Virus record (IMG/VR): IMGVR_UViG_3300050120_000361
Span: 62,001 to 126,000 of that record
Strand: one strand, 5' to 3'
Length of the DNA stretch: 64,000 bases
Origin: a virus
Below are positions 1 through 64,000 of this stretch, piece after piece (the stretch's first letter is position 1; each line of letters opens with the position of its first letter). Under the pieces are notes generated by a model. The model was given only the letters and a program-made list of their open reading frames with translations, did no database searches and was not told the DNA's origin. Made by a program: the position numbers and the translations under genes.

Positions 1-2712
1 GGGTATCATCAGCTTGTAGCCCTCCCGCAGGAGCTCCACCGCCTTCGCGGCAAGCCTCGTAACTGAGTCCAATGTGTCCCCGCACACCATGAACTCCATA
101 AGCTTCTCGTGGCTTGGCTTGGTCATGCGTATCACGTTTGCAACCTGACTGAAGAAGCTCAGCTCCCCGGTCTCAGTGCCGGTGAGCATTACCAGTTTTG
201 CGGCGAAAGGGTCGTTGGACGATATGAAGAACAGTTCCTTCATCTTCTTAATCACATTGGACGTTGCCTCTATGCGGTATGCGGAAGTGAACAGCAGGTG
301 GCTCTCGTCTATCAGTATGTAGTCGAACATCCTGCTCAGCTTCTCGTAGTTCGACCTGCTGAACTTGTCGAAAGTGGTCACAGCGTTCCTGCCGTACTGT
401 ATGTCCTTTATGTCCTGTGAGCCGTAGAAGGTGTCAAACATCTCCGTTATCGAGGCGTCATTGACCACCTTGTTCTTTATCACGCTTATGTACGGAAGCA
501 CCAGCAGTATGCGCTTCCCGTCGCGCGCCATCTGCTTTATCCATTCGGTCTTACCGCTGCCGGGTGGGGACAGGACTATGTTCACCCTGTCGCCGACAAC
601 GAGCTTGTAAAGCTGCTCCTTGTAGTCTGAAATGTACTCGTGCTCGGACATTATGAACATCGGCACCAGCACGTCGTTCTTCAGGCTCTTCATTATCTTT
701 TCGGAGAAGTTCCGCCTGAAGTCGTTGTCCACCTTTTCGGCGACCTCGGGCTCTATGGACTTTATGATGCCTGACCGCTTGAGTATTTCAAGGCCGTATT
801 TGGTGGGCTCCTTGCGGTTCGACATGGCGCAGGAGTAGAACGAGTTTATTTCGCCCTTGTTCTTGAGCTGCTCGGAGTTCAGTATAATGTGCGCTATGGG
901 CAGTCCGTTCTTACCGAAAAGGGCCGCGAGCGTGTTGCATACGTTGTACCTTATGTTGTAGTCTATCTTTCCGGTAATGTGGACTATCGCGGAAAGGTCC
1001 CCTCCGAGCGCGACGAATTTGGACAGGTCGACCTTCTCCTCGCGCTTCCTCAAATGCTCCACGGGCTCCTCGACCACGAGCTCCTCGTTCAGGCGGGTGG
1101 TCAGCCGCGTGGTTCGCATCAGCACCCTGTCAATTGTCTTTTGGCTTTCATACCCGTCAGGCGTCTGGCCGAGCGCGAGCGAGCAGTGCAGGTCCATGAA
1201 GTTATGGTTTATCAGCGGCATTGGGTCGTAGGCGAGGCGTATGCCCGCGGTTATCCTCGCAACTACGTTGTCCATGTACCTGTTCTCAAACACCTGCTTT
1301 CCGTCGCCGTCCCTGTAGTCGAAGGAAATCCCATTACCGTTTATGTTGTGCAGGCGCCACAGGGCCTCGTGTATGTTGCTCGACTTGACGTGGTAGTTCA
1401 CCTGGTGCCAGTACTGTGAAACGTACTCGTTGTCGCTGTCCATGGTGTAGACGTGGTGCGGCGGGGTGGACTTGGTGTATATGTGCAGTCCGTTCCCAGA
1501 TGCGGACTTGCATATCCAAAGGTACCAGTGGAACTCGCACATCATGGCGTGAAGGGCTGTCTTCAGGAGTTCAAGGTCACCACCCATCTTCTTCCAGTCC
1601 TTCAAGTCCAAATCGAAAACCTGCATGCCGTTCCACTTGTGGTAGTCAGTCATAGCAGGCCTGAAGCCGTCATATGTCATGTATATCTGCTGCCTTTCGG
1701 CCTTCGACTGTTCCGACACGTCCACGTTAGTTATCTCGAGAAGCAGTTCCCCAAGCGTCCGCGTGCGGTACACGTGCTCCGCAGTCATGTTGTTGACGTA
1801 CATTGTCTCGTGGCAGGTGACGCTGTTGTTGGTTATGAAGGCCTTTGAGAAGAGCACTCCGAGCATCCTGTTAGAGATTATCTGCTGGTACACGAGCCCC
1901 TGCAGCGCCGAAAGCGCGCCTGTGACCGGAAGGAACTCATTGACTATGTTCTTGGCTGTGTCCCCGGAAGCTACCTTATTGAACATTATGGCCGAGAGCC
2001 TGTGGGCGAGGTCTATATTGGTTTCCAGGTTGTACTTCTCGAAAAGCTCTATGTCATCGGTCTCGGTGCTCTCGGCGTACATTTCGCGCATGGTCATTAT
2101 CAATCCGAGACTGTCGTAGTCAGAGCCGAGGTGCGATGACGGGTCGAGAGCGGTCTTCACCGCGTTCTCAAGCCTTCCCTGCTCAATCAGCTTCAGCTTG
2201 CGGAACAGAACATTGTTCGATACGGATAGTGCTATCAGTTCATCAACCTTCAGGAAGTTGCGCGTGCGCTGCAGGCCTACCTTTTCGACCTCGGCGGCGT
2301 ACCATGGCATTTCGTTAAGGCCGTCTATTGTCTTGCGTATCTCAAGGTAGTTGTCGCGCTGGGCCCTGACAAGTTCGCGCTGCGCCGCACGGAACTTGGC
2401 GGTCTCCTCGTCGTTCCACAGCTTAAGGCGCATGGACTCCATAACCTCCTTATCTATCACGACGCCTGAGTCCAATTCCTGCACAGACTCTATGAAGTCC
2501 GAATGCTCGTCGAATTCGACGTCATCCTGCTCGGGTTCGCCCTCGGGCATTGCGCGCTTCTGGTCCCGTAGCTTCTTAACCTCCCTGCGCAGCCTTTTCT
2601 TGTTGTAGGCGACGACCCTTTCCTCGACGATGCGGTCTATTGACTTCTCGTTGTTTTCCAGGTCTATTGCTGTTATAATATCTGATGAGTATGACGACCT
2701 TAGTTCGGACAT
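1..2712 (-). CDS. Primase-polymerase (AEP type) fused to SF2-like helicase, C-terminus cut by window edge
   Basis: Open frame of 904 codons from ATG at 2712 with no stop before position 1. The middle carries archaeo-eukaryotic-primase-like motifs: VFDLD at residues 365-369 (two metal-binding aspartates) and SGNGLHIY at 405-412 (the SxH-type motif II). A helicase module follows, with Walker A PPGSGKT at about 716-722 and a Walker B/DESH box at about 802-805. The N-terminal 300 residues are helical and charged. Known families of this layout prime DNA synthesis and unwind DNA at phage forks. That role is inferred here. A terminator-like hairpin precedes the gene, so it may have its own promoter. 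The helicase motifs after DESH lie outside the window, so the superfamily assignment is tentative. Confidence 0.72.
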   Translation of the reverse strand, partial: MSELRSSYSSDIITAIDLENNEKSIDRIVEERVVAYNKKRLRREVKKLRDQKRAMPEGEPEQDDVEFDEHSDFIESVQELDSGVVIDKEVMESMRLKLWNDEETAKFRAAQRELVRAQRDNYLEIRKTIDGLNEMPWYAAEVEKVGLQRTRNFLKVDELIALSVSNNVLFRKLKLIEQGRLENAVKTALDPSSHLGSDYDSLGLIMTMREMYAESTETDDIELFEKYNLETNIDLAHRLSAIMFNKVASGDTAKNIVNEFLPVTGALSALQGLVYQQIISNRMLGVLFSKAFITNNSVTCHETMYVNNMTAEHVYRTRTLGELLLEITNVDVSEQSKAERQQIYMTYDGFRPAMTDYHKWNGMQVFDLDLKDWKKMGGDLELLKTALHAMMCEFHWYLWICKSASGNGLHIYTKSTPPHHVYTMDSDNEYVSQYWHQVNYHVKSSNIHEALWRLHNINGNGISFDYRDGDGKQVFENRYMDNVVARITAGIRLAYDPMPLINHNFMDLHCSLALGQTPDGYESQKTIDRVLMRTTRLTTRLNEELVVEEPVEHLRKREEKVDLSKFVALGGDLSAIVHITGKIDYNIRYNVCNTLAALFGKNGLPIAHIILNSEQLKNKGEINSFYSCAMSNRKEPTKYGLEILKRSGIIKSIEPEVAEKVDNDFRRNFSEKIMKSLKNDVLVPMFIMSEHEYISDYKEQLYKLVVGDRVNIVLSPPGSGKTEWIKQMARDGKRILLVLPYISVIKNKVVNDASITEMFDTFYGSQDIKDIQYGRNAVTTFDKFSRSNYEKLSRMFDYILIDESHLLFTSAYRIEATSNVIKKMKELFFISSNDPFAAKLVMLTGTETGELSFFSQVANVIRMTKPSHEKLMEFMVCGDTLDSVTRLAAKAVELLREGYKLMIP

Positions 2713-2734
2713 TTATGGATTTGTTATGGAATGG

Positions 2735-2757
2735 AAAAGCCCCCGGTTGGAGGCTTT
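2735..2757 (-). terminator. Rho-independent terminator-like hairpin
   Basis: On the minus strand an AAAGCC/GGCTTT stem, extended by C-G pairs, closes a short loop and is followed by TTTT. It lies between the 86-residue gene ending at 2779 and the primase-helicase start at 2712, so it could stop transcription coming from the structural gene. Confidence 0.6.
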
Positions 2758-2778
2758 CGTTATTTGGTGATTGTGTCT

Positions 2779-3039
2779 TCAGTTTGAAATCAACTCGCAG
2801 TCACCCTTGTCAAGGAATAGGCTGCCGTTCAGCTGCCAGTGATTGGTGAACATGGGGTTGGTTGAGTCGGTAACGACAAGGGTCTGACCGGTCTTGTCCC
2901 CGCTCGCGTCATAGTACCACCTGGCGTTTCTGCCCGTATTGGGCTTGACCCTAATCGTGTGCTGCGGGGCGGGCTTTCCGAAAGAGCCGGTAACTCCGAA
3001 TATTTTTACGTTCTTAGCCTTTCTGTCCTTCTTGCTCAT
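2779..3039 (-). CDS. Hypothetical protein, 86 aa
   Basis: Short protein with a lysine-rich start (MSKKDRKAKNVK) followed by a beta-rich stretch with several Trp, Tyr and Gly residues. No family was recognised. It starts 6 nt after the stop of the 443-residue gene and is followed by a terminator, so it is the last gene of that unit. The basic N-terminus and compact beta-rich body would suit a small virion or nucleic-acid-binding protein, but nothing shows this directly. The stop is TGA at 2779-2781. Confidence 0.6.
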   Translation of the reverse strand: MSKKDRKAKNVKIFGVTGSFGKPAPQHTIRVKPNTGRNARWYYDASGDKTGQTLVVTDSTNPMFTNHWQLNGSLFLDKGDCELISN

Positions 3040-3045
3040 TACAGT

Positions 3046-4377
3046 TTATGGGTTTACTATGGTGCCTCTGGTTATTATACCCTTAGTGGTCGAGTCCGTC
3101 ACGGTGTACGCGGTGCCGTTTTCCGGCTGGGTTATCGTTCCCAAATCGAAGTAGTACTTATTGTCTTCGGTCTGCTGGCCGACAATGTACTGCAGCGGCG
3201 ATATGTCGGAAGCCGCAACGTTCATTATCGATGGTGTCTTCACGTTCGGAAACGATACCTTCTTGTTCTCATAGGTTATATCCTGAGACTGCATCTCCAC
3301 ATAGACAGGCTGAAGTATCGGCACTATCTTAACCGACTGGTTGGTGTCGATTACCGTGTTGTTCACTGTAGTCTGCTTGGTCACCGTCACTGGGTATACG
3401 GTTATCTCCTGATTGCTTATGACCGCGTTCAGGAAAGGGGCGACATTGTCCTGCAGGTCGAATATCCTGTTCTGCTGCCTGCTGAGCATTACATTGTTGG
3501 CAGTCACCTCCATTACAACTAGTATAGTGACCAGCCCGCTCCCAAGCCATGGCGTAAAGTCCAGGCCCACCTTAACGGGTTCGAAGTTATTGTCCTCATT
3601 CGAGAGTCGCAGCGTAGAGTAGCCGACTGCATCGTTGCCGTACCTCAAGGTGTACTCTATGCCCACAGGAACTACATTGTTTGTGAAGCCGAAGTAGTCC
3701 AGTATAGACTGCTGCAGGGTCTTGTTGGTCTCAAGCGTCTGGGGGGTGACGACAACGTACTGGTTGTTGTCGAATGATATTGCCGCTGTTATGTAGTCTG
3801 GGAGCGGCGCGGACGAGTTCAGGGGCTCGAAAGCCGAAACGTCATTAGGGTAGTTGGTTACCAGGCCTATGTCAGGCCCATCGGCCAGTATGTCGTCGTA
3901 GGTAACGTATATGGCGGACGCCATCAGGGACTCATTTCCCATGTTCGGCAGGTTGAACGGCACCGAGTAAACGAACATGGCGCCGTCAACCAATTGCACG
4001 TCAGTGTCCTCGGTTATAGCCATATCGCTAATCTGCCACAGCCTCGAGATGAGCACGTTACCGGTTTCCATTCCCTTAACAACCAGCATTATGCCGAATA
4101 CGTTATTCCATGAGAAGCCCTGTCTTACGAGCAAACTTCCAGACATTATGCGTTGGTTGTCGGTCGCGAGGTCCCCGACCGGTATAAGCTCCGTGGACGT
4201 GGCCACCTTGTTCAGTTTGGCCTGGTAAGGCCCCGCATTCCACACGACCTTGTCTATAGTGCCGGCTTCAAGCCATTGCGGACCCTGCGCGTATTTCAAA
4301 AAATCGATACGCGCGCTGTCCGTGGTGTTTATAGACAACAGGACGTCATCCGTAATTCTGTACTGTAGTGCTCCCAT
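3046..4377 (-). CDS. Predicted virion structural protein, 443 aa
   Basis: Beta-rich protein with many Asn, Thr and Val and little charge, a composition like phage tail or baseplate proteins. It has no signal peptide, membrane segment or enzyme motif that I can see. I do not recognise the family. It begins at ATG 4377, directly in frame with the upstream 63-residue gene and separated from it only by TAG and CAA, so read-through would fuse the two. It is not recognisably a tail sheath: the expected sheath C-terminal features are absent. Its position beside topoisomerase A is away from the main tail cluster. The structural role is an inference from composition. Confidence 0.6.
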   Translation of the reverse strand: MGALQYRITDDVLLSINTTDSARIDFLKYAQGPQWLEAGTIDKVVWNAGPYQAKLNKVATSTELIPVGDLATDNQRIMSGSLLVRQGFSWNNVFGIMLVVKGMETGNVLISRLWQISDMAITEDTDVQLVDGAMFVYSVPFNLPNMGNESLMASAIYVTYDDILADGPDIGLVTNYPNDVSAFEPLNSSAPLPDYITAAISFDNNQYVVVTPQTLETNKTLQQSILDYFGFTNNVVPVGIEYTLRYGNDAVGYSTLRLSNEDNNFEPVKVGLDFTPWLGSGLVTILVVMEVTANNVMLSRQQNRIFDLQDNVAPFLNAVISNQEITVYPVTVTKQTTVNNTVIDTNQSVKIVPILQPVYVEMQSQDITYENKKVSFPNVKTPSIMNVAASDISPLQYIVGQQTEDNKYYFDLGTITQPENGTAYTVTDSTTKGIITRGTIVNP

Positions 4378-4380
4378 TTG

Positions 4381-4572
4381 CTATTTATGCCTGTCCGGCT
4401 TTATGTATTTTATGAAGTATGTTTTCCCGCACCTGGCGCAAACCACGTTTATTGCCGTTTCAACGGGCAATTCGCCATCTTCAAACCAAATCCTTGCCTT
4501 TCCCCGTTTGGACAGGCGCACAGACCTGTACGAACCGTAATCGTTAACTACGGTAGCATGAACTCCAAGCAT
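4381..4572 (-). CDS. Small CxxC protein, 63 aa
   Basis: Sixty-three residues with one CARC motif near the C-terminus (residues about 46-49), surrounded by basic and aromatic residues. Two cysteines alone would make at most half of a zinc site, so metal binding would need a dimer or the histidines at the C-terminal end. It starts just downstream of topoisomerase A. It ends in TAG at 4383-4381, followed by CAA and the ATG of the next gene in the same frame. No family was recognised. The size, packing and spacing support a real gene. Confidence 0.6.
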   Translation of the reverse strand: MLGVHATVVNDYGSYRSVRLSKRGKARIWFEDGELPVETAINVVCARCGKTYFIKYIKPDRHK

Positions 4573-4573
4573 G

Positions 4574-6043
4574 CTATATCTCTATCACGCCTTTCGGGAG
4601 TGCCTTCTTGGGCGTTACAAACCCAATGCCCGGAACGATACCCATGTATTTGCGCCTAAGGTCCACCAAATCCTTTTTGTACATGTCCTCTATTGAAGTG
4701 GCCTTGATGTATGCGAGCTCCTGCTTCAGTGCGATTACCTTTTCGTTTGCCTTCTCAATCTCCTCAGGCGTCAGTCTGTATATCTCCAACTGCATGCCTG
4801 CTTCGGTAACCCCGAACCTCTTGCAGTCCTCAGCTATTGCCGCCTTCGGACGCTTCACCACTATAATCTTTCCGTCAACCACCAGCTGTATGAACTTGGC
4901 CTTGTCCTCAAGGTCGATTATCTGCTGGTCTATTATCGTTATCATACGGACCTTGCGCTGACGGTATATTTCGAGCCTGCGCTTGACGAACCCGTCTATG
5001 AGGTCCTGCGCGGTGTCGAAGTACACGATGCTTTTGCAGTCCTTGTCGATAATGTTCAGCGTGAGCTTGGGTATCTTCTGGTAAAGCTTGAACATTCCGT
5101 AGAACCGCCACTTGTCCTTGTATGCCTTTTGAAGTCCGCCCTTGGGGAACACCGCCACGTATAGTATTGGCTGGGTCTTCGTCTTGCGGTTGTACCAGTC
5201 GGAAATGACACCCTTCTCCTTCAGCTCATTCAATAGTATGGTGTACTTGGCGAAGGACACCCCGTACGGGAGGTCGGTTATTGAGAGCGTGTCCTCGTGG
5301 AACGAGTAGGTACCGACGTTGTACCACGAAGCCTTCGCCTCGTTCCACACCAGGTTCTCGTCCTTTATGCCGAGTATGCGCGGCTTGAGCGGCACGTCCC
5401 ACAGACCCGAGCACGTCCCGTTAACGACTGAGCATATGGTCGCGTCCAGCACGTCCTCGAAGCGGTAGGAGAACGAGCGGAACGAGAAGCCGAAGCCCGG
5501 AGAGTTCGTACGCCACAGAAGCACTATGGGCACGAGGGGCATGAAGTACTTAGGCTCGGTCCACTTGCCGTCCTCGAATATGCGCTCGAGCAGTTCGGTA
5601 TCGGTCTTGAACAGGTCAATGTACTGGGTGGCAGCCACTTCAAGGTACCTCGCGGCAGTCGTGGCGTCAGGAACTCTAAGGCTGCCCTTCTGGCCGATTA
5701 TCTTGAGCGGCGCGGTCTCGAACAAGTGCCCTGAGCCGAACTGCTCTATGGTGTTCTTGAGCGAACTGTCGCCGTGGTGGAACTCGTACTTCATGGTGTC
5801 ACCAATCATGTCAACCATCTTTATCTTCTTGTACTTCCTGAGGTCACCGTTCAGGGCGGCCCACATTATCTTGCGGCCCCCAATGCGTAGTCCGTCCATT
5901 ATGTTCGGAAGCGCCCTGCTTATCACCACGTAGTGAGCGTAGTTCTTGACCTCCGTGTTCAGGAAATCGTCTATGTAACGCTCTGAAAGCTCGGGCCTTT
6001 CCGTAAGTACCGGCGTTTTGTTGGTTATCAATGTCTTAGCCAT
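4574..6043 (-). CDS. Type II DNA topoisomerase, DNA-cleavage subunit (GyrA/ParC/T4 gp52-like), 489 aa
   Basis: The N-terminus holds the conserved YxxxVIxxRALPxxxDGLR segment of the GyrA/ParC family (here YVVISRALPNIMDGLR, residues about 38-53). The winged-helix active site ends in AARYLE with the Arg132-Tyr133 pair; Tyr133 would form the phosphotyrosyl bond with DNA. The rest contains a coiled-coil segment (about 415-460). At 489 residues it is close to T4 gp52 and lacks the long beta-propeller tail of bacterial GyrA. It should pair with the ATPase subunit encoded at 10581-12527 to relieve supercoils during phage replication. It is preceded by an A-rich leader without a Shine-Dalgarno. Confidence 0.93.
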   Translation of the reverse strand: MAKTLITNKTPVLTERPELSERYIDDFLNTEVKNYAHYVVISRALPNIMDGLRIGGRKIMWAALNGDLRKYKKIKMVDMIGDTMKYEFHHGDSSLKNTIEQFGSGHLFETAPLKIIGQKGSLRVPDATTAARYLEVAATQYIDLFKTDTELLERIFEDGKWTEPKYFMPLVPIVLLWRTNSPGFGFSFRSFSYRFEDVLDATICSVVNGTCSGLWDVPLKPRILGIKDENLVWNEAKASWYNVGTYSFHEDTLSITDLPYGVSFAKYTILLNELKEKGVISDWYNRKTKTQPILYVAVFPKGGLQKAYKDKWRFYGMFKLYQKIPKLTLNIIDKDCKSIVYFDTAQDLIDGFVKRRLEIYRQRKVRMITIIDQQIIDLEDKAKFIQLVVDGKIIVVKRPKAAIAEDCKRFGVTEAGMQLEIYRLTPEEIEKANEKVIALKQELAYIKATSIEDMYKKDLVDLRRKYMGIVPGIGFVTPKKALPKGVIEI

Positions 6044-6050
6044 TTAGTTG

Positions 6051-6584
6051 TTATTTGTTATTATCGTTATCCATTGAAATGCCACCTTTATCGGGCGTTT
6101 TGGGCGTTTCGTTCCTATAGTTGTGGTCCTCCATGGTTGTCATCCTCTTGCCGAGCAATGCCGCCAATTTTCTGCCGTAGTCGCAGTCGAGTATTCCAAG
6201 CATTCCACTGTTGTGTGTCTGCGAGTAGAGCCCGAAAGTTGAGCGGCGAGTCTTAACGGTTACCAGGGGATTTACTTTGCTCAGGTCGGTAGCCCAAATA
6301 TTGAATGTTATCGACCTGACGAAGTGAAGGCTGTTGTTCAGGTTGACAGTCCCGAAAAGCCTGAAAATCTCCTTTGGTGGAAGCAGGCCCTTCGCCTCAA
6401 GAGACCTTGCCTTCGCGCCGTCACTGTCATTGTAGCAGGAGTACTTCCACGACTTGCGCTCATCATCGGTTGATATAGACCTGACGGCAAAGCCATTCAC
6501 TATTGGAAGCCTGCAAAAGCGCAGGTACTCTCCGCTCTTGTGGGCGAAGTCGTATACGGACAATTCCTTTTTCTTTCTCGACAC
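6051..6584 (-). CDS. Hypothetical protein, 177 aa (GTG start)
   Basis: Protein with a basic start (SRKKKELSVYDF) and a hydrophilic Asp/Asn/Lys-rich tail. No family was recognised. The start codon is GTG at 6584-6582: the only near alternative would remove the conserved-looking basic head, and the GTG is preceded by an A-rich leader resembling that of other genes here (TAAACTGAA). It lies between the ART-like gene and topoisomerase A, 7 nt from the latter. The mixed alpha/beta composition and several Cys residues give no firm clue to function. Confidence 0.65.
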   Translation of the reverse strand: MSRKKKELSVYDFAHKSGEYLRFCRLPIVNGFAVRSISTDDERKSWKYSCYNDSDGAKARSLEAKGLLPPKEIFRLFGTVNLNNSLHFVRSITFNIWATDLSKVNPLVTVKTRRSTFGLYSQTHNSGMLGILDCDYGRKLAALLGKRMTTMEDHNYRNETPKTPDKGGISMDNDNNK

Positions 6585-6621
6585 TTCAGTTTACGGATTG
6601 AAGGGATTAATCTGGTTCCTG

Positions 6622-7122
6622 TCAGTCGTGACCTATGTTGGTCACGTTCAATATAGTTATGCGGCTCGGGTCATAGACTATGTAGTGCGGAAGGTCCGGA
6701 ATGTCAGGGGTTATGTGGTCTTCCGTGTGGGTGTATCCGCAGGAGGTCAGAGCATCCGTTATCTCCTTAACGGAAAGGTCGTGCACCCGTACGATTTCCG
6801 CTATAACGCCTGTATCGGACGTTTCGCCGTTGGTTATTGAAGCTATGCTCGGCCAGTTGTCGCTGTCAGGCCTTGCAGCCTTTATTATCTGCCTGAAATG
6901 CGGCGCCTTTAGGGTTATCTCATGGTTGCTGAGGGACTCGCCGAGCCGCAGCGTAACCTCGTACAGCACAGGCCCGTAAGTCAGGGCATCAGATTTTGAA
7001 GTAGAGAAGTACAGTCCGCACCCGGCGCCTATAGAGCCTCCGTGCTCGCCGCACTCGCTGAAGTTGAACTCATCGAACATGTTGGATGAGCCGTGGTAGG
7101 CGTGTACTGTTTCGTTGTTCAT
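6622..7122 (-). CDS. ADP-ribosyltransferase-like protein, 166 aa
   Basis: The N-terminal layout matches phage and toxin ADP-ribosyltransferases of the PARP/DUF3990-like kind. HGSS at 10-13 would be the first NAD-contacting motif. A glycine-rich segment leads to GLYFSTS at 36-42, then the A-x-x-Y helix (about 46-49) and LYEVTL with Glu55. The C-terminal YIVYDPSRITIL is typical of the closing strand of such folds. Known relatives transfer ADP-ribose from NAD to host proteins such as RNA polymerase, or to nucleic acids. Target and activity here are inferred. It sits among early-looking genes of unknown function, 6 nt after the preceding gene. Confidence 0.68.
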   Translation of the reverse strand: MNNETVHAYHGSSNMFDEFNFSECGEHGGSIGAGCGLYFSTSKSDALTYGPVLYEVTLRLGESLSNHEITLKAPHFRQIIKAARPDSDNWPSIASITNGETSDTGVIAEIVRVHDLSVKEITDALTSCGYTHTEDHITPDIPDLPHYIVYDPSRITILNVTNIGHD

Positions 7123-7128
7123 AATGCG

Positions 7129-7842
7129 CTATTTATCGAAAAGTCCTATGATTTGTTCCCTAAGTGCTATTGAAACCCGCATGCCAACATTCTCGTCCTG
7201 CACCCAATCCCTTGAGTACCTGTCGTTGTACTCGGCGTGGTTCCTTGACATGTGCACCCAATCCCCGCTCAGTTTCAGATAGTACTGTCCAGTGTCCACT
7301 ATGTAGCACTTGTACCAGTCGCCGAAAATCCTGCCAATCAGTCCAGAGGTGATACGCATCCTGTGAGGCACCAGGTTGTGCCTCCAAAGAGCCATAACGT
7401 CCGCCTCCTCCATGTCAATAAGCTTCTTCCTGTGGTCGCCTCCGCGCAGCCTCTCGAATGTCTCGAACATCTCCGCAATCCTTTCCTGAAAAGAACGCGG
7501 CACAGTGAACTTGCGGGTAGTGTCGTGCCAGCGCCACGTGCCGCTGTGGTCAAGGTACGGGTTTTCGGGCATCATGTCGCAGTAGGCCTGGCAGTTCACA
7601 GCGGCCACGCATCCGAGCACGTTTATCCTGTAGTCCCTGGCGCTTATCACGTATTCGTTCAGTTTTGGACCGAACAGGAGCCACTTGCGCGTCTTCTCAA
7701 TCCGCGAGTCGTTGAAAACCGGTATCCCGTACACTTCGCGGCACAGGGACAACAGCTCCTCATTGTCGTCCATGGGGTCAAGGGCCAGGAAACGCTTGTC
7801 GAGCCCAGCGTAGTGCTCGTCTTCGGTAACATTCACTTCCAT
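7129..7842 (-). CDS. Hypothetical protein, 237 aa
   Basis: Acidic N-terminus, then a mixed region rich in Trp, Tyr and Arg. No catalytic motif was recognised. There are scattered Cys residues (about 34, 78, 84, 88) but no clear zinc pattern. It ends in TAG (7131-7129), one of the cases showing TAG is a true stop in this genome. It follows the DUF3127 gene by about 20 nt and precedes the ART-like gene by 6 nt, suggesting shared transcription with both. Confidence 0.7.
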   Translation of the reverse strand: MEVNVTEDEHYAGLDKRFLALDPMDDNEELLSLCREVYGIPVFNDSRIEKTRKWLLFGPKLNEYVISARDYRINVLGCVAAVNCQAYCDMMPENPYLDHSGTWRWHDTTRKFTVPRSFQERIAEMFETFERLRGGDHRKKLIDMEEADVMALWRHNLVPHRMRITSGLIGRIFGDWYKCYIVDTGQYYLKLSGDWVHMSRNHAEYNDRYSRDWVQDENVGMRVSIALREQIIGLFDK

Positions 7843-7863
7843 AATATGGTTGGTTTAATAGGT

Positions 7864-8256
7864 TTAGAATGGCAAATCGTCGTCCTGCGGCGTGCTGTCG
7901 AAGGTCGTGCTCTGTGGCATGTTTCCCGAGCCGTAAGTGCTGTTTCCCTTGCGGACCGCATGGTCGTCGCCCCGTTGGAAACGCCAGGCCACGAAAGTGT
8001 TGAACCAGAACTTCTTCCCCTGAGGGTTGGTCCAAAGCCGGCCCCTCAGGTTGAAGTGCACCGTGACCTCCTCGCCCTCGTTGTAGCTGTCGAGCAGCCC
8101 GGTGTTCCCTCCGTGGAGTTCGAACCTTATGTACTCAGGCCACTGCTGGTTCCCGCTCGGGTAGTACAGCAGCACGAAGGCGAGCTTCTTGAACTTCTCG
8201 CTCACCTGCTCCTCATCGAATATTTCGTGCAGTATTCCTGTTATCTCCTGACTCAT
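7864..8256 (-). CDS. DUF3127 protein, OB-fold single-strand-binding-like, 130 aa
   Basis: Residues about 22-95 match the DUF3127 pattern common in Bacteroidota and their phages: IRFELHGG, LLDSYNEGEEVTVHFNLRGR, and a Trp-x-Asn-Pro-x-Gly turn. This family is thought to have an OB fold. The low-complexity tail ends in QDDDLPF, close to the acidic DDDIPF-type tip by which bacterial SSB recruits partners. An ssDNA-binding or recombination-mediator role is likely. It is distinct from the gp32-like protein at 33479-34759, so the phage appears to carry two. The gene is in a compact run with small genes of unknown function. Confidence 0.8.
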   Translation of the reverse strand: MSQEITGILHEIFDEEQVSEKFKKLAFVLLYYPSGNQQWPEYIRFELHGGNTGLLDSYNEGEEVTVHFNLRGRLWTNPQGKKFWFNTFVAWRFQRGDDHAVRKGNSTYGSGNMPQSTTFDSTPQDDDLPF

Positions 8257-8259
8257 CTT

Positions 8260-8523
8260 TTACTGTAAATTGTTTGGTTTGAGTCCGCCTTGGTACTTGA
8301 CCATGCGGACGCTGTATCTGTCCTGTATCGTAAGACAGTCCTCGGTGTGGAAGGCCTCCTTGCGTATCTCCCGCAGCTGGCCGAGAGAGCCCGACTTCAT
8401 AAGCCTTTTGAGGAATACCGATGAAGGGCCTATCTCAACCATTACGCAAACCTCCCCCTTGTACGAAAAGGGCACGTAGTGCCTGAACTCTCCGAGCCTT
8501 ATCTCCTGTTGTTCGAAAGCCAT
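8260..8523 (-). CDS. Hypothetical protein, 87 aa
   Basis: I chose ATG at 8523 (MAFEQQ) because the longer frame would overlap the upstream gene, which ends at 8528, whereas this start leaves a 4-nt gap. The product is basic and mixed alpha/beta with one Cys pair at a distance. No domain was recognised. It is 3 nt from the DUF3127 gene and probably co-translated with it. Confidence 0.65.
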   Translation of the reverse strand: MAFEQQEIRLGEFRHYVPFSYKGEVCVMVEIGPSSVFLKRLMKSGSLGQLREIRKEAFHTEDCLTIQDRYSVRMVKYQGGLKPNNLQ

Positions 8524-8527
8524 GTTA

Positions 8528-8800
8528 TTAGAATATTGTGACGTCGAGCGCAAACTCCGTATCGCACTCGAGCAAGCTGTCATCCTGCGTGAACTGTTCG
8601 GTTATGAAACCCGCATGCTCTCCAAAGTCCTTTCCCTTGTGGAAGGCCCAGTCAAGGACCTCATTGTAAAGCTCCTCTCCGTCCACGTTTGGCATCTCAC
8701 CTGATACTAGCCTAACGGACAGTACCTTGACGGTTACCGGCTTTTCAACGTTTTTGGGTATTTTCCAAGTTGACAAATCAACCATTCCCGTACCCTCCAT
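8528..8800 (-). CDS. Hypothetical protein, 90 aa
   Basis: Small acidic protein with a beta-strand-like middle (VTVKVLSVRLVSG) and a C-terminal acidic region. An alternative start at residue 6 (position 8785) would shorten its overlap with the preceding gene from 23 to 8 nt. No family was recognised. It belongs to the run of small genes between the MazG-like and DUF3127 genes. Confidence 0.6.
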   Translation of the reverse strand: MEGTGMVDLSTWKIPKNVEKPVTVKVLSVRLVSGEMPNVDGEELYNEVLDWAFHKGKDFGEHAGFITEQFTQDDSLLECDTEFALDVTIF

Positions 8801-8990
8801 TCAGTTGCACTGTCTGTGACTCGGGCACCTCAAGCACCTGCTCCATTTTGATTACGTCCGCGAGGTTGTTTATGAAGCCGTTCTGGCTTTGCACCTCATT
8901 CATGAAATTATACATGTTCCACTGGTCAACGCTTATCTTCTTGGCCTTCAGCTGGCTGTACTCGTTCCAGGTTATTTTCCAAACAGGCAT
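8778..8990 (-). CDS. Hypothetical protein, 70 aa
   Basis: Begins with MPVWKITWNEYSQLK and is mostly helical with many Asn and Gln residues. It begins on the last base of the MazG-like stop (8990), a typical translational-coupling overlap, which also supports the start. No known domain was seen. Confidence 0.6.
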   Translation of the reverse strand: MPVWKITWNEYSQLKAKKISVDQWNMYNFMNEVQSQNGFINNLADVIKMEQVLEVPESQTVQLNGGYGNG

Positions 8991-9505
8991 CAGTCATTCC
9001 CTCCCTGAACCGTTAGGAACTGTCTGAGGTCCGCCTTTGAGTAGTTTATTGACTTGAGCGTTTTGTCGTCGCTTGCCCTGTAGACCAGGTACATGTTTGT
9101 TTTCGGGTCCTTTTTGTAGTAGGCCTCGCAGCGCTCTGGGTGGGCTTCGGAGCCGTAGTGGCCTATGGTTGCCTCGGCGGTTTCCACGTCCTGGCAGGCC
9201 TTTGACATGTTGGAGCGGTGCACCTCGGCGAATGCGCTCGAGAAAAGCTCCTGCATGCCGCACTCGAGAATGGTGCCGGACAGCACGTACTGCAGGTCGC
9301 AGAGCGCGTCGAGCACCCCAGCCTCGTCGCCGCCCCTCATTGCCGTGTCCAATTCCTTCAGCTCCTCGCCTATGAGCTTGACGCGCAGCGCGGCCCTCTT
9401 CTCGTTAGGTATTCCGGGCCTGTCGGCAACAGGGTGCTTGAATGTCTCGTGGAATTGGCCTACCATTGTCAATCCGCTCGGTTCTGTGTAAGATTTTACG
9501 TCCAT
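8990..9505 (-). CDS. MazG/HisE-like nucleoside-triphosphate pyrophosphohydrolase, 171 aa
   Basis: Residues about 15-100 fit the all-alpha NTP pyrophosphatase fold: QFHETF at the start, GEELKEL with its metal-binding glutamates (about 47-53), then DALCDLQYV (about 66-74) with paired aspartates, followed by a helix ending FAEVHRSNMSK. Phage proteins of this type resemble the HisE/phosphoribosyl-ATP pyrophosphohydrolase subset and may hydrolyse non-canonical dNTPs or alarmones. The substrate is not readable here. The C-terminal 60 residues (YYKKDP...) form a short extension often seen in such phage proteins. Confidence 0.8.
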   Translation of the reverse strand: MDVKSYTEPSGLTMVGQFHETFKHPVADRPGIPNEKRAALRVKLIGEELKELDTAMRGGDEAGVLDALCDLQYVLSGTILECGMQELFSSAFAEVHRSNMSKACQDVETAEATIGHYGSEAHPERCEAYYKKDPKTNMYLVYRASDDKTLKSINYSKADLRQFLTVQGGND

Positions 9506-9538
9506 TTTTGTGTTATCGTTTCTTATTCGTTATATTTC

Positions 9539-10042
9539 TTATATCTGCGCCGGGTACCATTCGCCCTTGAGCATTACCTCCAGACGCGCCTCTGAAGGCT
9601 TGTTCCAAATGGTGACGTATCCGTTGTTCATTTCGTACCGTCTCTCCCTGCCGTTCAGTTCTGAGGTCACTATGTCCAATACTTCGAAGTAGGTTCCGCG
9701 CTCGTAGTTGAAAGCCCTGAACTTAAGGTCTACGGGCTGTTGCGGCCCCACTTCCCTGTATTCGAGGTTGAATATTATTGCCGGCACGTATTTGGCGTTG
9801 TTCGCGGAAACGACGTAGTAGCCGCCCGCGCTGTAGTTCTTCATTTTGAACTCGTTTTCTGACACATTCACTGTGCCGAAGTTCTTATCCTCGAACTCTA
9901 TGGCTATAACGGGCCGGTTTTCGTCGCGGCGCACGTTCGCTATCTTTAGCGCCCATACCCTGTTAAGGGACAAATAGCTGGGCATTTCAAGCCCGTTTGC
10001 GAACCAGGGCTTTGTGTATTTCGATGAGTCTCCCATAATCAT
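9539..10042 (-). CDS. Hypothetical beta-rich protein, 167 aa
   Basis: Alternating polar and hydrophobic residues with many Tyr, Phe and Asn suggest a beta-sandwich. No motif was recognised. The ATG overlaps the TGA of the upstream cysteine-protease-like gene by 4 nt (ATGA), so the two are likely translated together. A second Met at residue 3 is an equally possible start. Confidence 0.65.
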   Translation of the reverse strand: MIMGDSSKYTKPWFANGLEMPSYLSLNRVWALKIANVRRDENRPVIAIEFEDKNFGTVNVSENEFKMKNYSAGGYYVVSANNAKYVPAIIFNLEYREVGPQQPVDLKFRAFNYERGTYFEVLDIVTSELNGRERRYEMNNGYVTIWNKPSEARLEVMLKGEWYPAQI

Positions 10043-10584
10043 TCGGTTTCAATTGTTTCATAACCAAGGTTCTCTCCACGGAGTATCGCCCATCGTTTGT
10101 CCTCACGCAGGTACGGCCTCTCCACCACCCAGCAATCCATGAATTGTTCCATCAAATGGTCCGCATCCCGTAGTATAACCATTTCCTTGCGGCGCGGGTC
10201 GAGATAGTGCAGCACGTTACCAAGTTTGAGAATTCCCACCGCATGAAACATGGACGGTATCAGGCGCACGGTTAGGTGATATGGTACTATAGGGGTTTCG
10301 ACGAACAGTTCTCCTGGCGCCTCTTCCATCATCACCACGTTCCATATGTGCTCTTTTGGCAATGGTGGGTATGCAGGATTGGATTGAGTTACAAGTCCCA
10401 TTTTCAGTTCGGGAACGCTCATCAATAGCATAGCTTCCACGCGGGTCTCGTCACAGGCCTTGTAATTTGGGTCTTCGCACAGCCTCAACAGATTTTTATC
10501 CTTGAGAATGTTGGCCAACAAGTACACGGTGCACCAGCCTATGGAAGGCTGAACGTATGGTACTTCAAGTTTCAGATGCCTCAC
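10039..10584 (-). CDS. Papain-like (C39-like) protein, 181 aa
   Basis: A possible catalytic set is visible: Gln12 and Cys18 in VQPSIGWCTVYLLANIL, His114 in MFHAVGIL and Asp129 in LHYLDPRR. Both the order and the residue context match C39-like and related papain-fold peptidases. If active, it would cut peptide bonds, perhaps in a host or virion protein. No transporter or leader peptide is nearby, so a bacteriocin role is unlikely. It overlaps topoisomerase B by ATGA (10581-10584) and the next gene in the same way, forming one translation unit. Inactive members of this fold are common, so activity is uncertain. Confidence 0.5.
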   Translation of the reverse strand: MRHLKLEVPYVQPSIGWCTVYLLANILKDKNLLRLCEDPNYKACDETRVEAMLLMSVPELKMGLVTQSNPAYPPLPKEHIWNVVMMEEAPGELFVETPIVPYHLTVRLIPSMFHAVGILKLGNVLHYLDPRRKEMVILRDADHLMEQFMDCWVVERPYLREDKRWAILRGENLGYETIETE

Positions 10585-12527
10585 GCGGCGTCCTCCATTC
10601 CCTCAGTACCACCGTCTCCAATATCCATGAGCAATTCCTTGCGGAGAGCCGTAGACTTGTCGAACCATGTCCTAACCGTGTTGAGGTAGTCCTTGTTCTT
10701 GAGCTTGAACTGTATCAGGCGCTGGTTGTGGAGCATCTCCTCATAGTGCCTGTCCTCAAGGGAGCCGAGACCCTTCTTGTAAGCGATGTCCCACCCCTTG
10801 ATGTTCGGAACGTCCCTGTCGTACTCCTCGAGGGTGTAGTAGTACCTCTCCTGCCCGCCGCTTTCAGGGTCGCCCTTGGAGGCTATGATTATTGGCGACA
10901 CAAGCCTGTAGATGCGCTTGGCAAGGAACAGCTCTGGAAAGTGCATGGCGAAGAAGGTTATCAGAAGCCCGCAGATGTGCGAGCCGTCATGGTCCATATC
11001 CGTGCCGAACACAATCTTTCCGAAGGCGCAGTTCTTTATGTTGTTTTGGGCGTCATTGAACTGCAGGTTCAGTATGGCTATTATCTCTCTGAGCTCCTGG
11101 TTCTCGACAATTTCAGTCTTTGACAGGTTAAGCGTGTTCTTCACCTTGCCCCTAAGCTCATAGGACGCCATATTCCATGGGTTTGCGAACATTGCGAACC
11201 CGTTGGCCGCGGAAGTCCCCTCGAACAGGAACAGCTCGTTCTGCTCCTTGTTGGTGCGGTTAGAGCAGTTGGTGAACTTGCGGCTCTTGGTCTTCTTTAT
11301 CTCTGCGTTAAGCTTCTTCAGAAGCTTCTTCTGCTCGGCGGCGTACTTCAATTGGTAGTACTCCACCATGTTCTCCACTATCTTGCCCTCCTCCAAACGG
11401 TCGAGAAATGACTTGGGCAGCGAAAGGCAGTCGTGAGGTATGGGCGTTACGAGTATGGTCTTTGTCTGGGCGTCGTAGTCTGGGTTGGTAACTGAGGTGG
11501 ACACGAACACGGACACCGCGTCGCGTATGTCGCGTTCGGTTATCAGCTCCATGTCCTTCTTCCTGAACACCTCGAGGAACTTGTCGGTTACCTTCTTCAT
11601 CACCTTCTTGATGTGCGTCCCCTGGGAGCACACGGCGCCGTTTATGAAGCCGTAGTCGTATCCGATGTTCGGGAGTATCACCACATGGTCCCTGAGAGTG
11701 TCGTGGCTCACGCACTGCCCGCGCTGCTCCTCGGTCAGGTGGAGGCTGACGAACTCCTGAAAGTGAGCGAACTTGAATGTCTGGTTCAGCGCCCCTTCGC
11801 CCGCGTCCGTCTCGAACGAGATTTCAAGTCCCGGATTGGCGGCGCACGCGTCGATGCAGCGCTTCTGCATTATCCTTATGGACGCAGTGTCGAGCTCCGC
11901 TATGGCGAAGCGCGAAAGCTCAATCCTGAAGTCCACCTGGGTGTAGTGTCCCTTGTGGGGCTCTACGGTCTCGGACACGAGGTCCTTCATGTTGTTCGCC
12001 CACTCGGTGCGTATCCTGTTCGCGCCGTCGGCAGTCTCTACTGAGAACTTGGTGGAGTATATGTTCGTTAGCTTCGCGCCGAGCCCGTTCAGACCCGCGC
12101 CTTCGCGCTCCTCGGTGTAGTTGCTCGAGGTCTTCAGAAGCCCGAATATCATGGTGGAGACGTACATCTTGAGCACGCCGTGCACCACCACCGGAATGCC
12201 GCCGTCGTCCCTGACGGAAACGGTGCCGTCGCGCATCACCCTGACGGCTATCCTGTTTATGTCGAAGAGCCTGCTCTTCCTGCGGCGCTCGTCTATCGGA
12301 TTGGTCAGTATCTCATCGAAAAGCTTCAGAAGGCCGGCGTTGTAGCCCACCTTGTCCAGCCGCACAATCATGTTGTCAGATGGCTTGTACAGGTTGTACG
12401 GGCCAACAACGGAGTATATGTTGCCTATGTAAACCGCCGGCCTTAGAAGCACATGGTCTATCTCAGACATCAGCGTGTACTTTTCCTCAATGCTCAATTT
12501 ATTATCAATACTGTTATTTTCTGACAT
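10581..12527 (-). CDS. Type II DNA topoisomerase, ATPase/TOPRIM subunit (GyrB/T4 gp39-like), 648 aa
   Basis: GHKL ATPase motifs are clear: the DEILTN helix with Glu72 and Asn76, RDDGG at about 106-110, and GLNGLGAK at 145-152. The TOPRIM domain has FEGTSA with Glu436 and FGTDMDHDGSHI with Asp510, Asp512 and Asp514. The length fits a full GyrB/ParE-like chain, uninterrupted by intron or intein. It should form a tetramer with the subunit at 4574-6043. In T4 the equivalent enzyme supports origin firing and fork progress. The two subunit genes here are separated by about 4.5 kb containing ten other genes. The N-terminus (SENNSIDNK) is hydrophilic and the start lies in an A/T-rich leader. Confidence 0.95.
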   Translation of the reverse strand: MSENNSIDNKLSIEEKYTLMSEIDHVLLRPAVYIGNIYSVVGPYNLYKPSDNMIVRLDKVGYNAGLLKLFDEILTNPIDERRRKSRLFDINRIAVRVMRDGTVSVRDDGGIPVVVHGVLKMYVSTMIFGLLKTSSNYTEEREGAGLNGLGAKLTNIYSTKFSVETADGANRIRTEWANNMKDLVSETVEPHKGHYTQVDFRIELSRFAIAELDTASIRIMQKRCIDACAANPGLEISFETDAGEGALNQTFKFAHFQEFVSLHLTEEQRGQCVSHDTLRDHVVILPNIGYDYGFINGAVCSQGTHIKKVMKKVTDKFLEVFRKKDMELITERDIRDAVSVFVSTSVTNPDYDAQTKTILVTPIPHDCLSLPKSFLDRLEEGKIVENMVEYYQLKYAAEQKKLLKKLNAEIKKTKSRKFTNCSNRTNKEQNELFLFEGTSAANGFAMFANPWNMASYELRGKVKNTLNLSKTEIVENQELREIIAILNLQFNDAQNNIKNCAFGKIVFGTDMDHDGSHICGLLITFFAMHFPELFLAKRIYRLVSPIIIASKGDPESGGQERYYYTLEEYDRDVPNIKGWDIAYKKGLGSLEDRHYEEMLHNQRLIQFKLKNKDYLNTVRTWFDKSTALRKELLMDIGDGGTEGMEDAA

Positions 12528-12686
12528 ATCAGTCCGTTATTTCTACCTTGTAATTAATTAGTGCTTGATAAACTTTATCGGAAATTCTATCCCTATATAG
12601 CCTATTCCATACTGACTGCGCTTGAGCCTTATGTTCATTAATTCTTGATTTTATGCTGTAATTATTATATCCCAACAGTAGGCCCT

Positions 12687-13133
12687 TTAAACGGGCGTTT
12701 CCACGGGCCCTTGGCCTTTCCAGCCTATGGACACCAGGTACTTTATAAGCTCTTTCTCGAGCGATACTATTTCCCTGTTGCGGAGCTGGTGCTCCCAGAC
12801 CCTAAGCACCCTGTAGCCTTTTTTGTTTAGCGCTTTTATGTGTTCTGAGTCACGTTCAACATTTCTTGCCAGTTTTGGCAACCAAAATTCAGTATTGCTC
12901 TTGGGCTACTTGTAGCACTTAGGGCATTTATGCCAGTAGCAGCCGTGCATGAATATCGCCAGGTTTAGTTCCCAAACCACCGCGTCGGGCTTTCCGGGAA
13001 GGTGTCTGGAGTGCTTCTGGTATGTCACGCCCATCCCGTCCAGTATTGCGAAGAGTCGCAGTTCGGGTTTGGTGTTTGTGGAGCCTATTTTCGACATTAT
13101 GTCGCTTCTCTTCTCCTTGGTGAACTTGTCCAT
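12687..13133 (-). pseudogene. vsr: Vsr-like very-short-patch endonuclease interrupted by in-frame TAG
   Basis: The frame from ATG 13133 encodes the Vsr start (RSDIMSKIGSTNTKPE, with the conserved catalytic Asp), LPGKPDAVVWELNLAIF and HGCYWHKCPKC, all Vsr signatures including zinc-ligand His and Cys. An amber codon at 12908-12906 stops it after CYK. The same frame then continues with PKSNTEFW, the NVERD helix and GYRVLRVWEHQL, the expected Vsr C-terminus, to TAA at 12687. Total length (148 codons) matches E. coli Vsr (156). Vsr nicks at T:G mismatches; Vsr-like enzymes also act as homing endonucleases in phages. The 159 bp downstream (12528-12686) are AT-rich and hold no gene I can support. 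Confidence 0.85.
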
Positions 13134-13154
13134 TCTTTTCTGGGCCAATGGTAA

Positions 13155-13186
13155 GGCCCCCTGCTCTGTTTCCAGTGCAGGGGGCC
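13155..13186 (-). terminator. Strong GC hairpin, terminator-like
   Basis: A perfect 10-bp inverted repeat (GGCCCCCTGC and its complement) with a 12-nt loop lies between the 371-residue gene and the vsr remnant. The downstream T-run on the minus strand is weak (TTACC), so it may be a pause or processing site rather than a full terminator. Confidence 0.55.
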
Positions 13187-13216
13187 GTTATAGGGCGTCA
13201 AAGCGCTTTTGGCTTG

Positions 13217-14332
13217 TCAGATGCCAAGGGATGACTTTATCCTGTCGTTTGTGGTGCCCTTCGGGTAGTCGTGCTGTTCGGTGTCCGGATTGGACAGGGC
13301 CGCGACAAGGCGTTCCTTCTTGTCGGATGTCATGTAGGGCGGCTCGGGCTGCTTGCTGGTTACGGCCCCACGGGCTCCGGTGCCTGAGCCGAGGAAACTC
13401 GTCTCGTATACGGTAGAGCCGTATGAGCCGCTGTAGCCGCTGTCCCCGTGAGCGGTTACGACCCCGGCGGCCGGGAGAACCTTTATCGCTCCGGTCTTCA
13501 GGTTCTTGAGCTTGAGGGCGTAGAGCGGCCACTCGCTCTCGAATGAGCGGTACTTGATCCAGCTTATCTGGTTCAGCTGGCCGCCAACCGACACCATGTC
13601 CCGGTCGGTCTCGAGAGGCTCGCGCTTGAACGAGCCGGTGTAGCCCATGCCGGCCTTGCGCCTCACGGACGTGGCCATTCCGGGCTTTCCGCTCTTTGGC
13701 ATTGTTGAAGGCTTAACGGAGTGAGCATTATCATACCCGTGCCCGAAGGATATTCCAGACCACACCTGACCGTCAAGCGCTGCCTTCATTTTTGCCCTTA
13801 CCGCTCCAGATGCCGTTGACGGAAGCCCCTGAAGGTCCTTCAATTCCTGCTCGGTGTAGCCGGTGAATATAGCCGCGAACTGCGGGTCGGAACGGAAGTC
13901 GCCCCAAACCGATGATATTAGGTCGTCCCAAGCGTCCTGTTCGACAATTATGTCCTTGTAGTCCTGGTAAGACTCGTACTTCGGGTGCTCGTCGGCGTGC
14001 ATCATTCCGCTCTCCATGACCTCGGTGTCGTTGCCGTTAGCTCCCCACACGCCGTAGTTCCCTATTATCACCCCGTTAACACCGCGCAGGAAGTCGTCGT
14101 AGTTCTCCCACAGGGTTGTGAGCTTCAGCGGTGTTCCAGCCCCCTCGTCAAGCCTGTCCATGTCGTTCAGTCTGGGACCCTCGAGTATGTCCATACTTGC
14201 CGGGAGGCCGTATGACTCGTTCACGTTGGCGCCGCACGCGTCGCAGAGCCCGCACTTCTGCTCGGCTGCGTTCGAGAGCGGTGTGTGGCACACGGAGCAC
14301 GCTCCGAATTGGTCGTTTGCTACTATCTTCAT
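13217..14332 (-). CDS. Zinc-ribbon-headed protein of unknown function, 371 aa
   Basis: The N-terminus carries CSVC (12-15) and CGLCDAC (27-33), spaced like a zinc ribbon. The following 330 residues are Gly-, Ser- and Asp-rich without a recognised catalytic motif. The composition and size resemble accessory virion proteins more than enzymes. It lies just downstream of the large terminase and a 94-residue gene, so it may be part of a packaging or head-associated operon, and it is followed by a strong hairpin. No family was recognised. Confidence 0.6.
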   Translation of the reverse strand: MKIVANDQFGACSVCHTPLSNAAEQKCGLCDACGANVNESYGLPASMDILEGPRLNDMDRLDEGAGTPLKLTTLWENYDDFLRGVNGVIIGNYGVWGANGNDTEVMESGMMHADEHPKYESYQDYKDIIVEQDAWDDLISSVWGDFRSDPQFAAIFTGYTEQELKDLQGLPSTASGAVRAKMKAALDGQVWSGISFGHGYDNAHSVKPSTMPKSGKPGMATSVRRKAGMGYTGSFKREPLETDRDMVSVGGQLNQISWIKYRSFESEWPLYALKLKNLKTGAIKVLPAAGVVTAHGDSGYSGSYGSTVYETSFLGSGTGARGAVTSKQPEPPYMTSDKKERLVAALSNPDTEQHDYPKGTTNDRIKSSLGI

Positions 14333-14336
14333 GTCC

Positions 14337-14621
14337 TTAGAGTGCTGTTAAAAATGCGTAAGCTGCGTCCATGTCCGCGAATGCCGTCCATACGTAAGGG
14401 TCCTCACCCGTTCCTGAACCGGTTCTCGTGGAGGCGTCGGCGAGGTCGGCCGGCGCCACGTTGTTCAGCACGGTGTCGCCACGCTGGGCCGCGTTGAACA
14501 CAGTGAGCGTGCCGTCGTCGTTGGGGCGCACCGCGTACTGACCCTTTGGGTAAAGGGTGGGGTACTTGTCGTTTGAGTCCTGCACGGTCAGGAAGCTCGT
14601 GGTTGTTCCTATTATCTTCAT
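14337..14621 (-). CDS. Hypothetical small protein, 94 aa
   Basis: Beta-rich, Thr/Asp-rich protein starting MKIIGTTTSFLTVQD and ending with a short helix. It is separated from the zinc-ribbon gene by 4 nt and from terminase by 17 nt. Such composition is frequent in small phage virion or decoration proteins, but no family was recognised. Confidence 0.6.
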   Translation of the reverse strand: MKIIGTTTSFLTVQDSNDKYPTLYPKGQYAVRPNDDGTLTVFNAAQRGDTVLNNVAPADLADASTRTGSGTGEDPYVWTAFADMDAAYAFLTAL

Positions 14622-14638
14622 TTCGATTTATTTATTCG

Positions 14639-16603
14639 TTATAGTATGTATCCGTTTTTGTTCTTTCGCCCCCTGCCGCCGCTTGAGTTCCACATCTGCT
14701 CGTGGTTCCGAAGGTGAAAGCCAGTGGGTATCCTGTACACGTTCGCCTGGGCAACCCTTAATTTCTCCTGCTCGTCAAGAAGCTCCTGTGCTATGTCGTT
14801 GCACCGCTGACGCATGTTAGTTTCGGCGTCCGCGAGGAACTCCCTGCTGTACATGTTGCCCGACTTGACGAAATGGGCTATGGTGACGTCCACCATCACG
14901 GTATCGTCATGCCCGTACTGCGCGGCGTAGGTGTCGTTGGCGTTCTTTCCGAAGTTGAGGTACTCCTCAACCGACATGTAGTGCGTTTCGTCGAATGTCT
15001 CGTTTACTATCAGCGAAGAGAAGGACTTGACGCCGACCTTCTTGTTGTACTGGTCCCAGCGTATTCCGCGCTCGTAGTCCTCCTTGCTTGCCCGCATGAA
15101 CTTGGCGAATACGATGTTGTCGAACCACGAGTACGCCTTGTCGAACCTTACCAGGTGGTCTATGTGCGCGAAGAACTCCCCGCCGTAGTTGTTCGTCTCC
15201 ACCACGACGCGAACCTGCGAAGGGTTGAAGTACTTGAGCAGGTCGAGCGTTTTCTGAGCGAAGTCCTCAACTGAAATCTCCTTGTCCCTGAACACGCCAA
15301 TGTTCTTGAACTCTATGCGCTTTTTGGTCCTGTTCCACTCCATCTTCCGTATCTTCAGTACAGAGCTGTCCTGCCCGAGGCCTTCGGCGATGTCTATTCC
15401 CATTATGAAGTAATCCTCCATGAAGTCGTATTCGGTCCCGACCTCAACGCTCTTTCCGTCCTCGGTCTCCGCCATGAAGTGGTTGGCCTTGAACTGTATG
15501 TCGAACAGTTCCCCGAGGTAGTGGTTGTCCTTGGACCAGGCGTTCTTGTTGAGCGTCTGCTCCTGCCTCAGGGATTTCTGTATCTTGACGTTGAAAATGC
15601 TCTTCAGCTGCGTGTCGAATGAGCACTCAAAGCCCATCTCCCACGCCTCGAGGCCCACGTTGGCTATTGTGTCCTGCTTGAACGACTCGTCCCTGCCAGG
15701 AACCTCGTGCCAGTAAATCCTGCTCGATATGAACCTGTTCGTCTTCTCCTGCGAGCCGAGCCAAAGGTCGTAGAACTTGTTCCTGCCGTTCGGGGTGGAG
15801 GCTATTATGCACCTGGACTTGGGATTATTGACAAGGGCCGGGTAGATGTTGTTCCAGAACTTATCCACCTTGGACGCGGGTATGTACGCGAACTCGTCAA
15901 TGAACAGGAAGTCGAGAGAGAAGCCCTGAACCACTGACTCCGACGCGATGCCTATCGATAGCCTGCACCCGTTGTCGAGCGTGAAGCCCCTGGCGTTGAA
16001 TGATATGAAGCCGGGCTGCATGAAGAACGGGAGCCCGTTGAACGCCTCCTTGATCTTCTTGAGTATCTCGTTAACGACCATTTCGGACTGGGCCACTACG
16101 ACGCAGTCCTTATCGAAGTTGAAGCAGCAGAAGTGCACTATCTCAACCACAGTGGTTGTGGTCTTTCCCGACTGGCGGGGAAACATCAGAATGTTCCAGT
16201 TATGCGCCGCGTACTTCGCGAGCAAATCCTCCTGGTACCGGCGAAGGGCAATCTTCTGCCAGCCGTCATTACCGTCCTTGAGCTGCACGAAGTTGTTGCC
16301 GAAAAGCACCTTATCCCCCATGCACATCTCAAGCACCGCCATCTCATCCTCAGTGTACTTGAAGGGCAGGTTTCCCTTGCGGAGGTTGGCGTCCCTCACG
16401 GTCTTAAGGAACGGGGACTCCTTCAGCTTGTAGCCGTCAAGTATGCCAGACTTGGCAAGCTCAACAGACTCGCTGTTCCATACGGACCTGCTCGCCTCGT
16501 CGTTTACGATGATACGAGGGTCAAACACACCGTGGGTTCCCCCAAGCCGCTTGTTCAGCAGGTCATTGGTCCTATTTATGCGTTCCGCGGTCTCGGTGGC
16601 CAT
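14639..16603 (-). CDS. terL: Terminase large subunit (gp17-like), 654 aa
   Basis: ATPase domain: Walker A RQSGKT at 143-148, Walker B LDFLFIDE with Asp236 and Glu237, and the coupling motif IIASTPNGR (about 266-274). Nuclease domain: RNase-H-fold MGIDIAEG with Asp404, VVVETNNYGG (about 475-484) and the late HDDTVMVD motif. The protein packages DNA into the prohead and cuts concatemers. Its length is close to T4 gp17 (610), with about 90 extra N-terminal residues that may bind the small subunit. No small terminase was recognised next to it; the 186-residue gene at 18422 is one possibility. The start ATG follows a T-rich/A-rich leader. Confidence 0.95.
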   Translation of the reverse strand: MATETAERINRTNDLLNKRLGGTHGVFDPRIIVNDEASRSVWNSESVELAKSGILDGYKLKESPFLKTVRDANLRKGNLPFKYTEDEMAVLEMCMGDKVLFGNNFVQLKDGNDGWQKIALRRYQEDLLAKYAAHNWNILMFPRQSGKTTTTVVEIVHFCCFNFDKDCVVVAQSEMVVNEILKKIKEAFNGLPFFMQPGFISFNARGFTLDNGCRLSIGIASESVVQGFSLDFLFIDEFAYIPASKVDKFWNNIYPALVNNPKSRCIIASTPNGRNKFYDLWLGSQEKTNRFISSRIYWHEVPGRDESFKQDTIANVGLEAWEMGFECSFDTQLKSIFNVKIQKSLRQEQTLNKNAWSKDNHYLGELFDIQFKANHFMAETEDGKSVEVGTEYDFMEDYFIMGIDIAEGLGQDSSVLKIRKMEWNRTKKRIEFKNIGVFRDKEISVEDFAQKTLDLLKYFNPSQVRVVVETNNYGGEFFAHIDHLVRFDKAYSWFDNIVFAKFMRASKEDYERGIRWDQYNKKVGVKSFSSLIVNETFDETHYMSVEEYLNFGKNANDTYAAQYGHDDTVMVDVTIAHFVKSGNMYSREFLADAETNMRQRCNDIAQELLDEQEKLRVAQANVYRIPTGFHLRNHEQMWNSSGGRGRKNKNGYIL

Positions 16604-16621
16604 TGGTGTTCAAAAATGTTT

Positions 16622-17332
16622 TTACAGGCAGTCGTCGCAATAGCCCTCAGTTACCAGGTACTCCCTGTCGAGTTCGCAGCCGCACCCAGTGCAGTACATT
16701 TCGGGGTTATCCTCGCGGTTGCGCGCCTCCTTGGAGTCGTCGTCCAGGTCTATGTCAAAAGCCTTGAGATTGCCGTTGGCGTCCCAGCCGAGGTTTCCCT
16801 CATGAAGGTCAGAAGCGCCAATCCGCCTGTACTCGAGGCTCAAAGCTACCAATTGGTGGTAGAACGACTCGACAGCGTCGGAGATTGGCTTAAGCTTTGG
16901 AGTAACTGTTTTTCTGTCGCTGCCTGAGGCTATGTTCATGGCGCGCTGTATTGCGGCCTTTTTCTGGTTGTATTCGGTGCAGAACCTCTCATAGTCGAAT
17001 TCGAAGGCATTGGGAGGGCGGACCTTTTGCGTTGCGAGCATGGTGTCAACCATTTGGAAAAGGTTGGTTATCTCATCGTCCTTCTGCAGGAAGTCCGCCA
17101 CGTAGAAGTAGAGAGACTCGTTCCTGGCAGTTGCGTGTATTCTGGCGAAGAGAGGCCACTCGCCCGTGGTCTGTTTCACAGCGAAATCGTATTCCCATTT
17201 GGACCTGGTCTGCTTGACGACAAAGCCCCCGCAGCGCCAGGCTGTTCCATTGTCGCCCGAGCCCAGCAGCGCCATATCGGGAAGACTGATGCCGTTTTCA
17301 ATCAGGAAGTTTTCAAGTGTCCGTTGTTCCAT
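16622..17332 (-). CDS. Protein-kinase-fold protein with C-terminal zinc ribbon, 236 aa
   Basis: Kinase hallmarks occur in order: a glycine-rich loop GSGDNG (24-29), the VVK strand with Lys40, a catalytic-loop-like SDLHEGN (174-180) and a metal-binding FDID with Asp193 and Asp195 in place of DFG. The catalytic Asp would be Asp175. A compact zinc ribbon follows (CTGCGC at 214-219 and CDDC at 232-235). The chain is short for a protein kinase, as in small-molecule or atypical kinases. The role may be phosphorylation of a host or phage protein, or a pseudokinase scaffold. It sits directly upstream of terminase in the transcript. Confidence 0.6.
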   Translation of the reverse strand: MEQRTLENFLIENGISLPDMALLGSGDNGTAWRCGGFVVKQTRSKWEYDFAVKQTTGEWPLFARIHATARNESLYFYVADFLQKDDEITNLFQMVDTMLATQKVRPPNAFEFDYERFCTEYNQKKAAIQRAMNIASGSDRKTVTPKLKPISDAVESFYHQLVALSLEYRRIGASDLHEGNLGWDANGNLKAFDIDLDDDSKEARNREDNPEMYCTGCGCELDREYLVTEGYCDDCL

Positions 17333-17337
17333 AACTA

Positions 17338-17724
17338 TTATAGCATAACCAGTTCAAAGCCGTTTTCGAGCCTGTAACCGTTTCTTAGTATATCCACAAC
17401 GCCAGGCTGGATATGATACGGAAGGTACGAGTGAGCCGTCAGAAGCCTCGCGGCCAGTCCGGACATTCCCGGCAAAGCCACCCTTATCTCCATCCGCTTC
17501 GGCCTGGATATGGAAGAGTACACTGTGTCTGTAACGAAGGCGTTCCGCCCTCCTGTCCAGTTATGTATGTCCTCGCGTATGAGGAGCAATCCCTCTATTT
17601 TCTCCAATTCCGTGCAAACGTATTCGACCCCGCTTTTCCTCAAAAGGATTGCGGGGTCGAATGGTGCCTGTATGTAAAGGTCGGACCAGTGATGGTCTCC
17701 TATGGTTTCTTTGCCTACCGTCAT
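17338..17724 (-). CDS. Hypothetical protein, 128 aa
   Basis: Mixed alpha/beta protein starting MTVGKETIGDHHWSD. No motif was recognised. Its ATG overlaps the TGA of the membrane coiled-coil gene (ATGA at 17721-17724) and it ends 5 nt before the kinase-like gene, so the three are probably expressed together. Confidence 0.65.
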   Translation of the reverse strand: MTVGKETIGDHHWSDLYIQAPFDPAILLRKSGVEYVCTELEKIEGLLLIREDIHNWTGGRNAFVTDTVYSSISRPKRMEIRVALPGMSGLAARLLTAHSYLPYHIQPGVVDILRNGYRLENGFELVML

Positions 17725-18392
17725 TTCGCTATTACGTAGTCCTCCACGCGGTCTATCTGCAGGTAGGGCGTGCGGGACACTATGTGCGTCTGAACGCCAA
17801 TTACCTTATGGAAGAATATCCAAACGCGCTTGCGAAGCGTCGTGTGCGCCAGCGTTATGCTGTCGACCAGGCGAAGGTTCAAATTGGTGAGGTACGGGGA
17901 GCGTTTCGGGAACAGGTTAACGTCCACAGTGAAAGTGGCGAACCTGTCGTTGTACGCCGCCACGTACTTGCCCTCCTGTATTGTGAACCTTGAGGTGTCC
18001 GCACGGTTCTTTGCAGTCGTGTCCCTATGCGTTCCTATGCTGTCCTGGCGGAAGTCGCTGTGCGCCGCTATGGATGTGGCTGACAGCAATTGGCTCATGG
18101 TTATTCCCATGTTCTGAAGCTGCGAATTTAGGTTGGAGTTCTGCGCCTTTAGCTCATCCGTAGTCACCTGCAGGGAGGCGAGTGTGCCCTGGACCAAGCC
18201 GTCCTTGGTCTTTGTGGTATCCATCTTGAACCCACTGTTCTTAAGGGCCAGTGAGGCCCTGTCGCGGTCTGCGGCCGTCTCGTCCAATTGCTTGTGGAGA
18301 AACCACATGCCAGTAACCAATCCGGCAATGATTATCCCCATGCCCCATTTGCTCGTGATGAAGGACCACGCTCCTGTCAAAAATGTCAACAT
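17721..18392 (-). CDS. Membrane-anchored coiled-coil protein, 223 aa
   Basis: One hydrophobic segment near the N-terminus (about 18-32, GIIIAGLVTGMWFL) is followed by a long helical region with heptad-like spacing (about 35-110), then a beta-rich C-terminal half. This N-in, coiled-coil-out layout resembles inner-membrane spanin-like or DUF6549-like proteins of Bacteroidota phages. A role in lysis is therefore possible, but the location next to terminase and kinase genes, away from the other putative lysis genes near 62 kb, leaves this open. Confidence 0.6.
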   Translation of the reverse strand: MLTFLTGAWSFITSKWGMGIIIAGLVTGMWFLHKQLDETAADRDRASLALKNSGFKMDTTKTKDGLVQGTLASLQVTTDELKAQNSNLNSQLQNMGITMSQLLSATSIAAHSDFRQDSIGTHRDTTAKNRADTSRFTIQEGKYVAAYNDRFATFTVDVNLFPKRSPYLTNLNLRLVDSITLAHTTLRKRVWIFFHKVIGVQTHIVSRTPYLQIDRVEDYVIAK

Positions 18393-18421
18393 ATCCTTAT
18401 TGTTTTGGTTTTACTTGTTCT

Positions 18422-18979
18422 TCAGAATGCCTGTACCTGCCTGGTCTTGCGCGCCTTTTCAGCAGCCTTCTCCATTTCAGCCTTGAGTCGTATCATGTCC
18501 TCACCTATCAGGTGGTTGCCAAGCCTTTGAGCCTTCTCTCCCCATTTCAGGTATTCGTAGGTCTTTTCGTCCCACATCAGAAGGGTCATAAGCTCGGCCT
18601 TTATGTGCGGCTCGAACTCCACGGCGTCCTTAGGCTTCTTTCGCTCCTTCACTCCCTCGACCTTAGCCTTCTTTGTGGACTGCTTGTAGAAGAGGTACTG
18701 CGGGACCCGCGGGCGCGTGAAGCCTGTTACGAATTTGGTCCGCTGCAACGCCTTCATTATCGCTGGGCTCTCTATCGCCTTAACGAACGGAGGAGAGTAC
18801 ATGTTCAGGACCTCGTCCGCGAGGTGCGGGAAGCCCTTGTACATGTTTATCAGCAGGGTAACAGCGAACAGCTTTATCTCATAGTGCGTGTAGTTCGCGA
18901 AGCCCTCCACGCTTGTGTAGAAGTCCGATTGGAACTTGTTCTGGAAGGTGTAGTCCTTTGCGGCCGGTGATGCGCTCAT
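18422..18979 (-). CDS. Hypothetical helical protein, 185 aa
   Basis: I chose ATG 18979 (MSASPAAKDY) rather than the longer frame from 19009, because the ATGA overlap with the tiny upstream gene (18976-19077) and an A-rich leader fit this start. The product is helical, with a Lys/Arg-rich middle (KKAKVEGVKERKKPK) and a charged C-terminal helix. A small-terminase-like role is conceivable from composition and neighbourhood, but no helix-turn-helix is clear. Confidence 0.65.
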   Translation of the reverse strand: MSASPAAKDYTFQNKFQSDFYTSVEGFANYTHYEIKLFAVTLLINMYKGFPHLADEVLNMYSPPFVKAIESPAIMKALQRTKFVTGFTRPRVPQYLFYKQSTKKAKVEGVKERKKPKDAVEFEPHIKAELMTLLMWDEKTYEYLKWGEKAQRLGNHLIGEDMIRLKAEMEKAAEKARKTRQVQAF

Positions 18980-19077
18980 TTCATTATCGTTTTGTCGGCC
19001 TGTCGCCATCTGGGTGGCACGCGCGGGTAATGGCTAATGACCGTGGCGTTCATCTCCATCAGGCGACAGGCAGGCAT
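18976..19077 (-). CDS. Small translationally coupled ORF, 33 aa
   Basis: ATG at 19077 lies 3 nt after the TAA of the upstream gene. The frame runs 33 codons to a TGA that overlaps the ATG of the next gene (ATGA, 18979-18976), exactly as larger genes here are linked. The peptide is basic with a Pro/Arg-rich centre (YPRVPPRWRQ). A perfect 10-bp inverted repeat (18998-19007 with 19062-19071) lies inside it. It could be a real microprotein or a leader that couples translation. No homology can be judged at this length. Confidence 0.45.
   Translation of the reverse strand: MPACRLMEMNATVISHYPRVPPRWRQADKTIMK
18998..19071. repeat. 10-bp perfect inverted repeat, 54-nt spacer
   Basis: GCCTGTCGCC at 18998-19007 and its exact complement at 19062-19071. 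In the minus-strand transcript the first arm lies just after the tiny ORF start and the second arm shortly before the start of the 185-residue gene. Pairing would form a long-loop stem that could hide or expose the downstream start. No T-run follows, so it is not a simple terminator. Confidence 0.6.
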
Positions 19078-19080
19078 TTG

Positions 19081-19722
19081 TTAGTTTATGTCAGGATTAC
19101 CGGCGGCCTTGGCCCTGCGCTCCTCATTGGCTACTTTCTCCATTTCCACCATGTGCGCGTTCATCTCCACGGCGTCATGAAGCATCACGTGCGCCATCAC
19201 CATTTTTCCAATGTCGATAGGGTACATTGCCTCCATATCGATGAATATCGTCTTGGCCGCCGGCGATATTATCAGCACTGACGGCGGCGTGTCCGTAGGC
19301 ATCTTGCGCACAAGGGCGAAGGGCTCGAACAGCTTGCGATGGGTTTCAATGTCGTCGCAGTAGTAGGCCTTTGCCGGAACCACCCTGCTTATCTTGTCGA
19401 ATATTATCAGTCTGGCCTCCTCGAAAGTAGCTTCGTCCATTCCGGGTATTGGCTTGAGAGCCTTGGCCAGCAGGTCGTAGTTGTTGTGTATTCTCATGAA
19501 GCCGTCGTACTCGTCCAGCAGGTAGGCCGAATTGAAGACCGGCGTGTCAAAGAATATGAGCGTGTTCTCAGTCACGAAAAGCTCGGCGGTTTCACCCATT
19601 AGAGAAGCGGTGTCGAAAAGCCTGTCAATGTCTTCCATGGAGCGGATGCGACCTATCTTCAGTCTCTCAAGTATCTCCGCGTAGTGCGGGTTGGTTTCGT
19701 TTTGTTTGTGCGCGATTTCCAT
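19081..19722 (-). CDS. Hypothetical protein, 213 aa
   Basis: Mainly alpha/beta protein with an acidic N-terminal half and a charged helical C-terminus (EMEKVANEERRAKA). No enzyme motif was recognised. It starts 7 nt after the FEN-like nuclease gene and ends just before the 33-codon ORF. Its position suggests co-expression with DNA replication genes. Confidence 0.7.
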   Translation of the reverse strand: MEIAHKQNETNPHYAEILERLKIGRIRSMEDIDRLFDTASLMGETAELFVTENTLIFFDTPVFNSAYLLDEYDGFMRIHNNYDLLAKALKPIPGMDEATFEEARLIIFDKISRVVPAKAYYCDDIETHRKLFEPFALVRKMPTDTPPSVLIISPAAKTIFIDMEAMYPIDIGKMVMAHVMLHDAVEMNAHMVEMEKVANEERRAKAAGNPDIN

Positions 19723-19728
19723 CGTATG

Positions 19729-21036
19729 TTATGCGTTTAGTATGTCGTCTATGAATGATCTTTCCGTTACCTGCTGGTTCTGCTGGCCGGGAGCCGCGGC
19801 CTTTATCGATGGTGCCGACGAGGCTATGAGCTCCGTGGCGGAGTCAACAGTGTTCACTGAGAAGTTGAGCCTGAGCAGGTCCTGCATGCTCAGCGGCGCG
19901 AGAACCTGCTCCTTTATTGTAATCCAATGGGACTCGAACGCCTGTACCACGTGTTCCGGCAGGTACTCCTTGCGGAGCATTATTATCTTCAGGTTGTGCT
20001 TGTAATGGTTGCCGACCGACTTCTTGTCTATGGGGTCCGGCGTCTCGCCCTGGGCCTTTGCTATCAGGTTTATGAGAGTGCTCAGCTGCATGTCCTTGTC
20101 GAGGAAGAACCTCTGCGCGGTCTCTTCGCTGAGCGGCCCGTACTTCAGCTTGGCCCAAACGGCCTCAATCATCTTCTCGGTTATCTTGAAGTTCTTGCCG
20201 CCCTTCTTCCACCTGAGTATGGGGAACACGTTGTCCTTCTTGTCGCCGCATATAGTCTTGCATAGGCCGGTAAGCAGGGGCTCGGCCACCTGTATTCCCT
20301 GGCCCGGGACGCGGTTCATGTTTGAGCGCTGCCTTCCGCCGTTCAGCTGCACGCGGAACGTCCTGTCGAAATGCGTTCTGTCCTCACTGGTCTGCGTCAT
20401 CCTCGCGAGCATGTCCATAGGCTGGTCGTTTGCGAACAGCTTCTTGTATATTCCGGCCGATATGTAGAACTCGCCCTCGGGGTTCGCCTTGGAGCTTATG
20501 TTCTTGAACAGCCTAACGCGGTTGTTAACAATCTGCGACAAATCGCCGTCGCTCGCGAACATCCAAAGGTTTATGTTGTTAGCCGAGAGCTTGTCTCCGA
20601 GAAGCAGCAGTGCGTCGTCGCCTTCGCAGCCCGTGACCCTGAAGCAGGGGACGTGCGGGGCTATTCTGCCATGGAATTCCTCCATCAGCCTGTCGAACTC
20701 ATCCCAATTTATGTCAGACTCCTCCTTTATAGCAGTGCGGTTGTCCTTGTAGTTTATCGGCTCCTCGGACCCTTCAGGCAGGTAGTAGGGCCTGTAGCCT
20801 GGAATGTCCTTACGCCATGAGTGGTTGTCGAAAACGAACACAAGCCCGTCCATTAGCGTGTGGTACTCGTTATTGAACGAGGCGTATATGGATAGGAGGC
20901 TCTCGTTCAGCGCGGCCGCGAAGTTCGCGTGGTCCTGCATGCTGTTCAGCGTTATCTCGGGCTGCTTCGAACGCATGCCGTGCAGCATCCTGTGGCCGAA
21001 GTAATTCCCGTCTATGCCAAGGTAGTTTCTCTCCAT
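19729..21036 (-). CDS. 5'-3' exonuclease/flap nuclease (T4 RNase H, FEN-like), 435 aa
   Basis: FEN-family acidic residues are visible: Asp9 (LGIDG), Asp70 (VFVFDNHSWRKD with its basic clamp), Glu138, Asp140 and Asp141 (GCEGDDALLLLGD), Asp163 and Asp165 (FASDGDLSQ). A later GDKKDNVFPIL resembles the helix-hairpin-helix/K-ion region. It would remove RNA primers and 5' flaps during lagging-strand synthesis. It is longer than T4 RNase H (305), with an insertion around 210-260 and a Gln-rich tail ending SFIDDILNA, similar to the end of the gp32-like SSB. The start overlaps no other gene and follows the tRNA-Leu gene by about 27 nt. Confidence 0.88.
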   Translation of the reverse strand: MERNYLGIDGNYFGHRMLHGMRSKQPEITLNSMQDHANFAAALNESLLSIYASFNNEYHTLMDGLVFVFDNHSWRKDIPGYRPYYLPEGSEEPINYKDNRTAIKEESDINWDEFDRLMEEFHGRIAPHVPCFRVTGCEGDDALLLLGDKLSANNINLWMFASDGDLSQIVNNRVRLFKNISSKANPEGEFYISAGIYKKLFANDQPMDMLARMTQTSEDRTHFDRTFRVQLNGGRQRSNMNRVPGQGIQVAEPLLTGLCKTICGDKKDNVFPILRWKKGGKNFKITEKMIEAVWAKLKYGPLSEETAQRFFLDKDMQLSTLINLIAKAQGETPDPIDKKSVGNHYKHNLKIIMLRKEYLPEHVVQAFESHWITIKEQVLAPLSMQDLLRLNFSVNTVDSATELIASSAPSIKAAAPGQQNQQVTERSFIDDILNA

Positions 21037-21063
21037 TGTCTTCTTTTGTTATTTCCGTTATCG

Positions 21064-21145
21064 TACGCGGGATGGGACTCGAACCCACACACCTATTGGC
21101 ACCGCCCCCTCAAAGCGGCTCGTCTACCAGTTTCGACACCCGCGC
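21064..21145 (-). tRNA. tRNA-Leu(GAG)
   Basis: An 82-nt cloverleaf. The acceptor stem is GCGCGGG paired with CCCGCGT, with discriminator A. The D-arm has GGTAGACG, the anticodon stem is CCGCT/GGCGG with loop TTGAGGG (anticodon GAG), there is a long variable arm typical of Leu, and the T-arm has GGTTCGAGT. CCA is not encoded (CGA follows). It reads CUC/CUU, and CTC is frequent in genes here. It lies between two protein genes on the same strand and would be processed from their transcript. Confidence 0.93.
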
Positions 21146-21170
21146 GTAATTTCATGCATATCCCCGGCCA

Positions 21171-22484
21171 CTACCAAACCATAAGCTGGTTGTACTTGTT
21201 GCCGAAATTCGCTATCAGCTCCCTCTTTATGAGCTTGAGGCAGGCGTCCGCGTCATGCATGCTCTTGCTCGCGAGCCTTGCGGCCTCATCGATTTTCTTT
21301 CCCTTGTAGACCAGTGCCTCAAAGACAACCTTCATCCAACCGGCCTTGTACTCGAGGTTCTTCTTCATGAAGGCCTTGAACTCCTCATCGATTTCAATGA
21401 TGTCCGCGTGGGCCTTTTCCGGAGCAATGCCCATTCGCTCCTCAATGCTTGCAACCTTGGACTTTGCGCCATTCGCTGAAACGGCCATGTTCTTGGCCAA
21501 TCCGTAAATCCAGGACATGAACCGCTCATTGTCTGAATAGAAATCGAGCTGCTTCTCCCTTGGCAGCCATGACTCGAGCTCCTCATACATTTGCGCCATT
21601 GCGAGGTCCATGTCCCAACCCCTTATTTCCGCAACGCCCTTTACCGATATGCGTATGCGCCTGTAGTTGCGCGTGCACATAGCCTTAAGCCCGTGGGCCG
21701 GGTCGCTCGCCCGGTACCTCAGCGAGAAAGGCAGCGTGGACGCCTCTTCGACCTCCTCTCCCTTTGCCCGCTCACCGTACTTTTTGACCACCGGCCTGCC
21801 GTTATTGAAGTGGCTGTCGGCTGGGTCAATGCTGTTCTGCTTCTCCACACGCCTGCGCAGCTTGTCTTTCAGGTCCTGTGCGGTTTTTATCTTTTTAGGT
21901 TCTTTGAATTCCTTGACCTTTTTAACCTTGGGTTCTTTAGGCGGCTTGGGAGTCCACGGCTTGTCGTCGCTTATGTACCATCCACTATTGTCTGACCTGA
22001 ACTTCCTGTCAAGGTCAATCAGCATTATGCCGTAAAGTGCGGCGAGTTTGGTTATGGAGTCCCGCTTGCCCTTTGACGTTCCAGCCTCTATGGCGTATAT
22101 GTTCTTGTCACTCGTCCCTGTCGCGTCAACGGCGGCCTGCAGCGGCTTCAGAAGGTAAAGCCTTATGTTCTTGGCGTTCCTCAGGAAGTCGTCAACGAGC
22201 ATGGCGTCCTGAAATATGAAGTTGTCTTCAGGTCTCTGAACCTTCCTTATGCCTCGAGAATTTCCGGACTTGGAGACCTCCTTGTGCGGTTTCGGCTCCT
22301 TGGGCTTAAGGTCTCGGAGCTTCAACTGCCTGGTGGTTATGCCCAATGTTTCCGGGGAAACGTCGGGGAAAGCGTTTTTGTTCAGTATGCTCAACATGCG
22401 CCTGGTATCCTTAACCTCTTTGGCAAGAATTGCAAGCCTCTCCTCGAGGAAATTGCGCATGGTATCCGTGGTGCTCTTTGCCAT
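21171..22484 (-). CDS. Possible sigma-factor-like protein with long basic N-terminal region, 437 aa
   Basis: The C-terminal third looks like a divergent sigma-70/ECF factor. MAQMYEELESWLP and RFMSWIYGLAKNMAVSA (about 300-345) fit region 2, where ECF factors have FLRLW... and FRxWLxRIARN. The later VYKGKKIDEAARLASKSMH (about 396-414), followed by a basic helix, fits the region 4 helix-turn-helix. The first 280 residues are Lys/Pro-rich (KPPKEPKVKKVKEFKEPKK) and unmatched. If correct, it would direct host RNA polymerase to phage late promoters, as T4 gp55 does. The match is weak and by eye; a DNA-binding structural protein remains possible. Confidence 0.45.
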   Translation of the reverse strand: MAKSTTDTMRNFLEERLAILAKEVKDTRRMLSILNKNAFPDVSPETLGITTRQLKLRDLKPKEPKPHKEVSKSGNSRGIRKVQRPEDNFIFQDAMLVDDFLRNAKNIRLYLLKPLQAAVDATGTSDKNIYAIEAGTSKGKRDSITKLAALYGIMLIDLDRKFRSDNSGWYISDDKPWTPKPPKEPKVKKVKEFKEPKKIKTAQDLKDKLRRRVEKQNSIDPADSHFNNGRPVVKKYGERAKGEEVEEASTLPFSLRYRASDPAHGLKAMCTRNYRRIRISVKGVAEIRGWDMDLAMAQMYEELESWLPREKQLDFYSDNERFMSWIYGLAKNMAVSANGAKSKVASIEERMGIAPEKAHADIIEIDEEFKAFMKKNLEYKAGWMKVVFEALVYKGKKIDEAARLASKSMHDADACLKLIKRELIANFGNKYNQLMVW

Positions 22485-22497
22485 TGCTTAAGCTTTT

Positions 22498-22665
22498 TTA
22501 CTTTGTTGTCATTGGGCACTGAGACTCAAAGCCTGTGATGGGCCCTATGCCGGAACCGGAAAGATTGCACTCGGAACCAGGCGAGCAGCACTCGTCACCG
22601 CATTGGAGCTTTGTAACCGGGCACGTGTTGTCTTCACCCACGATAAGTTTTTCATTGTTTTCCAT
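22498..22665 (-). CDS. Cysteine-rich small protein, 55 aa
   Basis: Fifty-five codons from ATG 22665 to TAA 22498. Cysteines at 15, 22, 26, 27, 33 and 50 in a short acidic/glycine-rich chain suggest disulfides or a metal site. It begins inside the last 14 nt of the upstream gene and ends 13 nt before the sigma-like gene, fitting the packing of the region. There is no signal peptide and no recognised family. Confidence 0.6.
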   Translation of the reverse strand: MENNEKLIVGEDNTCPVTKLQCGDECCSPGSECNLSGSGIGPITGFESQCPMTTK

Positions 22666-22903
22666 GTAAGTCTATATTTCTTTTTAGGTGGTTCTTTTGC
22701 AAGTCGTCAATGGGCATCGTCTTTTCAATCGGGCCGAGGCCTGCGATGCAGGCGTCCGCTATTTTTCTCGCGAGTTTTGGGTTAACCGAGGTTTCCACAA
22801 AATCCTCGAGGAAATCCAGCTGGCTCCTGCGAAGCCTTTTTCTGAAATCGTGAATGAATTCCTCGAACGCCTTTTCGCGGGATATGTCTAATTCTTCCGG
22901 CAC
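22652..22903 (-). CDS. Hypothetical helical protein, 83 aa (GTG start)
   Basis: GTG at 22903 is chosen because the longer frame would run deep into the dNMP-kinase-like gene. This start lies 4 nt after that gene's TAG, with GGGGT upstream. The product is highly charged and helical (EKAFEEFIHDFRKRLRRSQ). No family was recognised. The TGA overlaps the start of the cysteine-rich gene. Confidence 0.6.
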   Translation of the reverse strand: MPEELDISREKAFEEFIHDFRKRLRRSQLDFLEDFVETSVNPKLARKIADACIAGLGPIEKTMPIDDLQKNHLKRNIDLHGKQ

Positions 22904-22907
22904 GGCA

Positions 22908-23612
22908 CTACCCCTTATGTGTGTCGCGTGGCGCGAGCCACTTGTCCAATACCATGTCGACAAATTCAACGAGCTGTTCGCCGGTGCACTTCTCGGGAGG
23001 AGATGCCACGGTAACGTCAGGCGAAAGCTTTTCAATGAATTCGAGACGTTCGCCCTTTGTCATTGAGCCGTTGAACACCACCACCATCCTCTCGCCATAG
23101 TCCAGCATGTTCGAAAGCTCCACTATTGTGCCGTTATCGAACATGTTGTTTTCTGTGAAGTGGTCCGCCTTGCGGAACTCATCCGTTGTGCGCTCAAGGA
23201 ATATGCCAACCCAATTGGCGTCAAGCAGAACTATAGCCTCATCCTTAGTGCGCACGTCCTCCACCACTATTGGGTTTTCGGGGTCGTCCACTATCGTAAG
23301 GTCGAAGCTCTCGTGTGCCGCTATCAGCGCTGTGCGGTTCAATGAGCCGTGCTGGTTGCCGAGCATTTGGCTTACCTCATGGTGCTTGAGCCTGACGGCA
23401 GGGTCTTTGCGCTTCCGCTCCTCAAGCTCGTCCGGCGTCACGCCCAAATCCTCGCATATTATCTGCTTTATAGTCCCCGCTATTCGCATCTTGCGCATGC
23501 CGTAGTACGAGTGCAGAAAGCTCGCCACAGTGGATTTGCCGCTGCCGGTCAGACCGGCCACGAACATGTCCACGTACTCGGGGTTTCGCTTTGTGGTAGT
23601 GTCTCTATTCAT
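22908..23612 (-). CDS. P-loop nucleotide kinase, dNMP-kinase-like, 234 aa
   Basis: Walker A GLTGSGKST at 20-28 near the N-terminus, followed by a helix, fits the adenylate/dNMP-kinase class. A basic lid-like stretch (ERKRKDPAVRLKHH, about 64-77) and VVEDVRTKDEA (about 116-126) resemble T4 gp1-type deoxynucleoside monophosphate kinases, which feed dNTP synthesis. The specific substrate cannot be read. The stop is TAG. It lies in a cluster with the clamp loader and FEN nuclease, consistent with DNA metabolism. Confidence 0.7.
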   Translation of the reverse strand: MNRDTTTKRNPEYVDMFVAGLTGSGKSTVASFLHSYYGMRKMRIAGTIKQIICEDLGVTPDELEERKRKDPAVRLKHHEVSQMLGNQHGSLNRTALIAAHESFDLTIVDDPENPIVVEDVRTKDEAIVLLDANWVGIFLERTTDEFRKADHFTENNMFDNGTIVELSNMLDYGERMVVVFNGSMTKGERLEFIEKLSPDVTVASPPEKCTGEQLVEFVDMVLDKWLAPRDTHKG

Positions 23613-23625
23613 CTGTTATATGGTT

Positions 23626-24075
23626 TTATGTTTTGGCGAAAAGCTCCATGAACCTCTCTTTCGTTATCCTGAAATCATCGTCAGGCACAGCCAATTTGTA
23701 GTTGTCATTGGTTATGTCGCTGAACGCCTCGTCTATGTACAGGAGCTTAAAGTCGTTGTTCATTGCCATGTTCTCATTGACCGGGTTCCGCATGCTGAGC
23801 TTCTGAATGTATATCGTCCGGTTCATCAGGAGCACGTAGCTGTGGTGCCTGCCAACTATGTCCAGATTGTCCGCGGCAACGTTGGGGTGCCACAGCAGCA
23901 CGTCCTCAGGGAAGAATTCGGGGAGCCGCGACTCGAATATGTGCTTCGGATTGTACACTATTGAGTACCGCTGCCTTTCGGGCAGTTCCCTCAGGAGGGA
24001 CTTGAGGTATGCTATGGATTTCGGCTGCAGCTCGTCCCTGCGGTCGGTAGTGGCCATGTAGTAAAGAACGCCCAT
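23626..24075 (-). CDS. Hypothetical protein, 149 aa
   Basis: Alpha/beta protein without recognised motifs. Two starts are possible: ATG 24075, which directly follows the stop of the upstream gene, or ATG 24057 (MATTDRRDE). It lies 13 nt upstream of the dNMP-kinase-like gene. Confidence 0.65.
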   Translation of the reverse strand: MGVLYYMATTDRRDELQPKSIAYLKSLLRELPERQRYSIVYNPKHIFESRLPEFFPEDVLLWHPNVAADNLDIVGRHHSYVLLMNRTIYIQKLSMRNPVNENMAMNNDFKLLYIDEAFSDITNDNYKLAVPDDDFRITKERFMELFAKT

Positions 24076-24633
24076 TTACTTCTGAAGGCCTTTGGTTGTT
24101 GGCTTCGGCATGACGTGCGTTGGCCTGTTGTCGAATATCTCCATACTGTCCCAAGGCTCCGTCTCATACCTGTCCTGCTCGTTATCCCATCTTGCGCTTG
24201 ACCACACCCCCTCATCGTTTATGAAGCAGATGCGCACGCCTTCTGGGTTGTAGTCCTCGTCCACCCACTTAGGCGAGTAGCCGAGTACTTCGCTGTTGAC
24301 CGGCCCCCAAAGAGGCATCAAATAGTCCGGACCTGTTTCAGTCCAATACGAAACTACGCACGCGCATCCTGGCGAAATCTCAAAGTCTGGTTCAACCTTA
24401 CCTGTAGTCTCAATGTCGGGTACATTTGAGGAGAACAATCGCTTCCACCACCTTTTCCTCACTATTGGCGTAAAGTGCTGTCTTTTATGTTCAGGAGCGT
24501 GTGGGCCGATTTTGGCCATCCTTCCCTCAAGGCCCTCGCGCGCCGCCTTCCTGTCGGGGTAATTATCCAATATTATTCCGTATTCCTCGAATAGCCCGTC
24601 CTCTATCTCGGTGAGTGTCATGTCTGTTCCCAT
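24076..24633 (-). CDS. Hypothetical protein, 185 aa
   Basis: Acidic N-terminal third, a basic RKRWWKRLF segment (about 59-67), then a Trp/Tyr-rich domain (SYWTETGPDYLMPLWG) of beta character. There is a Cys pair in SPGCACVVS. No family was recognised. It sits next to the clamp loader, 16 nt away, and directly abuts the following gene. Confidence 0.65.
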   Translation of the reverse strand: MGTDMTLTEIEDGLFEEYGIILDNYPDRKAAREGLEGRMAKIGPHAPEHKRQHFTPIVRKRWWKRLFSSNVPDIETTGKVEPDFEISPGCACVVSYWTETGPDYLMPLWGPVNSEVLGYSPKWVDEDYNPEGVRICFINDEGVWSSARWDNEQDRYETEPWDSMEIFDNRPTHVMPKPTTKGLQK

Positions 24634-24649
24634 ATACTTGTTATTGTTG

Positions 24650-25591
24650 TTATCTGAATATCGAGCGCAGTGCCGAAATGCACGCGAAGAATGTGCCGAA
24701 CTTGTTTATGGTGGTCACGTACCTGAACGAGTAGTCGCAGACTATCGCGGCAGCCTTCATGGTGTGCTCGTACTTGCCCTGGCTGTTAAGCCATGTGAAG
24801 TACGGCTCTCCAAGGGATATTAGACACTCGCGCTCCTTGCCCTTGTAGGCGCTCACGGCCTCGTAGAACTTCTGCGCCTCGGCGTTGGACTGTATCAGCT
24901 CGTAGAGCTCCACGTTGGCCGTTCCGTTTTCGGACAGTATAACCACATTGTCCTCGGTAACGTCCCGCTTGCTGTCTATGAATTGCTGCAGTATCACGAG
25001 CAAGTGCCTGAAGTCCGGAAAGTTCATCTGGTATATGAGCTTCAGGCCGCGGTTGTCATACCTGATGTTGTTCTCGTTGCATATGCGTACGGCGTACGAT
25101 ATGTACTTCTTCTGCTGCTCGGTTATCTCCTGGCCCTGGTAAGAGTACTCAACGTTCACGCAGCGCGACTTTATGGCGGAGTTGACGGTTTCTGGCTCGT
25201 TGGTGTTGAACACGAAGTTCACGCTCTTGGCGGTGTCCAGCACGACCTTGAAACCGTCCTGTATCTTGTTGGCAACGTTCTCGCACTCGTCAACGATGAG
25301 GGACTTCTGCCTGCCGAGCACTGAGTGCCCTGACACGAATGGGTACACCTTCTGGCGCATCACCTCCACGTTGAAGTCGTTCGAACCGGACAGGTACAGA
25401 ACGTCGTGCCCGAGCGTAAGGAGCTTGGCCGTGGATGTCTTGCCGGTTCCGGGAGGCCCGTGCTGGAAAAGCCGCCACCCCCTCGCGTCCGTTGTTGTGT
25501 TGGTCAGGAGGGTCTCTATCCTGTTTGGCAGGTAGAGGTCTTTGAGGGATTTCGGGGAATATATCTCAAGCAGTGTCTTCTTTTCGCTCAT
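24650..25591 (-). CDS. Clamp-loader ATPase (T4 gp44 / RFC small subunit-like), 313 aa
   Basis: AAA+ motifs are in order: RFC box-like EIYSPKSLKDLYLP (9-22), Walker A HGPPGTGKT (44-52, Lys51), Walker B VDECEN (100-105, DECE in place of DEAD), sensor 1 FNTNE and the SRC motif Ser142-Arg143-Cys144 (IKSRCVNVE). It would load the sliding clamp onto primed DNA. The length matches T4 gp44 (319). A gp62-like partner and the sliding clamp itself are not recognised in the window. The ATG is just inside the stop of the 88-residue gene that follows in the transcript order. Confidence 0.9.
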   Translation of the reverse strand: MSEKKTLLEIYSPKSLKDLYLPNRIETLLTNTTTDARGWRLFQHGPPGTGKTSTAKLLTLGHDVLYLSGSNDFNVEVMRQKVYPFVSGHSVLGRQKSLIVDECENVANKIQDGFKVVLDTAKSVNFVFNTNEPETVNSAIKSRCVNVEYSYQGQEITEQQKKYISYAVRICNENNIRYDNRGLKLIYQMNFPDFRHLLVILQQFIDSKRDVTEDNVVILSENGTANVELYELIQSNAEAQKFYEAVSAYKGKERECLISLGEPYFTWLNSQGKYEHTMKAAAIVCDYSFRYVTTINKFGTFFACISALRSIFR

Positions 25592-25854
25592 GGTTTGGGC
25601 ATGTAGTAGGCTTCAAATGTCGCCTCGTTCATAATTCCTATATCACCCCACGAGTAAAGCATGACCCATTCGCCGTCCCTTACGGTTGAGAACCCCTTCT
25701 GTGCCGTCCTGACTATGAGCTGCTTGTTGGGCTTGGCGATGTTCTGAAGAGCGTTCGCCTCGCCAAGCAGTTCGATTATTTCAGCGTTTGCTGAGCCGTC
25801 ATCCCGGTACTGCACCGCGTCGACGACGTTCTTTTTGTATACGTATTTAGCCAT
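25588..25854 (-). CDS. PGDYGF-type small phage protein, 88 aa
   Basis: Has the pattern of a widespread small phage protein family: basic start KYVYKKNVVDAVQY, an I/L-rich helix, then IVRTAQKGFSTVRDGEWVMLYSWGDIGIMNEATFEAYY, split here around residues 48-86. In relatives the last part is GEFYPCKPDIFEATYE-like. Its biochemical role is unknown. The TGA/ATG overlap with the clamp-loader gene suggests coupled translation. Confidence 0.65.
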   Translation of the reverse strand: MAKYVYKKNVVDAVQYRDDGSANAEIIELLGEANALQNIAKPNKQLIVRTAQKGFSTVRDGEWVMLYSWGDIGIMNEATFEAYYMPKP

Positions 25855-25866
25855 TTTACCATTACT

Positions 25867-26769
25867 TTATGATTTGCCTTTGTTCAATTCGTCAAAGGAC
25901 TTGCTCATTATGTTCTTTACCTTGTTCTCAAACTGCTTTAGGAACTGGGCTGAATTGCGCTCAAAGGCCTGGTTCATCTGCTCGTCAATGTGCTGCACCT
26001 TTTCCGAAAGGACCTTCTGCACCAGCTCATTTGCCATCGCCTCATCGACAACAGGCTCCTTCATGCGCAGCTCAATGAGTTCAGCCTGAAACTGCTCCAC
26101 GAGCGGCTTTAGCACGGTTTCTATATTCTCTTCGGAAGGCTCCCACCTGACGTTCAGCTCCTCATTGCTTTTGAAGAAACGCTCATTGTCCATGTTGCCC
26201 ATCCCGTGCTCCGGCCAGAACTTGTTAGGCAGCTCATCGGATGGGTCCTTGTGCAGGTCGTCGGAAACCAATGCGGAACGGTCGTGCTCTATGTCAATAA
26301 TCCAATCTTTTGCTCTTATGTGACTGGCGTACAACTTTATGGTTATGGGTATCATTACTGATATGAGCATCGCGAAGCCAAAGTCAAAATAACCAACAAG
26401 GTTCGGCTGCTTGCCAAGGGCCATGGGGTCAATCATTATGTGTCGCGCGTAGTAGTAGACGTTTATGACTATCTCAACGAAAGTGAACATCGTAACGGCT
26501 CGGTGTATTCTGCGGGCGGCGTCAGAGTCCTCATCGTCGGAAATCGCAACAAAGAAAAGGAGGGATGAGCTTATGAAGATTGAAAGGAGTGTCGCCTGGA
26601 CCGTGCGCCAACCGCCCTCGAGCGAGGATATTGAATTAACCAGGAAATACGTGTGCGACACCTGGGCCACGGTTCCAGTGATACAGTACATAAACGCCCA
26701 TTCGCGTGAAGTAAGTATTGCCACCACAAACCTTATTGCGGCCTTTATTCCTAATATCGCTTTTTTCAT
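25867..26769 (-). CDS. Multi-pass membrane protein with long cytoplasmic coiled-coil tail, 300 aa
   Basis: Hydrophobic segments at about 24-46, 58-76 (LLSIFISSSLLFFVAIS), 90-110 (MFTFVEIVINVYYY) and 128-147 (FAMLISVMIPITIKLYA) indicate three or four membrane passes. The last 150 residues are charged and helical (VEQFQAELIELRMKE and following), likely a coiled coil. No family was recognised. It is encoded 23 nt after a 528-residue soluble protein and near another membrane protein, so a membrane-associated phage complex is possible. Odd for a phage, it has no lysis-protein look. Confidence 0.7.
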   Translation of the reverse strand: MKKAILGIKAAIRFVVAILTSREWAFMYCITGTVAQVSHTYFLVNSISSLEGGWRTVQATLLSIFISSSLLFFVAISDDEDSDAARRIHRAVTMFTFVEIVINVYYYARHIMIDPMALGKQPNLVGYFDFGFAMLISVMIPITIKLYASHIRAKDWIIDIEHDRSALVSDDLHKDPSDELPNKFWPEHGMGNMDNERFFKSNEELNVRWEPSEENIETVLKPLVEQFQAELIELRMKEPVVDEAMANELVQKVLSEKVQHIDEQMNQAFERNSAQFLKQFENKVKNIMSKSFDELNKGKS

Positions 26770-26792
26770 ATTTCCTGGTCTTTAAATGAAAT

Positions 26793-28379
26793 TTATTTCT
26801 TGTGGTGCATATGCTTAACGGTGGCCTCACCCGCTTCGGCCTTCTGCTTAGGCTCGTATTCGGGACGGCCAACCTTATAGGTATCGAAAGAGTTCTCTTC
26901 CTTTACTTCAACCTTAAGGAAGTCCGCAACCCCACCGTATATGCTCAATTTCAGCTGTATGGAGTCAATAGCCTGAACCTCCTCGAACAGCCTTACGAAC
27001 GGATAGTCATGGTTGAACAGGTAGTCGTGCAGGTCAACGTATGCGGACGTTTTCGAGCCGTCGATGTTGCACTCCTCAATAAGGTTGATGGTCTGGTGGA
27101 GGTGCTTGTAAGTGCTAATCTGGTTCATCGTCACTTGCTGCATAAGGGCCGATTTGCGCTCGCCGCCCTGTATCACGAGCGAGTATATCAGCTCGTTAAC
27201 GTAACCGACTATTCGCTGAATGTTGTCCGCGGGTATCTCCTCGGTGTAGCGGAGCACGAGTTCCTTGTAGGCCTCCTTCTGGGCCTCAATGTCCAGAGCC
27301 AGCGTGTCCACAATCTCATCCCATTTGGTCCAGGCCTTGGCGCCGGTCCTGCGCAAGTTCATGTTAGCCTTGATGAACTTGTAGAAGTCCGGTCCGAGCT
27401 TTTCATCCTTGATTACGCTGTCCAAGCAGCGCATGAAGGAGTCGCCCCCAACAATTTCTTCGCCGCCGCTTTCTTCCATAACGGCTTTGATGAACCTGTC
27501 GCTGTCGTTCTGGTCAATTATGCCTGGATTGTACTTGGGCTTGTTGACCAGTGATGGGTCAGGCGCAACGTGCTCTGTCTGCGGCAATTCGTGCCTGTCT
27601 GGAAGGGCTAGCGGTCCCTCAGCTATGCGGGCGGGGTCGTCATAGTAGTCGAGTATCGAGGGGTATCCGTGAACGGCCTGAAACTCCTTCAATGAGAAAA
27701 CGCTCTCGTAGTATATCAGAGCGAACTTGCTCAAATCGAAGTAGTCGCTTCCGTCGTTCAGGGCCTTGCGGTAGTCATCGTTGTTGTACAGCTTGCTCAT
27801 CATTTTGATGTACTTGCCAGGAAGCTCGATCTGCTCGTAAATCATGCTGTTCAGTTTCAGGAAGTCCTGGTAGCTGAACTGCTTCTTGCGCTTCAGCTCA
27901 TCGATGTCCTTGGCGAACATTACCGGAAAGCTCGTGCTGTTCAGAAGGGTGGTTATTGCGGTGCGTATGGGCATGAACCTGTCAGCTGGCAGGGGAACAA
28001 TGTTCTCTACCATTGTGGTGGTAAGGTCCTTCGGCTTTTCAAGCGTTATTGGCTCCAAATTCCTAATAATGCCGAAGAACCAGTCTATGGCTACGGTCGG
28101 TACGTTCAGGTCCGAAAAGCGCTTGCACACATTCAGAACAACCGGACCTGTCAGACCACCCTGCTGCGAGGTGTAGTCCAGTCCTGTCATGTAGGCCATC
28201 ATGCCAAGCAGTTGAAAGTCCTTCTGCGAGAGCTCGGCGTTTCCGTCTTTGGCGTACAAGCCGTAGATGCGCTCCAATTCCTTTTCGAGTGAACCGTCCT
28301 CGACTCTTTCGGTTATGTCTTTCTTTATCTTCTCGTAGAAGATGTTGGTGTTCTGCTTGGCAGGATTAGTCATTTCCAT
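26793..28379 (-). CDS. Large helical protein of unknown function, 528 aa
   Basis: Mostly helical, acidic protein. It has no P-loop, zinc site, membrane segment or enzyme motif that I can see. There is a disordered-looking Pro-rich linker around 255-285 and a His/Lys-rich tail (KHMHHKK). It lies between two membrane-protein genes and shares their transcript. The length and strong codon coherence make it surely coding. Virion, scaffold or membrane-partner roles are all possible. Confidence 0.75.
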   Translation of the reverse strand: MEMTNPAKQNTNIFYEKIKKDITERVEDGSLEKELERIYGLYAKDGNAELSQKDFQLLGMMAYMTGLDYTSQQGGLTGPVVLNVCKRFSDLNVPTVAIDWFFGIIRNLEPITLEKPKDLTTTMVENIVPLPADRFMPIRTAITTLLNSTSFPVMFAKDIDELKRKKQFSYQDFLKLNSMIYEQIELPGKYIKMMSKLYNNDDYRKALNDGSDYFDLSKFALIYYESVFSLKEFQAVHGYPSILDYYDDPARIAEGPLALPDRHELPQTEHVAPDPSLVNKPKYNPGIIDQNDSDRFIKAVMEESGGEEIVGGDSFMRCLDSVIKDEKLGPDFYKFIKANMNLRRTGAKAWTKWDEIVDTLALDIEAQKEAYKELVLRYTEEIPADNIQRIVGYVNELIYSLVIQGGERKSALMQQVTMNQISTYKHLHQTINLIEECNIDGSKTSAYVDLHDYLFNHDYPFVRLFEEVQAIDSIQLKLSIYGGVADFLKVEVKEENSFDTYKVGRPEYEPKQKAEAGEATVKHMHHKK

Positions 28380-28433
28380 TGTTATCTGTTTTATCTTTTA
28401 TTGATTGATTTGCTTTGTGCATAGTAATTCAAT

Positions 28434-28451
28434 CCCGCGGCAAGGCGCGGG
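28434..28451 (-). terminator. Short GC hairpin in intergenic gap
   Basis: CCCGCG and CGCGGG separated by 6 nt, between the 190-residue membrane-protein gene and the 528-residue gene. There is no T-run after it, so it may be only a processing or pausing structure. Confidence 0.3.
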
Positions 28452-28470
28452 CATAGGGCATGTTCGGATT

Positions 28471-29043
28471 TCAGACCGAAAATGTGAAATGGTGAAGTGC
28501 AAGGAAGCGTATTGCCCAATTGGCCGCAAGCCACAACGAGCCTGCTGTAACGAGCCATATTGGCAACGATTTGAGCCAGTTCATGCGGACCACGTACCAG
28601 CGGTAGTACTGCATCGAGACGTTGTATATGCGGAACTTGCTGTCTGGGTCTATGCTGGTAACGCATATCAGGGACACGTACTCCTCTATGTCGGTTGAGG
28701 TGTTCTCGCGGATTATCTTCAGTATTGAGGTGGTGAACTCGCGCTCGACCTGCACCTTAAGCTCATCGAACTTTATGGTGTCCAGAAAGCTGTCAGGCTC
28801 TATCATGTCCTTCTTGTACAGCTTCCACCACTTGTAGCCGAACTCGTTTTCGTCGAAGAACTTTACAACGTTCTCCTGGGTCAAAAGGGCTGGAACTATC
28901 ACAACGCGCCAGCACCACAGGAAGCAGAATGTGTCCAGCAGGAGCGTGATTGGCAGGAACAGCATGTACAGCCTCATCAGCCACTTGTTCTTTTCTGTGG
29001 CGTCGAAGAATTTCAGGAATATGCCTATGAGTCTGAGTATCAT
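28471..29043 (-). CDS. Membrane protein, 190 aa
   Basis: Two hydrophobic regions: about 25-52 (long enough for one or two passes, with Trp and Cys) and 160-182 (WLVTAGSLWLAANWAIRFLAL). The acidic central domain between them (about 60-150) contains charged helices. No family was recognised. It lies in the same run as the other membrane protein and the 528-residue protein. Confidence 0.7.
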   Translation of the reverse strand: MILRLIGIFLKFFDATEKNKWLMRLYMLFLPITLLLDTFCFLWCWRVVIVPALLTQENVVKFFDENEFGYKWWKLYKKDMIEPDSFLDTIKFDELKVQVEREFTTSILKIIRENTSTDIEEYVSLICVTSIDPDSKFRIYNVSMQYYRWYVVRMNWLKSLPIWLVTAGSLWLAANWAIRFLALHHFTFSV

Positions 29044-29065
29044 TGTTATCGGTGTTATCGGTCAG

Positions 29066-29824
29066 TTACTGTTGTTGGTTCTTTGTCAGTGTGGGGTCCG
29101 AGGGGTCTGTCGGGTTTATGGCGTCAGTGTAGGTAGGCGCATCAGCGTTTATGGTGAACATAGTTCCAGCGAATTTGGCCTGGTCTATTGGCTGTATCGT
29201 CTCAGCGCGGACCATCATAGGCTGCATTATAACGTCTACGGTGCACTTTATCGTTGTGTTTATTGCGCCCGCGTCCGGCGTGACAGCGCCGGCCTCTATT
29301 GAGAACGACTGTGAGGCGAAAGAGCCCTCGTACGTGTTTCCGAGCACGTCGTACGTGAAAACGTTGTCGATACACATTATGCAACCCAGGGCCTCAAGAC
29401 TGTCTATGGCTATTATGTAGTTTGGGCACACCCAGCTTATAACCACGGGAATGTTGGTGGCCTGCCTGCGGCCCTTGGCGTTCCACACCTGGTCGTTCCA
29501 CTTGTACTGGAACTGCGTGAACTGGTTGCTGTTCTGGTCAGACTGGAACTGCACGTCATCGAATGACAGGACCACCCGCGGAACCTTTTGGTATATCTCG
29601 GTGTGCTTCTTCTTGTGCTGCTCCACGTCCCCAAAAGAGACCCACTTGCCCTGGAACCAGTAGCTCGAGTCTCCGGTGTTCATAACGAACACGGGCAGGT
29701 TTGGCACCATGAACTGCAGCTTCTTCTCGAGGTTTGCTATGAATGCCTCAAGGCCCGTGCGCAGGTGGCCGAACTTGTAGTTTATCGCGTAGCCAACGTT
29801 GGAGGCGTCATCCTTTTCTTCCAT
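29066..29824 (-). CDS. Predicted virion structural protein (neck, tail or baseplate), 252 aa
   Basis: A helical start (FGHLRTGLEAFIANLEKKL) is followed by a beta-rich domain with VPRVVLSFDDVQ, FTQFQYKWND, a double-Arg GRRQATNIPVVISW and VFTYDVLGNTYEG. This order of short conserved blocks is typical of phage virion assembly proteins. I can recall no exact family. The C-terminal 25 residues are Thr/Pro/Asp-rich. Its neighbours are hypothetical proteins. Confidence 0.6.
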   Translation of the reverse strand: MEEKDDASNVGYAINYKFGHLRTGLEAFIANLEKKLQFMVPNLPVFVMNTGDSSYWFQGKWVSFGDVEQHKKKHTEIYQKVPRVVLSFDDVQFQSDQNSNQFTQFQYKWNDQVWNAKGRRQATNIPVVISWVCPNYIIAIDSLEALGCIMCIDNVFTYDVLGNTYEGSFASQSFSIEAGAVTPDAGAINTTIKCTVDVIMQPMMVRAETIQPIDQAKFAGTMFTINADAPTYTDAINPTDPSDPTLTKNQQQ

Positions 29825-29842
29825 GTCTTTGTTTGTTTATCG

Positions 29843-30337
29843 TCACACCTGACTGTCCGCTCCGCCGCCGTAGAGGTCGAACAGCGAGCGCGGCTTGTCA
29901 GGGTTTGCGCGCCTTTCGAATTTTTTGTACTCGTTTGTTCCTATCATGCGCTTAAGCCCGCGGACCACCAAAGCCTTAAGCTTGTCGTGGAGTCGCTCAT
30001 ATGCCTTGGCGTACTCCATGTCGTAGTGGTCGCAGAACACCGTGAAAGCGAAGCCCACGTCGCCTGCGCCCTTTGAGGCGCAGTGCTTTATGTAGGTAAC
30101 GAATGTCAGGTTCAACTTGTTTACGTCGCCAGCGAGCTCGGCCGGGTCCAGCATAAGCGACTCCTTGTCAAGGCTGTCCCGGAGCATTTCCTGGAACTCG
30201 CGGGTCTTCTCCAATACGTCGAAATCGCTGTCCGGATGAACAGCGATTTGGCGGTATATCGAGGCTACGTCCTTCTCGTTCTTTTCGTCGAACTGGTAGG
30301 GCTGCCGCCACGACTCAAATGTATTCTGGTCAGACAC
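29843..30337 (-). CDS. Hypothetical helical protein, 164 aa
   Basis: Acidic N-terminal half and basic C-terminal half (RGLKRMIGTNEYKKFERRANPDKPR), predominantly helical. There is no recognised domain. It lies 2 nt after the 208-residue gene and 18 nt before the structural candidate, so co-expression is likely. The basic tail may bind nucleic acid, which is inference only. Confidence 0.65.
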   Translation of the reverse strand: MSDQNTFESWRQPYQFDEKNEKDVASIYRQIAVHPDSDFDVLEKTREFQEMLRDSLDKESLMLDPAELAGDVNKLNLTFVTYIKHCASKGAGDVGFAFTVFCDHYDMEYAKAYERLHDKLKALVVRGLKRMIGTNEYKKFERRANPDKPRSLFDLYGGGADSQV

Positions 30338-30339
30338 TA

Positions 30340-30966
30340 TCAGGCGGCCTTAGAGTGTGATAGCTCGGCCACGCCGTCCTGCAAAAACTGCTTGTAAGCC
30401 GTCCTGTCCATACTGTAGAAGTTTTCGGCGTAGAACGCGTAACCCTCCCTGTAGCCGTCGACCGCCTTAGCGATGTCCTCGTTGCTTTCAATGAATTCTG
30501 ATATGTCAAGGCTGAGAAGAACCGGGACGTTAACGAAAAGCGGCACAAGCCAGAAGAACTCCATTACGAAGCCGTCCGCAGAAACCTTCATGTTCCGAGC
30601 GCCCTTCTTAACGTACATGTCGAATTTGGACGTGTTCATCAGCACGAAGTAGAACATCTTCATCAGCTTGTTGCGCTCGGCCTTGCTGTCCGTTACGGAA
30701 AGGGAAGCCAGCATGAACATCACGGACCACTCGTCGTACACGTTCTTTGCGATGCTCGCGCCGATGTTCATGTCAAGGAACTTGGCCGATGTGAGCAGCA
30801 GCTGGTCAGCCACCTGGCTCGGCCTTATCGAGGAGAGCAGCGCCTGGTTGTTGGTTACGAATGCCTCGAGGTGCTCGCTCGTGCGCAGCTTTTCGCCGGA
30901 GTGGATGAAATCCTTCTGCTTGGGCATTCTCCCTATAATGGCGTCCAATAGTTCTGATGTTGTCAT
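30340..30966 (-). CDS. Hypothetical protein, 208 aa
   Basis: Helical protein with a hydrophobic central stretch (about 133-152, FVMEFFWLVPLFVNVPVLLS) that could be buried or membrane-associated. It starts with MTTSELLDAIIGRMPKQ. No family was recognised. It forms a tight pair with the 164-residue gene. Confidence 0.65.
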   Translation of the reverse strand: MTTSELLDAIIGRMPKQKDFIHSGEKLRTSEHLEAFVTNNQALLSSIRPSQVADQLLLTSAKFLDMNIGASIAKNVYDEWSVMFMLASLSVTDSKAERNKLMKMFYFVLMNTSKFDMYVKKGARNMKVSADGFVMEFFWLVPLFVNVPVLLSLDISEFIESNEDIAKAVDGYREGYAFYAENFYSMDRTAYKQFLQDGVAELSHSKAA

Positions 30967-31038
30967 TTCCCTGTATATTTTATGTACTGTGTGGTTTGAA
31001 AGGTATTTATGCTGTGCGCCGTTATCGGAAAAATCGGC

Positions 31039-31617
31039 CTATTGCCGCCATAGACGCATTGAAACCAGTCTGCAGACTGGAACCTCAAACCCTATTATCC
31101 GCAAATGCCTGTGCGGCGGGTGGACTACTTGCTGCTCTATCAGCTGCTCGAGCATTCCCTCGCTTTCCGACCAGGTCTTGAAAGCGACCTCGTCGTGCCC
31201 CAACGTCTCATATTCCGGGTTCACGCTGAGCGTGGCGAATTTCAGGCCGTCCGCAATGTCGTAAGCCTCAACGGACAGGTTGGCGGGCTTTTGGTACTTC
31301 CTAAGCCGCAGCTCCACATTGTACCCGTTGAGCCTGGCGACATTGCTGGTGTTCGGCGCGGGCTTTTCCTCGGCCTTTAGGAAGCGGTTCAGGTTCACTT
31401 TCACAGTATATCCATTATCGTTCTTGATTATAAGGAACTCGTCCCAGTAATTCATTGAACTGTTGAGGTACGCGAAGTGGTTCATCACCTTGTACGGGCG
31501 GCCCCCGGTCATTGTTGGCGATGGGCTCTGGCACACCAGCATTTCGCCTTGCCTTATCTCCTTTGGCTTGGGAGGAAGCTTTGTCCCGCGACTGTTTCTT
31601 GTCCTTATCTGAAGCAT
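31039..31617 (-). CDS. Hypothetical protein, 192 aa
   Basis: A basic, Pro-rich N-terminus (TRNSRGTKLPPKPKEIRQG) is followed by a beta-rich domain with NDNGYTVKVNLNRF, then a mixed tail ending in Arg/Trp-rich residues. No motif was recognised. It follows the 81-residue zinc-type gene by 18 nt. Confidence 0.6.
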   Translation of the reverse strand: MLQIRTRNSRGTKLPPKPKEIRQGEMLVCQSPSPTMTGGRPYKVMNHFAYLNSSMNYWDEFLIIKNDNGYTVKVNLNRFLKAEEKPAPNTSNVARLNGYNVELRLRKYQKPANLSVEAYDIADGLKFATLSVNPEYETLGHDEVAFKTWSESEGMLEQLIEQQVVHPPHRHLRIIGFEVPVCRLVSMRLWRQ

Positions 31618-31635
31618 GTTTATTGTTATTTCTTG

Positions 31636-31881
31636 TTATTCGTTCTTAGTCTCGTAGCAGTCAGAGCACATGTCGTCCTCATCCGACCAGCAATCAACCC
31701 CATACCAACAGCCGCAGGTCTCGCAGTGGAATGTAGTATTGTTTATAAAGTCCCAATCCTCGCCTGCAAAGTCCAATGAATTCATGCCAGGCCAGAGCGT
31801 GTCCAGGCACGAGTCGAGAGTGTCGCATGAGCCATCAAGGGTTTCGCAGAGCGCGTTCGCGTCGAAGCCGGGATGTCTCAT
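31636..31881 (-). CDS. Small acidic protein with zinc-ribbon-like C-terminus, 81 aa
   Basis: ATG 31881 overlaps the helicase stop in a TGATG arrangement, which is why I prefer it to a start 39 nt further upstream. The last 30 residues contain CETCGCW, DCW and CSDC, a plausible zinc ribbon. The first 45 residues carry three more Cys (CETLDGSCDTLDSC). The whole protein is strongly acidic. Function unknown. Confidence 0.6.
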   Translation of the reverse strand: MRHPGFDANALCETLDGSCDTLDSCLDTLWPGMNSLDFAGEDWDFINNTTFHCETCGCWYGVDCWSDEDDMCSDCYETKNE

Positions 31882-33401
31882 CAGGCGGCTGTCTTCAAAT
31901 ACACGTCGTACTCGACGCATGGGTGTTTTTCGGCCTCGTATATCTTGTTCCGTGCCGACGCGTGGTTCTTAAACGAGCATCCTGGTATCAGGTCCTGATA
32001 GTCCCATACATTTGCGAAAAGCTTGGCAAGGTATATCCTGATTGACCTTCCAACGGATTGCTTAATGCGTATCTCCGACCTACCTCCGTCCGGAAAATGG
32101 ACGTGGGCTACGGAAGGTACGGACACGCCGGTGGACATCGTCTCGTATGTAGCCACGAGCACGCAGTCGTCGCGGCCCTTTACAAGGTTCAGTATCTCGT
32201 CCCTTCCTTTCACGCTTCCGTGTATTATCTCCACAATACGTTCTGGACACCTCTCCTGTATAAAGTCCTTAAGCATCTTGCAGTAGTCCACGCTTTCAAC
32301 AAGTACGAGGTGGTTCAGCTCATGACTGTTTATCAGCTTGCACATAAGGTTTGTGCGCTGCTCGTGCGAGTGAAACCATGCCTTTTCTATGTGGTATCTC
32401 TCAATGCCTGTAAAGCCGCTTTCCTTAAGGTTCTTGCTCATATCGTTCTCCTCGCCGGAGTAGTGTATGCGCACCTTGTTTATCTTAACAGGGCATGCGT
32501 TGCCATCGGCTATGAGTTCCCAAGTCTTTTTCACAAGCACTCTGGGGCCGAACATGCTCACAATGTTAAGGTAATCGAGGGTCTTCCATTCGGGAAACGA
32601 ACCGGTCATTCCGAAAAAGTACTCCGTATGGAAGCACTTGGCGTATATCCCGTTGCGTATGGAATTCGACTTGGCTCCGTGAACCTCATCGCATATCACC
32701 GCGAAAAAGTCGTCGAAATACTCAGCATCATAATCCGAAAGCGAGTTGTAGACGCCAACCACTATTTGAGCATCCTCTATCCTTTTGGAGCCTGAGAATA
32801 TTGTCTCTACCTTGAATGGACTGTCGCTGAATTCATCGTATTCCTTGAAGTCGGCCTGAAGCTGCTTTGCGAGGAGTTGCCGTGGAACTATTATCAGAAG
32901 CTTCTTACCCTTGGGCACCACGTGATCAATCATGTACCTGCAGTATAGGTAGGTTATGAGCGTCTTGCCCCCAGAAGTCCCAACCTCAATGCGCGCAGTC
33001 TTGAAGAGTATCGCCCTGTATGCGGACTCCATCTGGTAAAGGTACTCAGCCTTCCAGATGTCATACTTCTCCGGCAGTATGAGCGACTCCATGTATTCGT
33101 TGAAGTGCGACCGAGTCAGCTTGTTATTGTAGAATATGTGGTCGTTCTCTATCTCAAGCTTGTATGGAAGCGCTGGACCCACTTTCTGCCTGATATCCTG
33201 CCAAAATTGGAAAGGCACGAATGTCGAATTTATAAAGTATGACTGGCTTACGTTCTTGTTAAGCGACTTGATAAAGGGCTTGTACTCCGTCCTACTCACC
33301 ACATTCTCAATTAGCTTTAAGTGCGGAAGGTCCTCGGGTTTCAGGTCCCAAATCTGTATGAAATTCTTGTGGTTCTTGCCCTCAACAGCTGTCAGTCTCA
33401 T
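31881..33401 (-). CDS. uvsW: UvsW-like SF2 DNA helicase, 506 aa
   Basis: Motif I is the unusual VGTSGGKTLIT at 140-150 (Lys146), like T4 UvsW. Motif II is CDEVH (237-241), motif III MTGSFP, motif V VATYETMSTGVS and motif VI QSVGRSIR. The N-terminal 110 residues resemble the small UvsW substrate-binding domain. T4 UvsW (503 aa) remodels recombination intermediates and R-loops and ends origin-dependent replication; the same role is likely. The start at 33401 has a strong AAAGGAGG ribosome-binding site, rare in this window, and follows a terminator-like hairpin, suggesting a separately controlled gene. Confidence 0.9.
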   Translation of the reverse strand: MRLTAVEGKNHKNFIQIWDLKPEDLPHLKLIENVVSRTEYKPFIKSLNKNVSQSYFINSTFVPFQFWQDIRQKVGPALPYKLEIENDHIFYNNKLTRSHFNEYMESLILPEKYDIWKAEYLYQMESAYRAILFKTARIEVGTSGGKTLITYLYCRYMIDHVVPKGKKLLIIVPRQLLAKQLQADFKEYDEFSDSPFKVETIFSGSKRIEDAQIVVGVYNSLSDYDAEYFDDFFAVICDEVHGAKSNSIRNGIYAKCFHTEYFFGMTGSFPEWKTLDYLNIVSMFGPRVLVKKTWELIADGNACPVKINKVRIHYSGEENDMSKNLKESGFTGIERYHIEKAWFHSHEQRTNLMCKLINSHELNHLVLVESVDYCKMLKDFIQERCPERIVEIIHGSVKGRDEILNLVKGRDDCVLVATYETMSTGVSVPSVAHVHFPDGGRSEIRIKQSVGRSIRIYLAKLFANVWDYQDLIPGCSFKNHASARNKIYEAEKHPCVEYDVYLKTAA

Positions 33402-33405
33402 ATAT

Positions 33406-33413
33406 CCTCCTTT
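33406..33413 (-). promoter_or_regulatory. Strong Shine-Dalgarno of the UvsW-like gene
   Basis: AAAGGAGG on the minus strand ends 4 nt before the ATG at 33401. Most other starts in this window have only A-rich leaders, so this site stands out. Confidence 0.7.
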
Positions 33414-33419
33414 AACGGG

Positions 33420-33448
33420 AAAGGCCCCGCTTTTGCACGGGGCCCTTT
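33420..33448 (-). terminator. Terminator-like hairpin after the SSB gene
   Basis: A GGCCCCG/CGGGGCC stem extended by A-T pairs, with an 8-nt loop and a short T-run (TTTCCC) on the minus strand. It lies 30 nt beyond the stop of the gp32-like gene and just before the helicase ribosome-binding site. Confidence 0.6.
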
Positions 33449-33478
33449 CGGTTCAATTAATTTCGATTTTGTTGTTCG

Positions 33479-34759
33479 TTAAGAATTAAGGATGTCCTCA
33501 ACATCCGGAGACTTTTGCGTTATCTCAGCGCTTGTAGCCGGTGCCTCAGCCGCTGGAGCGGATTGTACGGGCGCCTCAGCCGCTGGCGGCGCCTGTTGGG
33601 TTTGGGCTGCAGGTGGCGGCGTTGGCGCCTGAACTGGTGATGCTCCTGCCGCGAGCACGGAGTCAACGAGCTCGGTTGGCGCGGAGTTCTTCAGGATGTC
33701 CTGCGCCGAAGCGCCTGAAAGCGTGGTGGCGCTGTCGCTTCCCTCGGTCGAGCCTGTGGCGACCGTGCCGTAGGACTTGATTTCCTGGATGGAGGTGGCG
33801 TTCAGGATAACCGGAATTATCTCGTCAATCTTCAAAGCCAAGTCGATAAGGTACTTGTTGGTGTCCTCAGTGTTCTTAGGGTCGTTCAACGCCTTGTAGG
33901 CGAAGTAGTTGTGGATTGAAAGCTCGGGCTTGGTCATGTTGGCGATGAGGGCGCTGAAGAAGTCGTCAAGCCCATCAGCCAATGAGCCGTCGGCGTTCTT
34001 GTCGGCCTGCGTGAAGGTGTGCTCCCTGCCGTCCTCCAACTTCACGTAAGCGCCGCGAATGTTCTTCGTGAAGGCGGACTTCGTGAAGTCGCGCCCCTTG
34101 CGGCCGTCGTAGTCGGCCTCGTCGCATTGGATGAAAAGCGCGCTCGAGCCGAACGAGTCAAAGATGTCCTCCTTCTCAAACCCCTGCTTCTGCTTGGCCT
34201 CGGACGGGTTCAGCTTCTCATCAATCAGGTTGGCGATTGTCGCGTTTGGTCCGAATGTCGAGAAGGTGAAGAGTCGGATGATGCCTATCTCAGCGGCATC
34301 ATCCGACTCAAGCACCTGTACCACTGAACAGCCCTGATTTGTAACGCTCAAAAAGTCGTCGATTTTCTGTATGGCCAGGGCGTCGCCGTTCTTTTTCAGA
34401 GCGTGGAGCTGGAAGAACGCGTCGAGAACCTTGTCGGTTTTCGCGTTGTTTGATGAAACTGATTGGAATGTCTTGCCGCGGCGGGTAGGGTCTGGAAGGT
34501 TCTTGTATACCTTGCGGTGTATGATGTCATTGTTGCCCGCAAGGGTGGTTGACTCCAGGTTGCGGAGCAATTTGACCGTGTAGGATTTGCCTACCTGGGG
34601 TTCAAAGAAGATTAGGGAGTAGTCCATTCCACCACCAAGAGGAATATCCTCCGCCTTAACGGCCTGTGAAACGTCTGTTTTTGTTGTGAGCATGGCGGCC
34701 TTCAAGGCGTCCATGTTGTTTGCGGCTGGTTGCTGCGTGGTCGAATTCTGATCTGACAT
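33479..34759 (-). CDS. Single-stranded DNA-binding protein (T4 gp32-like), 426 aa
   Basis: The N-terminal arm is Ser/Gln/Asn-rich. The core shows features of gp32-type SSBs: the VGKSYTVKLLRN strand (about 57-68), RKVYKNLPDPTRRGKTF (about 83-99) and aromatic-rich strands, with an internal region about 240-270 containing acidic and basic surface residues. The C-terminus is a long Ala/Pro/Gln-rich linker ending in an acidic tip, DVEDILNS. It would coat ssDNA and recruit replication proteins through the tip. It is longer than gp32 (301) because of the linker. The leader carries six phased repeats, annotated separately. I do not see the Cys/His zinc finger of gp32. Confidence 0.75.
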   Translation of the reverse strand: MSDQNSTTQQPAANNMDALKAAMLTTKTDVSQAVKAEDIPLGGGMDYSLIFFEPQVGKSYTVKLLRNLESTTLAGNNDIIHRKVYKNLPDPTRRGKTFQSVSSNNAKTDKVLDAFFQLHALKKNGDALAIQKIDDFLSVTNQGCSVVQVLESDDAAEIGIIRLFTFSTFGPNATIANLIDEKLNPSEAKQKQGFEKEDIFDSFGSSALFIQCDEADYDGRKGRDFTKSAFTKNIRGAYVKLEDGREHTFTQADKNADGSLADGLDDFFSALIANMTKPELSIHNYFAYKALNDPKNTEDTNKYLIDLALKIDEIIPVILNATSIQEIKSYGTVATGSTEGSDSATTLSGASAQDILKNSAPTELVDSVLAAGASPVQAPTPPPAAQTQQAPPAAEAPVQSAPAAEAPATSAEITQKSPDVEDILNS

Positions 34760-34760
34760 G

Positions 34761-34820
34761 ATTGAAAAATTAATGAATTTGTTTGAAATTTGATTGAAGA
34801 TTATTGAAACTTTTATTGAA
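34761..34820 (-). promoter_or_regulatory. Six phased TTCAAT-like repeats in the SSB gene leader
   Basis: On the minus strand TTCAAT or a one-base variant occurs six times, from 34820 down to 34761, with starts spaced 10-12 nt apart and the last copy ending 1 nt before the ATG. The stretch has almost no G and should be unstructured in RNA. T4 gene 32 mRNA has an AU-rich repeat leader to which gp32 binds cooperatively to repress itself. This may be an analogous operator, or a helically phased DNA-binding site. Confidence 0.6.
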
Positions 34821-34849
34821 CTTATATGTTATCCGAAACCTATGCGCGG

Positions 34850-35734
34850 CTATAGGGTGGTCGGCATTTGCTTGATAGGGTCAAATCCCAATTGCTGCAC
34901 AATGTAGTCGTATGTCCTTATGCGGGCGGCCACCAGGTCCTTTGTTTCGGTAGGCAGGTTTGGCATCCAGAAGCATTCCACATGCAGCGCGTTTGAGGAG
35001 TCCCTGTAAACCATAACCTTCCAGTACACGTCAGGAACCGTTACGGTGTTCCTGCCGTCAGTGTAGGTTGTCGGCTTAACCTTTGCGTCTTTGGCGTACT
35101 TGGCAGGGTCCACCCAGGTACCGGCCCATATGTCTATGCGTGCCGTAACCGCTATTATTTCTCCAGACCTTGACCAACCAGTAAGCATCCTGCACCTGTC
35201 CTCCGTGGCTATCTCGGTTCCGACGTTCTGCCCCTGGTACTGCATAGCGGCGTTGTAGTCGTAAACGTCAGAATAGACCATGCCCCATTGGCACCACGCT
35301 AGCAGTACCCATGCGGCGCCGCAGTGCCCGTAAGCTATTTCGTAGGGCGAGTCGGGCCTGTTTATGATCCTGTTCGCAGCCGAGTAGACCGCAGTCACGT
35401 CCCTCGCGGCTGTCACGTGGTGCCACTCCGACTCAGGGCCCTTGCGGTTTCCTGTGCCGAGAGCCTGCTGCATCAGCCTGTGCTGCTTCGTATACACGTA
35501 GTGCTCCAGCAAGGGCATGTGCCTCACGGTGTCCGCAATAGATGAGTAGTACGGGTTCACCCACAGGCGGCAGGCCGGGCACAGGTCAGATTTCCTGGTA
35601 GGGTATTTGGCGAACTCGGCCTGTATGTCCTTGGCCGTAAGCACTGGGAACTTGGACTGGCCGTCAGCTTCGTACATCAGCAGCGAAAGCGCGAGCGCCG
35701 CCATAAAGCATAGAATGACATTGGGGTTTTTCAT
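34850..35734 (-). CDS. Secreted DNA/RNA non-specific endonuclease-like protein, 294 aa
   Basis: The N-terminus is a signal peptide (hydrophobic core LCFMAALALSLLM, residues 8-20, likely cut near ADG-QS). The mature part resembles the NUC1/beta-beta-alpha-metal nuclease family. Catalytic His137 is in AYGHCGAAW, replacing the common DRGH. The metal-binding Asn region YDYNAAMQYQGQN (158-170), Glu174 and an Arg-rich helix follow. Then come GEIIAVTARI and VPDVYWKVMVYR, matching the late strands. A CPAC pair at 52-55 and further Cys suggest disulfides in the periplasm. It may degrade DNA outside the cytoplasm. Activity is inferred. Confidence 0.68.
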   Translation of the reverse strand: MKNPNVILCFMAALALSLLMYEADGQSKFPVLTAKDIQAEFAKYPTRKSDLCPACRLWVNPYYSSIADTVRHMPLLEHYVYTKQHRLMQQALGTGNRKGPESEWHHVTAARDVTAVYSAANRIINRPDSPYEIAYGHCGAAWVLLAWCQWGMVYSDVYDYNAAMQYQGQNVGTEIATEDRCRMLTGWSRSGEIIAVTARIDIWAGTWVDPAKYAKDAKVKPTTYTDGRNTVTVPDVYWKVMVYRDSSNALHVECFWMPNLPTETKDLVAARIRTYDYIVQQLGFDPIKQMPTTL

Positions 35735-35765
35735 CGTGTTTTGGTTATGTGTTTAAATGGGAAAA

Positions 35766-35789
35766 GGGCCAGACAATCAAGCCTGGTCC
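35766..35789 (-). terminator. Terminator-like hairpin after the 66-residue gene
   Basis: GGACCAG and CTGGCCC (one mismatch) separated by 10 nt, followed on the minus strand by TTTTCCC. It overlaps the stop codon of the gene ending at 35777 and precedes the secreted-nuclease gene. Confidence 0.5.
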
Positions 35790-35977
35790 GTTACAAATAT
35801 GTTTATCGGAGTCTGCACGGGCACCTTGCCCACGAGTTCTGCGTGTGCTCTTACCATCAGATGATGCGGGCAGGATGGCTCATTGTCCAATAGGAATGGC
35901 GGGAGTTTAGGGAGTCCCTGGTTCCACCACTCAATGGCCATCTCTCCGTATCTGCTGCGGCTTACCTCTGCGAACAT
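35777..35977 (-). CDS. Hypothetical small protein, 66 aa
   Basis: Start ATG 35977 overlaps the TAA of the upstream gene (TAATG). The protein is Pro-rich in its middle and contains one Cys and several His residues (CPHHLMVRAH). No family was recognised. The hairpin at its stop suggests the end of a transcription unit. Confidence 0.55.
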   Translation of the reverse strand: MFAEVSRSRYGEMAIEWWNQGLPKLPPFLLDNEPSCPHHLMVRAHAELVGKVPVQTPINIFVTDQA

Positions 35978-36447
35978 TATCCCTGTGAGCTAAGGAGTCC
36001 TCCCACAATTGATGTGTTCTCTCCGAACTTGCGGTTCTCAGGAAGAACGACAACCTTGGCCTTTTCAACAACAGGCTCGTCAAGTTCGCATTCCAGCTGC
36101 AGCATCTTTGCCATATTCTCGAATTCCTCACGAAGGGAATATACAAAGAGGTCAACCTCGTACTCGCATCCGCCTCGCTGCTTCATGAATTCAATGAATA
36201 TACCAACCTGCATCGCGCCAGGAAGTTCATGGTATTTTGGAGCAACGGTCTGTTTACTGTTTGAAAGCCCGGGCTGTGTTGAATGTCCAGCATTGAACAG
36301 GCTTTTCCAGTTTATGGCCTTTTTGTACTCGTCAATCCAGTCAAGAAATACCTGCATGCCCAACGGGTACTTGTCCTTGAGGACCCTAAAGTAGTCCATT
36401 TCAAGGTCTTCCTGCTGCAGGCGCATTTTGGTATCGTTTTCTTTCAT
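35977..36447 (-). CDS. Hypothetical protein, 156 aa
   Basis: Helical protein with a central KYHELPGAMQVGIFIEFMKQRGG segment (split around residues 76-98) that resembles a recurring hypothetical in Bacteroidota phages. There is no catalytic motif. It overlaps the following gene by TAATG. An alternative start is available at residue 8. Confidence 0.65.
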   Translation of the reverse strand: MKENDTKMRLQQEDLEMDYFRVLKDKYPLGMQVFLDWIDEYKKAINWKSLFNAGHSTQPGLSNSKQTVAPKYHELPGAMQVGIFIEFMKQRGGCEYEVDLFVYSLREEFENMAKMLQLECELDEPVVEKAKVVVLPENRKFGENTSIVGGLLSSQG

Positions 36448-36448
36448 A

Positions 36449-36688
36449 TTATCTGTTATTTTTTGCTTTGTTGTAATAATCCGCTATTTCTTCGTTGCGA
36501 CGCCTTACGTATTCCGCGCCCCTAAGGACATCCTCGATTGTTAGCCTTTTGCCTTCAAGTGAAATACTGACTTGTTCTTTGTGCCGCCTGTAAAGGCCTT
36601 CGAACATGGCCTCAATGAGTATCGGCTTCGGCTGTTCAACGCCTTTGTCCGGAACGCATTCCATTGCTGTTAGGTTCTTTTCTTTCAT
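36449..36688 (-). CDS. Hypothetical protein, 79 aa
   Basis: Charged helical protein. The start may be ATG 36688 or ATG 36664 (residue 9, MECVPDKG), which would reduce its overlap with the preceding gene from 53 to 29 nt. No family was recognised. It ends 2 nt before the next gene. Confidence 0.55.
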   Translation of the reverse strand: MKEKNLTAMECVPDKGVEQPKPILIEAMFEGLYRRHKEQVSISLEGKRLTIEDVLRGAEYVRRRNEEIADYYNKAKNNR

Positions 36689-36869
36689 TTGCTGATAGTG
36701 ATAAGCTCATCACACTCTCAAGGTATTCCATAACCCGTTGATGGTCCTCGTCCGTGAATTTCGTGCCCTGGATTTTAAGCGTATTCGAGCCTATTACGGC
36801 GAAACCGCCGGTTAGCTTCGGCGGACACGCCAGCAGCATCTTTCTCCTGCCGTCAGTCATTGCCTTCAT
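36636..36869 (-). CDS. Hypothetical protein, 77 aa
   Basis: Begins in the last 17 nt of the HAD-like gene (a start at residue 4, 36860, would cut this to 8 nt) and ends within the next gene. It has a beta-like core (GGFAVIGSNTLKIQGTKF) followed by an acidic helix. It fills what would otherwise be a gap in a gap-free cluster, which supports it. No known family. Confidence 0.5.
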   Translation of the reverse strand: MKAMTDGRRKMLLACPPKLTGGFAVIGSNTLKIQGTKFTDEDHQRVMEYLESVMSLSLSANERKEPNSNGMRSGQRR

Positions 36870-37347
36870 CGCTATCGAGCATTCGCTCCATGTCTTTCCA
36901 GGACCTGTTGGTCATTTCGGCTATGTTGGCCATTGGCTCCATGCGCAGTATGCTGAAGAACCCGGGCGCGTATATCACGCTGAGTATCATCTGCTCGAGC
37001 CTGAGCCAATCAGGAAACGTGGGGTCGCAGAGCGCGTGTATGTCCTTGTCGTCGACGTACACGTCCGCGCTCATCTTGCGGGTGTCGCATCCGAATATTA
37101 TGTGCATGTCCGGGTGCTGCTCGTTCTGGTAGTGGGTCTGCACGCCCTCGGCCTCAAGGTAATTTTTGGCCTCCCGAAGCGGCTCGCCGTCCCTGCAGGT
37201 GTTCAGGATTACGCAGCAGTCGTGCACGTCTACGAGCCTGTTTATGACCTCCCGCGCGTTCGGGTGCAGGCCCACTATGTCCGGGTAGTTAGACACCACG
37301 ACCGTCTTGTCGAAGTCTATAGCCAATAGGGCCCTGTACTGCTTCAT
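36853..37347 (-). CDS. HAD-superfamily hydrolase-like protein, 164 aa
   Basis: Motif I is LAIDFDKTVV with Asp11 and Asp13, motif II LNTCRDGEPL with a Thr and motif III DVYVDDKDI with paired aspartates, in HAD order. A Lys in REAKNYLE could serve as the phosphate-binding lysine. At 164 residues it is minimal, with only a small cap. Probable phosphatase; phages often use such enzymes in DNA-end or nucleotide processing. Substrate unknown. It lies just downstream of tRNA-Gln. Confidence 0.7.
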   Translation of the reverse strand: MKQYRALLAIDFDKTVVVSNYPDIVGLHPNAREVINRLVDVHDCCVILNTCRDGEPLREAKNYLEAEGVQTHYQNEQHPDMHIIFGCDTRKMSADVYVDDKDIHALCDPTFPDWLRLEQMILSVIYAPGFFSILRMEPMANIAEMTNRSWKDMERMLDSDEGND

Positions 37348-37361
37348 GTTATTTGCTTTTG

Positions 37362-37432
37362 TTGTCCCACAAGGATTCGAACCTCAACACTCTGAACCAA
37401 AATCAGATGTACTACCTTTATACGATGGGACA
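37362..37432 (-). tRNA. tRNA-Gln(TTG)
   Basis: A 71-nt cloverleaf. The acceptor stem is TGTCCCA fully paired with TGGGACA, with discriminator A. The anticodon stem is TCTGA/TCAGA with loop TTTTGGT (anticodon TTG), and the T-arm is TGAGG-TTCGAAT-CCTTG. CCA is not encoded. It reads CAA and CAG by wobble. It sits between two genes on the same strand. Confidence 0.92.
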
Positions 37433-37440
37433 GTTACTTG

Positions 37441-37776
37441 TTATATCATTTGCTGACGGTCATCCTCGTGAAGGAAGCCCACGCCAAAAAGCCTTTTAAC
37501 CACCTCGGAAACCACGTTCAATTTGAAAATCTCTGTCAATTCGTAGTGGTTCACGGCCGCCGTTCCAAGGTCAATGTCCTGGCAAACCCATCCGCGCAGG
37601 GATGTCTGCTTCTTTAGGGTGAAAAGGGAGCGCGTTTCCAGCTCATTTTCAGAAGTGGCTTCCGTGTCCACGCACACGGTGTTGAAGCCCAACCCGTGAA
37701 GCTTTTCAACCACCTGTTTTATCAGGCTGTAAGCGGAAACTCTTGTCCTTTCTGGTGATGTCGCAGTGTCTTGCAT
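37441..37776 (-). CDS. Hypothetical protein, 111 aa
   Basis: Mixed alpha/beta protein starting MQDTATSPERTRVSAY. No motif was recognised. It lies between the 168-residue gene and tRNA-Gln on a continuous strand of genes. Confidence 0.6.
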   Translation of the reverse strand: MQDTATSPERTRVSAYSLIKQVVEKLHGLGFNTVCVDTEATSENELETRSLFTLKKQTSLRGWVCQDIDLGTAAVNHYELTEIFKLNVVSEVVKRLFGVGFLHEDDRQQMI

Positions 37777-37786
37777 TTTATTTTAT

Positions 37787-38293
37787 TTATCCGAGAATGT
37801 GCATGTCGGTGGGTATTTCAGGCTCCTTCAGAAGCTGCTCCCTGCTGAGGAGTTCGTACATGTCCCATTCCTGTACCTCAGGCGACCAGTCGTTCTGGCT
37901 GAGGCTGCCGAAGTCGTCGTCTCCGGCCCCGCGCTCCACCACGCCGTTCATTGTGAACAGCTCCTGAAGGGACATGGACATAACAGTGTCCTGCCCAGTT
38001 TCCGGATGCTTCTGGAGCGAAACTACCACGAAGTCGTACACCGTGCTCTCAAATGGGGTATCCGCCGAGGCTTCGCCCTTATAGGACGGGTCGGCCGCCA
38101 GATTGGAGATGAAGCTGGTGACGTCCTCGGACACGTCGGCCTCGACGCACAGTATGGTGAAGCCCGGCTTCAGGTCAGAAACTATCCTTAGCATTCCGGC
38201 GTCTTCGAAGTCGTAGGCGTCGGTTATCACTCCCATCATGAGCTCATTCAAAGACACCTTGGTCGCGAGCCCCTTCATTACCATTTTTTCCAT
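37787..38293 (-). CDS. Hypothetical protein, 168 aa
   Basis: Acidic protein with a mixed fold and a strongly acidic C-terminal half. An internal Met pair (MEKMVMKG) makes the exact start uncertain by 3-5 codons. No family was recognised. It starts 24 nt after the RuvC-like gene. Confidence 0.6.
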   Translation of the reverse strand: MEKMVMKGLATKVSLNELMMGVITDAYDFEDAGMLRIVSDLKPGFTILCVEADVSEDVTSFISNLAADPSYKGEASADTPFESTVYDFVVVSLQKHPETGQDTVMSMSLQELFTMNGVVERGAGDDDFGSLSQNDWSPEVQEWDMYELLSREQLLKEPEIPTDMHILG

Positions 38294-38317
38294 TATCTGC
38301 TATGCGTTGTTATGCTG

Positions 38318-39157
38318 TTATATGATTATTATCGGTATGTTAAGCTTTGCCGGCTGCTTCTTCTTTTTCTTCTTTTTGGCGTCATTCGCCATCGCAGCCT
38401 CGAGCCTGACCTCCTTCTTCTTCTGCGAGGTCGTCATCCTGCGCTCCTGCGTGGTGTGGAGCCTCCAGTGGCAATTCAGCATGAGGGCGAAGGAGTCCAC
38501 CACGTCATTGACCTTGGCGAGCGACATGGTGTCCGGAAGCAGGGCCGCGCCGCCGAAGGTAACCAGGAACGCGTCCAGCATTTCCTGCTTGTCAGCGTCC
38601 CCGTACCCCGAGAAGAACAGCTTAAGTTCGGAAGGCGAGGTTATGGTTATCCTAAGCGAAGCCCGCCCGTTAAGCGTTATCTTCAACTTTATGAGCTCGG
38701 AGCGCAGCATGCCCTGAAGCATTATAAGGCCTCCGAGCACCCTGAGCTGCATCTGGCCAGCCATAGAAGGCATCACGAAACCCTCGATATTGAACTGGAT
38801 GTCATAGGGGCCGAACCCCCACTGCTCGCCGCTGGCCGTCACGGGGCACCCGCACCTGACAAGCTGCTCGAAAACTATCTGCATTATGCGCTTCACGCAC
38901 ACCATGGCCTTAAGGGTTATGTGCGCCTGGTCCTCGCTGTAGAAGTCGTCTTCCCCTACGGTCTGTATCAGGTCGGTGACGTCAACGTTAGATGGCATGC
39001 GGTAGGTCTGCTGGTTTATGTTCCTTATTGGGTCTGGAACCTTATCGAACACGAGCCTGTGGAAGGCCATGTCTGTGCACCTGCCGTCGTCCCAGCAGGC
39101 GGTGGTTATTCCAGTGGAGTTAAATGAGAGGTCAATTCCAAATACTATTCTTTTCAT
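38318..39157 (-). CDS. RuvC/RNase H-fold resolvase-like protein, 279 aa
   Basis: Strand 1 is IVFGIDLSFNSTGIT with Asp9. A second acidic residue is in FNIEGFVM (Glu125). A late VNDVVDSFAL carries Asp218 and Asp221. This D-E-DxxD order is the RuvC-like RNase H fold that resolves Holliday junctions. In large phages such resolvases process replicative DNA before packaging, a job done by gp49 in T4. A poly-Lys tail (KKKKKKK) and Arg-rich helix near the C-terminus could bind DNA. It could also be an ATPase- or actin-like fold, but the acidic residues favour a nuclease. Confidence 0.72.
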   Translation of the reverse strand: MKRIVFGIDLSFNSTGITTACWDDGRCTDMAFHRLVFDKVPDPIRNINQQTYRMPSNVDVTDLIQTVGEDDFYSEDQAHITLKAMVCVKRIMQIVFEQLVRCGCPVTASGEQWGFGPYDIQFNIEGFVMPSMAGQMQLRVLGGLIMLQGMLRSELIKLKITLNGRASLRITITSPSELKLFFSGYGDADKQEMLDAFLVTFGGAALLPDTMSLAKVNDVVDSFALMLNCHWRLHTTQERRMTTSQKKKEVRLEAAMANDAKKKKKKKQPAKLNIPIIII

Positions 39158-39178
39158 GTGTTATCAGTGTTATGTCTG

Positions 39179-42148
39179 TCAATAAGCCGCGGCGTCCAAA
39201 TCGAATGAGAAGCTTGTGAACAGCGCCTCCTTTGTTATGGTGTAATCGCTCCAATTGCCGTTAGAGCCCGCGGTGAACTGCAGAACTATGTCGTATATGG
39301 TGTTCTCGTTTATGCGGTACTTCAGCGCGAAGTCGCTCGTCTGGAAAAGCACCGCCTTAGTGAATGAGTTCCTGACGGTCCATATCAGGTCCTTGGCGTT
39401 CGATATGAACAGGGGGTCGAAGCGGCACAGGAACACGTCCCCGAGAGAAAGCACCTGGTTTCCAGGCTGGTCTGACCCAACCCTGTACAGGCGCGGCCAT
39501 ATCGACTTTATCACTGGGAGCTTGTCCCATGTGTCGTCAGGGTCTATCGGCGGCCAATTAACAAAGTCCGGCTGAAGCGTGGATGGCCTGAAAAACAGCG
39601 GAAAGTCATAGTTGACCGGAAGCCTCGCCTTCTGCATGCCGCTGCCTTCCGGTATGTCGTATATGCTCTGCAGCGCGGACGCGTCATCAACCTCTTCGTT
39701 GAAGCCGTCCGGAACAAACACGAGGTCGAACAGCTCGCGCACGAGGTCTATGCCGGCCTCCACTGTTGTTATGAAAATCCACGGAGTTACCGTCTGAGGG
39801 GCCGACTGGTCTTCTACTATATCCATTGCCGTAATGAACAGCCTGTCTGGCGTGGACACGTATCCCGTAACGTCGAAATAGTTCTTCAGTGTCTTGAGAA
39901 GGGTGAGCTCATCGGTCTTGCGAAGCATTAGCGTGTGTCCGGACTGTGCCCTGACAGAGATGAGGTCAATCCAATTGTCCATGAAATCCGCCTGCATGTC
40001 AGTGGCCGCGTCCATGCCGAAATTCTTGTTTATGTCGGAAGGCTGGTACCGCCCATTCGAGAACAGGTACCTCAGCGCCAAACCGGCGGTTGGGTACTGG
40101 TAGTAGCCCACAAGGTCGTCGCCCGTTATGGACGGAACCGGCAGCACGTAATTCCCGTTGTGCGGAGAGGCTTCCCAAGGGCTGTCAACGTCAAGGTCTA
40201 TCGTACCGAGTATCGTATCATCGAGGGTGGCCACGGCATTGTCGGGGAGCGGCTCGTATGCCGGTTCCGGCTGAAAGTCGAACCAAGCCTGCAGGTACAG
40301 GTTGCCTGCCATGTTCCCGAAGCCGCTGAACGTGTCGTCGGCGGCCAATTGGAAACCGAGGCCGTCATTGGTCTCAAGGTTGCCGCCGTCATTCAGCACC
40401 AATTCGGTGCCATCGTCGTTTGAGTACTTGAGCGCCTGCGGGGTTGGGTTGTCGAAAGGCGCAATATCGAACACGGTTCCGTTAACCTTCAACCTGAAAG
40501 GGGTCTGCTGCACGCCAACGGCCACCAGCGTGTATGGCGCCTTTGAGGTTGGTGATGTCACTGCGCCTGTGTCCCCCTGCGATGCTATACTCCTTGAAAG
40601 GGCCACAACGCCAAGAGAGTCAACTATCTGCAGCACCCCGCTCGATGCCGGGTCGTCGTTGCCGCCTCCGACCTCTATCTCAAGGTTGAAAAAGCCCGGC
40701 AGCGTGTTAATGTCCTCGGAAACAGTTGAGCTGTCGAACGCCTCTATGGCAAGGCGCGTGTTAACGTCATTCACCACATACTCGAATGTCCACTCGTCCT
40801 TGTTGTTGTGCAGGTCCCAAACGGTCACCACCACGTCGTACGTTCCATTGGCGGCTGTAACGACTATTACTTCATCATGGCCTATAAGGCCGCCACCGTC
40901 GGGATTGTCGAATATAAAATTGTTGGCCGGAGCCAAAGCAATCATTGGATTTTCCCGATTGGTTATGGTGTAGTTCCAGTAGTACCCCAAAGGGCCCGCG
41001 AGCTCAAGGTGCAGAACTGAAGCGAACACGTCCTCAAGCAGTGTTGGGTCCAAATCAATGGTGAAATCCTCATCGGCGTAAAGCTGTCTCGGAACCGTGT
41101 ATATGTCGTCTATCAGGTCAGGAGAGTTTCCGTAGGTGCGGGCAGCGAACTTGTCAACATTGGTTTGTCGCTGTACGTTGTTCCAGGCCACCCATGTGTG
41201 CGGTCCGGCCAGGTAGTTCATTTCGAATATGTCTATCTTGACGTCCCCGCGCCAGCCGTATACCAGGTTCTCATACCATATGTGCGTTATCGCCACCGCG
41301 CTGAGGAACTGCGGGCCGTTTGCCGACGACACGACACCGAAGAAGTTTATCGACTGCTCCGGAAGCGTGAAGTACACGTTTGCCAGGCTCAGCGCATAGA
41401 ACAGCTTTTTGAAGAAATCCGTAAGGTCCGTTTCCGTTATGGTTCGCAACGGCATGTTCAGGTCCGTGTACGGATTGTTAGGGTCCGTCTCGTAGTTCTC
41501 GAACAGCAGGTGGTAGTTGCCGGTCTTCACGTCCGTTAGGGTGTTGGGCGTCAGGGTTATGCCACCAGAAGGCGTCTTCCACTCGTCTGTTACCACTATG
41601 GAGGCCGGGTCGAAGCCTATGAATTCAAGGAATTTCTCGATACCGCTCTTCTTCCCCTTGTCGCGCATCAGCGCCCTGAAGTCCAACAGCAACCTCCGGA
41701 GCATGTCGGCAGGGTTGCTGCCAATGTAGGCCGGCTCAAGCTCCTCGAAAGTTGGCAGCCTGTAGTTCACGAGAAGGTCGGCGTACTGGGCCTGCTGCGC
41801 GTCGAGCACGTTTTCTGGGCGGTAGGATATGCTTATCTGCCTCAGTATGTTGTCTATGCCGTAGTACTGTATGACGCAGTCGGACTCAATGTACAGCGTG
41901 TAGCTGCTGTTGTCGAGCCTTTGAAATATCTTAGACGGGACTATGTCGAACATTCCGTCAATGCCGCCGCCTGTTGGTGGGTCCTTGGGAGTGACTGAGT
42001 ACAGAAGGTTATTGGACTCAACGGACTCGAGTATGCACACCGAAAAAAGCTGCGTGGCCCTTATGAAGAAAGAGTTGCTTTTGGCCACCGCGTTAAGTGG
42101 GACTGGATTGGAGCCTATGTCCAATAGGATTACAGGAAATCTTTCCAT
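39179..42148 (-). CDS. Large baseplate/tail protein, 989 aa
   Basis: The first 200 residues contain a helical MLRRLLLDFRALMRDKG, IEKFLEFIGFDP segment typical of baseplate wedge/tail protein I modules. A PKD-like Ig domain (about 420-470, GTYDVVVTVWDLHNNKD) and further beta-rich domains follow. The chain is Asp/Asn/Thr-rich without membrane segments. It starts with a 1-nt TAATG overlap on the spike gene, so the three baseplate genes (39179-44189) form one unit. It probably forms part of the wedge or connects to fibres. The precise T4 counterpart cannot be named by eye. Confidence 0.75.
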   Translation of the reverse strand: MERFPVILLDIGSNPVPLNAVAKSNSFFIRATQLFSVCILESVESNNLLYSVTPKDPPTGGGIDGMFDIVPSKIFQRLDNSSYTLYIESDCVIQYYGIDNILRQISISYRPENVLDAQQAQYADLLVNYRLPTFEELEPAYIGSNPADMLRRLLLDFRALMRDKGKKSGIEKFLEFIGFDPASIVVTDEWKTPSGGITLTPNTLTDVKTGNYHLLFENYETDPNNPYTDLNMPLRTITETDLTDFFKKLFYALSLANVYFTLPEQSINFFGVVSSANGPQFLSAVAITHIWYENLVYGWRGDVKIDIFEMNYLAGPHTWVAWNNVQRQTNVDKFAARTYGNSPDLIDDIYTVPRQLYADEDFTIDLDPTLLEDVFASVLHLELAGPLGYYWNYTITNRENPMIALAPANNFIFDNPDGGGLIGHDEVIVVTAANGTYDVVVTVWDLHNNKDEWTFEYVVNDVNTRLAIEAFDSSTVSEDINTLPGFFNLEIEVGGGNDDPASSGVLQIVDSLGVVALSRSIASQGDTGAVTSPTSKAPYTLVAVGVQQTPFRLKVNGTVFDIAPFDNPTPQALKYSNDDGTELVLNDGGNLETNDGLGFQLAADDTFSGFGNMAGNLYLQAWFDFQPEPAYEPLPDNAVATLDDTILGTIDLDVDSPWEASPHNGNYVLPVPSITGDDLVGYYQYPTAGLALRYLFSNGRYQPSDINKNFGMDAATDMQADFMDNWIDLISVRAQSGHTLMLRKTDELTLLKTLKNYFDVTGYVSTPDRLFITAMDIVEDQSAPQTVTPWIFITTVEAGIDLVRELFDLVFVPDGFNEEVDDASALQSIYDIPEGSGMQKARLPVNYDFPLFFRPSTLQPDFVNWPPIDPDDTWDKLPVIKSIWPRLYRVGSDQPGNQVLSLGDVFLCRFDPLFISNAKDLIWTVRNSFTKAVLFQTSDFALKYRINENTIYDIVLQFTAGSNGNWSDYTITKEALFTSFSFDLDAAAY

Positions 42149-42855
42149 TATTCTATGAATGTCTTGTTTGATTGGATTGTGTCAAGGTACTGCATGTCCT
42201 TCTGCTCCACCGGCGGGAACTGCGCGTTGTTTACCGGTATTGCCGCGGTGAGAGCGATGCGCAGCGAGGCGAGCATGGGCGCCGACGACGCGGTTTTTAC
42301 CACATTGAACATGGTGAACACCATCTGGCGCAGGGTGCTTATCTCAGTGAGAGCGTTCTTTAGGGCTGTTACATTGTCATCCCCGAGCACTGTAGCCTGA
42401 CCGTTGGTGCCGAGGTCTATGCGCTTATCGGTCATGTGTATCTGGTTGTCGGACACGTTCATACTCGCCTCGGTGTCCTGCACGTTCAGGTTTCCCTTTC
42501 CGTTAATGAAGTTTATGCCAAGTGAAGGCGTATAGCTCAGCTCGACGTTCCTATCATCAATGGTCCGCTTGAACAGCTCCACGTAGTTGAGGTAGTCGTC
42601 GTCTGACAGTCCGTTAGCTGGTGGGTCCACCTTGTTGAGGTACATGCCGGTGCTAAAGTTGCCGTTGAATATGAGAACCGGCACGCAGTCATTCTCCACC
42701 GGCAGGTACCGCACGCCCATGAACGGGAAATACCATGGAAGGTCATCCACAGCTATCTGCTCCGTATAGCCGGCAACCGTCGCCTTCACGCGGTACAGCT
42801 TCTGGTCGTCGTCCACCTTTACGATTTTGGCGAACATTATGGTAACGTTCTGCAT
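42148..42855 (-). CDS. Baseplate central spike/hub protein with gp5/gpV-like OB domain, 235 aa
   Basis: Residues about 5-75 look like the OB fold of T4 gp5 and P2 gpV. An IVKVDDDQKLYRVKATV strand is followed by LPWYFPFMGVRYLPVENDC, VPVLIFNGNFSTGMYL, the usual LPWA...P..Gd.V.v.F pattern. A short repeat-rich needle-like stretch follows (about 110-160, GNLNVQDTEASMNVSD) and then a helical tail. The lysozyme domain of T4 gp5 is absent. It would form the membrane-piercing needle of the tail. Overlaps (TAATG) link it to both neighbours. Confidence 0.75.
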   Translation of the reverse strand: MQNVTIMFAKIVKVDDDQKLYRVKATVAGYTEQIAVDDLPWYFPFMGVRYLPVENDCVPVLIFNGNFSTGMYLNKVDPPANGLSDDDYLNYVELFKRTIDDRNVELSYTPSLGINFINGKGNLNVQDTEASMNVSDNQIHMTDKRIDLGTNGQATVLGDDNVTALKNALTEISTLRQMVFTMFNVVKTASSAPMLASLRIALTAAIPVNNAQFPPVEQKDMQYLDTIQSNKTFIE

Positions 42856-44189
42856 TAGAAGCCCCTCCTCCTGTAGGCGTTGTACTCGCCGAGCTGCGGG
42901 TTCTTCTGCGCCGGGGCGTTCACCGCCGGCACGTAGGGGGTCCCGGCGGTGACGTCTGAGACCTGCTGCGGCGGAAGCAGTCCGGCTCCCTGAACGCTGT
43001 TGCCCAGGTTCAGAAGCGCATTGAAGTTCTTTGTTATGAGGCTTGCGAGACTGTCCTCCGCATTGAGCACGGTTGTGTCCACGTAGTTTATGCCGGCTGC
43101 GAACGCGTTCTGAACCATTGAGGAAGCGTTCGCAGCCGTGAAGCCGCTTATTATCTGGCCAAGAAACTGATTGCTCGATGTGAGCTTCTGCGCCTCGGAC
43201 CTGACAAGTCCTGGAAGCTGAACCGCCGCCGTCTTTGCCATCTTGCCAAGCGAGGAGGTCAACTGCTTGAAAAGCGAAGCGTCCGGCTGCTGGGCCTGCG
43301 TGCCGAGAGCAGCCACCCTGTTCTGTGCCGCCAGTGCCGCGAGGACGCTGCCGAAGTCGAAGTTGCCCATGCTGTTGTTGAACCTGCCGGTGTAGTTGCC
43401 GAAGCGGAAGTTCAGTGAAAGGTTCTGCATGAGCGGCGTTCCCTGCATCTCATTGGAAACGGTGCCGGCGAACTGGCTGCCGGTCTCAAGCGGGTTTATG
43501 TTTACGTCTCCGAACTTGTATATGACGTGGTTGAACTGCGCCATGGTGCCGTTCTGCGAGAACTGCTGGTCAGACAGCTTGCGCAGGGTAGGGAAAACCA
43601 CCTGCTGTATCTTGTCTATTGGTATGTTGTTGGGGTCCACCGAATTGTCAGGGTCCTGGTCGTAGAGGTCCATGCGGTAGTAGTTAGAGTTGAACACCAG
43701 CACGCTCATGTCGAACCTGCGCAAATTGGCCGGAAGCACCTCAACCTGCCTCGTGTCGTCATGCCATATCTGCCTGTAAGTCGCCATGAGGCCGGTGAAA
43801 AGCATGTCGGATGTCTCACGTATCTGAAACACCAGCTTCTCGCTCTCGTTGAAGTTGTCCTGCGGCGCCCAGTTCTCCACAATGGAAAGCCCGTCAACCT
43901 GCATTACAAGGAAGTCGTAATCAGACCAGAACTGCTGCCAAACGGAAATCCACTGCTTAAGCATCGTGTACCTCGCACTGTCGCCAATCCTCCTTAGGTA
44001 TGCGAGCGCGCTGTCCGTGTATGACTCATCAGCCAACAAACCGTAGGTCTTGTCGTAGTTCATGAGCACCTTGAATGACAGAGACAGCGGGTCGTGGTAA
44101 GTCTTCATGGTGAGAGCGCGCATCTCACCGGTAATGAACTCGGTATAGTTACCCAATTGGTAGTACTGGTTTGTAGGGCTGCTGCTCAT
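42855..44189 (-). CDS. Predicted baseplate or tail-tube-associated protein, 444 aa
   Basis: The N-terminal half is alpha/beta with FDMSVLVFNSNYYRMDL and acidic DPDNSVDPNN. The C-terminal 200 residues are Gln/Ala/Asn-rich, low in charge and helical, like membrane- or hub-associated segments. No enzyme motif. It is the first gene of the minus-strand baseplate trio, immediately downstream of the divergent control region. It could be the hub or tube-cap protein; this is inferred only from its neighbours. Confidence 0.65.
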   Translation of the reverse strand: MSSSPTNQYYQLGNYTEFITGEMRALTMKTYHDPLSLSFKVLMNYDKTYGLLADESYTDSALAYLRRIGDSARYTMLKQWISVWQQFWSDYDFLVMQVDGLSIVENWAPQDNFNESEKLVFQIRETSDMLFTGLMATYRQIWHDDTRQVEVLPANLRRFDMSVLVFNSNYYRMDLYDQDPDNSVDPNNIPIDKIQQVVFPTLRKLSDQQFSQNGTMAQFNHVIYKFGDVNINPLETGSQFAGTVSNEMQGTPLMQNLSLNFRFGNYTGRFNNSMGNFDFGSVLAALAAQNRVAALGTQAQQPDASLFKQLTSSLGKMAKTAAVQLPGLVRSEAQKLTSSNQFLGQIISGFTAANASSMVQNAFAAGINYVDTTVLNAEDSLASLITKNFNALLNLGNSVQGAGLLPPQQVSDVTAGTPYVPAVNAPAQKNPQLGEYNAYRRRGF

Positions 44190-44418
44190 TTTCCTGTTTG
44201 GATTTTATTTGGTTTTTGGGGTCCTTTTTGTTATGTTATTTATGGTATGCTTATTTCGCTGAAAATTCTTTTTCGTCCCGTCGGGCCGTGTTGTACCGGC
44301 CGCCGCGCCAGGACAGGCCCGCCCTTTATCGGCGAAGGGTAACGGGAAAAACCAACTATAACGCGAATGATACATATTATTCGGTGACTTTACACCAAAA
44401 ACACATAACGAAGCGAAG
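44190..44418. promoter_or_regulatory. Divergent intergenic region between the two gene blocks
   Basis: The 229 bp between the diverging baseplate genes must contain promoters for both strands. On the minus strand CATAAATA (44238-44245) is one base from the T4 late promoter TATAAATA. A GC-rich block near 44280-44330 carries partial inverted repeats. No TAnnTTTG promoter was found. No gene is supported here. Confidence 0.5.
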
Positions 44419-45369
44419 ATGAATTTACCTGAAATAGGCCCGCTGCTAACCAACCAATCCACTTACATAACCGCCACCGGCGCACTGCTCGATTTGGACA
44501 AGGCCAACCAGAACAGCACCCCCTTCTTTTTCTCGAGGATGGTGGCCATGCAGCTGCCGCAGTACGCGGTGCCCAATTTCTTTTTGGACCTTACGAGCCA
44601 GGGCGTGATTTCCACGAGCCCAAACACCATACTGCCGAAGGGCATTCAGTACTACACGGAGAACATATCAAGGAACTTCCTTTCCTCTTACTCCAAACGC
44701 GGAACAGAGCTTGCTTTCTGGAAGCTCCTGAACAAGTGCGGCATGTCCTACGCCGACATCCAGGCCTCCATCAAATTCGTAAACAAGGTGGCCACTTCGA
44801 ACTTCATAACCATTGAGAACAACGGCGGCTGGGGCGAAATCGTCGGCGTAATACCGAACCAGTGCAGCATACTCACCACCGCCTGGGCTAACAACCCCAA
44901 CGTTCCGGACATAGTGACTTCGGACCCGCAGAACGACAGCGACGGCCTGTTCGACACCGGCGATAAGGAGTTCACCTTCACCGATCCCCTTTCAAAGCAG
45001 ACACTGGACTTCGACAACTGCACGTTCGACACCGACACCCCGAACGAGTCTTTCGACTTCAACCTACTGCTGTTCTTCTACCAGGACGCGGACGGAATAG
45101 ACAAGCTGCACGGCGTGAACTTCATAGCCCCGTACGTTAACATGGTTTCCTACTGGCAGCTCCCGATCTCGACACAGTTCAACAACCAGGCTACATCGGT
45201 TGGGTACCAGTACAAACTGAATTTGAAGACCTGCAACAATGCGGCTTCTTTGGTGCTTGTCCAGGACTACAACGGCGACGGCTCGCAGTGGAACCTGTAC
45301 TTCGAGAGCCTATCAAACTTCAACAGCTTCCTTGAGCTGCAGAAGCGCGGCAACACGCCAGTGGGCTAA
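44419..45369 (+). CDS. Predicted baseplate/tail structural protein, 316 aa
   Basis: First gene of the plus-strand block. The N-terminal half has FFFSRMVAMQLPQYAVPNFF and a helical AFWKLLNKCGMSYAD segment. The C-terminal half is beta-rich and acidic. No family was recognised, but composition and position among baseplate genes point to a structural role. The start follows an A-rich leader (AACGAAGCGAAG) with weak GAAG similarity to a ribosome-binding site. No membrane or signal segment. Confidence 0.65.
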   Translation: MNLPEIGPLLTNQSTYITATGALLDLDKANQNSTPFFFSRMVAMQLPQYAVPNFFLDLTSQGVISTSPNTILPKGIQYYTENISRNFLSSYSKRGTELAFWKLLNKCGMSYADIQASIKFVNKVATSNFITIENNGGWGEIVGVIPNQCSILTTAWANNPNVPDIVTSDPQNDSDGLFDTGDKEFTFTDPLSKQTLDFDNCTFDTDTPNESFDFNLLLFFYQDADGIDKLHGVNFIAPYVNMVSYWQLPISTQFNNQATSVGYQYKLNLKTCNNAASLVLVQDYNGDGSQWNLYFESLSNFNSFLELQKRGNTPVG

Positions 45370-45442
45370 TACAGATACGATACCCAAAACGGCGGACCAA
45401 TAAAAGGGCGGCCGCCGGTACGAAACTAACGAAAAGCGAAAC

Positions 45443-45739
45443 ATGGCATTGGACAGGAAAGTTCCGGTTACACTGGTCTGGGTTGATACGATGCCCGACT
45501 ACAATACAATGGAGGATGGCGTGGTGTACATATCGGAAAAGTACCACACCTCCACACACAGGTGCCTTTGCGGGTGCGGGTCTAAGACGGTGCTTCCAAT
45601 AAACGAGCGCCCCGGAAGGGATTTCGGTTGGGACCTGGCAAAGCACCCGAACGGTAAGGTCTCTTTCACACCATCCATAGGAAACTACCCATGCAAAGCG
45701 CACTACCACATAACAGAAAATGTCGGCGTATTCGTGTGA
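45443..45739 (+). CDS. DUF6527 family protein, 98 aa
   Basis: The core matches the DUF6527 pattern: GVVYISEKYHTSTHRCLCGCGSKTV, split here around residues 26-50, with His and Cys residues (H39, C41, C43, C45), then VSFTPSIGNYPCKAHYHI (residues 73-90) ending in His and Cys ligands. The conserved set suggests a bound zinc ion. In bacteria the family is often encoded near ThiF/E1-like and ubiquitin-like conflict genes, but none is visible here. Its role in the phage is unknown. It sits between two structural genes and ends just before an AT-rich promoter region. Confidence 0.75.
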   Translation: MALDRKVPVTLVWVDTMPDYNTMEDGVVYISEKYHTSTHRCLCGCGSKTVLPINERPGRDFGWDLAKHPNGKVSFTPSIGNYPCKAHYHITENVGVFV

Positions 45740-45800
45740 GTATATAGTGTGAGAAAATAGAGCCCGTACGTTATCCCAAAGAAGTTAAATCAGGTCAGGA

Positions 45801-45832
45801 TTGGTAGAAACACTAACTATAGGTTAATTTTG
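45801..45832 (+). promoter_or_regulatory. Bacteroidota-type promoter candidate
   Basis: TTG at 45801-45803 and TAATTTTG at 45825-45832, a match to TAnnTTTG with a 21-bp spacer. This fits the -33/-7 promoter of Bacteroidota housekeeping sigma. It lies in a 273-bp AT-rich gap (45740-46012) with no gene and would drive the baseplate-fibre operon that begins at 46013. Confidence 0.6.
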
Positions 45833-45849
45833 TAACACAGAGTAAATAT

Positions 45850-45861
45850 CGTTAATTAACG
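45850..45861. promoter_or_regulatory. 12-bp palindrome, possible operator
   Basis: CGTTAATTAACG is a perfect palindrome about 18 bp beyond the promoter's -7 element, where a repressor would block transcription. A GTTA...TAAC near-palindrome overlaps the -7 element itself. Confidence 0.4.
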
Positions 45862-46012
45862 GCTAATTATCCAAGCAATCCTCGATAAAAATAAGGAAAA
45901 AGCGTGAAAAACTGCAGAAAAACACCCTACGTTTATACTATAAAGCGAAATGAAACAGAATTTTCGCCCTTGAATTTAGGTGATATATAACCGATAAGGC
46001 CCAGAAAATCAG

Positions 46013-46408
46013 ATGTCATCACAGCCGTACATAGATATAAACCTGGCAGGTACCGGCATATCGGACAATGTCATAACCAACGACCTGCAGCTTTTCTTCC
46101 AGGAGGTCCAGCTCGCCCTGTCGGTGGGTCCGGACGGCTCATGGGGTTCCAGGGACTCGATAGACATCACGAAGTACCTTTTCAACCAGTACGTGACTGT
46201 CAATCAGATACAGAACGAGATTGACTCGTTCATTACCGCATACTGCAGCCAGGCCGGCACCTTCCAGCACAGCATAGACGTGAGCATACTGAAGGTGAAC
46301 AGCCAAGACCTAATCTACATCGTGATGACCGTCTACCCTGCCGGCGCCAACAGGTCTTTCGTACAGAAGTATCTGCTTGGGTCTGATGCGATAACCGAGC
46401 TACAATAA
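46013..46408 (+). CDS. Baseplate wedge gp25-like protein, 131 aa
   Basis: The central part, LQLFFQEVQLALSVGPDG followed by DITKYLFNQ, the helix QIQNEIDSFITAYC and the strand HSIDVSILKV, fits the gp25/lysozyme-like baseplate protein family (conserved in contractile tails and T6SS). The length of 131 is close to T4 gp25 (132). It sits directly upstream of a gp6/J-like gene, the usual order in contractile-tail clusters. It starts 273 nt after the DUF6527 gene, downstream of the promoter candidate. Confidence 0.6.
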   Translation: MSSQPYIDINLAGTGISDNVITNDLQLFFQEVQLALSVGPDGSWGSRDSIDITKYLFNQYVTVNQIQNEIDSFITAYCSQAGTFQHSIDVSILKVNSQDLIYIVMTVYPAGANRSFVQKYLLGSDAITELQ

Positions 46409-46421
46409 AAATAATAAGGAA

Positions 46422-47966
46422 ATGTCGAACCAGCCATCAACAGGTAACACTCTAACCAAAATATTCCAGAAGTTCATTCCGGACAATATAGCGCGAAGCC
46501 AGACATCCGTGTTCTGGCAGCTATTCTCGGGCTTTGACGCGATGGCGCAGCAGTTCGAAACCATACTCAAGACATTCAAGAAGGAGCGCAACATGCTCAC
46601 AGCGAACCACGTGACTTCGCTCCGCTCGCTGGCCGCCGGCAACGGTTTCGAGCCAACCCTAAAGACGCCAGCCACGGGAATGGCGTCAATTCAGGCCAGT
46701 TCCGCGCTTTTCAACCGGGTAGGCTTTCCGCTGTACCTGCCGCCATACGCCCAGTTCACAGAAACCAACTCAGGGCTGGCATTCTACTACGACTCCAGCA
46801 AAGTGCTTCGCATAGACAACAGCGCGGCGCTGCTAACCCTCACAGAGGGCGAGCCGCAGCAGCAGACACAGGTGTCCACGGGAAGGTACATCGAAAGGTA
46901 CTACCTGAGCAGCGACGCCGTCGCTGATGGAAGCATAATGGTCAGCGTGGGTTCGGTTCAGTACCTGAACGTCAAGTCATTCTTCGACTCGGCCAACCTG
47001 AACGGTGGGCTGCTGTTCATGGTAAAGTTCAGCAACAGGGCGGACATGCCTATAGTCGTTTACGTCATGGGCGCTCAGCTGAACGACACGGTCACTATAG
47101 CCTGGAAGTCAACCGCCGGCGAGGGGGGCAACCTCCCGGCCGACGCGTCTTTCACCACCACGGACATGATTACCGCCCAGGGGCTCGAGGTGAACCCTTC
47201 CTCGACGGAGGCCATAATATCCGTGGTGTCCGGCTTCCGACTCGGCAGCAACGGCACCGATGAGAACGCTCTGCGGGCGGCAATCGGTTTCAATCACGGT
47301 GTGGTGCTTCTTTTCGATACCGTGTCCTACACGGCATTCATAGACAAGTTCAGCACCCTGCTAACGCAGAAGGTCGTGCCCAACCAGTCCTCCAAGCAGA
47401 TAAGCAACATATACGTCTCGCTCAAGACTTACCTCAATCCGAACCTTTCGCTCTCGCTTCAGCAGCAGTACCAGGACATAATCGGCACGGGTTCGTGGCT
47501 CGTGCCTTCGGACCAGAAGACGATACTTGACGGGCTCATTTCAGCGAATGAGTACGCGCTCAGCTCGCACAACCTTTTCGACTCTGAGACCAACAGCTAC
47601 GCGCTTCAGGTCCTGTTCGACACCAGCCTAGACCAGCAGGCGAACCAGCAGGCGCTGCTTAACACGATATACGAGGCTTTCAGCCAATTCCTATGGAACT
47701 CCTCGTGGACCGTCAACCTCGAGCTCCTTTTCGACGGTTTCATGACCGACAACAACGTAACTTTCGCCTGGACCGTATTCTCACAGTCGGACGAGGCCGC
47801 CAAGCTCTCAACAAAGGCGGTGGGCCAGCCCACGTCCCACGTCCTGACCAATATCGGCGGAATTACACCGGTACTTCACGGCAACTTCCCGATAGCAGAC
47901 CAGAACATGAACCCAGTGCAGCTGTTCTTCGACGTGAACATAGTCTCACAGGAGTCCCTCGGGTAA
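46422..47966 (+). CDS. Baseplate wedge gp6/J-like protein, 514 aa
   Basis: Large beta/alpha protein following the gp25-like gene. The middle part has LPPYAQFTETNSGLAFYY, and a late block has GSNGTDENALRAAIGFNHG, then a helix ending in DKF, matching the order of the J/gp6 family (conserved GxDGE... and xAxR-type segments). It should form the wedge ring of the contractile baseplate. The ATG lies in an AATAAGGAA leader with AAGGA but a short spacer. No signal or membrane segments. Confidence 0.65.
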   Translation: MSNQPSTGNTLTKIFQKFIPDNIARSQTSVFWQLFSGFDAMAQQFETILKTFKKERNMLTANHVTSLRSLAAGNGFEPTLKTPATGMASIQASSALFNRVGFPLYLPPYAQFTETNSGLAFYYDSSKVLRIDNSAALLTLTEGEPQQQTQVSTGRYIERYYLSSDAVADGSIMVSVGSVQYLNVKSFFDSANLNGGLLFMVKFSNRADMPIVVYVMGAQLNDTVTIAWKSTAGEGGNLPADASFTTTDMITAQGLEVNPSSTEAIISVVSGFRLGSNGTDENALRAAIGFNHGVVLLFDTVSYTAFIDKFSTLLTQKVVPNQSSKQISNIYVSLKTYLNPNLSLSLQQQYQDIIGTGSWLVPSDQKTILDGLISANEYALSSHNLFDSETNSYALQVLFDTSLDQQANQQALLNTIYEAFSQFLWNSSWTVNLELLFDGFMTDNNVTFAWTVFSQSDEAAKLSTKAVGQPTSHVLTNIGGITPVLHGNFPIADQNMNPVQLFFDVNIVSQESLG

Positions 47967-48019
47967 GCGGAAAGGGAAAAATCAAATGAAATCAACAGTG
48001 ATAAATAAGGCAAAACGAT

Positions 48020-50815
48020 ATGACTCTGATAGCACCAAATAAGCATTTAAAGGCCAATCCCATAGTACTCACCGTGGCTGCAGTGTCGGGTGCTATTCTT
48101 CAGTTTTCCATAAGCTCCGGCAACCCGGCGCTGTATTCCTACAGGCCGATAAGGGTCACCATACACGGAGTTGAGTACGCGACAACCTACTACCCTGTGA
48201 ATGGCGTGCCGTCCCTCGTGCTCGGAGCTTCATGGTCCGGCGTAGGCGTTGGCGACCAGGTGACCTTCAACGACTCATTCAACATGAGCGCCACGGAGGA
48301 CAACGAGAACGTAACCGTAAGGGACATCATAATGAACCTCGGCGCCATAGACGATAGCATCAGCAATGGCGCGTTGACGGTCAAGGGAAGGCCTGGACTG
48401 ATGACCGGCGAGCAGTCCATGAAGGCAAACCAGGCGAAGTTCCCTGTCAGCTGGTACGGCAGCTCGGTGACTCTCGTGAATTCGCCGCTGTCCTACCAGT
48501 TGGCCGGCATAGTCGATTTCGGCATATTCCAAAGCATAGACAACCAGCACCAAATCGTTCATGAGTTCGTAATGAGCTGGCACACATCGCAGGCGGTGTT
48601 CAGGCTTACGTACCAGGACCAGGAAAACACCCTCGACGCCAACGGGCACGTCGTGGACCCTTGGTGCCTGCAGTGCCTCTCCTACGCCAACCCGCACGGG
48701 ATAGGCATAACGCTGCAGATGGTGAAGCAGTACGGACAGAACCCGGCCCTGGCCGTGTACGTGAGGTTTGACGGGGTGCAGGCCGGGCCGGACACAAATG
48801 ACAACGTCCTGGTAACGCACTACATCCGCAGCCTGCAGAACCTTCACTCGACAATGCCGACAAATACCGGCCTGATAGGGAACCTGTACTGGACAATACC
48901 GGCGAATGCGGACAATACCAGCCTTAACAATTACAGCATAACCGCGAGCGACGACATGCGCTTCGTGAAGGGGCAGAGCGGCTACACCAATTCCGGCCCG
49001 CTCGACCCCACGCCCATTGGGCACTCCAAGCTCGTTCCAATAGCGATACCGAGCGGAGCGGACCTGAACAACTACTCATTCCCTGGATACTACGCGAACT
49101 ACTCCTCATCAGGCATAACTAACCTGCCCTCGGGCGTGGTCTACGCTTTCAACCTCGAGGTCTCGCCGTACAGCGCGATAGGGGTTCCCGGCACCAGCAG
49201 GATGGTTCTGCAGAGGCTCGAGACGCTCACGGCCACAGGCACGGGCCCGTTCGTGAACCATTCAATAGTCTGGGAGCGCGTCTCGAACCAGGCGACAGGG
49301 GCCCTTTCATGGTCCCCTTGGGAGGCTGTCGGCAAGGCGGTGCACACGCACCCTGCAACAGACATAGTGACGGACTCCACACACCTGTTCGTAACCCAGG
49401 CCGAAATTGACGCCTGGAACGCCCTATCGGCCGGCTCATCTTACTGGAACACTCCGGTGGCCACAGTGGGCGCGCTTTCTGGCCCTATAGGGTCCACGCG
49501 CTTCGTCACCGGCACGGGCTACTTCTACACCAATGTGGGCGGCGTCTGGGTTCCAACCTCGGCCAATTCCATACCGAACGCAGACGCAACCCACGACGGC
49601 ATACTTACGGCGGCGGATTGGACCCGTTTCGGACAGTCATATTTCGGAAGGCTCGCCAACAATAACGCTTGGGTTATGACGCCGAACCCCAACACGGTAT
49701 ACGGCGCCTCGTTCGCCAACCTGCCCAATGACGTGTTGGACATGGTCACGCGCGCAACGCCTCTTTCATCCATACTCGGACAGAAGTCCATTGCCTTCGG
49801 CTTTGAGGACAGCAGGGCCGGCGGGGCCTACGGCATAGTGCTGGGCTCATCCGTAACGGCTAACGGCGCCAACGCAACGGCCATTGGGTACAACTTCTCA
49901 AGCAATTTCGCCAACATAGTGGCGATAGGGGCCGGAATGCTCGCCGACGCCGCGGGGGCAGTGGTGCTCGGAAGGTGGAACACCTCTCCCGCGTCCGGAG
50001 GCTACGGCTTCCTGATAGGGAACGGCGGCGGCTCGGGCTCAAGGGCTAACCTTTTCGGTGTGACAACGGGCGGGGTTGCCGTCCTCGCCGGCGGCTACTC
50101 GGTTACGGGCAAGACTTCAGACGATGTCCTTACCGGCGACGGCGGCTCATTCAGCAAATCCGCGTTTGAGGCGGCTATACTCGCCGTGACCAATTCGGGA
50201 AGCAAGACTGAGATTTACCTGAAGCCGGGCTTCTCGCAGTTCGTGCTCGACTGGTCGCTGTTCTCCGCGCAGTACGGCTCATTCGGCAACATAGCGGCCT
50301 ACTCGCTGATAGACAAGAACAAGTACTCTTCAGAGACCCTGCCCACCATAATGAAGACTGGCTGGGTCAACTCATCGGCCCTTGACCCAACGCTCACGCA
50401 ATTGGACCTGAACGTTCTGTCGCTATCCGTTTCTGGCGGCAACTGGGTGCTGAGCGGCGATTTGGTGCCTGCTCTCGGGGAGACAAGCGGCTACACGCTT
50501 CAGTGGGCGAACGACGCCGGCGGGGCCACTTGGGCCAACCTGTCCACCACAAGCACGGGAGGCGTGATAGGCGCGCAGTCGATACCGGTCTCCTCACTGC
50601 CCAACGGGCTGAAGCTGCGTGTGCTCGCAACCTCACTCTCCACAACCGGGCCCGTATACCATATAGGCCTTGACTACGAAAGCGATTTGGCCGTGCTGGA
50701 CATTGACTGGCCGAGCGGCGAGAACGGTTCCGGACAGTACGTGAACGTCGCCAAGCAGGCGCTGTCATACACAATAGACCTATCAAACCTTGAGGCGCTT
50801 CTGATAATATCCTAA
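48020..50815 (+). CDS. Tail fibre protein with YadA-head-like region, 931 aa
   Basis: The N-terminal half is beta-rich and without charge clusters. The middle contains THPATDI (about 440), a frequent fibre motif. The segment about 600-660 has AFGFEDSRAGGAYGIVLGSS and ATAIGYNFSSN, AIGAGML repeats like the YadA/Hep-Hag head of trimeric adhesins. The C-terminal part is beta-rich. It is thus a trimeric receptor-binding fibre. It follows the gp6-like gene by 53 nt and precedes two more fibre genes. No catalytic or S74 domain. Confidence 0.8.
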   Translation: MTLIAPNKHLKANPIVLTVAAVSGAILQFSISSGNPALYSYRPIRVTIHGVEYATTYYPVNGVPSLVLGASWSGVGVGDQVTFNDSFNMSATEDNENVTVRDIIMNLGAIDDSISNGALTVKGRPGLMTGEQSMKANQAKFPVSWYGSSVTLVNSPLSYQLAGIVDFGIFQSIDNQHQIVHEFVMSWHTSQAVFRLTYQDQENTLDANGHVVDPWCLQCLSYANPHGIGITLQMVKQYGQNPALAVYVRFDGVQAGPDTNDNVLVTHYIRSLQNLHSTMPTNTGLIGNLYWTIPANADNTSLNNYSITASDDMRFVKGQSGYTNSGPLDPTPIGHSKLVPIAIPSGADLNNYSFPGYYANYSSSGITNLPSGVVYAFNLEVSPYSAIGVPGTSRMVLQRLETLTATGTGPFVNHSIVWERVSNQATGALSWSPWEAVGKAVHTHPATDIVTDSTHLFVTQAEIDAWNALSAGSSYWNTPVATVGALSGPIGSTRFVTGTGYFYTNVGGVWVPTSANSIPNADATHDGILTAADWTRFGQSYFGRLANNNAWVMTPNPNTVYGASFANLPNDVLDMVTRATPLSSILGQKSIAFGFEDSRAGGAYGIVLGSSVTANGANATAIGYNFSSNFANIVAIGAGMLADAAGAVVLGRWNTSPASGGYGFLIGNGGGSGSRANLFGVTTGGVAVLAGGYSVTGKTSDDVLTGDGGSFSKSAFEAAILAVTNSGSKTEIYLKPGFSQFVLDWSLFSAQYGSFGNIAAYSLIDKNKYSSETLPTIMKTGWVNSSALDPTLTQLDLNVLSLSVSGGNWVLSGDLVPALGETSGYTLQWANDAGGATWANLSTTSTGGVIGAQSIPVSSLPNGLKLRVLATSLSTTGPVYHIGLDYESDLAVLDIDWPSGENGSGQYVNVAKQALSYTIDLSNLEALLIIS

Positions 50816-50826
50816 CAAACGAGAAC

Positions 50827-51795
50827 ATGACATTAGTTAAAAAACGAAGCGAGGGCATCGGCCAGATAGACGACTACCTATCGGTAGCGCAGCAGTTCGC
50901 CATACCCACGGGCGGCGTTGACCCAGTGGGGATGCAGCCAACCGACGAGTCGGGCGGAACCACCAAGGTGCCCCTGTTCTTCAACACCTCATCCAATGAG
51001 CTGCGGGCGTTCTACAGCGGGGCGTGGAACGCCGTGTCTCCAGACCTTTCAGGCTACGCCCTGACAGCTGACATGGAGTCCTACGTGGCGACGGCGCTTG
51101 GCGGCTACTACGACGCTGCGGCCATAAACAGCATGCTGGCGCTGCTCAACTGCGGGTCGTTCAACCTCGGCGTGGACCCCACGGGGAACCTGACCGCGCT
51201 TCGCGAGCAGGGCGGCGACGCCGAGCAGACCGCGGGCGCGCTTTGGATTGGATGGAACCTGAGCAACGGACTCGGCGAGATAGACTTTCTGTCCACGCAG
51301 GGCACATCAGACGTGGCCGTGGGCGGGTTCCAGTTCTGGAAGATAAACAACGAGTGGCAGACCGGCCAGGAGGACAAGCTGCTTCTGAACCTAAAGGGAG
51401 ACGACTACATAGCGGTTTTCGGCGGAATGGTGGCGCTCGGCGAACTCGACGACTACGCGTCGCCGGCCGCACTGGCGCTTACCGTGGACCCCACGTTCAA
51501 CATAATACGCGGCAGGAGCATATACAATTTCGGCCAGGACTTGAACCTTGTGCTGAGCGGAACTTTTTTCCAAGCCGCAATGGGAGCCAATTCGGCGGTA
51601 ACCATAGAGCTTCCCGCGGTGCAGGCGAACGACGTCTATCAGGTTTTCATACAGCCGGTAACCGGAAACTCCAGGGGAAACATAGTGCAGAACCAGACGC
51701 AGGAGTCATTCGATGTGGAATGGCCGGACGGCGAGATAAGCGGCGACACCATGTTCAATTGGCTGATAATACCGAACAACTTCTTCCTGCCATAA
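50827..51795 (+). CDS. Tail-fibre-like protein sharing N-terminal domain with the long fibre, 322 aa
   Basis: The first 70 residues (VGQIDDYLSVAQQF-like, here GIGQIDDYLSVAQQFAIPT) align with the start of the 2267-residue fibre (EVGQVDERLAISVQLGIPT), including a later PLFFNTS versus PIYWNTA. The rest is beta-rich, ending WPDGEISGDTMFNWLIIP. The shared N-terminus probably attaches both proteins to the same baseplate site. No known enzymatic domain. The gene lies 11 nt after the preceding fibre gene. Confidence 0.7.
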   Translation: MTLVKKRSEGIGQIDDYLSVAQQFAIPTGGVDPVGMQPTDESGGTTKVPLFFNTSSNELRAFYSGAWNAVSPDLSGYALTADMESYVATALGGYYDAAAINSMLALLNCGSFNLGVDPTGNLTALREQGGDAEQTAGALWIGWNLSNGLGEIDFLSTQGTSDVAVGGFQFWKINNEWQTGQEDKLLLNLKGDDYIAVFGGMVALGELDDYASPAALALTVDPTFNIIRGRSIYNFGQDLNLVLSGTFFQAAMGANSAVTIELPAVQANDVYQVFIQPVTGNSRGNIVQNQTQESFDVEWPDGEISGDTMFNWLIIPNNFFLP

Positions 51796-51831
51796 AATAA
51801 ACATAAAACTAAAACCATAAAAACTAATAAA

Positions 51832-52122
51832 ATGCCACAAACTCCATCAACAATGAAGCTTCCGCCTGACCCAAAAACAAAGGCCCAGCGCAACCTGAAC
51901 TCGGCCCTCAAGTCGGTTACTTTCCAATTCTCAACAGACCGTGTTGGCGCTTCAGGCTCCCTCGTGCCCGGGCTCCCTTCAAACATAACAATAACTGGAA
52001 CGCCTTCACCCGCCGACAGTCCTGAAGTAGCCGCGCTTAAGGCAACCCTTGTGCTTGCTGTCGAGCAGGCCGGCCTAACGTACCAGGCTGCTGTTATAGC
52101 CCTTTCGGAAGCGGACCAGTAA
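51832..52122 (+). CDS. Hypothetical small protein, 96 aa
   Basis: Pro-rich N-terminus, Ser/Thr-rich middle and an Ala-rich helical end. No motif was recognised. It is preceded by a strongly A/T-rich 36-nt leader and sits between two fibre genes, possibly a small assembly factor. Confidence 0.6.
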   Translation: MPQTPSTMKLPPDPKTKAQRNLNSALKSVTFQFSTDRVGASGSLVPGLPSNITITGTPSPADSPEVAALKATLVLAVEQAGLTYQAAVIALSEADQ

Positions 52123-52145
52123 TCAACACAGCATACAAGGATAAC

Positions 52146-52556
52146 ATGAAAATAACGTTCAACAGCCTCTACAAGATAAAGGCGACACTCGACAAAATAC
52201 CGCTTAACGTTAACGACAAGACAACACTTGCGGTGAAGGAGCTTCAGGACCAGATGCGCGATGCTGTAAAGCCTGAGCTTGAGTTGCTCGTGCGCAGAAA
52301 GCGAAAATTCGACACGCTGAAGGCATCCGTTGACGACAGGAAAAACCTGATAAGGGACCAATGGGGTCGGTTGGTGTTCACTCCCGGAAACCAATTGGTC
52401 GTGGACGACGAGCACGAGCGCCTGGACATGGAGCACAACGAGGGCAGCGTAGAGCTCGAGCCCTGCGTATTGGACCTGAACGACCCAGACTACTCCCGCG
52501 CCGCCAAGTACCTGGACGATTGGGACAGGGAACTGCTAAAAGGCCTGCTGACATAG
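52146..52556 (+). CDS. Hypothetical protein, 136 aa
   Basis: Charged alpha/beta protein (KATLDKIPLNVNDKTTL, then RRKRKFDTLKASVDDRK). No domain was recognised. It is followed within 10 nt by a strong terminator, so this is the last gene of the unit that starts upstream. It may be a fibre-assembly factor by position only. Confidence 0.6.
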   Translation: MKITFNSLYKIKATLDKIPLNVNDKTTLAVKELQDQMRDAVKPELELLVRRKRKFDTLKASVDDRKNLIRDQWGRLVFTPGNQLVVDDEHERLDMEHNEGSVELEPCVLDLNDPDYSRAAKYLDDWDRELLKGLLT

Positions 52557-52565
52557 ATACCTGTA

Positions 52566-52595
52566 GGCGGCAATCGAAATGCCGCCTTTTCTTTT
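52566..52595 (+). terminator. Rho-independent terminator
   Basis: A perfect 7-bp stem (GGCGGCA/TGCCGCC) with a 7-nt loop, followed by TTTTCTTTT. It separates the small-gene unit from the long fibre gene starting at 52604, implying that the fibre has its own promoter or read-through. Confidence 0.9.
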
Positions 52596-52603
52596 AGACA
52601 AAA

Positions 52604-55600
52604 ATGACGCTCAGAACCAAGCACAGAAGTGACGAAGTAGGCCAGGTAGACGAAAGGCTCGCCATAAGCGTACAGCTTGGAATACCCACCTATACTGCCG
52701 ACCCAACTCCGTCTCCAACGGACGCCGAGGGCGGCTACGCCAACACCCCAATCTACTGGAACACCGCTCTCGGCTCGCTTCGCCTGAACCCGGGAGGGCT
52801 GGGCTGGCAGTCACTGGGCGCCGTTTCGCCCGGGTCGGGCATAGACATAACCTCGGGGATAGCCTCATTGGGCGCCCCGGTCACAAGGGACACGGACCTT
52901 GACGGCGTGCACAAGACGCGCATCGGGGACATCACCGGCGGCAAGTCCTACGTGTCCATAGACCCGGCGAATTCTCAGGCAGTGCTGCAGTCGCTTTCGG
53001 GCGGAGTTTCAGCGTTTTCAGGCGCGTACGGCGGAAACGCCCAGATGGGCGTTTCGCAGCCAGGGGCCCACTCCTACGTTTACGTGGACCCGTCCCAAAT
53101 GGTGGTATCGGACACGATAAACAGCAGGGGCCTGATAAACGGAGGCGACTATGAGGCGAACTTTGTCGCGAGGTCGCTCGTTACATACCAGTGGGCCAGC
53201 GCTCAGAACGCCCTTTACATGCCAAAGACCGGCGGCACGTTCACTGGCGACGTTCAGATAACAACCCCGCCTGTCAACGGGACCTCGGCGATAAACAAGA
53301 ACTACGCCGACAGCATAGCCATGGGCGTCGTGTGGATAGGCGCCGACACCGACTCCGGAAGCAACGTGACGCTCTCTGGCGAGCAGGTGCTTTCCGGGTA
53401 CCTTACGTCCAACTCGCGCGCGTTCCTTCACGGGCAGACCAACGCCGCCAATAACGGCGTTTGGCTGACGAGCGGAGGCGCGTGGACGAGAACATCCGAC
53501 GCCTCGACGCCTTCCCAGCTCGTGAGGTGCGCGGTCATAATAGACGCGGGTAACAATGCGGGTCAGACCTGGTTAAACACCAATTCCTCAATAGTTCTTG
53601 GCACCACGGCCATAACGTTCACGCGCGCGGGCGGGCTTAACTACATCAACGGCACGGGCATAGCGATAGCCGCTTCGACAATATCTCTTGACCTCACGTA
53701 TACTGACGCGAGATACGCATTGAACTCTTGGGGCATTCAGTCCTTCACAACATCAGGCAGCAGCGGCACGCCTACGTTCTCGGGCGGCACATTGAATGTG
53801 CCAGCCTATACCCTCACAGGTCTCGGCGGACAGGCCGCACTGGTTTCGGGAACCAACATAAAGAACATAAACTCCGCGTCACTGCTCGGCGGAGGTAACA
53901 TTGCGCTGCAGACGCCATTGGTTGCGGGAACGGACTATTTGACACCCACGGGGTCCGCTGCTGGATTGGTTTCATTCCCGACATTCAACCAGAACACAAC
54001 CGGCAACTCTGCCACCTCTACAAAGCTTGCGACAGGCCGCAGCATACAGGGAGTGCTTTTCGACGGAACGTCGGACATTAGCATCCTGAACGGTACCGGC
54101 CTTGTGCGCATGGCCGGCACCTCCATATCCTACGACAATTCAACATACATTACCTCGGCAGGCGCTGACGGCCTTTACCTGCCACTGCACGGGACCGCGG
54201 ACAACTCCGCGCTGTGGAACGGCCTGGCGTACTACGGCGGCGGCCTCGTTGCATCGGTGCTCTACGCGATGGCCTACGACGGGACCAATAACAGGCAGGG
54301 GCCCGCTAACGCCGCGCAGATGCAGGGATGGCTCGGGCTCGGCTCCGCGGCGTACCTGAACGCATCTGCCTCCGCCGCCGCCAACGCGGTTGTGCAGCGG
54401 GACGGCTCGGGATACATAAACAACACATACATACTCACCACTGACGACTCTTCTTCCGCACTGGGGTACATGGTTGGCAAGTCTCCATCGGACAACTACC
54501 ACAGGACGTACGCGGTCGGCACGGTTCAGTCATGGCTGGGCCTTGGCGCGAGGGCGTACGACTCCGCGGCATACCTTCCGCTTCACGCCGAAGCAGACAA
54601 CTCGGCCCTGTGGAACGGCAACAGCTACACCCCTGTGTCTTACAGCGGGGCCCTCCAATACATTCTCGGATACGACCAGTCGGCTTCCACTTGGAAACCC
54701 TCCACTGCGGCCTCCATTTCCTATTTCCTTGGGCTCGGGTCCAACGCCTTCGACTCCGCCGCGTACCTTCCGCTGCACTCGACGGCTGATGCGGCTACGC
54801 TTTGGGGCGGGCAGCAGGCAAACCTTTCAACGACGGTGTCATCGATAGCCAATATGGTGGCCCAGCAGCCAGGCGGCTCTGTTGCGGTGGCCTCATTGGG
54901 TCAGGTCCAGGGATGGCTGGGACTCGGCTCTAACGCCTACAATTCGACAGCCTACCTGCCGCTTCACGCAAAGGCAGACAGTTCGGCAACCGCCGACATG
55001 GGGTACGCGATGGCTGTACAGGACTTTGACAGGCCGATGTCCGTTGTTACCCCCAACTTCAACGGCGGCCACCAGATGCGTTTGGACTTTGTGAACTCTG
55101 CCGTGATAGGCGGTGCAACCGGCAACTTCGGCGGCGTGGTCACGCTCATTCCCTACGACGGTAACACCGCATCGACCGGCGACGCGTCATACCAGCTCGG
55201 TTTCGTGGGGACCGGGGCAAACGGCTCAGGAACGCCGCGCATGGTCATCCGCAAGGGGATAGACGCGACATGGAACGGGTGGCATGAAATGCTCACGGAC
55301 TCCAACTACAGCTCGTACTCCCCTACACTCACAGGCGGCGGAGCATCTGGCGTTTGGGGTATTAGCGTGACTGGAAACGCGGCAACCGCGAACTCAGCCA
55401 CAACGGCGGGCAGCGCCGGGAACTCCACGCTCTGGAACGGGTACGACAACCAGTTCGCGAGCGGCGTGAGGTCGGACATAGCGCCATCATCTATTAACGG
55501 CTTCTACTCCAACGGGCACGTGTACCAGTTCGCGGCGAACCAGGTGCAGTCATTCCTCGGGCTCGGAACCGCGGCCTACCTCAACGCTACTACTGCCGGA

Positions 55601-58600
55601 AATTCGGGGGCCGGGGCTAACCAGGTTGTCAGGTACGATGGCAGCGGATACATTCAGGCCTACTACATAAATTCGGACTCTCCATCCAGTGAGGGCGGGC
55701 CCATAGGGCAGTTCGTGACCACCAACGGCTCAGACAACTACTACAGACGCCAGAGCTTATCGGCGGTGGCCTCGACAATAGCCACAGCGATAGGCCTTGG
55801 AGGATACCTGCCTCTTTCCGGCGGTACCCTGACTGGGGCCCTGAGCGGCACCACTGCAAATTTCAACGCCAATGTGAACATAATACAGCAGGGAAGCGAC
55901 ACCATAGGCGTAGGCTCGTACATGCAGATTGGGCGCTCGGACTCGGGAATAAGCGCCGGAGTTGTCACGCAACTGAGCTCAGCATACAACATGGATTGGT
56001 GGACCCTGGCCAACGGAGGCGGCTGGACGCGTAGGATGACGCTTGCCAACAACGGCTCAGGGCTGTCGCTCACGGCCGGCTCATACAACGGCGTGCCCTT
56101 TCAGGCGAATGACATAACTGGAGTGCAGAACGCGCCTTTCTGGGCGGGCTCACTGGCAAATCCGGGAAGCGGCCAGCAGACTTTCATGCCTGTAATAGGC
56201 CAATACTCCGTTGTCTCGGGAGTCGGAGGCGCGCACTACATGTCCATTGGCACATGGCGCTCAGGAAATTCTGGATATACCGGGGCCGTTTACATAGCGC
56301 CTGGCGGTGGTTCGGACTCCTATTCAACGGATTACTTCCTGCTCTCGCACGGTGGCGCTATAACGCACAGCTCTGGAACCACCTTCCTGAATTCAGTCAA
56401 TTATGGCACGTGGGCTCTTCCGCTCTCGGCTGGTGCTTCATACCCTTTGACGAACACCCTTTACCTTTCAACAACCGAGGGCGCGCGCACCGTTTCGGAT
56501 GCAGGATACCTGTCATTCTACAATTCTGCTGACTCCTCAAGGACAGGGTACATTCAATTCAACGCCGGCAGCGGCGTGTACATAGCTGCAGAGAACGCCA
56601 CAAGCATAAACCTGCAGGGCGCCCCGGTGGCGATTAACAACACATTGACTGTAACGGTCAACGGCGCAGTGAACCCGCTCCACGTGGTCAACAACATATC
56701 ATCTGGATACACGGGCACCATGCTGTGGGGTCAGGTCGCGCAGGCCACTGGAACCGCTTTCGACCTCATAGGGCTCTACACCTCGACGAACACGCAGAGG
56801 CAGTTCAGCGTTAGCGGCGCGGGCCAGATGAGGCTTGACGGCGCGATGTACGGTACAAGCGCATACCACCAGCTAAACAGGAACGCCCTGACCACTGAGA
56901 ACATGTTCGTCTGGCGCACTGCAGGTACAGAGAAGTGGTATTTCGGCCAGCGCAACAAGAACTCTGAGGATGGGCTGTCGCTTTACAACACGGCGTACGG
57001 CGACGACAACATGTACTTCCACCCGAACGGGACTGTTGACTTTTCCGGCAATCTGAACTTTTCTACCTGGAACGGGCTGACCTACGCGGCCACGAGCTCG
57101 CCGAACAATATAGTGCAGTACAACGGTAGCGGCTACATATTCGCGAACTATTTCAACACGCCATCGGGTGGCGGGGAGCGAAACGCCAGCGGGCTCGGAT
57201 ACGTGGCCGGCTTCAACAGCTCGGACACCTATATCAGGTCCTACAACTCCTCCGCGGTAGCTGGAATGTTGGGGCTGGGCACCGCGGCATACAGCGACAA
57301 GACGCAGCTCTGGTCGGTGTCGCACCCGACCGCCTACTACATCTCGAACACCTGGGACGGAACCTACTGGCAGCTGACGTCCAACCACCCGGCAGCGGTG
57401 AACGTGGGGCACGCGACGAACGCAGACCACGCCACGTCTGCCGCGTACGCGGCCTACCTCCCGACCAACTACATCGGAGGGGTGCAGACGAACCCGCAGA
57501 CCTACTTCGGGAACGGGGCCGGCCTGCAGGTGGCGATGACGGGTTCGGTCGCCACATGGTCCGACACCCTCTGGATAAACGGGTACGCCGGAGGGGACGT
57601 GCCGAACATGGTGGCCATGCACTTCCTCAGGAACGGCACGCCGCGCGCGTTCCTTAGCACGCAGCAGAGCACCGCAACGGCATACGGGTCTTACTACGAG
57701 TTCCTTACAGAATACAACTGGAACAACTACGCGCCATCGCTGACCGGCGCAGGGGCGTCCGGCTCCTGGGGCATCAACATTACCGGTTCTTCGATATATT
57801 CAGGTTCTTCTGGCTACTCACAATATGTTGATTTATTGGCGGGTAGAACTGACGCAGCTTCTTATCCCGTACTGTGGGGCGTATCGCAGGGCACAAATCC
57901 GCACACGGGAAATCCAGGCACTTTCGCCTTCTCCTGCGCCGCGGTTACGATAAACTCGAGCACGGGAACCCTAAGCGCCACCAACCTCAGCGCCTCAAAC
58001 TCAATAGGCGTGGCCGGCAGCCCTGGCTCGACACTCGGCTACTACGCCAACGGGCAGCTCTTCGGTGGGTGGGAGGTGTTGGCGGGCTACTACATCGACC
58101 CGTCTAACGGCGCCTACAGGGCCCCAAACGGCGCGGCTCTGGCCGGGTACTATTTCCAAACATACAATGGCGCGGCCACGCAGCTATACGTGGGCCTTAC
58201 CGGAACCTACGCCGGCAGGGTCGGGATAGGCACAACCACGCCGGGGTACAACCTGGACGCCGGTACGGGAAATATAGGGGCCGGCGGCTTCTACTCATCG
58301 GCTTCCCAGTCGTCCATATGGGGTTACGGCTCGAGCGGCACGGGCTCGGGATACAGCACCTCTGACTGGGGCGTTTGGTCCGCGAGGTCCGGCGGCCCGA
58401 CGCTCGGCTTCCACTACCAGGGGGTCGTGGCCTCCACCATAGGCATAGAGGCCAGCGGGCGCATAGCCATCAGGAACAATCCCGGAACGGGTTACGAAAA
58501 CTTCATAGCCAATAATATACAGGCTGCATCAGCTTTGCAAGCAGATAGGGTTTTCGCGGGTTATGACAGCGGTGTGAGCGGCTCTGTTAGCGCTTCCGGC

Positions 58601-59407
58601 TGGTTCAGGTGCTCCGGCCCGACCGGGCTGTACAACGCCTCGTACGCCGTGGGGATTTACGCCGGGGACGCCTCCACAATGCACCTGTACGGCTCGAGCG
58701 GCTCGTCTTTCGGATTGAAGATGTCCTACAACGGGGAAAGCTCCACCACTGGGTACCTTTACGGGGACTCCTCTGGTTTCGGACTGCTCACCACTTCTGG
58801 CGGATGGGGACTCAGGATGACTGGAGGCGGGGACGTTCAGGCAATGTCCTCGGTATCCGCGCCTGTGGTGTACTCAACCTCGGACGGCTTCCACAGCCAA
58901 TCGGTTAAGGGCATTGCCGGAAACTACGTGGCGCAGGGGAACACGCAAATGATTATATGGACAATTGGGGACAGTTGGAACACTCTCGCCAACATGTACG
59001 GCCTCACCTACACGTACGGCGCTACCTTCTCTGACCATGAAATCTCAATAGCAGAGGCTGGGACAGTGAACATATCATTCGCCATGGGAGGCAGGGGGTG
59101 GTTCCGCAACGACGTCACAGCATCGGCCTTCTACCAGTCGTCCTCCCGCTCGCTGAAGACCGCCATAAGGGATACCCGAATAAACGCATTGGACCTGGTG
59201 CGAGGGCTCCGCGTCAGGGACTACGTGTACAGGGAGCGCCCTTCGGAGAGGCGCGTGGGCGTGATAGCCGAGGAGGCGCCCAGGGAGTTCCTCAGCCAGG
59301 CGGGCGACTCGGTCAACCTCCAGGACTCTCTGATGATAGCCCTGAAGGCCATACAGGAATTGAACGCTAAAGTGGAGGACCTTCAATGCCGACTTGGGCA
59401 GGCCTGA
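52604..59407 (+). CDS. Long tail fibre with C-terminal S74 intramolecular chaperone, 2267 aa
   Basis: N-terminal 70 residues form an attachment domain shared with the protein at 50827. The shaft contains imperfect repeats, for example four YLPLH copies (about residues 520-790) and several WLGLG or FLGLG blocks, plus Gly-rich stretches. The last 89 residues are an S74 peptidase: SSSRSLK from about 2179 holds the Ser-x4-Lys pair, VGVIAEEAPREF and the helical EALKAIQEL-like end. S74 domains cut themselves off after fibre trimerisation. Some shaft patches (57780-57870, 58500-58600) look more AT-rich than their surroundings. The gene is followed by an overlapping start at 59386. Confidence 0.92.
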   Translation: MTLRTKHRSDEVGQVDERLAISVQLGIPTYTADPTPSPTDAEGGYANTPIYWNTALGSLRLNPGGLGWQSLGAVSPGSGIDITSGIASLGAPVTRDTDLDGVHKTRIGDITGGKSYVSIDPANSQAVLQSLSGGVSAFSGAYGGNAQMGVSQPGAHSYVYVDPSQMVVSDTINSRGLINGGDYEANFVARSLVTYQWASAQNALYMPKTGGTFTGDVQITTPPVNGTSAINKNYADSIAMGVVWIGADTDSGSNVTLSGEQVLSGYLTSNSRAFLHGQTNAANNGVWLTSGGAWTRTSDASTPSQLVRCAVIIDAGNNAGQTWLNTNSSIVLGTTAITFTRAGGLNYINGTGIAIAASTISLDLTYTDARYALNSWGIQSFTTSGSSGTPTFSGGTLNVPAYTLTGLGGQAALVSGTNIKNINSASLLGGGNIALQTPLVAGTDYLTPTGSAAGLVSFPTFNQNTTGNSATSTKLATGRSIQGVLFDGTSDISILNGTGLVRMAGTSISYDNSTYITSAGADGLYLPLHGTADNSALWNGLAYYGGGLVASVLYAMAYDGTNNRQGPANAAQMQGWLGLGSAAYLNASASAAANAVVQRDGSGYINNTYILTTDDSSSALGYMVGKSPSDNYHRTYAVGTVQSWLGLGARAYDSAAYLPLHAEADNSALWNGNSYTPVSYSGALQYILGYDQSASTWKPSTAASISYFLGLGSNAFDSAAYLPLHSTADAATLWGGQQANLSTTVSSIANMVAQQPGGSVAVASLGQVQGWLGLGSNAYNSTAYLPLHAKADSSATADMGYAMAVQDFDRPMSVVTPNFNGGHQMRLDFVNSAVIGGATGNFGGVVTLIPYDGNTASTGDASYQLGFVGTGANGSGTPRMVIRKGIDATWNGWHEMLTDSNYSSYSPTLTGGGASGVWGISVTGNAATANSATTAGSAGNSTLWNGYDNQFASGVRSDIAPSSINGFYSNGHVYQFAANQVQSFLGLGTAAYLNATTAGNSGAGANQVVRYDGSGYIQAYYINSDSPSSEGGPIGQFVTTNGSDNYYRRQSLSAVASTIATAIGLGGYLPLSGGTLTGALSGTTANFNANVNIIQQGSDTIGVGSYMQIGRSDSGISAGVVTQLSSAYNMDWWTLANGGGWTRRMTLANNGSGLSLTAGSYNGVPFQANDITGVQNAPFWAGSLANPGSGQQTFMPVIGQYSVVSGVGGAHYMSIGTWRSGNSGYTGAVYIAPGGGSDSYSTDYFLLSHGGAITHSSGTTFLNSVNYGTWALPLSAGASYPLTNTLYLSTTEGARTVSDAGYLSFYNSADSSRTGYIQFNAGSGVYIAAENATSINLQGAPVAINNTLTVTVNGAVNPLHVVNNISSGYTGTMLWGQVAQATGTAFDLIGLYTSTNTQRQFSVSGAGQMRLDGAMYGTSAYHQLNRNALTTENMFVWRTAGTEKWYFGQRNKNSEDGLSLYNTAYGDDNMYFHPNGTVDFSGNLNFSTWNGLTYAATSSPNNIVQYNGSGYIFANYFNTPSGGGERNASGLGYVAGFNSSDTYIRSYNSSAVAGMLGLGTAAYSDKTQLWSVSHPTAYYISNTWDGTYWQLTSNHPAAVNVGHATNADHATSAAYAAYLPTNYIGGVQTNPQTYFGNGAGLQVAMTGSVATWSDTLWINGYAGGDVPNMVAMHFLRNGTPRAFLSTQQSTATAYGSYYEFLTEYNWNNYAPSLTGAGASGSWGINITGSSIYSGSSGYSQYVDLLAGRTDAASYPVLWGVSQGTNPHTGNPGTFAFSCAAVTINSSTGTLSATNLSASNSIGVAGSPGSTLGYYANGQLFGGWEVLAGYYIDPSNGAYRAPNGAALAGYYFQTYNGAATQLYVGLTGTYAGRVGIGTTTPGYNLDAGTGNIGAGGFYSSASQSSIWGYGSSGTGSGYSTSDWGVWSARSGGPTLGFHYQGVVASTIGIEASGRIAIRNNPGTGYENFIANNIQAASALQADRVFAGYDSGVSGSVSASGWFRCSGPTGLYNASYAVGIYAGDASTMHLYGSSGSSFGLKMSYNGESSTTGYLYGDSSGFGLLTTSGGWGLRMTGGGDVQAMSSVSAPVVYSTSDGFHSQSVKGIAGNYVAQGNTQMIIWTIGDSWNTLANMYGLTYTYGATFSDHEISIAEAGTVNISFAMGGRGWFRNDVTASAFYQSSSRSLKTAIRDTRINALDLVRGLRVRDYVYRERPSERRVGVIAEEAPREFLSQAGDSVNLQDSLMIALKAIQELNAKVEDLQCRLGQA

Positions 59408-60258
59408 GCTCCAACCAGCTGGTTGACCGGGCGGCGATAGCCGACGCAGTAACCAACCAGGCCCTGTTCTACAATTCGGGGCAGTCAACGAGCGGCAGCC
59501 AGTGCGTCGGCGTCGCCGACGCCGAAACGATACTGCAGCTTGACCCGTCGGGAATGCCGACCGATGGGAGCATGCCCGTGAAGTCGGATTTCCTGAACTA
59601 CCAAACAGAAGTAAACGTATACAACAATCAGCAGACGAGTCCTGCCTTCGTGCCTTGCGTGACCTTCTTCGGAATAGACGGAGTTAACCAGGACACCATT
59701 GTGGCGAGCCAGACCGTGACGCATTTGGTCAGGGGCGGTCAGGGGATAAACGTTGTTTTGAACATGGGAGGCGGCTCACCAGACTTCGGCGCGCTCGCGC
59801 CTTCGCTTCGTGTGCAGGTTTACAGGAACGGAACGCTCATATACGACCAGGCCCAGGACGTTAATGCTGGCAACCTTTCATGGGCGATTATAGCCGACCC
59901 GAACGTAATATACGACATATACTGCTTCTCGCAGTCCTACTCCGGGCCATGGTACATATTCAACAGGTGCGGCTACGACATCACCCTCTATCTTTTCGCG
60001 ACAGACACGAGCTACACGATAGGCGACGGTTCAGGCCAGGATGTAACTTCGCTTCTCGGCTTCAGCTCAAACGACACCTTCGACCTTTACCCAACGGTGG
60101 ACGGTAACTACGAGGTGGACTCCAGCACAGGCGCGGTAGTGTCCTTTGAGACGGGGCTCTCGGCCCCTACTGAGGCCATGTGGTCGGGCTTCATGCCATA
60201 CACGATAGAGCAGCTGATGATACAGGGCGCGAGCAGCGTGGCAGTGTACAAGTTCTGA
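59386..60258 (+). CDS. Predicted virion protein, 290 aa
   Basis: Starts inside the last 22 nt of the fibre gene. The N-terminus MPTWAGLSSNQLVDRAAIADAV resembles small fibre-associated proteins of Bacteroidota phages. The remainder is beta-rich with Asn, Gly, Asp and Tyr. No catalytic motif. It probably assembles with the fibre or its tip. Confidence 0.65.
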   Translation: MPTWAGLSSNQLVDRAAIADAVTNQALFYNSGQSTSGSQCVGVADAETILQLDPSGMPTDGSMPVKSDFLNYQTEVNVYNNQQTSPAFVPCVTFFGIDGVNQDTIVASQTVTHLVRGGQGINVVLNMGGGSPDFGALAPSLRVQVYRNGTLIYDQAQDVNAGNLSWAIIADPNVIYDIYCFSQSYSGPWYIFNRCGYDITLYLFATDTSYTIGDGSGQDVTSLLGFSSNDTFDLYPTVDGNYEVDSSTGAVVSFETGLSAPTEAMWSGFMPYTIEQLMIQGASSVAVYKF

Positions 60259-60339
60259 GCCAGCCGATAAAGGGGACGCGGTTCTGGATAAACGCGCAAA
60301 GAACTAACAGGTAAATAGTAATTAGAACCCAATAAGGAA

Positions 60340-60711
60340 ATGACAACAAAAGACTTGACCCCCAAAGCGGGTCTGAATCGGGAGGCGACAATCACGCTCC
60401 AGGGTGTGACGATAAAGCACTCAGTGCACTACACCTCAACAGACGGCGCCATAGACATCGAGGGCAAGGACGCCTACATACAGATCAACAATGGCATGCC
60501 GCACCAGACGGCGATGATAGGCGCACAGTCCCCAGCCTCCGCCGCCCTGACCCAGCAGCAGGTGGCGGACAACAAGCTCGCGGCCGCCATTGAAGAGTAC
60601 GTAGCCGCAAACTACGACGACCTCGTAACAGCGCCTCCAACCACTATCACTGCTCAGCCCGCCGCTTCCGCACAGCCAGCAGCTTCAGCGACTAACACGG
60701 CAAAACCGTAA
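60340..60711 (+). CDS. Hypothetical protein, 123 aa
   Basis: A beta-like N-terminal half (REATITLQGVTIKHSVHYTST) and an Ala/Pro/Thr-rich disordered tail. The leader is AATAAGGAA before ATG. It shares a block with genes of unknown function and is probably a virion component. No family was recognised. Confidence 0.6.
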   Translation: MTTKDLTPKAGLNREATITLQGVTIKHSVHYTSTDGAIDIEGKDAYIQINNGMPHQTAMIGAQSPASAALTQQQVADNKLAAAIEEYVAANYDDLVTAPPTTITAQPAASAQPAASATNTAKP

Positions 60712-60744
60712 GACAAACAAATAACACCAGATAACAATAAAACC

Positions 60745-61254
60745 ATGCTCAAAAAAGACAAATTCGACCTAACAATAGGCGAAATATTCGCCATAGAGAC
60801 TCAGATAGCTGTGCTCCGCTCATTCCCAACACTGCCAATGGACCTGGCAAACAACATCAATATGAACTGGCCCATTGTAAAGAAATTGACAAAGGCGCAC
60901 AACGAAAAGGTTGAGCTTATTGACGAACGCGCAAAGGACCGGGCAGCAATTATCGAAAAGGACAAGGAGGACGGAAAACCACTGAACCCTGAACACGCGA
61001 CAGCTGAGAAGAAGGACCAGGAAGAGCGCGAAAAGCTAAACAAGGTGAAGTTTACCAAGCTCGAATTGAACACAGTAAGCGCCTCCGACTTCAAGGACGA
61101 TGAGGGGAAGACCATACAGATAACCGGCGACAAGCAGGTAGCGCAGAGCGAGAACCGGGTGATGGTTTTCGCCTACAGGGACGCCTACTTCTTCCTCGAG
61201 GAAATGGGCCTCATAGTACAGTCTACGGAGTCTCCCGGGCCCAAAAAGCCCTAA
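60745..61254 (+). CDS. Hypothetical charged protein, 169 aa
   Basis: A helical N-terminal half, a Lys/Glu-rich middle (EKDKEDGKPLNPEHATAEKK) and a beta-like end. No family was recognised. A 35-codon ORF and a stem-loop follow, before the next membrane protein gene. Confidence 0.6.
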   Translation: MLKKDKFDLTIGEIFAIETQIAVLRSFPTLPMDLANNINMNWPIVKKLTKAHNEKVELIDERAKDRAAIIEKDKEDGKPLNPEHATAEKKDQEEREKLNKVKFTKLELNTVSASDFKDDEGKTIQITGDKQVAQSENRVMVFAYRDAYFFLEEMGLIVQSTESPGPKKP

Positions 61255-61273
61255 AACGAATAACTGATGCTAA

Positions 61274-61381
61274 ATGAACACTTTAGGCGAGGCACGGCGG
61301 GATTTTCTCGTCCGTGCCTTGTCCGTATATAGCCTGAAACCCCTAATAGCCATTATACCCCAACAAAATAAGGAAAAATGA
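61274..61381 (+). CDS. Small translationally coupled ORF, 35 aa
   Basis: A frame of 35 codons from ATG 61274 to a TGA that overlaps the ATG of the next gene (ATGA at 61378-61381), the same linkage seen elsewhere. The product is amphipathic, with a hydrophobic stretch (PLIAIIP). A stem-loop lies inside it (61290-61319). It could be a small protein or a leader; at this length it cannot be confirmed by eye. Confidence 0.4.
   Translation: MNTLGEARRDFLVRALSVYSLKPLIAIIPQQNKEK
61290..61319 (+). other. RNA stem-loop
   Basis: AGGCACGG at 61290-61297 and its complement at 61312-61319 form an 8-bp stem with a 14-nt loop, and only a weak T-run follows. It lies inside the 35-codon ORF and upstream of the membrane protein gene. 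It could be a terminator or a regulator of translation. Confidence 0.5.
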
Positions 61382-61980
61382 AACCGACAAAGACATTAGC
61401 CTCAATAGCCGTGATACTTTTCGCGGTCGTTCTGTGCTTCGTGCCGCCGCGCAGCGGATACCCAGAAGCCAAGTACCAAACGCCCGTTCCCGCGCCGGCC
61501 CAAAAGCCAGACACCGCCAAGCGCGCCGACGCGGACGCCAAGCAGTTCGCCCTGATAACTCAGAAGAAGAACCAGATAGGCTATGAGAGCAAGCAGGTGC
61601 GGTACAGGGCGCACACGGTAGAGGACATATACAGGCTGCAGGTGCAGACTTACAACACACTTGAGCAGAGCCACGACCTGACCAAGAAGGAGATACTGAA
61701 GAACGACACGCTCAGGGGACAGGCGATAATACTCACGAAGTACGCCAAGGAGCAGGAGCGCTACTCCCAGAAGCTTCTAAAGGGGCAGAACGACATGCGC
61801 AGGACGCTCATAACGTACGGGCAGTTCAAGCATGAAATCGAAATAGTGGAGAACTTCCTGACGAAATCGGCGTACCTGGTATCCATTCTCGGGCTTCTGA
61901 TGTTCGCCGTGAGGGTGGGGCTGCGCGAGTGGTACAAGCGCAACAGGCACCGGGCGCCAAAAGAGAACCTTCAGCAGTAA
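61378..61980 (+). CDS. Two-pass membrane protein, 200 aa
   Basis: A hydrophobic start (about 7-24, TLASIAVILFAVVLCFV, resembling a signal or anchor), a charged helical periplasmic-type middle with many Gln and Lys, and a second hydrophobic segment (about 165-183, YLVSILGLLMFAVRVGL) with a basic tail. This is compatible with a lysis-associated protein such as a spanin or holin partner, or with a tail-tip protein. The start overlaps the tiny upstream ORF. Confidence 0.6.
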   Translation: MKPTKTLASIAVILFAVVLCFVPPRSGYPEAKYQTPVPAPAQKPDTAKRADADAKQFALITQKKNQIGYESKQVRYRAHTVEDIYRLQVQTYNTLEQSHDLTKKEILKNDTLRGQAIILTKYAKEQERYSQKLLKGQNDMRRTLITYGQFKHEIEIVENFLTKSAYLVSILGLLMFAVRVGLREWYKRNRHRAPKENLQQ

Positions 61981-62088
61981 CCTTCCGATACTAATTGCGC
62001 CAATCCGCAGCGCCGAGCCATTTCCCTTGAAGGGCGGGGCATCCCAAATAACACAATAAACCTAAGAGAAACAACAAAAAACAGAACT

Positions 62089-62418
62089 ATGACCGCCAAG
62101 GTAATCAAGAAAATAACCGGTAAGCGAGGGGAGACGGGGTGGGTGTCGGACGTGCAGGAGAGCTTTTTCTGGAGCGGGGTGGTTTCATTTCTGATGATAT
62201 TCGCGTTCGACCTGGAATTCGTGGAAAAGGGCTTCGGGGCGTACATACTTCTGGCGAAGGCCATGAACACAGGCGTGTGCTGGTTCTGCTTCATAATGGG
62301 AAGCAGGAAGACATTGAACGTGCTTTCCCAGTTCATGAAGCTCTTCAACGCGATAAAGCGCGGCGACGAGAGGCTGGCCGAGGACGAAGAGGAGGCAGGA
62401 ACGCCAGAAACAGAGTAA
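62089..62418 (+). CDS. Small two-pass membrane protein, holin candidate, 109 aa
   Basis: A basic N-terminus, two hydrophobic segments (about 27-41 and 52-70) and a very acidic C-terminal tail (ERLAEDEEEAGTPETE). This size and layout suits a class II-like holin, although topology and function are inferred only. It is followed by another small membrane protein; no endolysin was recognised nearby. Confidence 0.5.
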   Translation: MTAKVIKKITGKRGETGWVSDVQESFFWSGVVSFLMIFAFDLEFVEKGFGAYILLAKAMNTGVCWFCFIMGSRKTLNVLSQFMKLFNAIKRGDERLAEDEEEAGTPETE

Positions 62419-62436
62419 GACCAAAAACAAATAACC

Positions 62437-62856
62437 ATGAACACCACTATCAGCCACCCCGACAAGCAGCAGCTCATTGAAATGAGTCTCAGCTCCTACT
62501 ACGTATGGATAATACTCGGCGCGACCGCTTTTACAGCCGCTGGTTGGGTGTGGTGCATGGCAATAAACAGGAGGCAGGGCGTCGGCTCCTTTAACATGGG
62601 AAACCTGCTGTACCTAACATCTTACCTCCTGCTCATTGGCAGGAACGTGTACCTCTGCCTGCAGGGCCCCAACATGCGGGACGCGCTGGCCATAAGGCTC
62701 ACGCTCACGATAACGCTCCTGCAGCTCGGCGCCGTCGCGTGGTTCGTGATGACCTACTACTGGAACAGGCAGCAGAAGAACGAGTGGGGCGGAAGCCGGA
62801 GCATAGGCGCATTCGACGCGCAAATGGACAAAACCGGCGATAACGACAAAAAGTAA
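62437..62856 (+). CDS. Three-pass membrane protein, 139 aa
   Basis: Hydrophobic segments at about 21-43, 56-75 and 90-111, with basic residues in the loops and a polar, charged tail. No family was recognised. In this position it may work with the holin candidate or act in superinfection control. The gene lies 18 nt after the preceding one. Confidence 0.6.
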   Translation: MNTTISHPDKQQLIEMSLSSYYVWIILGATAFTAAGWVWCMAINRRQGVGSFNMGNLLYLTSYLLLIGRNVYLCLQGPNMRDALAIRLTLTITLLQLGAVAWFVMTYYWNRQQKNEWGGSRSIGAFDAQMDKTGDNDKK

Positions 62857-62887
62857 ATAGGTTTCAGGACCAAAACAAATACAGAAC

Positions 62888-64000
62888 ATGAGCAATTTTC
62901 TCGAGCTTCCATTCGGAATTAAGACATTAACCCCAACACCAGTGATATACTGGGAAGGCCCGTATTCATCCATAGCGGCCGCGAACGCCGCGGTGCCTTT
63001 GGGCGTGCGTTACCCATCCATGACTGTGCGAATAGTCCCTGGCGGCAACACGGCACCGTACATGGCCATGTGGGGCAATGACGTTTCGGACAACGGGCTC
63101 GCGGCGGTGCAGACGGGCGGCGGAGGGGGGAACGTGCAGCCGGTTTCTGGAACTTACGCGGAATTGACGGCTCTGGCCCAGGCGGGTTCATTGGTCCCAG
63201 GCGGCAGGTACCTGCTCACGGACTACAAGACGAGCTGGTGGTCGCCGGCCGACAGCCAGGCGCACACCGCGGATGTCGGCGAGACTTTGGTCCTTTTGGC
63301 GGCGAACGCAAACATATTCTCAAGAATAGCGCAGTCTCTCCAGAACCCAGACGATGAGCTCATATACGAATTCGCCTACAACAACCTGAGCGTAGGCTTT
63401 GAAATAAACTACCCCGTTACCGGCCGCATAATACGGCGCACTGACGTTCGGGGCAACCAGATAAACTTCGACTTCGTGGCGATACAGTTCGCCGGCGTGC
63501 CGGTTTTCGACCCGGACGCCCAGTGCGCCAACAACGTCATAGTCGGCAGCTTCGGCTTCACCGGGACCAACCAGCAGAACCCGGTAGCCGTCATGATACC
63601 GCTAATATACCCAATGGCCATAGCCGCCGGCGCTAACGAGAACTTCATAGACTCTGGCTCCCAGAACATAACCATAGGCGCGGGCTCATGCGGCAACAGG
63701 ATAGGGAAGAACGTCGGGCAGCAGCACGGATACGTAATATCACCGGGCTCTAACAACAACACGGTGGCCGACAACGCCAACCAGGGCGTGGCCGGAATAA
63801 TTGGCTCGGGCTCGAGCTACAATTTACTCGGGAACGGCGTCAGCCGCATAGGCTCGGGATGCTCGCACAACACGGTGCATGACGGCTGGAGCGCGGACAT
63901 AGCCTTCAACAACGGCGGCTCGAGCGGCAACGAAATAGGCCTGAAGGGCAACAGCGGCGGAAGCGGCATAGTGCTCGGCGGCGGCTGCGCCAACAACAAG
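62888..64000 (+). CDS. Beta-helix-like tail fibre/spike protein, C-terminus cut by window edge
   Basis: ATG at 62888 opens 371 codons to the window end without a stop. The N-terminal 180 residues form a compact domain (YWEGPYSSIAAANAAV and GGRYLLTDYKTSWW). From about residue 220 the sequence repeats short N-x-I-G and G-S-x-x-N turns (IGAGSCGNRIGKN, IGSGSSYNLLGNG, IGSGCSHNTVHDG), typical of right-handed parallel beta-helices in fibres and spikes. No enzymatic motif is visible before the cut. Confidence 0.8.
   Translation, partial: MSNFLELPFGIKTLTPTPVIYWEGPYSSIAAANAAVPLGVRYPSMTVRIVPGGNTAPYMAMWGNDVSDNGLAAVQTGGGGGNVQPVSGTYAELTALAQAGSLVPGGRYLLTDYKTSWWSPADSQAHTADVGETLVLLAANANIFSRIAQSLQNPDDELIYEFAYNNLSVGFEINYPVTGRIIRRTDVRGNQINFDFVAIQFAGVPVFDPDAQCANNVIVGSFGFTGTNQQNPVAVMIPLIYPMAIAAGANENFIDSGSQNITIGAGSCGNRIGKNVGQQHGYVISPGSNNNTVADNANQGVAGIIGSGSSYNLLGNGVSRIGSGCSHNTVHDGWSADIAFNNGGSSGNEIGLKGNSGGSGIVLGGGCANNK

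What the first reader, a model, noticed from the sequence alone, without database searches (positions are those of the whole stretch)
34761..34820. Helically phased TTCAAT array abutting the start codon of the SSB gene
Six copies of TTCAAT or a one-base variant, in the mRNA sense, have starts spaced 11, 10, 11, 10 and 12 nt apart, the last ending 1 nt before ATG. The leader is G-poor and should be unstructured. T4 gp32 represses its own mRNA by cooperative binding to an AU-rich repeat leader at the start codon. The same logic may have been reinvented here with a different repeat. A DNA-level alternative is a phased protein-binding array.
Basis: partly seen in the sequence, partly recalled or inferred. 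Interest (0 to 1): 0.75.

Follow-up and report, generated by a model that had tools for sequence, protein, structure and literature searches.

The report
Repeat-array leader of phage SSB gene
A large phage, probably of Bacteroidota, carries six regularly spaced TTCAAT-like repeats filling the short untranslated mRNA leader of its single-strand DNA-binding protein gene; most of its relatives have different repeats at exactly that spot, which suggests (unproven) that the protein limits its own production by coating its own message, as in phage T4.

Summary
The array is real. On the minus strand it runs from 34820 to 34761: four TTCAAT, one TTCAAA, one TTCATT. Starts are 12, 10, 11, 10 and 11 nt apart in mRNA order, and one base separates the last copy from the ATG at 34759. 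Composition-matched shuffles reach six copies in 1 to 7 of 10,000. It is the only non-coding array of five or more in the ~204 kb examined. The gene encodes a remote T4 gp32 homologue followed by a UvsW helicase, as in relatives. The array fills the predicted 5'UTR: it begins right after a promoter motif (CCCTATA..GGATA..ATAAG; 9 sites, 0.2 expected).

TTCAAT itself is not conserved, but the position is. Most Bacteroidota-type relatives have other G-poor AU repeats (AAACAATTT, AAAAAGTAAATTT, AACATTTTTA, TTTTTAAC) against the SSB start codon, usually the most repetitive leader in their genome. AU-richness alone is not special: the tail-sheath leader matches it. Spacings of about 8 to 14 nt among relatives argue against a strict DNA helical rule. 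T4's pseudoknot and UUAAA units are absent here.

Best reading: a diverged gp32-type autogenous translational operator, not a reinvention from nothing. No binding or repression has been shown.

The parts
34761..34820 (-). Six-copy TTCAAT array forming nearly the whole predicted 5'UTR of the SSB gene (copies 34820-34815, 34808-34803, 34798-34793, 34787-34782, 34777-34772, 34766-34761)
   Evidence: 0 of 194 other leaders in the genome reach its repeat score
34821..34834 (-). Downstream part of predicted promoter, GGATAACATATAAG, directly abutting the array
   Evidence: Shared with other intergenic sites in the genome; full motif 9 sites against 0.2 expected; a GGATATA element also precedes the SSB gene in G002, G003 and G004
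34850..34857 (-). Upstream part of predicted promoter, CCCTATAG, overlapping the stop codon of the upstream gene
33479..34759 (-). gp32-type single-strand DNA-binding protein, 426 aa
   Evidence: 46% identical to four IMG/VR phage proteins; these reach PAU gp173 'ssDNA binding' and PTm1 SSB; profile match to T4-type gp32
31881..33401 (-). UvsW-type DNA helicase, next gene downstream of SSB, synteny kept in relatives
   Evidence: PAU gp174 'UvsW-like', PTm1, pT24, MA9V-1/2, L001
34850..35734 (-). Upstream gene, DNA/RNA non-specific endonuclease family (probably unrelated to the array)
   Evidence: Pfam PF01223, E 2.8e-9

Best explanation
The array is the operator of an autogenous translational control, working like that of T4 gene 32 but diverged in sequence. 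A promoter directly upstream makes a short mRNA whose ~60-nt leader is unstructured and built of six units of about 11 nt, each with a UUCAAU core. While free single-stranded DNA is abundant, SSB is titrated and the bare AU-rich leader is translated well in a host that does not use Shine-Dalgarno pairing. When SSB is in excess, monomers bind side by side along the leader, roughly one unit each, cover the start codon and shut down their own synthesis. Shown: array, promoter motif, lack of structure, gp32 homology, and recurrence of leader arrays at this gene in relatives. Inferred: binding by SSB, one monomer per unit, repression, and a Bacteroidota host.
For: Array well beyond chance and the only non-coding one in the ~204 kb examined. 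TTCA core invariant while most spacer columns vary, so it is not a fresh slippage product. SSB is gp32-type. Self-repeat score of the SSB leader exceeds all other leaders examined in G000 (0/194), G002 (0/49), G003 (0/44), G004 (0/44), PTm1 (0/37), pT24 (0/22) and MA9V-2 (0/24); Fisher p 6e-6, or 1e-5 without G000. Against 178 AT-rich non-SSB leaders, Mann-Whitney p 2.6e-5. In sister phages MA9V-1/2 (SSB 95% identical) the proximal leader is almost identical, bar one substitution and a 6-nt indel, while the upstream intergenic part has diverged. UUAAA units, the T4 operator element (PMC535899), occur 3-4 times in the leaders of G002, G003, G004, PAU and PTm1. T4 and RB69 operators also differ in sequence yet either gp32 represses either (PMC535899).
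Against: No binding or repression data. TTCAAT is not conserved in any relative found; nearest relatives are only 45-47% identical in SSB, so no close-kin test was possible. PAU and G001 show no significant array, and MA9V-1 only a weak one. G002-G004 and MA9V-1/2 are related, so the combined p-values overstate independence. Against shuffles the generic score for G000 is only p=0.06. No pseudoknot or other nucleation structure lies in the predicted transcript. The protein has only two cysteines, so it cannot form the T4 zinc site.
Confidence: 0.5

Rival explanations
1. The leader is only a strong Shine-Dalgarno-less translation start: AU-rich, G-poor and unstructured to maximise ribosome loading (possibly through S1) on a highly expressed gene. 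The repeats are a by-product of the skewed composition and have no regulator.
For: Host-type context: few SD-like sequences (11 of 161 leaders) and A-rich positions upstream of ATG, as described for Flavobacterium (PMC6847099). The tail-sheath leader of the same genome is equally AT-rich; other leaders behind the same promoter motif are G-poor too.
Against: Does not predict the array: AT-matched leaders of other genes are less repetitive and the sheath leader has no comparable array. The SSB leader is T-rich next to the ATG (13 T in the last 30 nt against a mean of 6.1), unlike the A-rich leaders of the rest of the genome.
Confidence: 0.28
2. A DNA-level array: a repressor or architectural protein binds six helically phased sites just downstream of the promoter and controls transcription.
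For: Mean spacing 10.8 bp is near one helical turn; the array abuts the promoter motif.
Against: Spacings of 12-13 in G003, PTm1 and pT24 and 8/14 in MA9V-2 do not keep one helical phase. The core has no dyad symmetry. No other copies of the array, even behind the other sites of the same promoter. Array stops at the start codon in every relative that has one.
Confidence: 0.1
3. Neutral tandem-repeat expansion in an unconstrained AT-rich leader.
For: Units differ among lineages; a 6-nt indel separates the MA9V-1 and MA9V-2 leaders.
Against: Units have diverged spacers with an invariant TTCA core; arrays are recurrently at SSB and rarely in other AT-rich leaders; the leader is more conserved than its upstream flank in MA9V-1/2.
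Confidence: 0.08
4. The array is a translational operator for another phage RNA-binding protein (a RegA-like general repressor) rather than for SSB.
For: RegA-type proteins bind unstructured, variable mRNA sites to repress translation in T4 (PMC3014915).
Against: A general regulator should leave similar sites at several genes; the array is unique to SSB in the sequence examined. No RegA homologue was looked for.
Confidence: 0.04

Closest known systems
T4/RB69 gene 32 translational operator (autogenous repression by gp32)
   Same: gp32-type SSB gene; unstructured AU-rich repeats running up to the start codon; divergent operators among relatives are already known for T4 and RB69 (PMC535899)
   Different: No upstream pseudoknot in the predicted transcript; unit is UUCAAU every ~11 nt instead of packed UUAAA/UAAA; no Shine-Dalgarno; no demonstration of repression
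RB49-type gene 32 leader (UUAA/UUAAA units kept, no pseudoknot reported; cited in PMC535899)
   Same: AU repeats without pseudoknot next to a gp32 gene
   Different: No long-period array; the sampled Krischvirus leader (MIZ2) has no significant 8-15 nt repeat; whether RB49 gp32 autoregulates was left open in that paper
Kozak-like, SD-less leaders of Bacteroidota (Flavobacterium johnsoniae, PMC6847099)
   Same: G-poor, unstructured leader without SD
   Different: Those motifs are A at fixed positions (-3, -6, -12/-13), not a tandem array, and act on basal initiation rather than by a repressor

Membership tests
gp32-type SSB protein | Homology to the gp32 DNA-binding core | tested here: met
   hhalign A6 vs A5: 98.9%, E 2.3e-17; PDB 2a1k/2atq E 7e-5, 1gpc 1.8e-3. 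Depends on including PAU/PTm1/pT24/MA9V; the inner group alone gives no significant match
gp32-type SSB protein | Zinc-binding His/Cys cluster | tested here: not met
   Only two Cys (C144, C212) in the 426-aa window protein (sequence read directly). T4 ligand pattern from general knowledge
gp32-type SSB protein | OB fold | tested here: inconclusive
   AlphaFold model of poor confidence, pLDDT 39; not used for a fold search
T4-type gene 32 translational operator | Unstructured AU-rich leader directly before the gp32 start codon | tested here: met
   AT 0.82, one G in 60 nt, MFE 0 kcal/mol
T4-type gene 32 translational operator | Repeats of UUAAA/UAAA | tested here: not met
   TTAAA count 0 in the window leader; repeats are UUCAAU. 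Present 3-4 times in G002, G003, G004, PAU and PTm1
T4-type gene 32 translational operator | 5' RNA pseudoknot as nucleation site | tested here: not met
   A hairpin exists upstream but is no more stable than in shuffles (z 0.02) and overlaps the predicted promoter, so it is probably not in the mRNA
T4-type gene 32 translational operator | Repression of translation by the cognate SSB | not testable with these tools
   Needs gel-shift and reporter assays
Helically phased DNA-binding array | Spacing locked to the ~10.5 bp helical turn and kept in relatives | tested here: not met
   Strongest lag 11-12 in G000, G002, G003 and G004, 13 in PTm1, 12-13 in pT24, 8/14 in MA9V-2

The most novel reading that the evidence does not exclude
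SSBs of large Bacteroidota phages read their own message by a ruler: each monomer recognises one ~10-13-nt unit, and unit sequence and spacing co-evolve with each SSB lineage, giving a pseudoknot-free, SD-independent autoregulation whose repeat unit has turned over between lineages (TTCAAT, AAACAATTT, AAAAAGTAAATTT, AACATTTTTA, TTTTTAAC).
Probability: 0.25. Interest if true: 0.7.

Novelty: new variant of a known kind. Interest (0 to 1): 0.5.

Why it matters
How a sequence-independent DNA-binding protein picks out its own mRNA is an old open question from T4 gene 32. Here several phage lineages offer natural arrays with different units at one homologous position, without the pseudoknot and in hosts that do not use Shine-Dalgarno pairing. 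If the arrays are operators, swapping leaders and SSBs between, for example, PTm1, pT24, MA9V-2 and this phage would show directly whether unit sequence, unit spacing or mere lack of structure gives specificity.

Tried and rejected
Direct annotation of the SSB by Pfam, PHROGs, PDB phmmer and tblastn in the phage collection gave nothing; identity came through intermediates. AlphaFold on a five-sequence alignment failed (pLDDT 39). The exact TTCAAT array searched in IMG/VR (scan truncated) is found mostly inside ORFs and not at SSB genes, so the hexamer alone carries no meaning. An upstream hairpin first considered as a T4-like nucleation structure turned out to coincide with the promoter motif. 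Rfam gave no credible hit. No SSB relative in prokaryote genome contigs. Further scans with the PTm1, MA9V-2 and pT24 SSBs found no new relatives. More distant T4-type leaders (Va1, CC_R7, Yut3, cyanophages) show no significant long-period array; avDM12 shows a weak one (p 0.01).

Full report
OBSERVATION. The minus strand upstream of the 426-aa gene at 33479-34759 reads GGATAACATATAAG TTCAATAAAAGT TTCAATAATC TTCAATCAAAT TTCAAACAAA TTCATTAATTT TTCAATC ATG. Six cores (TTCAAT x4, TTCAAA, TTCATT) start 12, 10, 11, 10 and 11 nt apart in mRNA order, and the last is separated by one C from the ATG. Allowing any hexamer, one mismatch and spacing 10-12, shuffles of the leader itself reach six copies in 1/10,000 (mononucleotide) or 7/10,000 (dinucleotide). 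The effect is specific to spacings around 10-12: five copies at 9-11, three or fewer elsewhere. In ~204 kb of the 208.5-kb record the other arrays of this strength lie in L146 and L147 and look like repetitive coding sequence. Core columns TTCA are invariant and most spacer columns are not.

THE GENE. Family libraries and tblastn did not name the protein. It is 45-47% identical to proteins of four distinct IMG/VR phages. One of these matches gp173 'ssDNA binding' of phage PAU, and PAU gp173 matches annotated SSBs of Tenacibaculum phage PTm1, Vibrio and Campylobacter phages. A profile of ten such proteins matches T4-type gp32 at 98.9% (E 2.3e-17) and solved gp32 structures. A UvsW-type helicase follows in the window, L001, PAU, PTm1, pT24 and MA9V-1/2. 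Cultured relatives come from Tenacibaculum, Chryseobacterium and, for PAU, a host reclassified as Sphingobacterium (PMC3738902), so a Bacteroidota host is likely (inference). Few leaders of the genome carry SD-like sequences (11 of 161) and they are A-rich.

PROMOTER AND TRANSCRIPT. A motif CCCTATA-N-GGATA-N-ATAAG occurs nine times in the sequence examined against 0.2 expected, mostly before genes near one end of the record. One copy lies at 34857-34821, and the array begins with the next base. The array therefore occupies essentially the whole predicted 5'UTR (inference: no transcription start was mapped). The RNA is unstructured, MFE 0 kcal/mol. A hairpin further upstream overlaps the promoter and is not unusually stable.

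COMPARISON WITH RELATIVES. For each phage I took the 60 nt before the SSB ATG and all other leaders of the sequence held. SSB leaders are extreme in AT in most genomes: G000 among the top three of 195, G001 first of 65, G004 first of 45, PTm1 and MA9V-1/2 first; less so in G002, G003 and PAU. AT-richness is not specific, however: in this genome the tail-sheath leader equals it, and other leaders behind the same promoter are G-poor. Repetitiveness is the specific feature. A banded self-alignment score (lags 8-15) of the SSB leader is reached by no other leader in G000 (194), G002 (49), G003 (44), G004 (44), PTm1 (37), pT24 (22) and MA9V-2 (24); it is unremarkable in G001 and PAU and weak in MA9V-1. 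Fisher's combined shuffle p is 6e-6, and 1e-5 without the window. Against 178 non-SSB leaders with AT of at least 0.8, Mann-Whitney p is 2.6e-5. G002-G004 share AAACAATTT units and MA9V-1/2 are sisters, so the number of independent lineages with an array is about five and these p-values are optimistic.

UNITS AND SPACING. Units: TTCAAT (window), AAACAATTT (G002-G004), AAAAAGTAAATTT (PTm1), AACATTTTTA (pT24), TTTTTAAC (MA9V). Strongest lags are 11-12 in G000 and G002-G004, 13 in PTm1, 12-13 in pT24, 8/14 in MA9V-2; this does not fit a strict B-DNA turn. UUAAA, the element of the T4 operator (PMC535899), occurs 3-4 times in G002, G003, G004, PAU and PTm1, and not at all in the window. Between MA9V-1 and MA9V-2 (SSB 95% identical) the leader next to the ATG is nearly unchanged apart from one substitution and a 6-nt indel, while the more distal intergenic part differs at many positions, which suggests constraint.

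MECHANISM. In T4, gp32 in excess over ssDNA nucleates at a pseudoknot and binds cooperatively through UUAAA repeats over the ribosome-binding site; T4 and RB69 operators have diverged and are cross-repressed (PMC535899, PMC3014915). The window has the gp32-type gene and an unstructured repeat leader ending at the AUG, but neither pseudoknot nor UUAAA. The most likely account is a diverged version of that control in an SD-less host, with roughly one monomer per unit. SSB binding, register and repression are inferences. The main rival is a plain strong SD-less leader; it explains AU-richness but not the array, nor the T-richness next to the ATG.

VERDICT. Observation confirmed; interpretation partly supported; a new variant of a known kind if binding is shown. 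The word 'reinvented' should be dropped, because the protein is a gp32 homologue, and 'helical phasing' is not a property of the family.

Noticed in passing
Window 34857-34821 (-); L141 at 12606, 8326, 8234, 7007, 6303, 5705 (-); L143 at 8390, 858 (-): A two-part promoter-like motif, CCCTATA/CTTATAA then N10-22 then GGATA-N-ATAAG, in intergenic regions of this phage, with short G-poor leaders behind it. A GGATATA element also precedes the SSB and other genes in related contigs.
   Followed up: partly
Window ~33402-33450 (-), before the UvsW gene: The helicase start is preceded by a GC-rich hairpin (gggccccgtgcaaaagcggggcc, terminator-like) and an exact AAAGGAGG Shine-Dalgarno sequence, unusual in a genome whose leaders mostly lack SD.
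   Followed up: no
L014 9062-9107 and L086 3279-3324: Five head-to-tail copies of TTCAATAAAG end 18 nt before the ATG of an unidentified 294-aa gene (MKTILFDRISNKITG...) in two AT-rich viral contigs: another start-codon array of 10-nt period.
   Followed up: no
L141 6546-6926 (-): Most AT-rich leader of the genome (0.85), behind the same promoter motif, before an unidentified 126-aa gene; contains AAACAAAC twice.
   Followed up: no
L146 ~9835 and L147 ~8185-8600: Repetitive, apparently coding stretches (30-nt repeats; Lys/Gln-rich repeats) in the same phage genome.
   Followed up: no
Window 34850-35734 (-): Gene directly upstream of SSB is a DNA/RNA non-specific endonuclease family member (PF01223) with a hydrophobic, signal-peptide-like N-terminus, odd in a replication-gene neighbourhood.
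   Followed up: no
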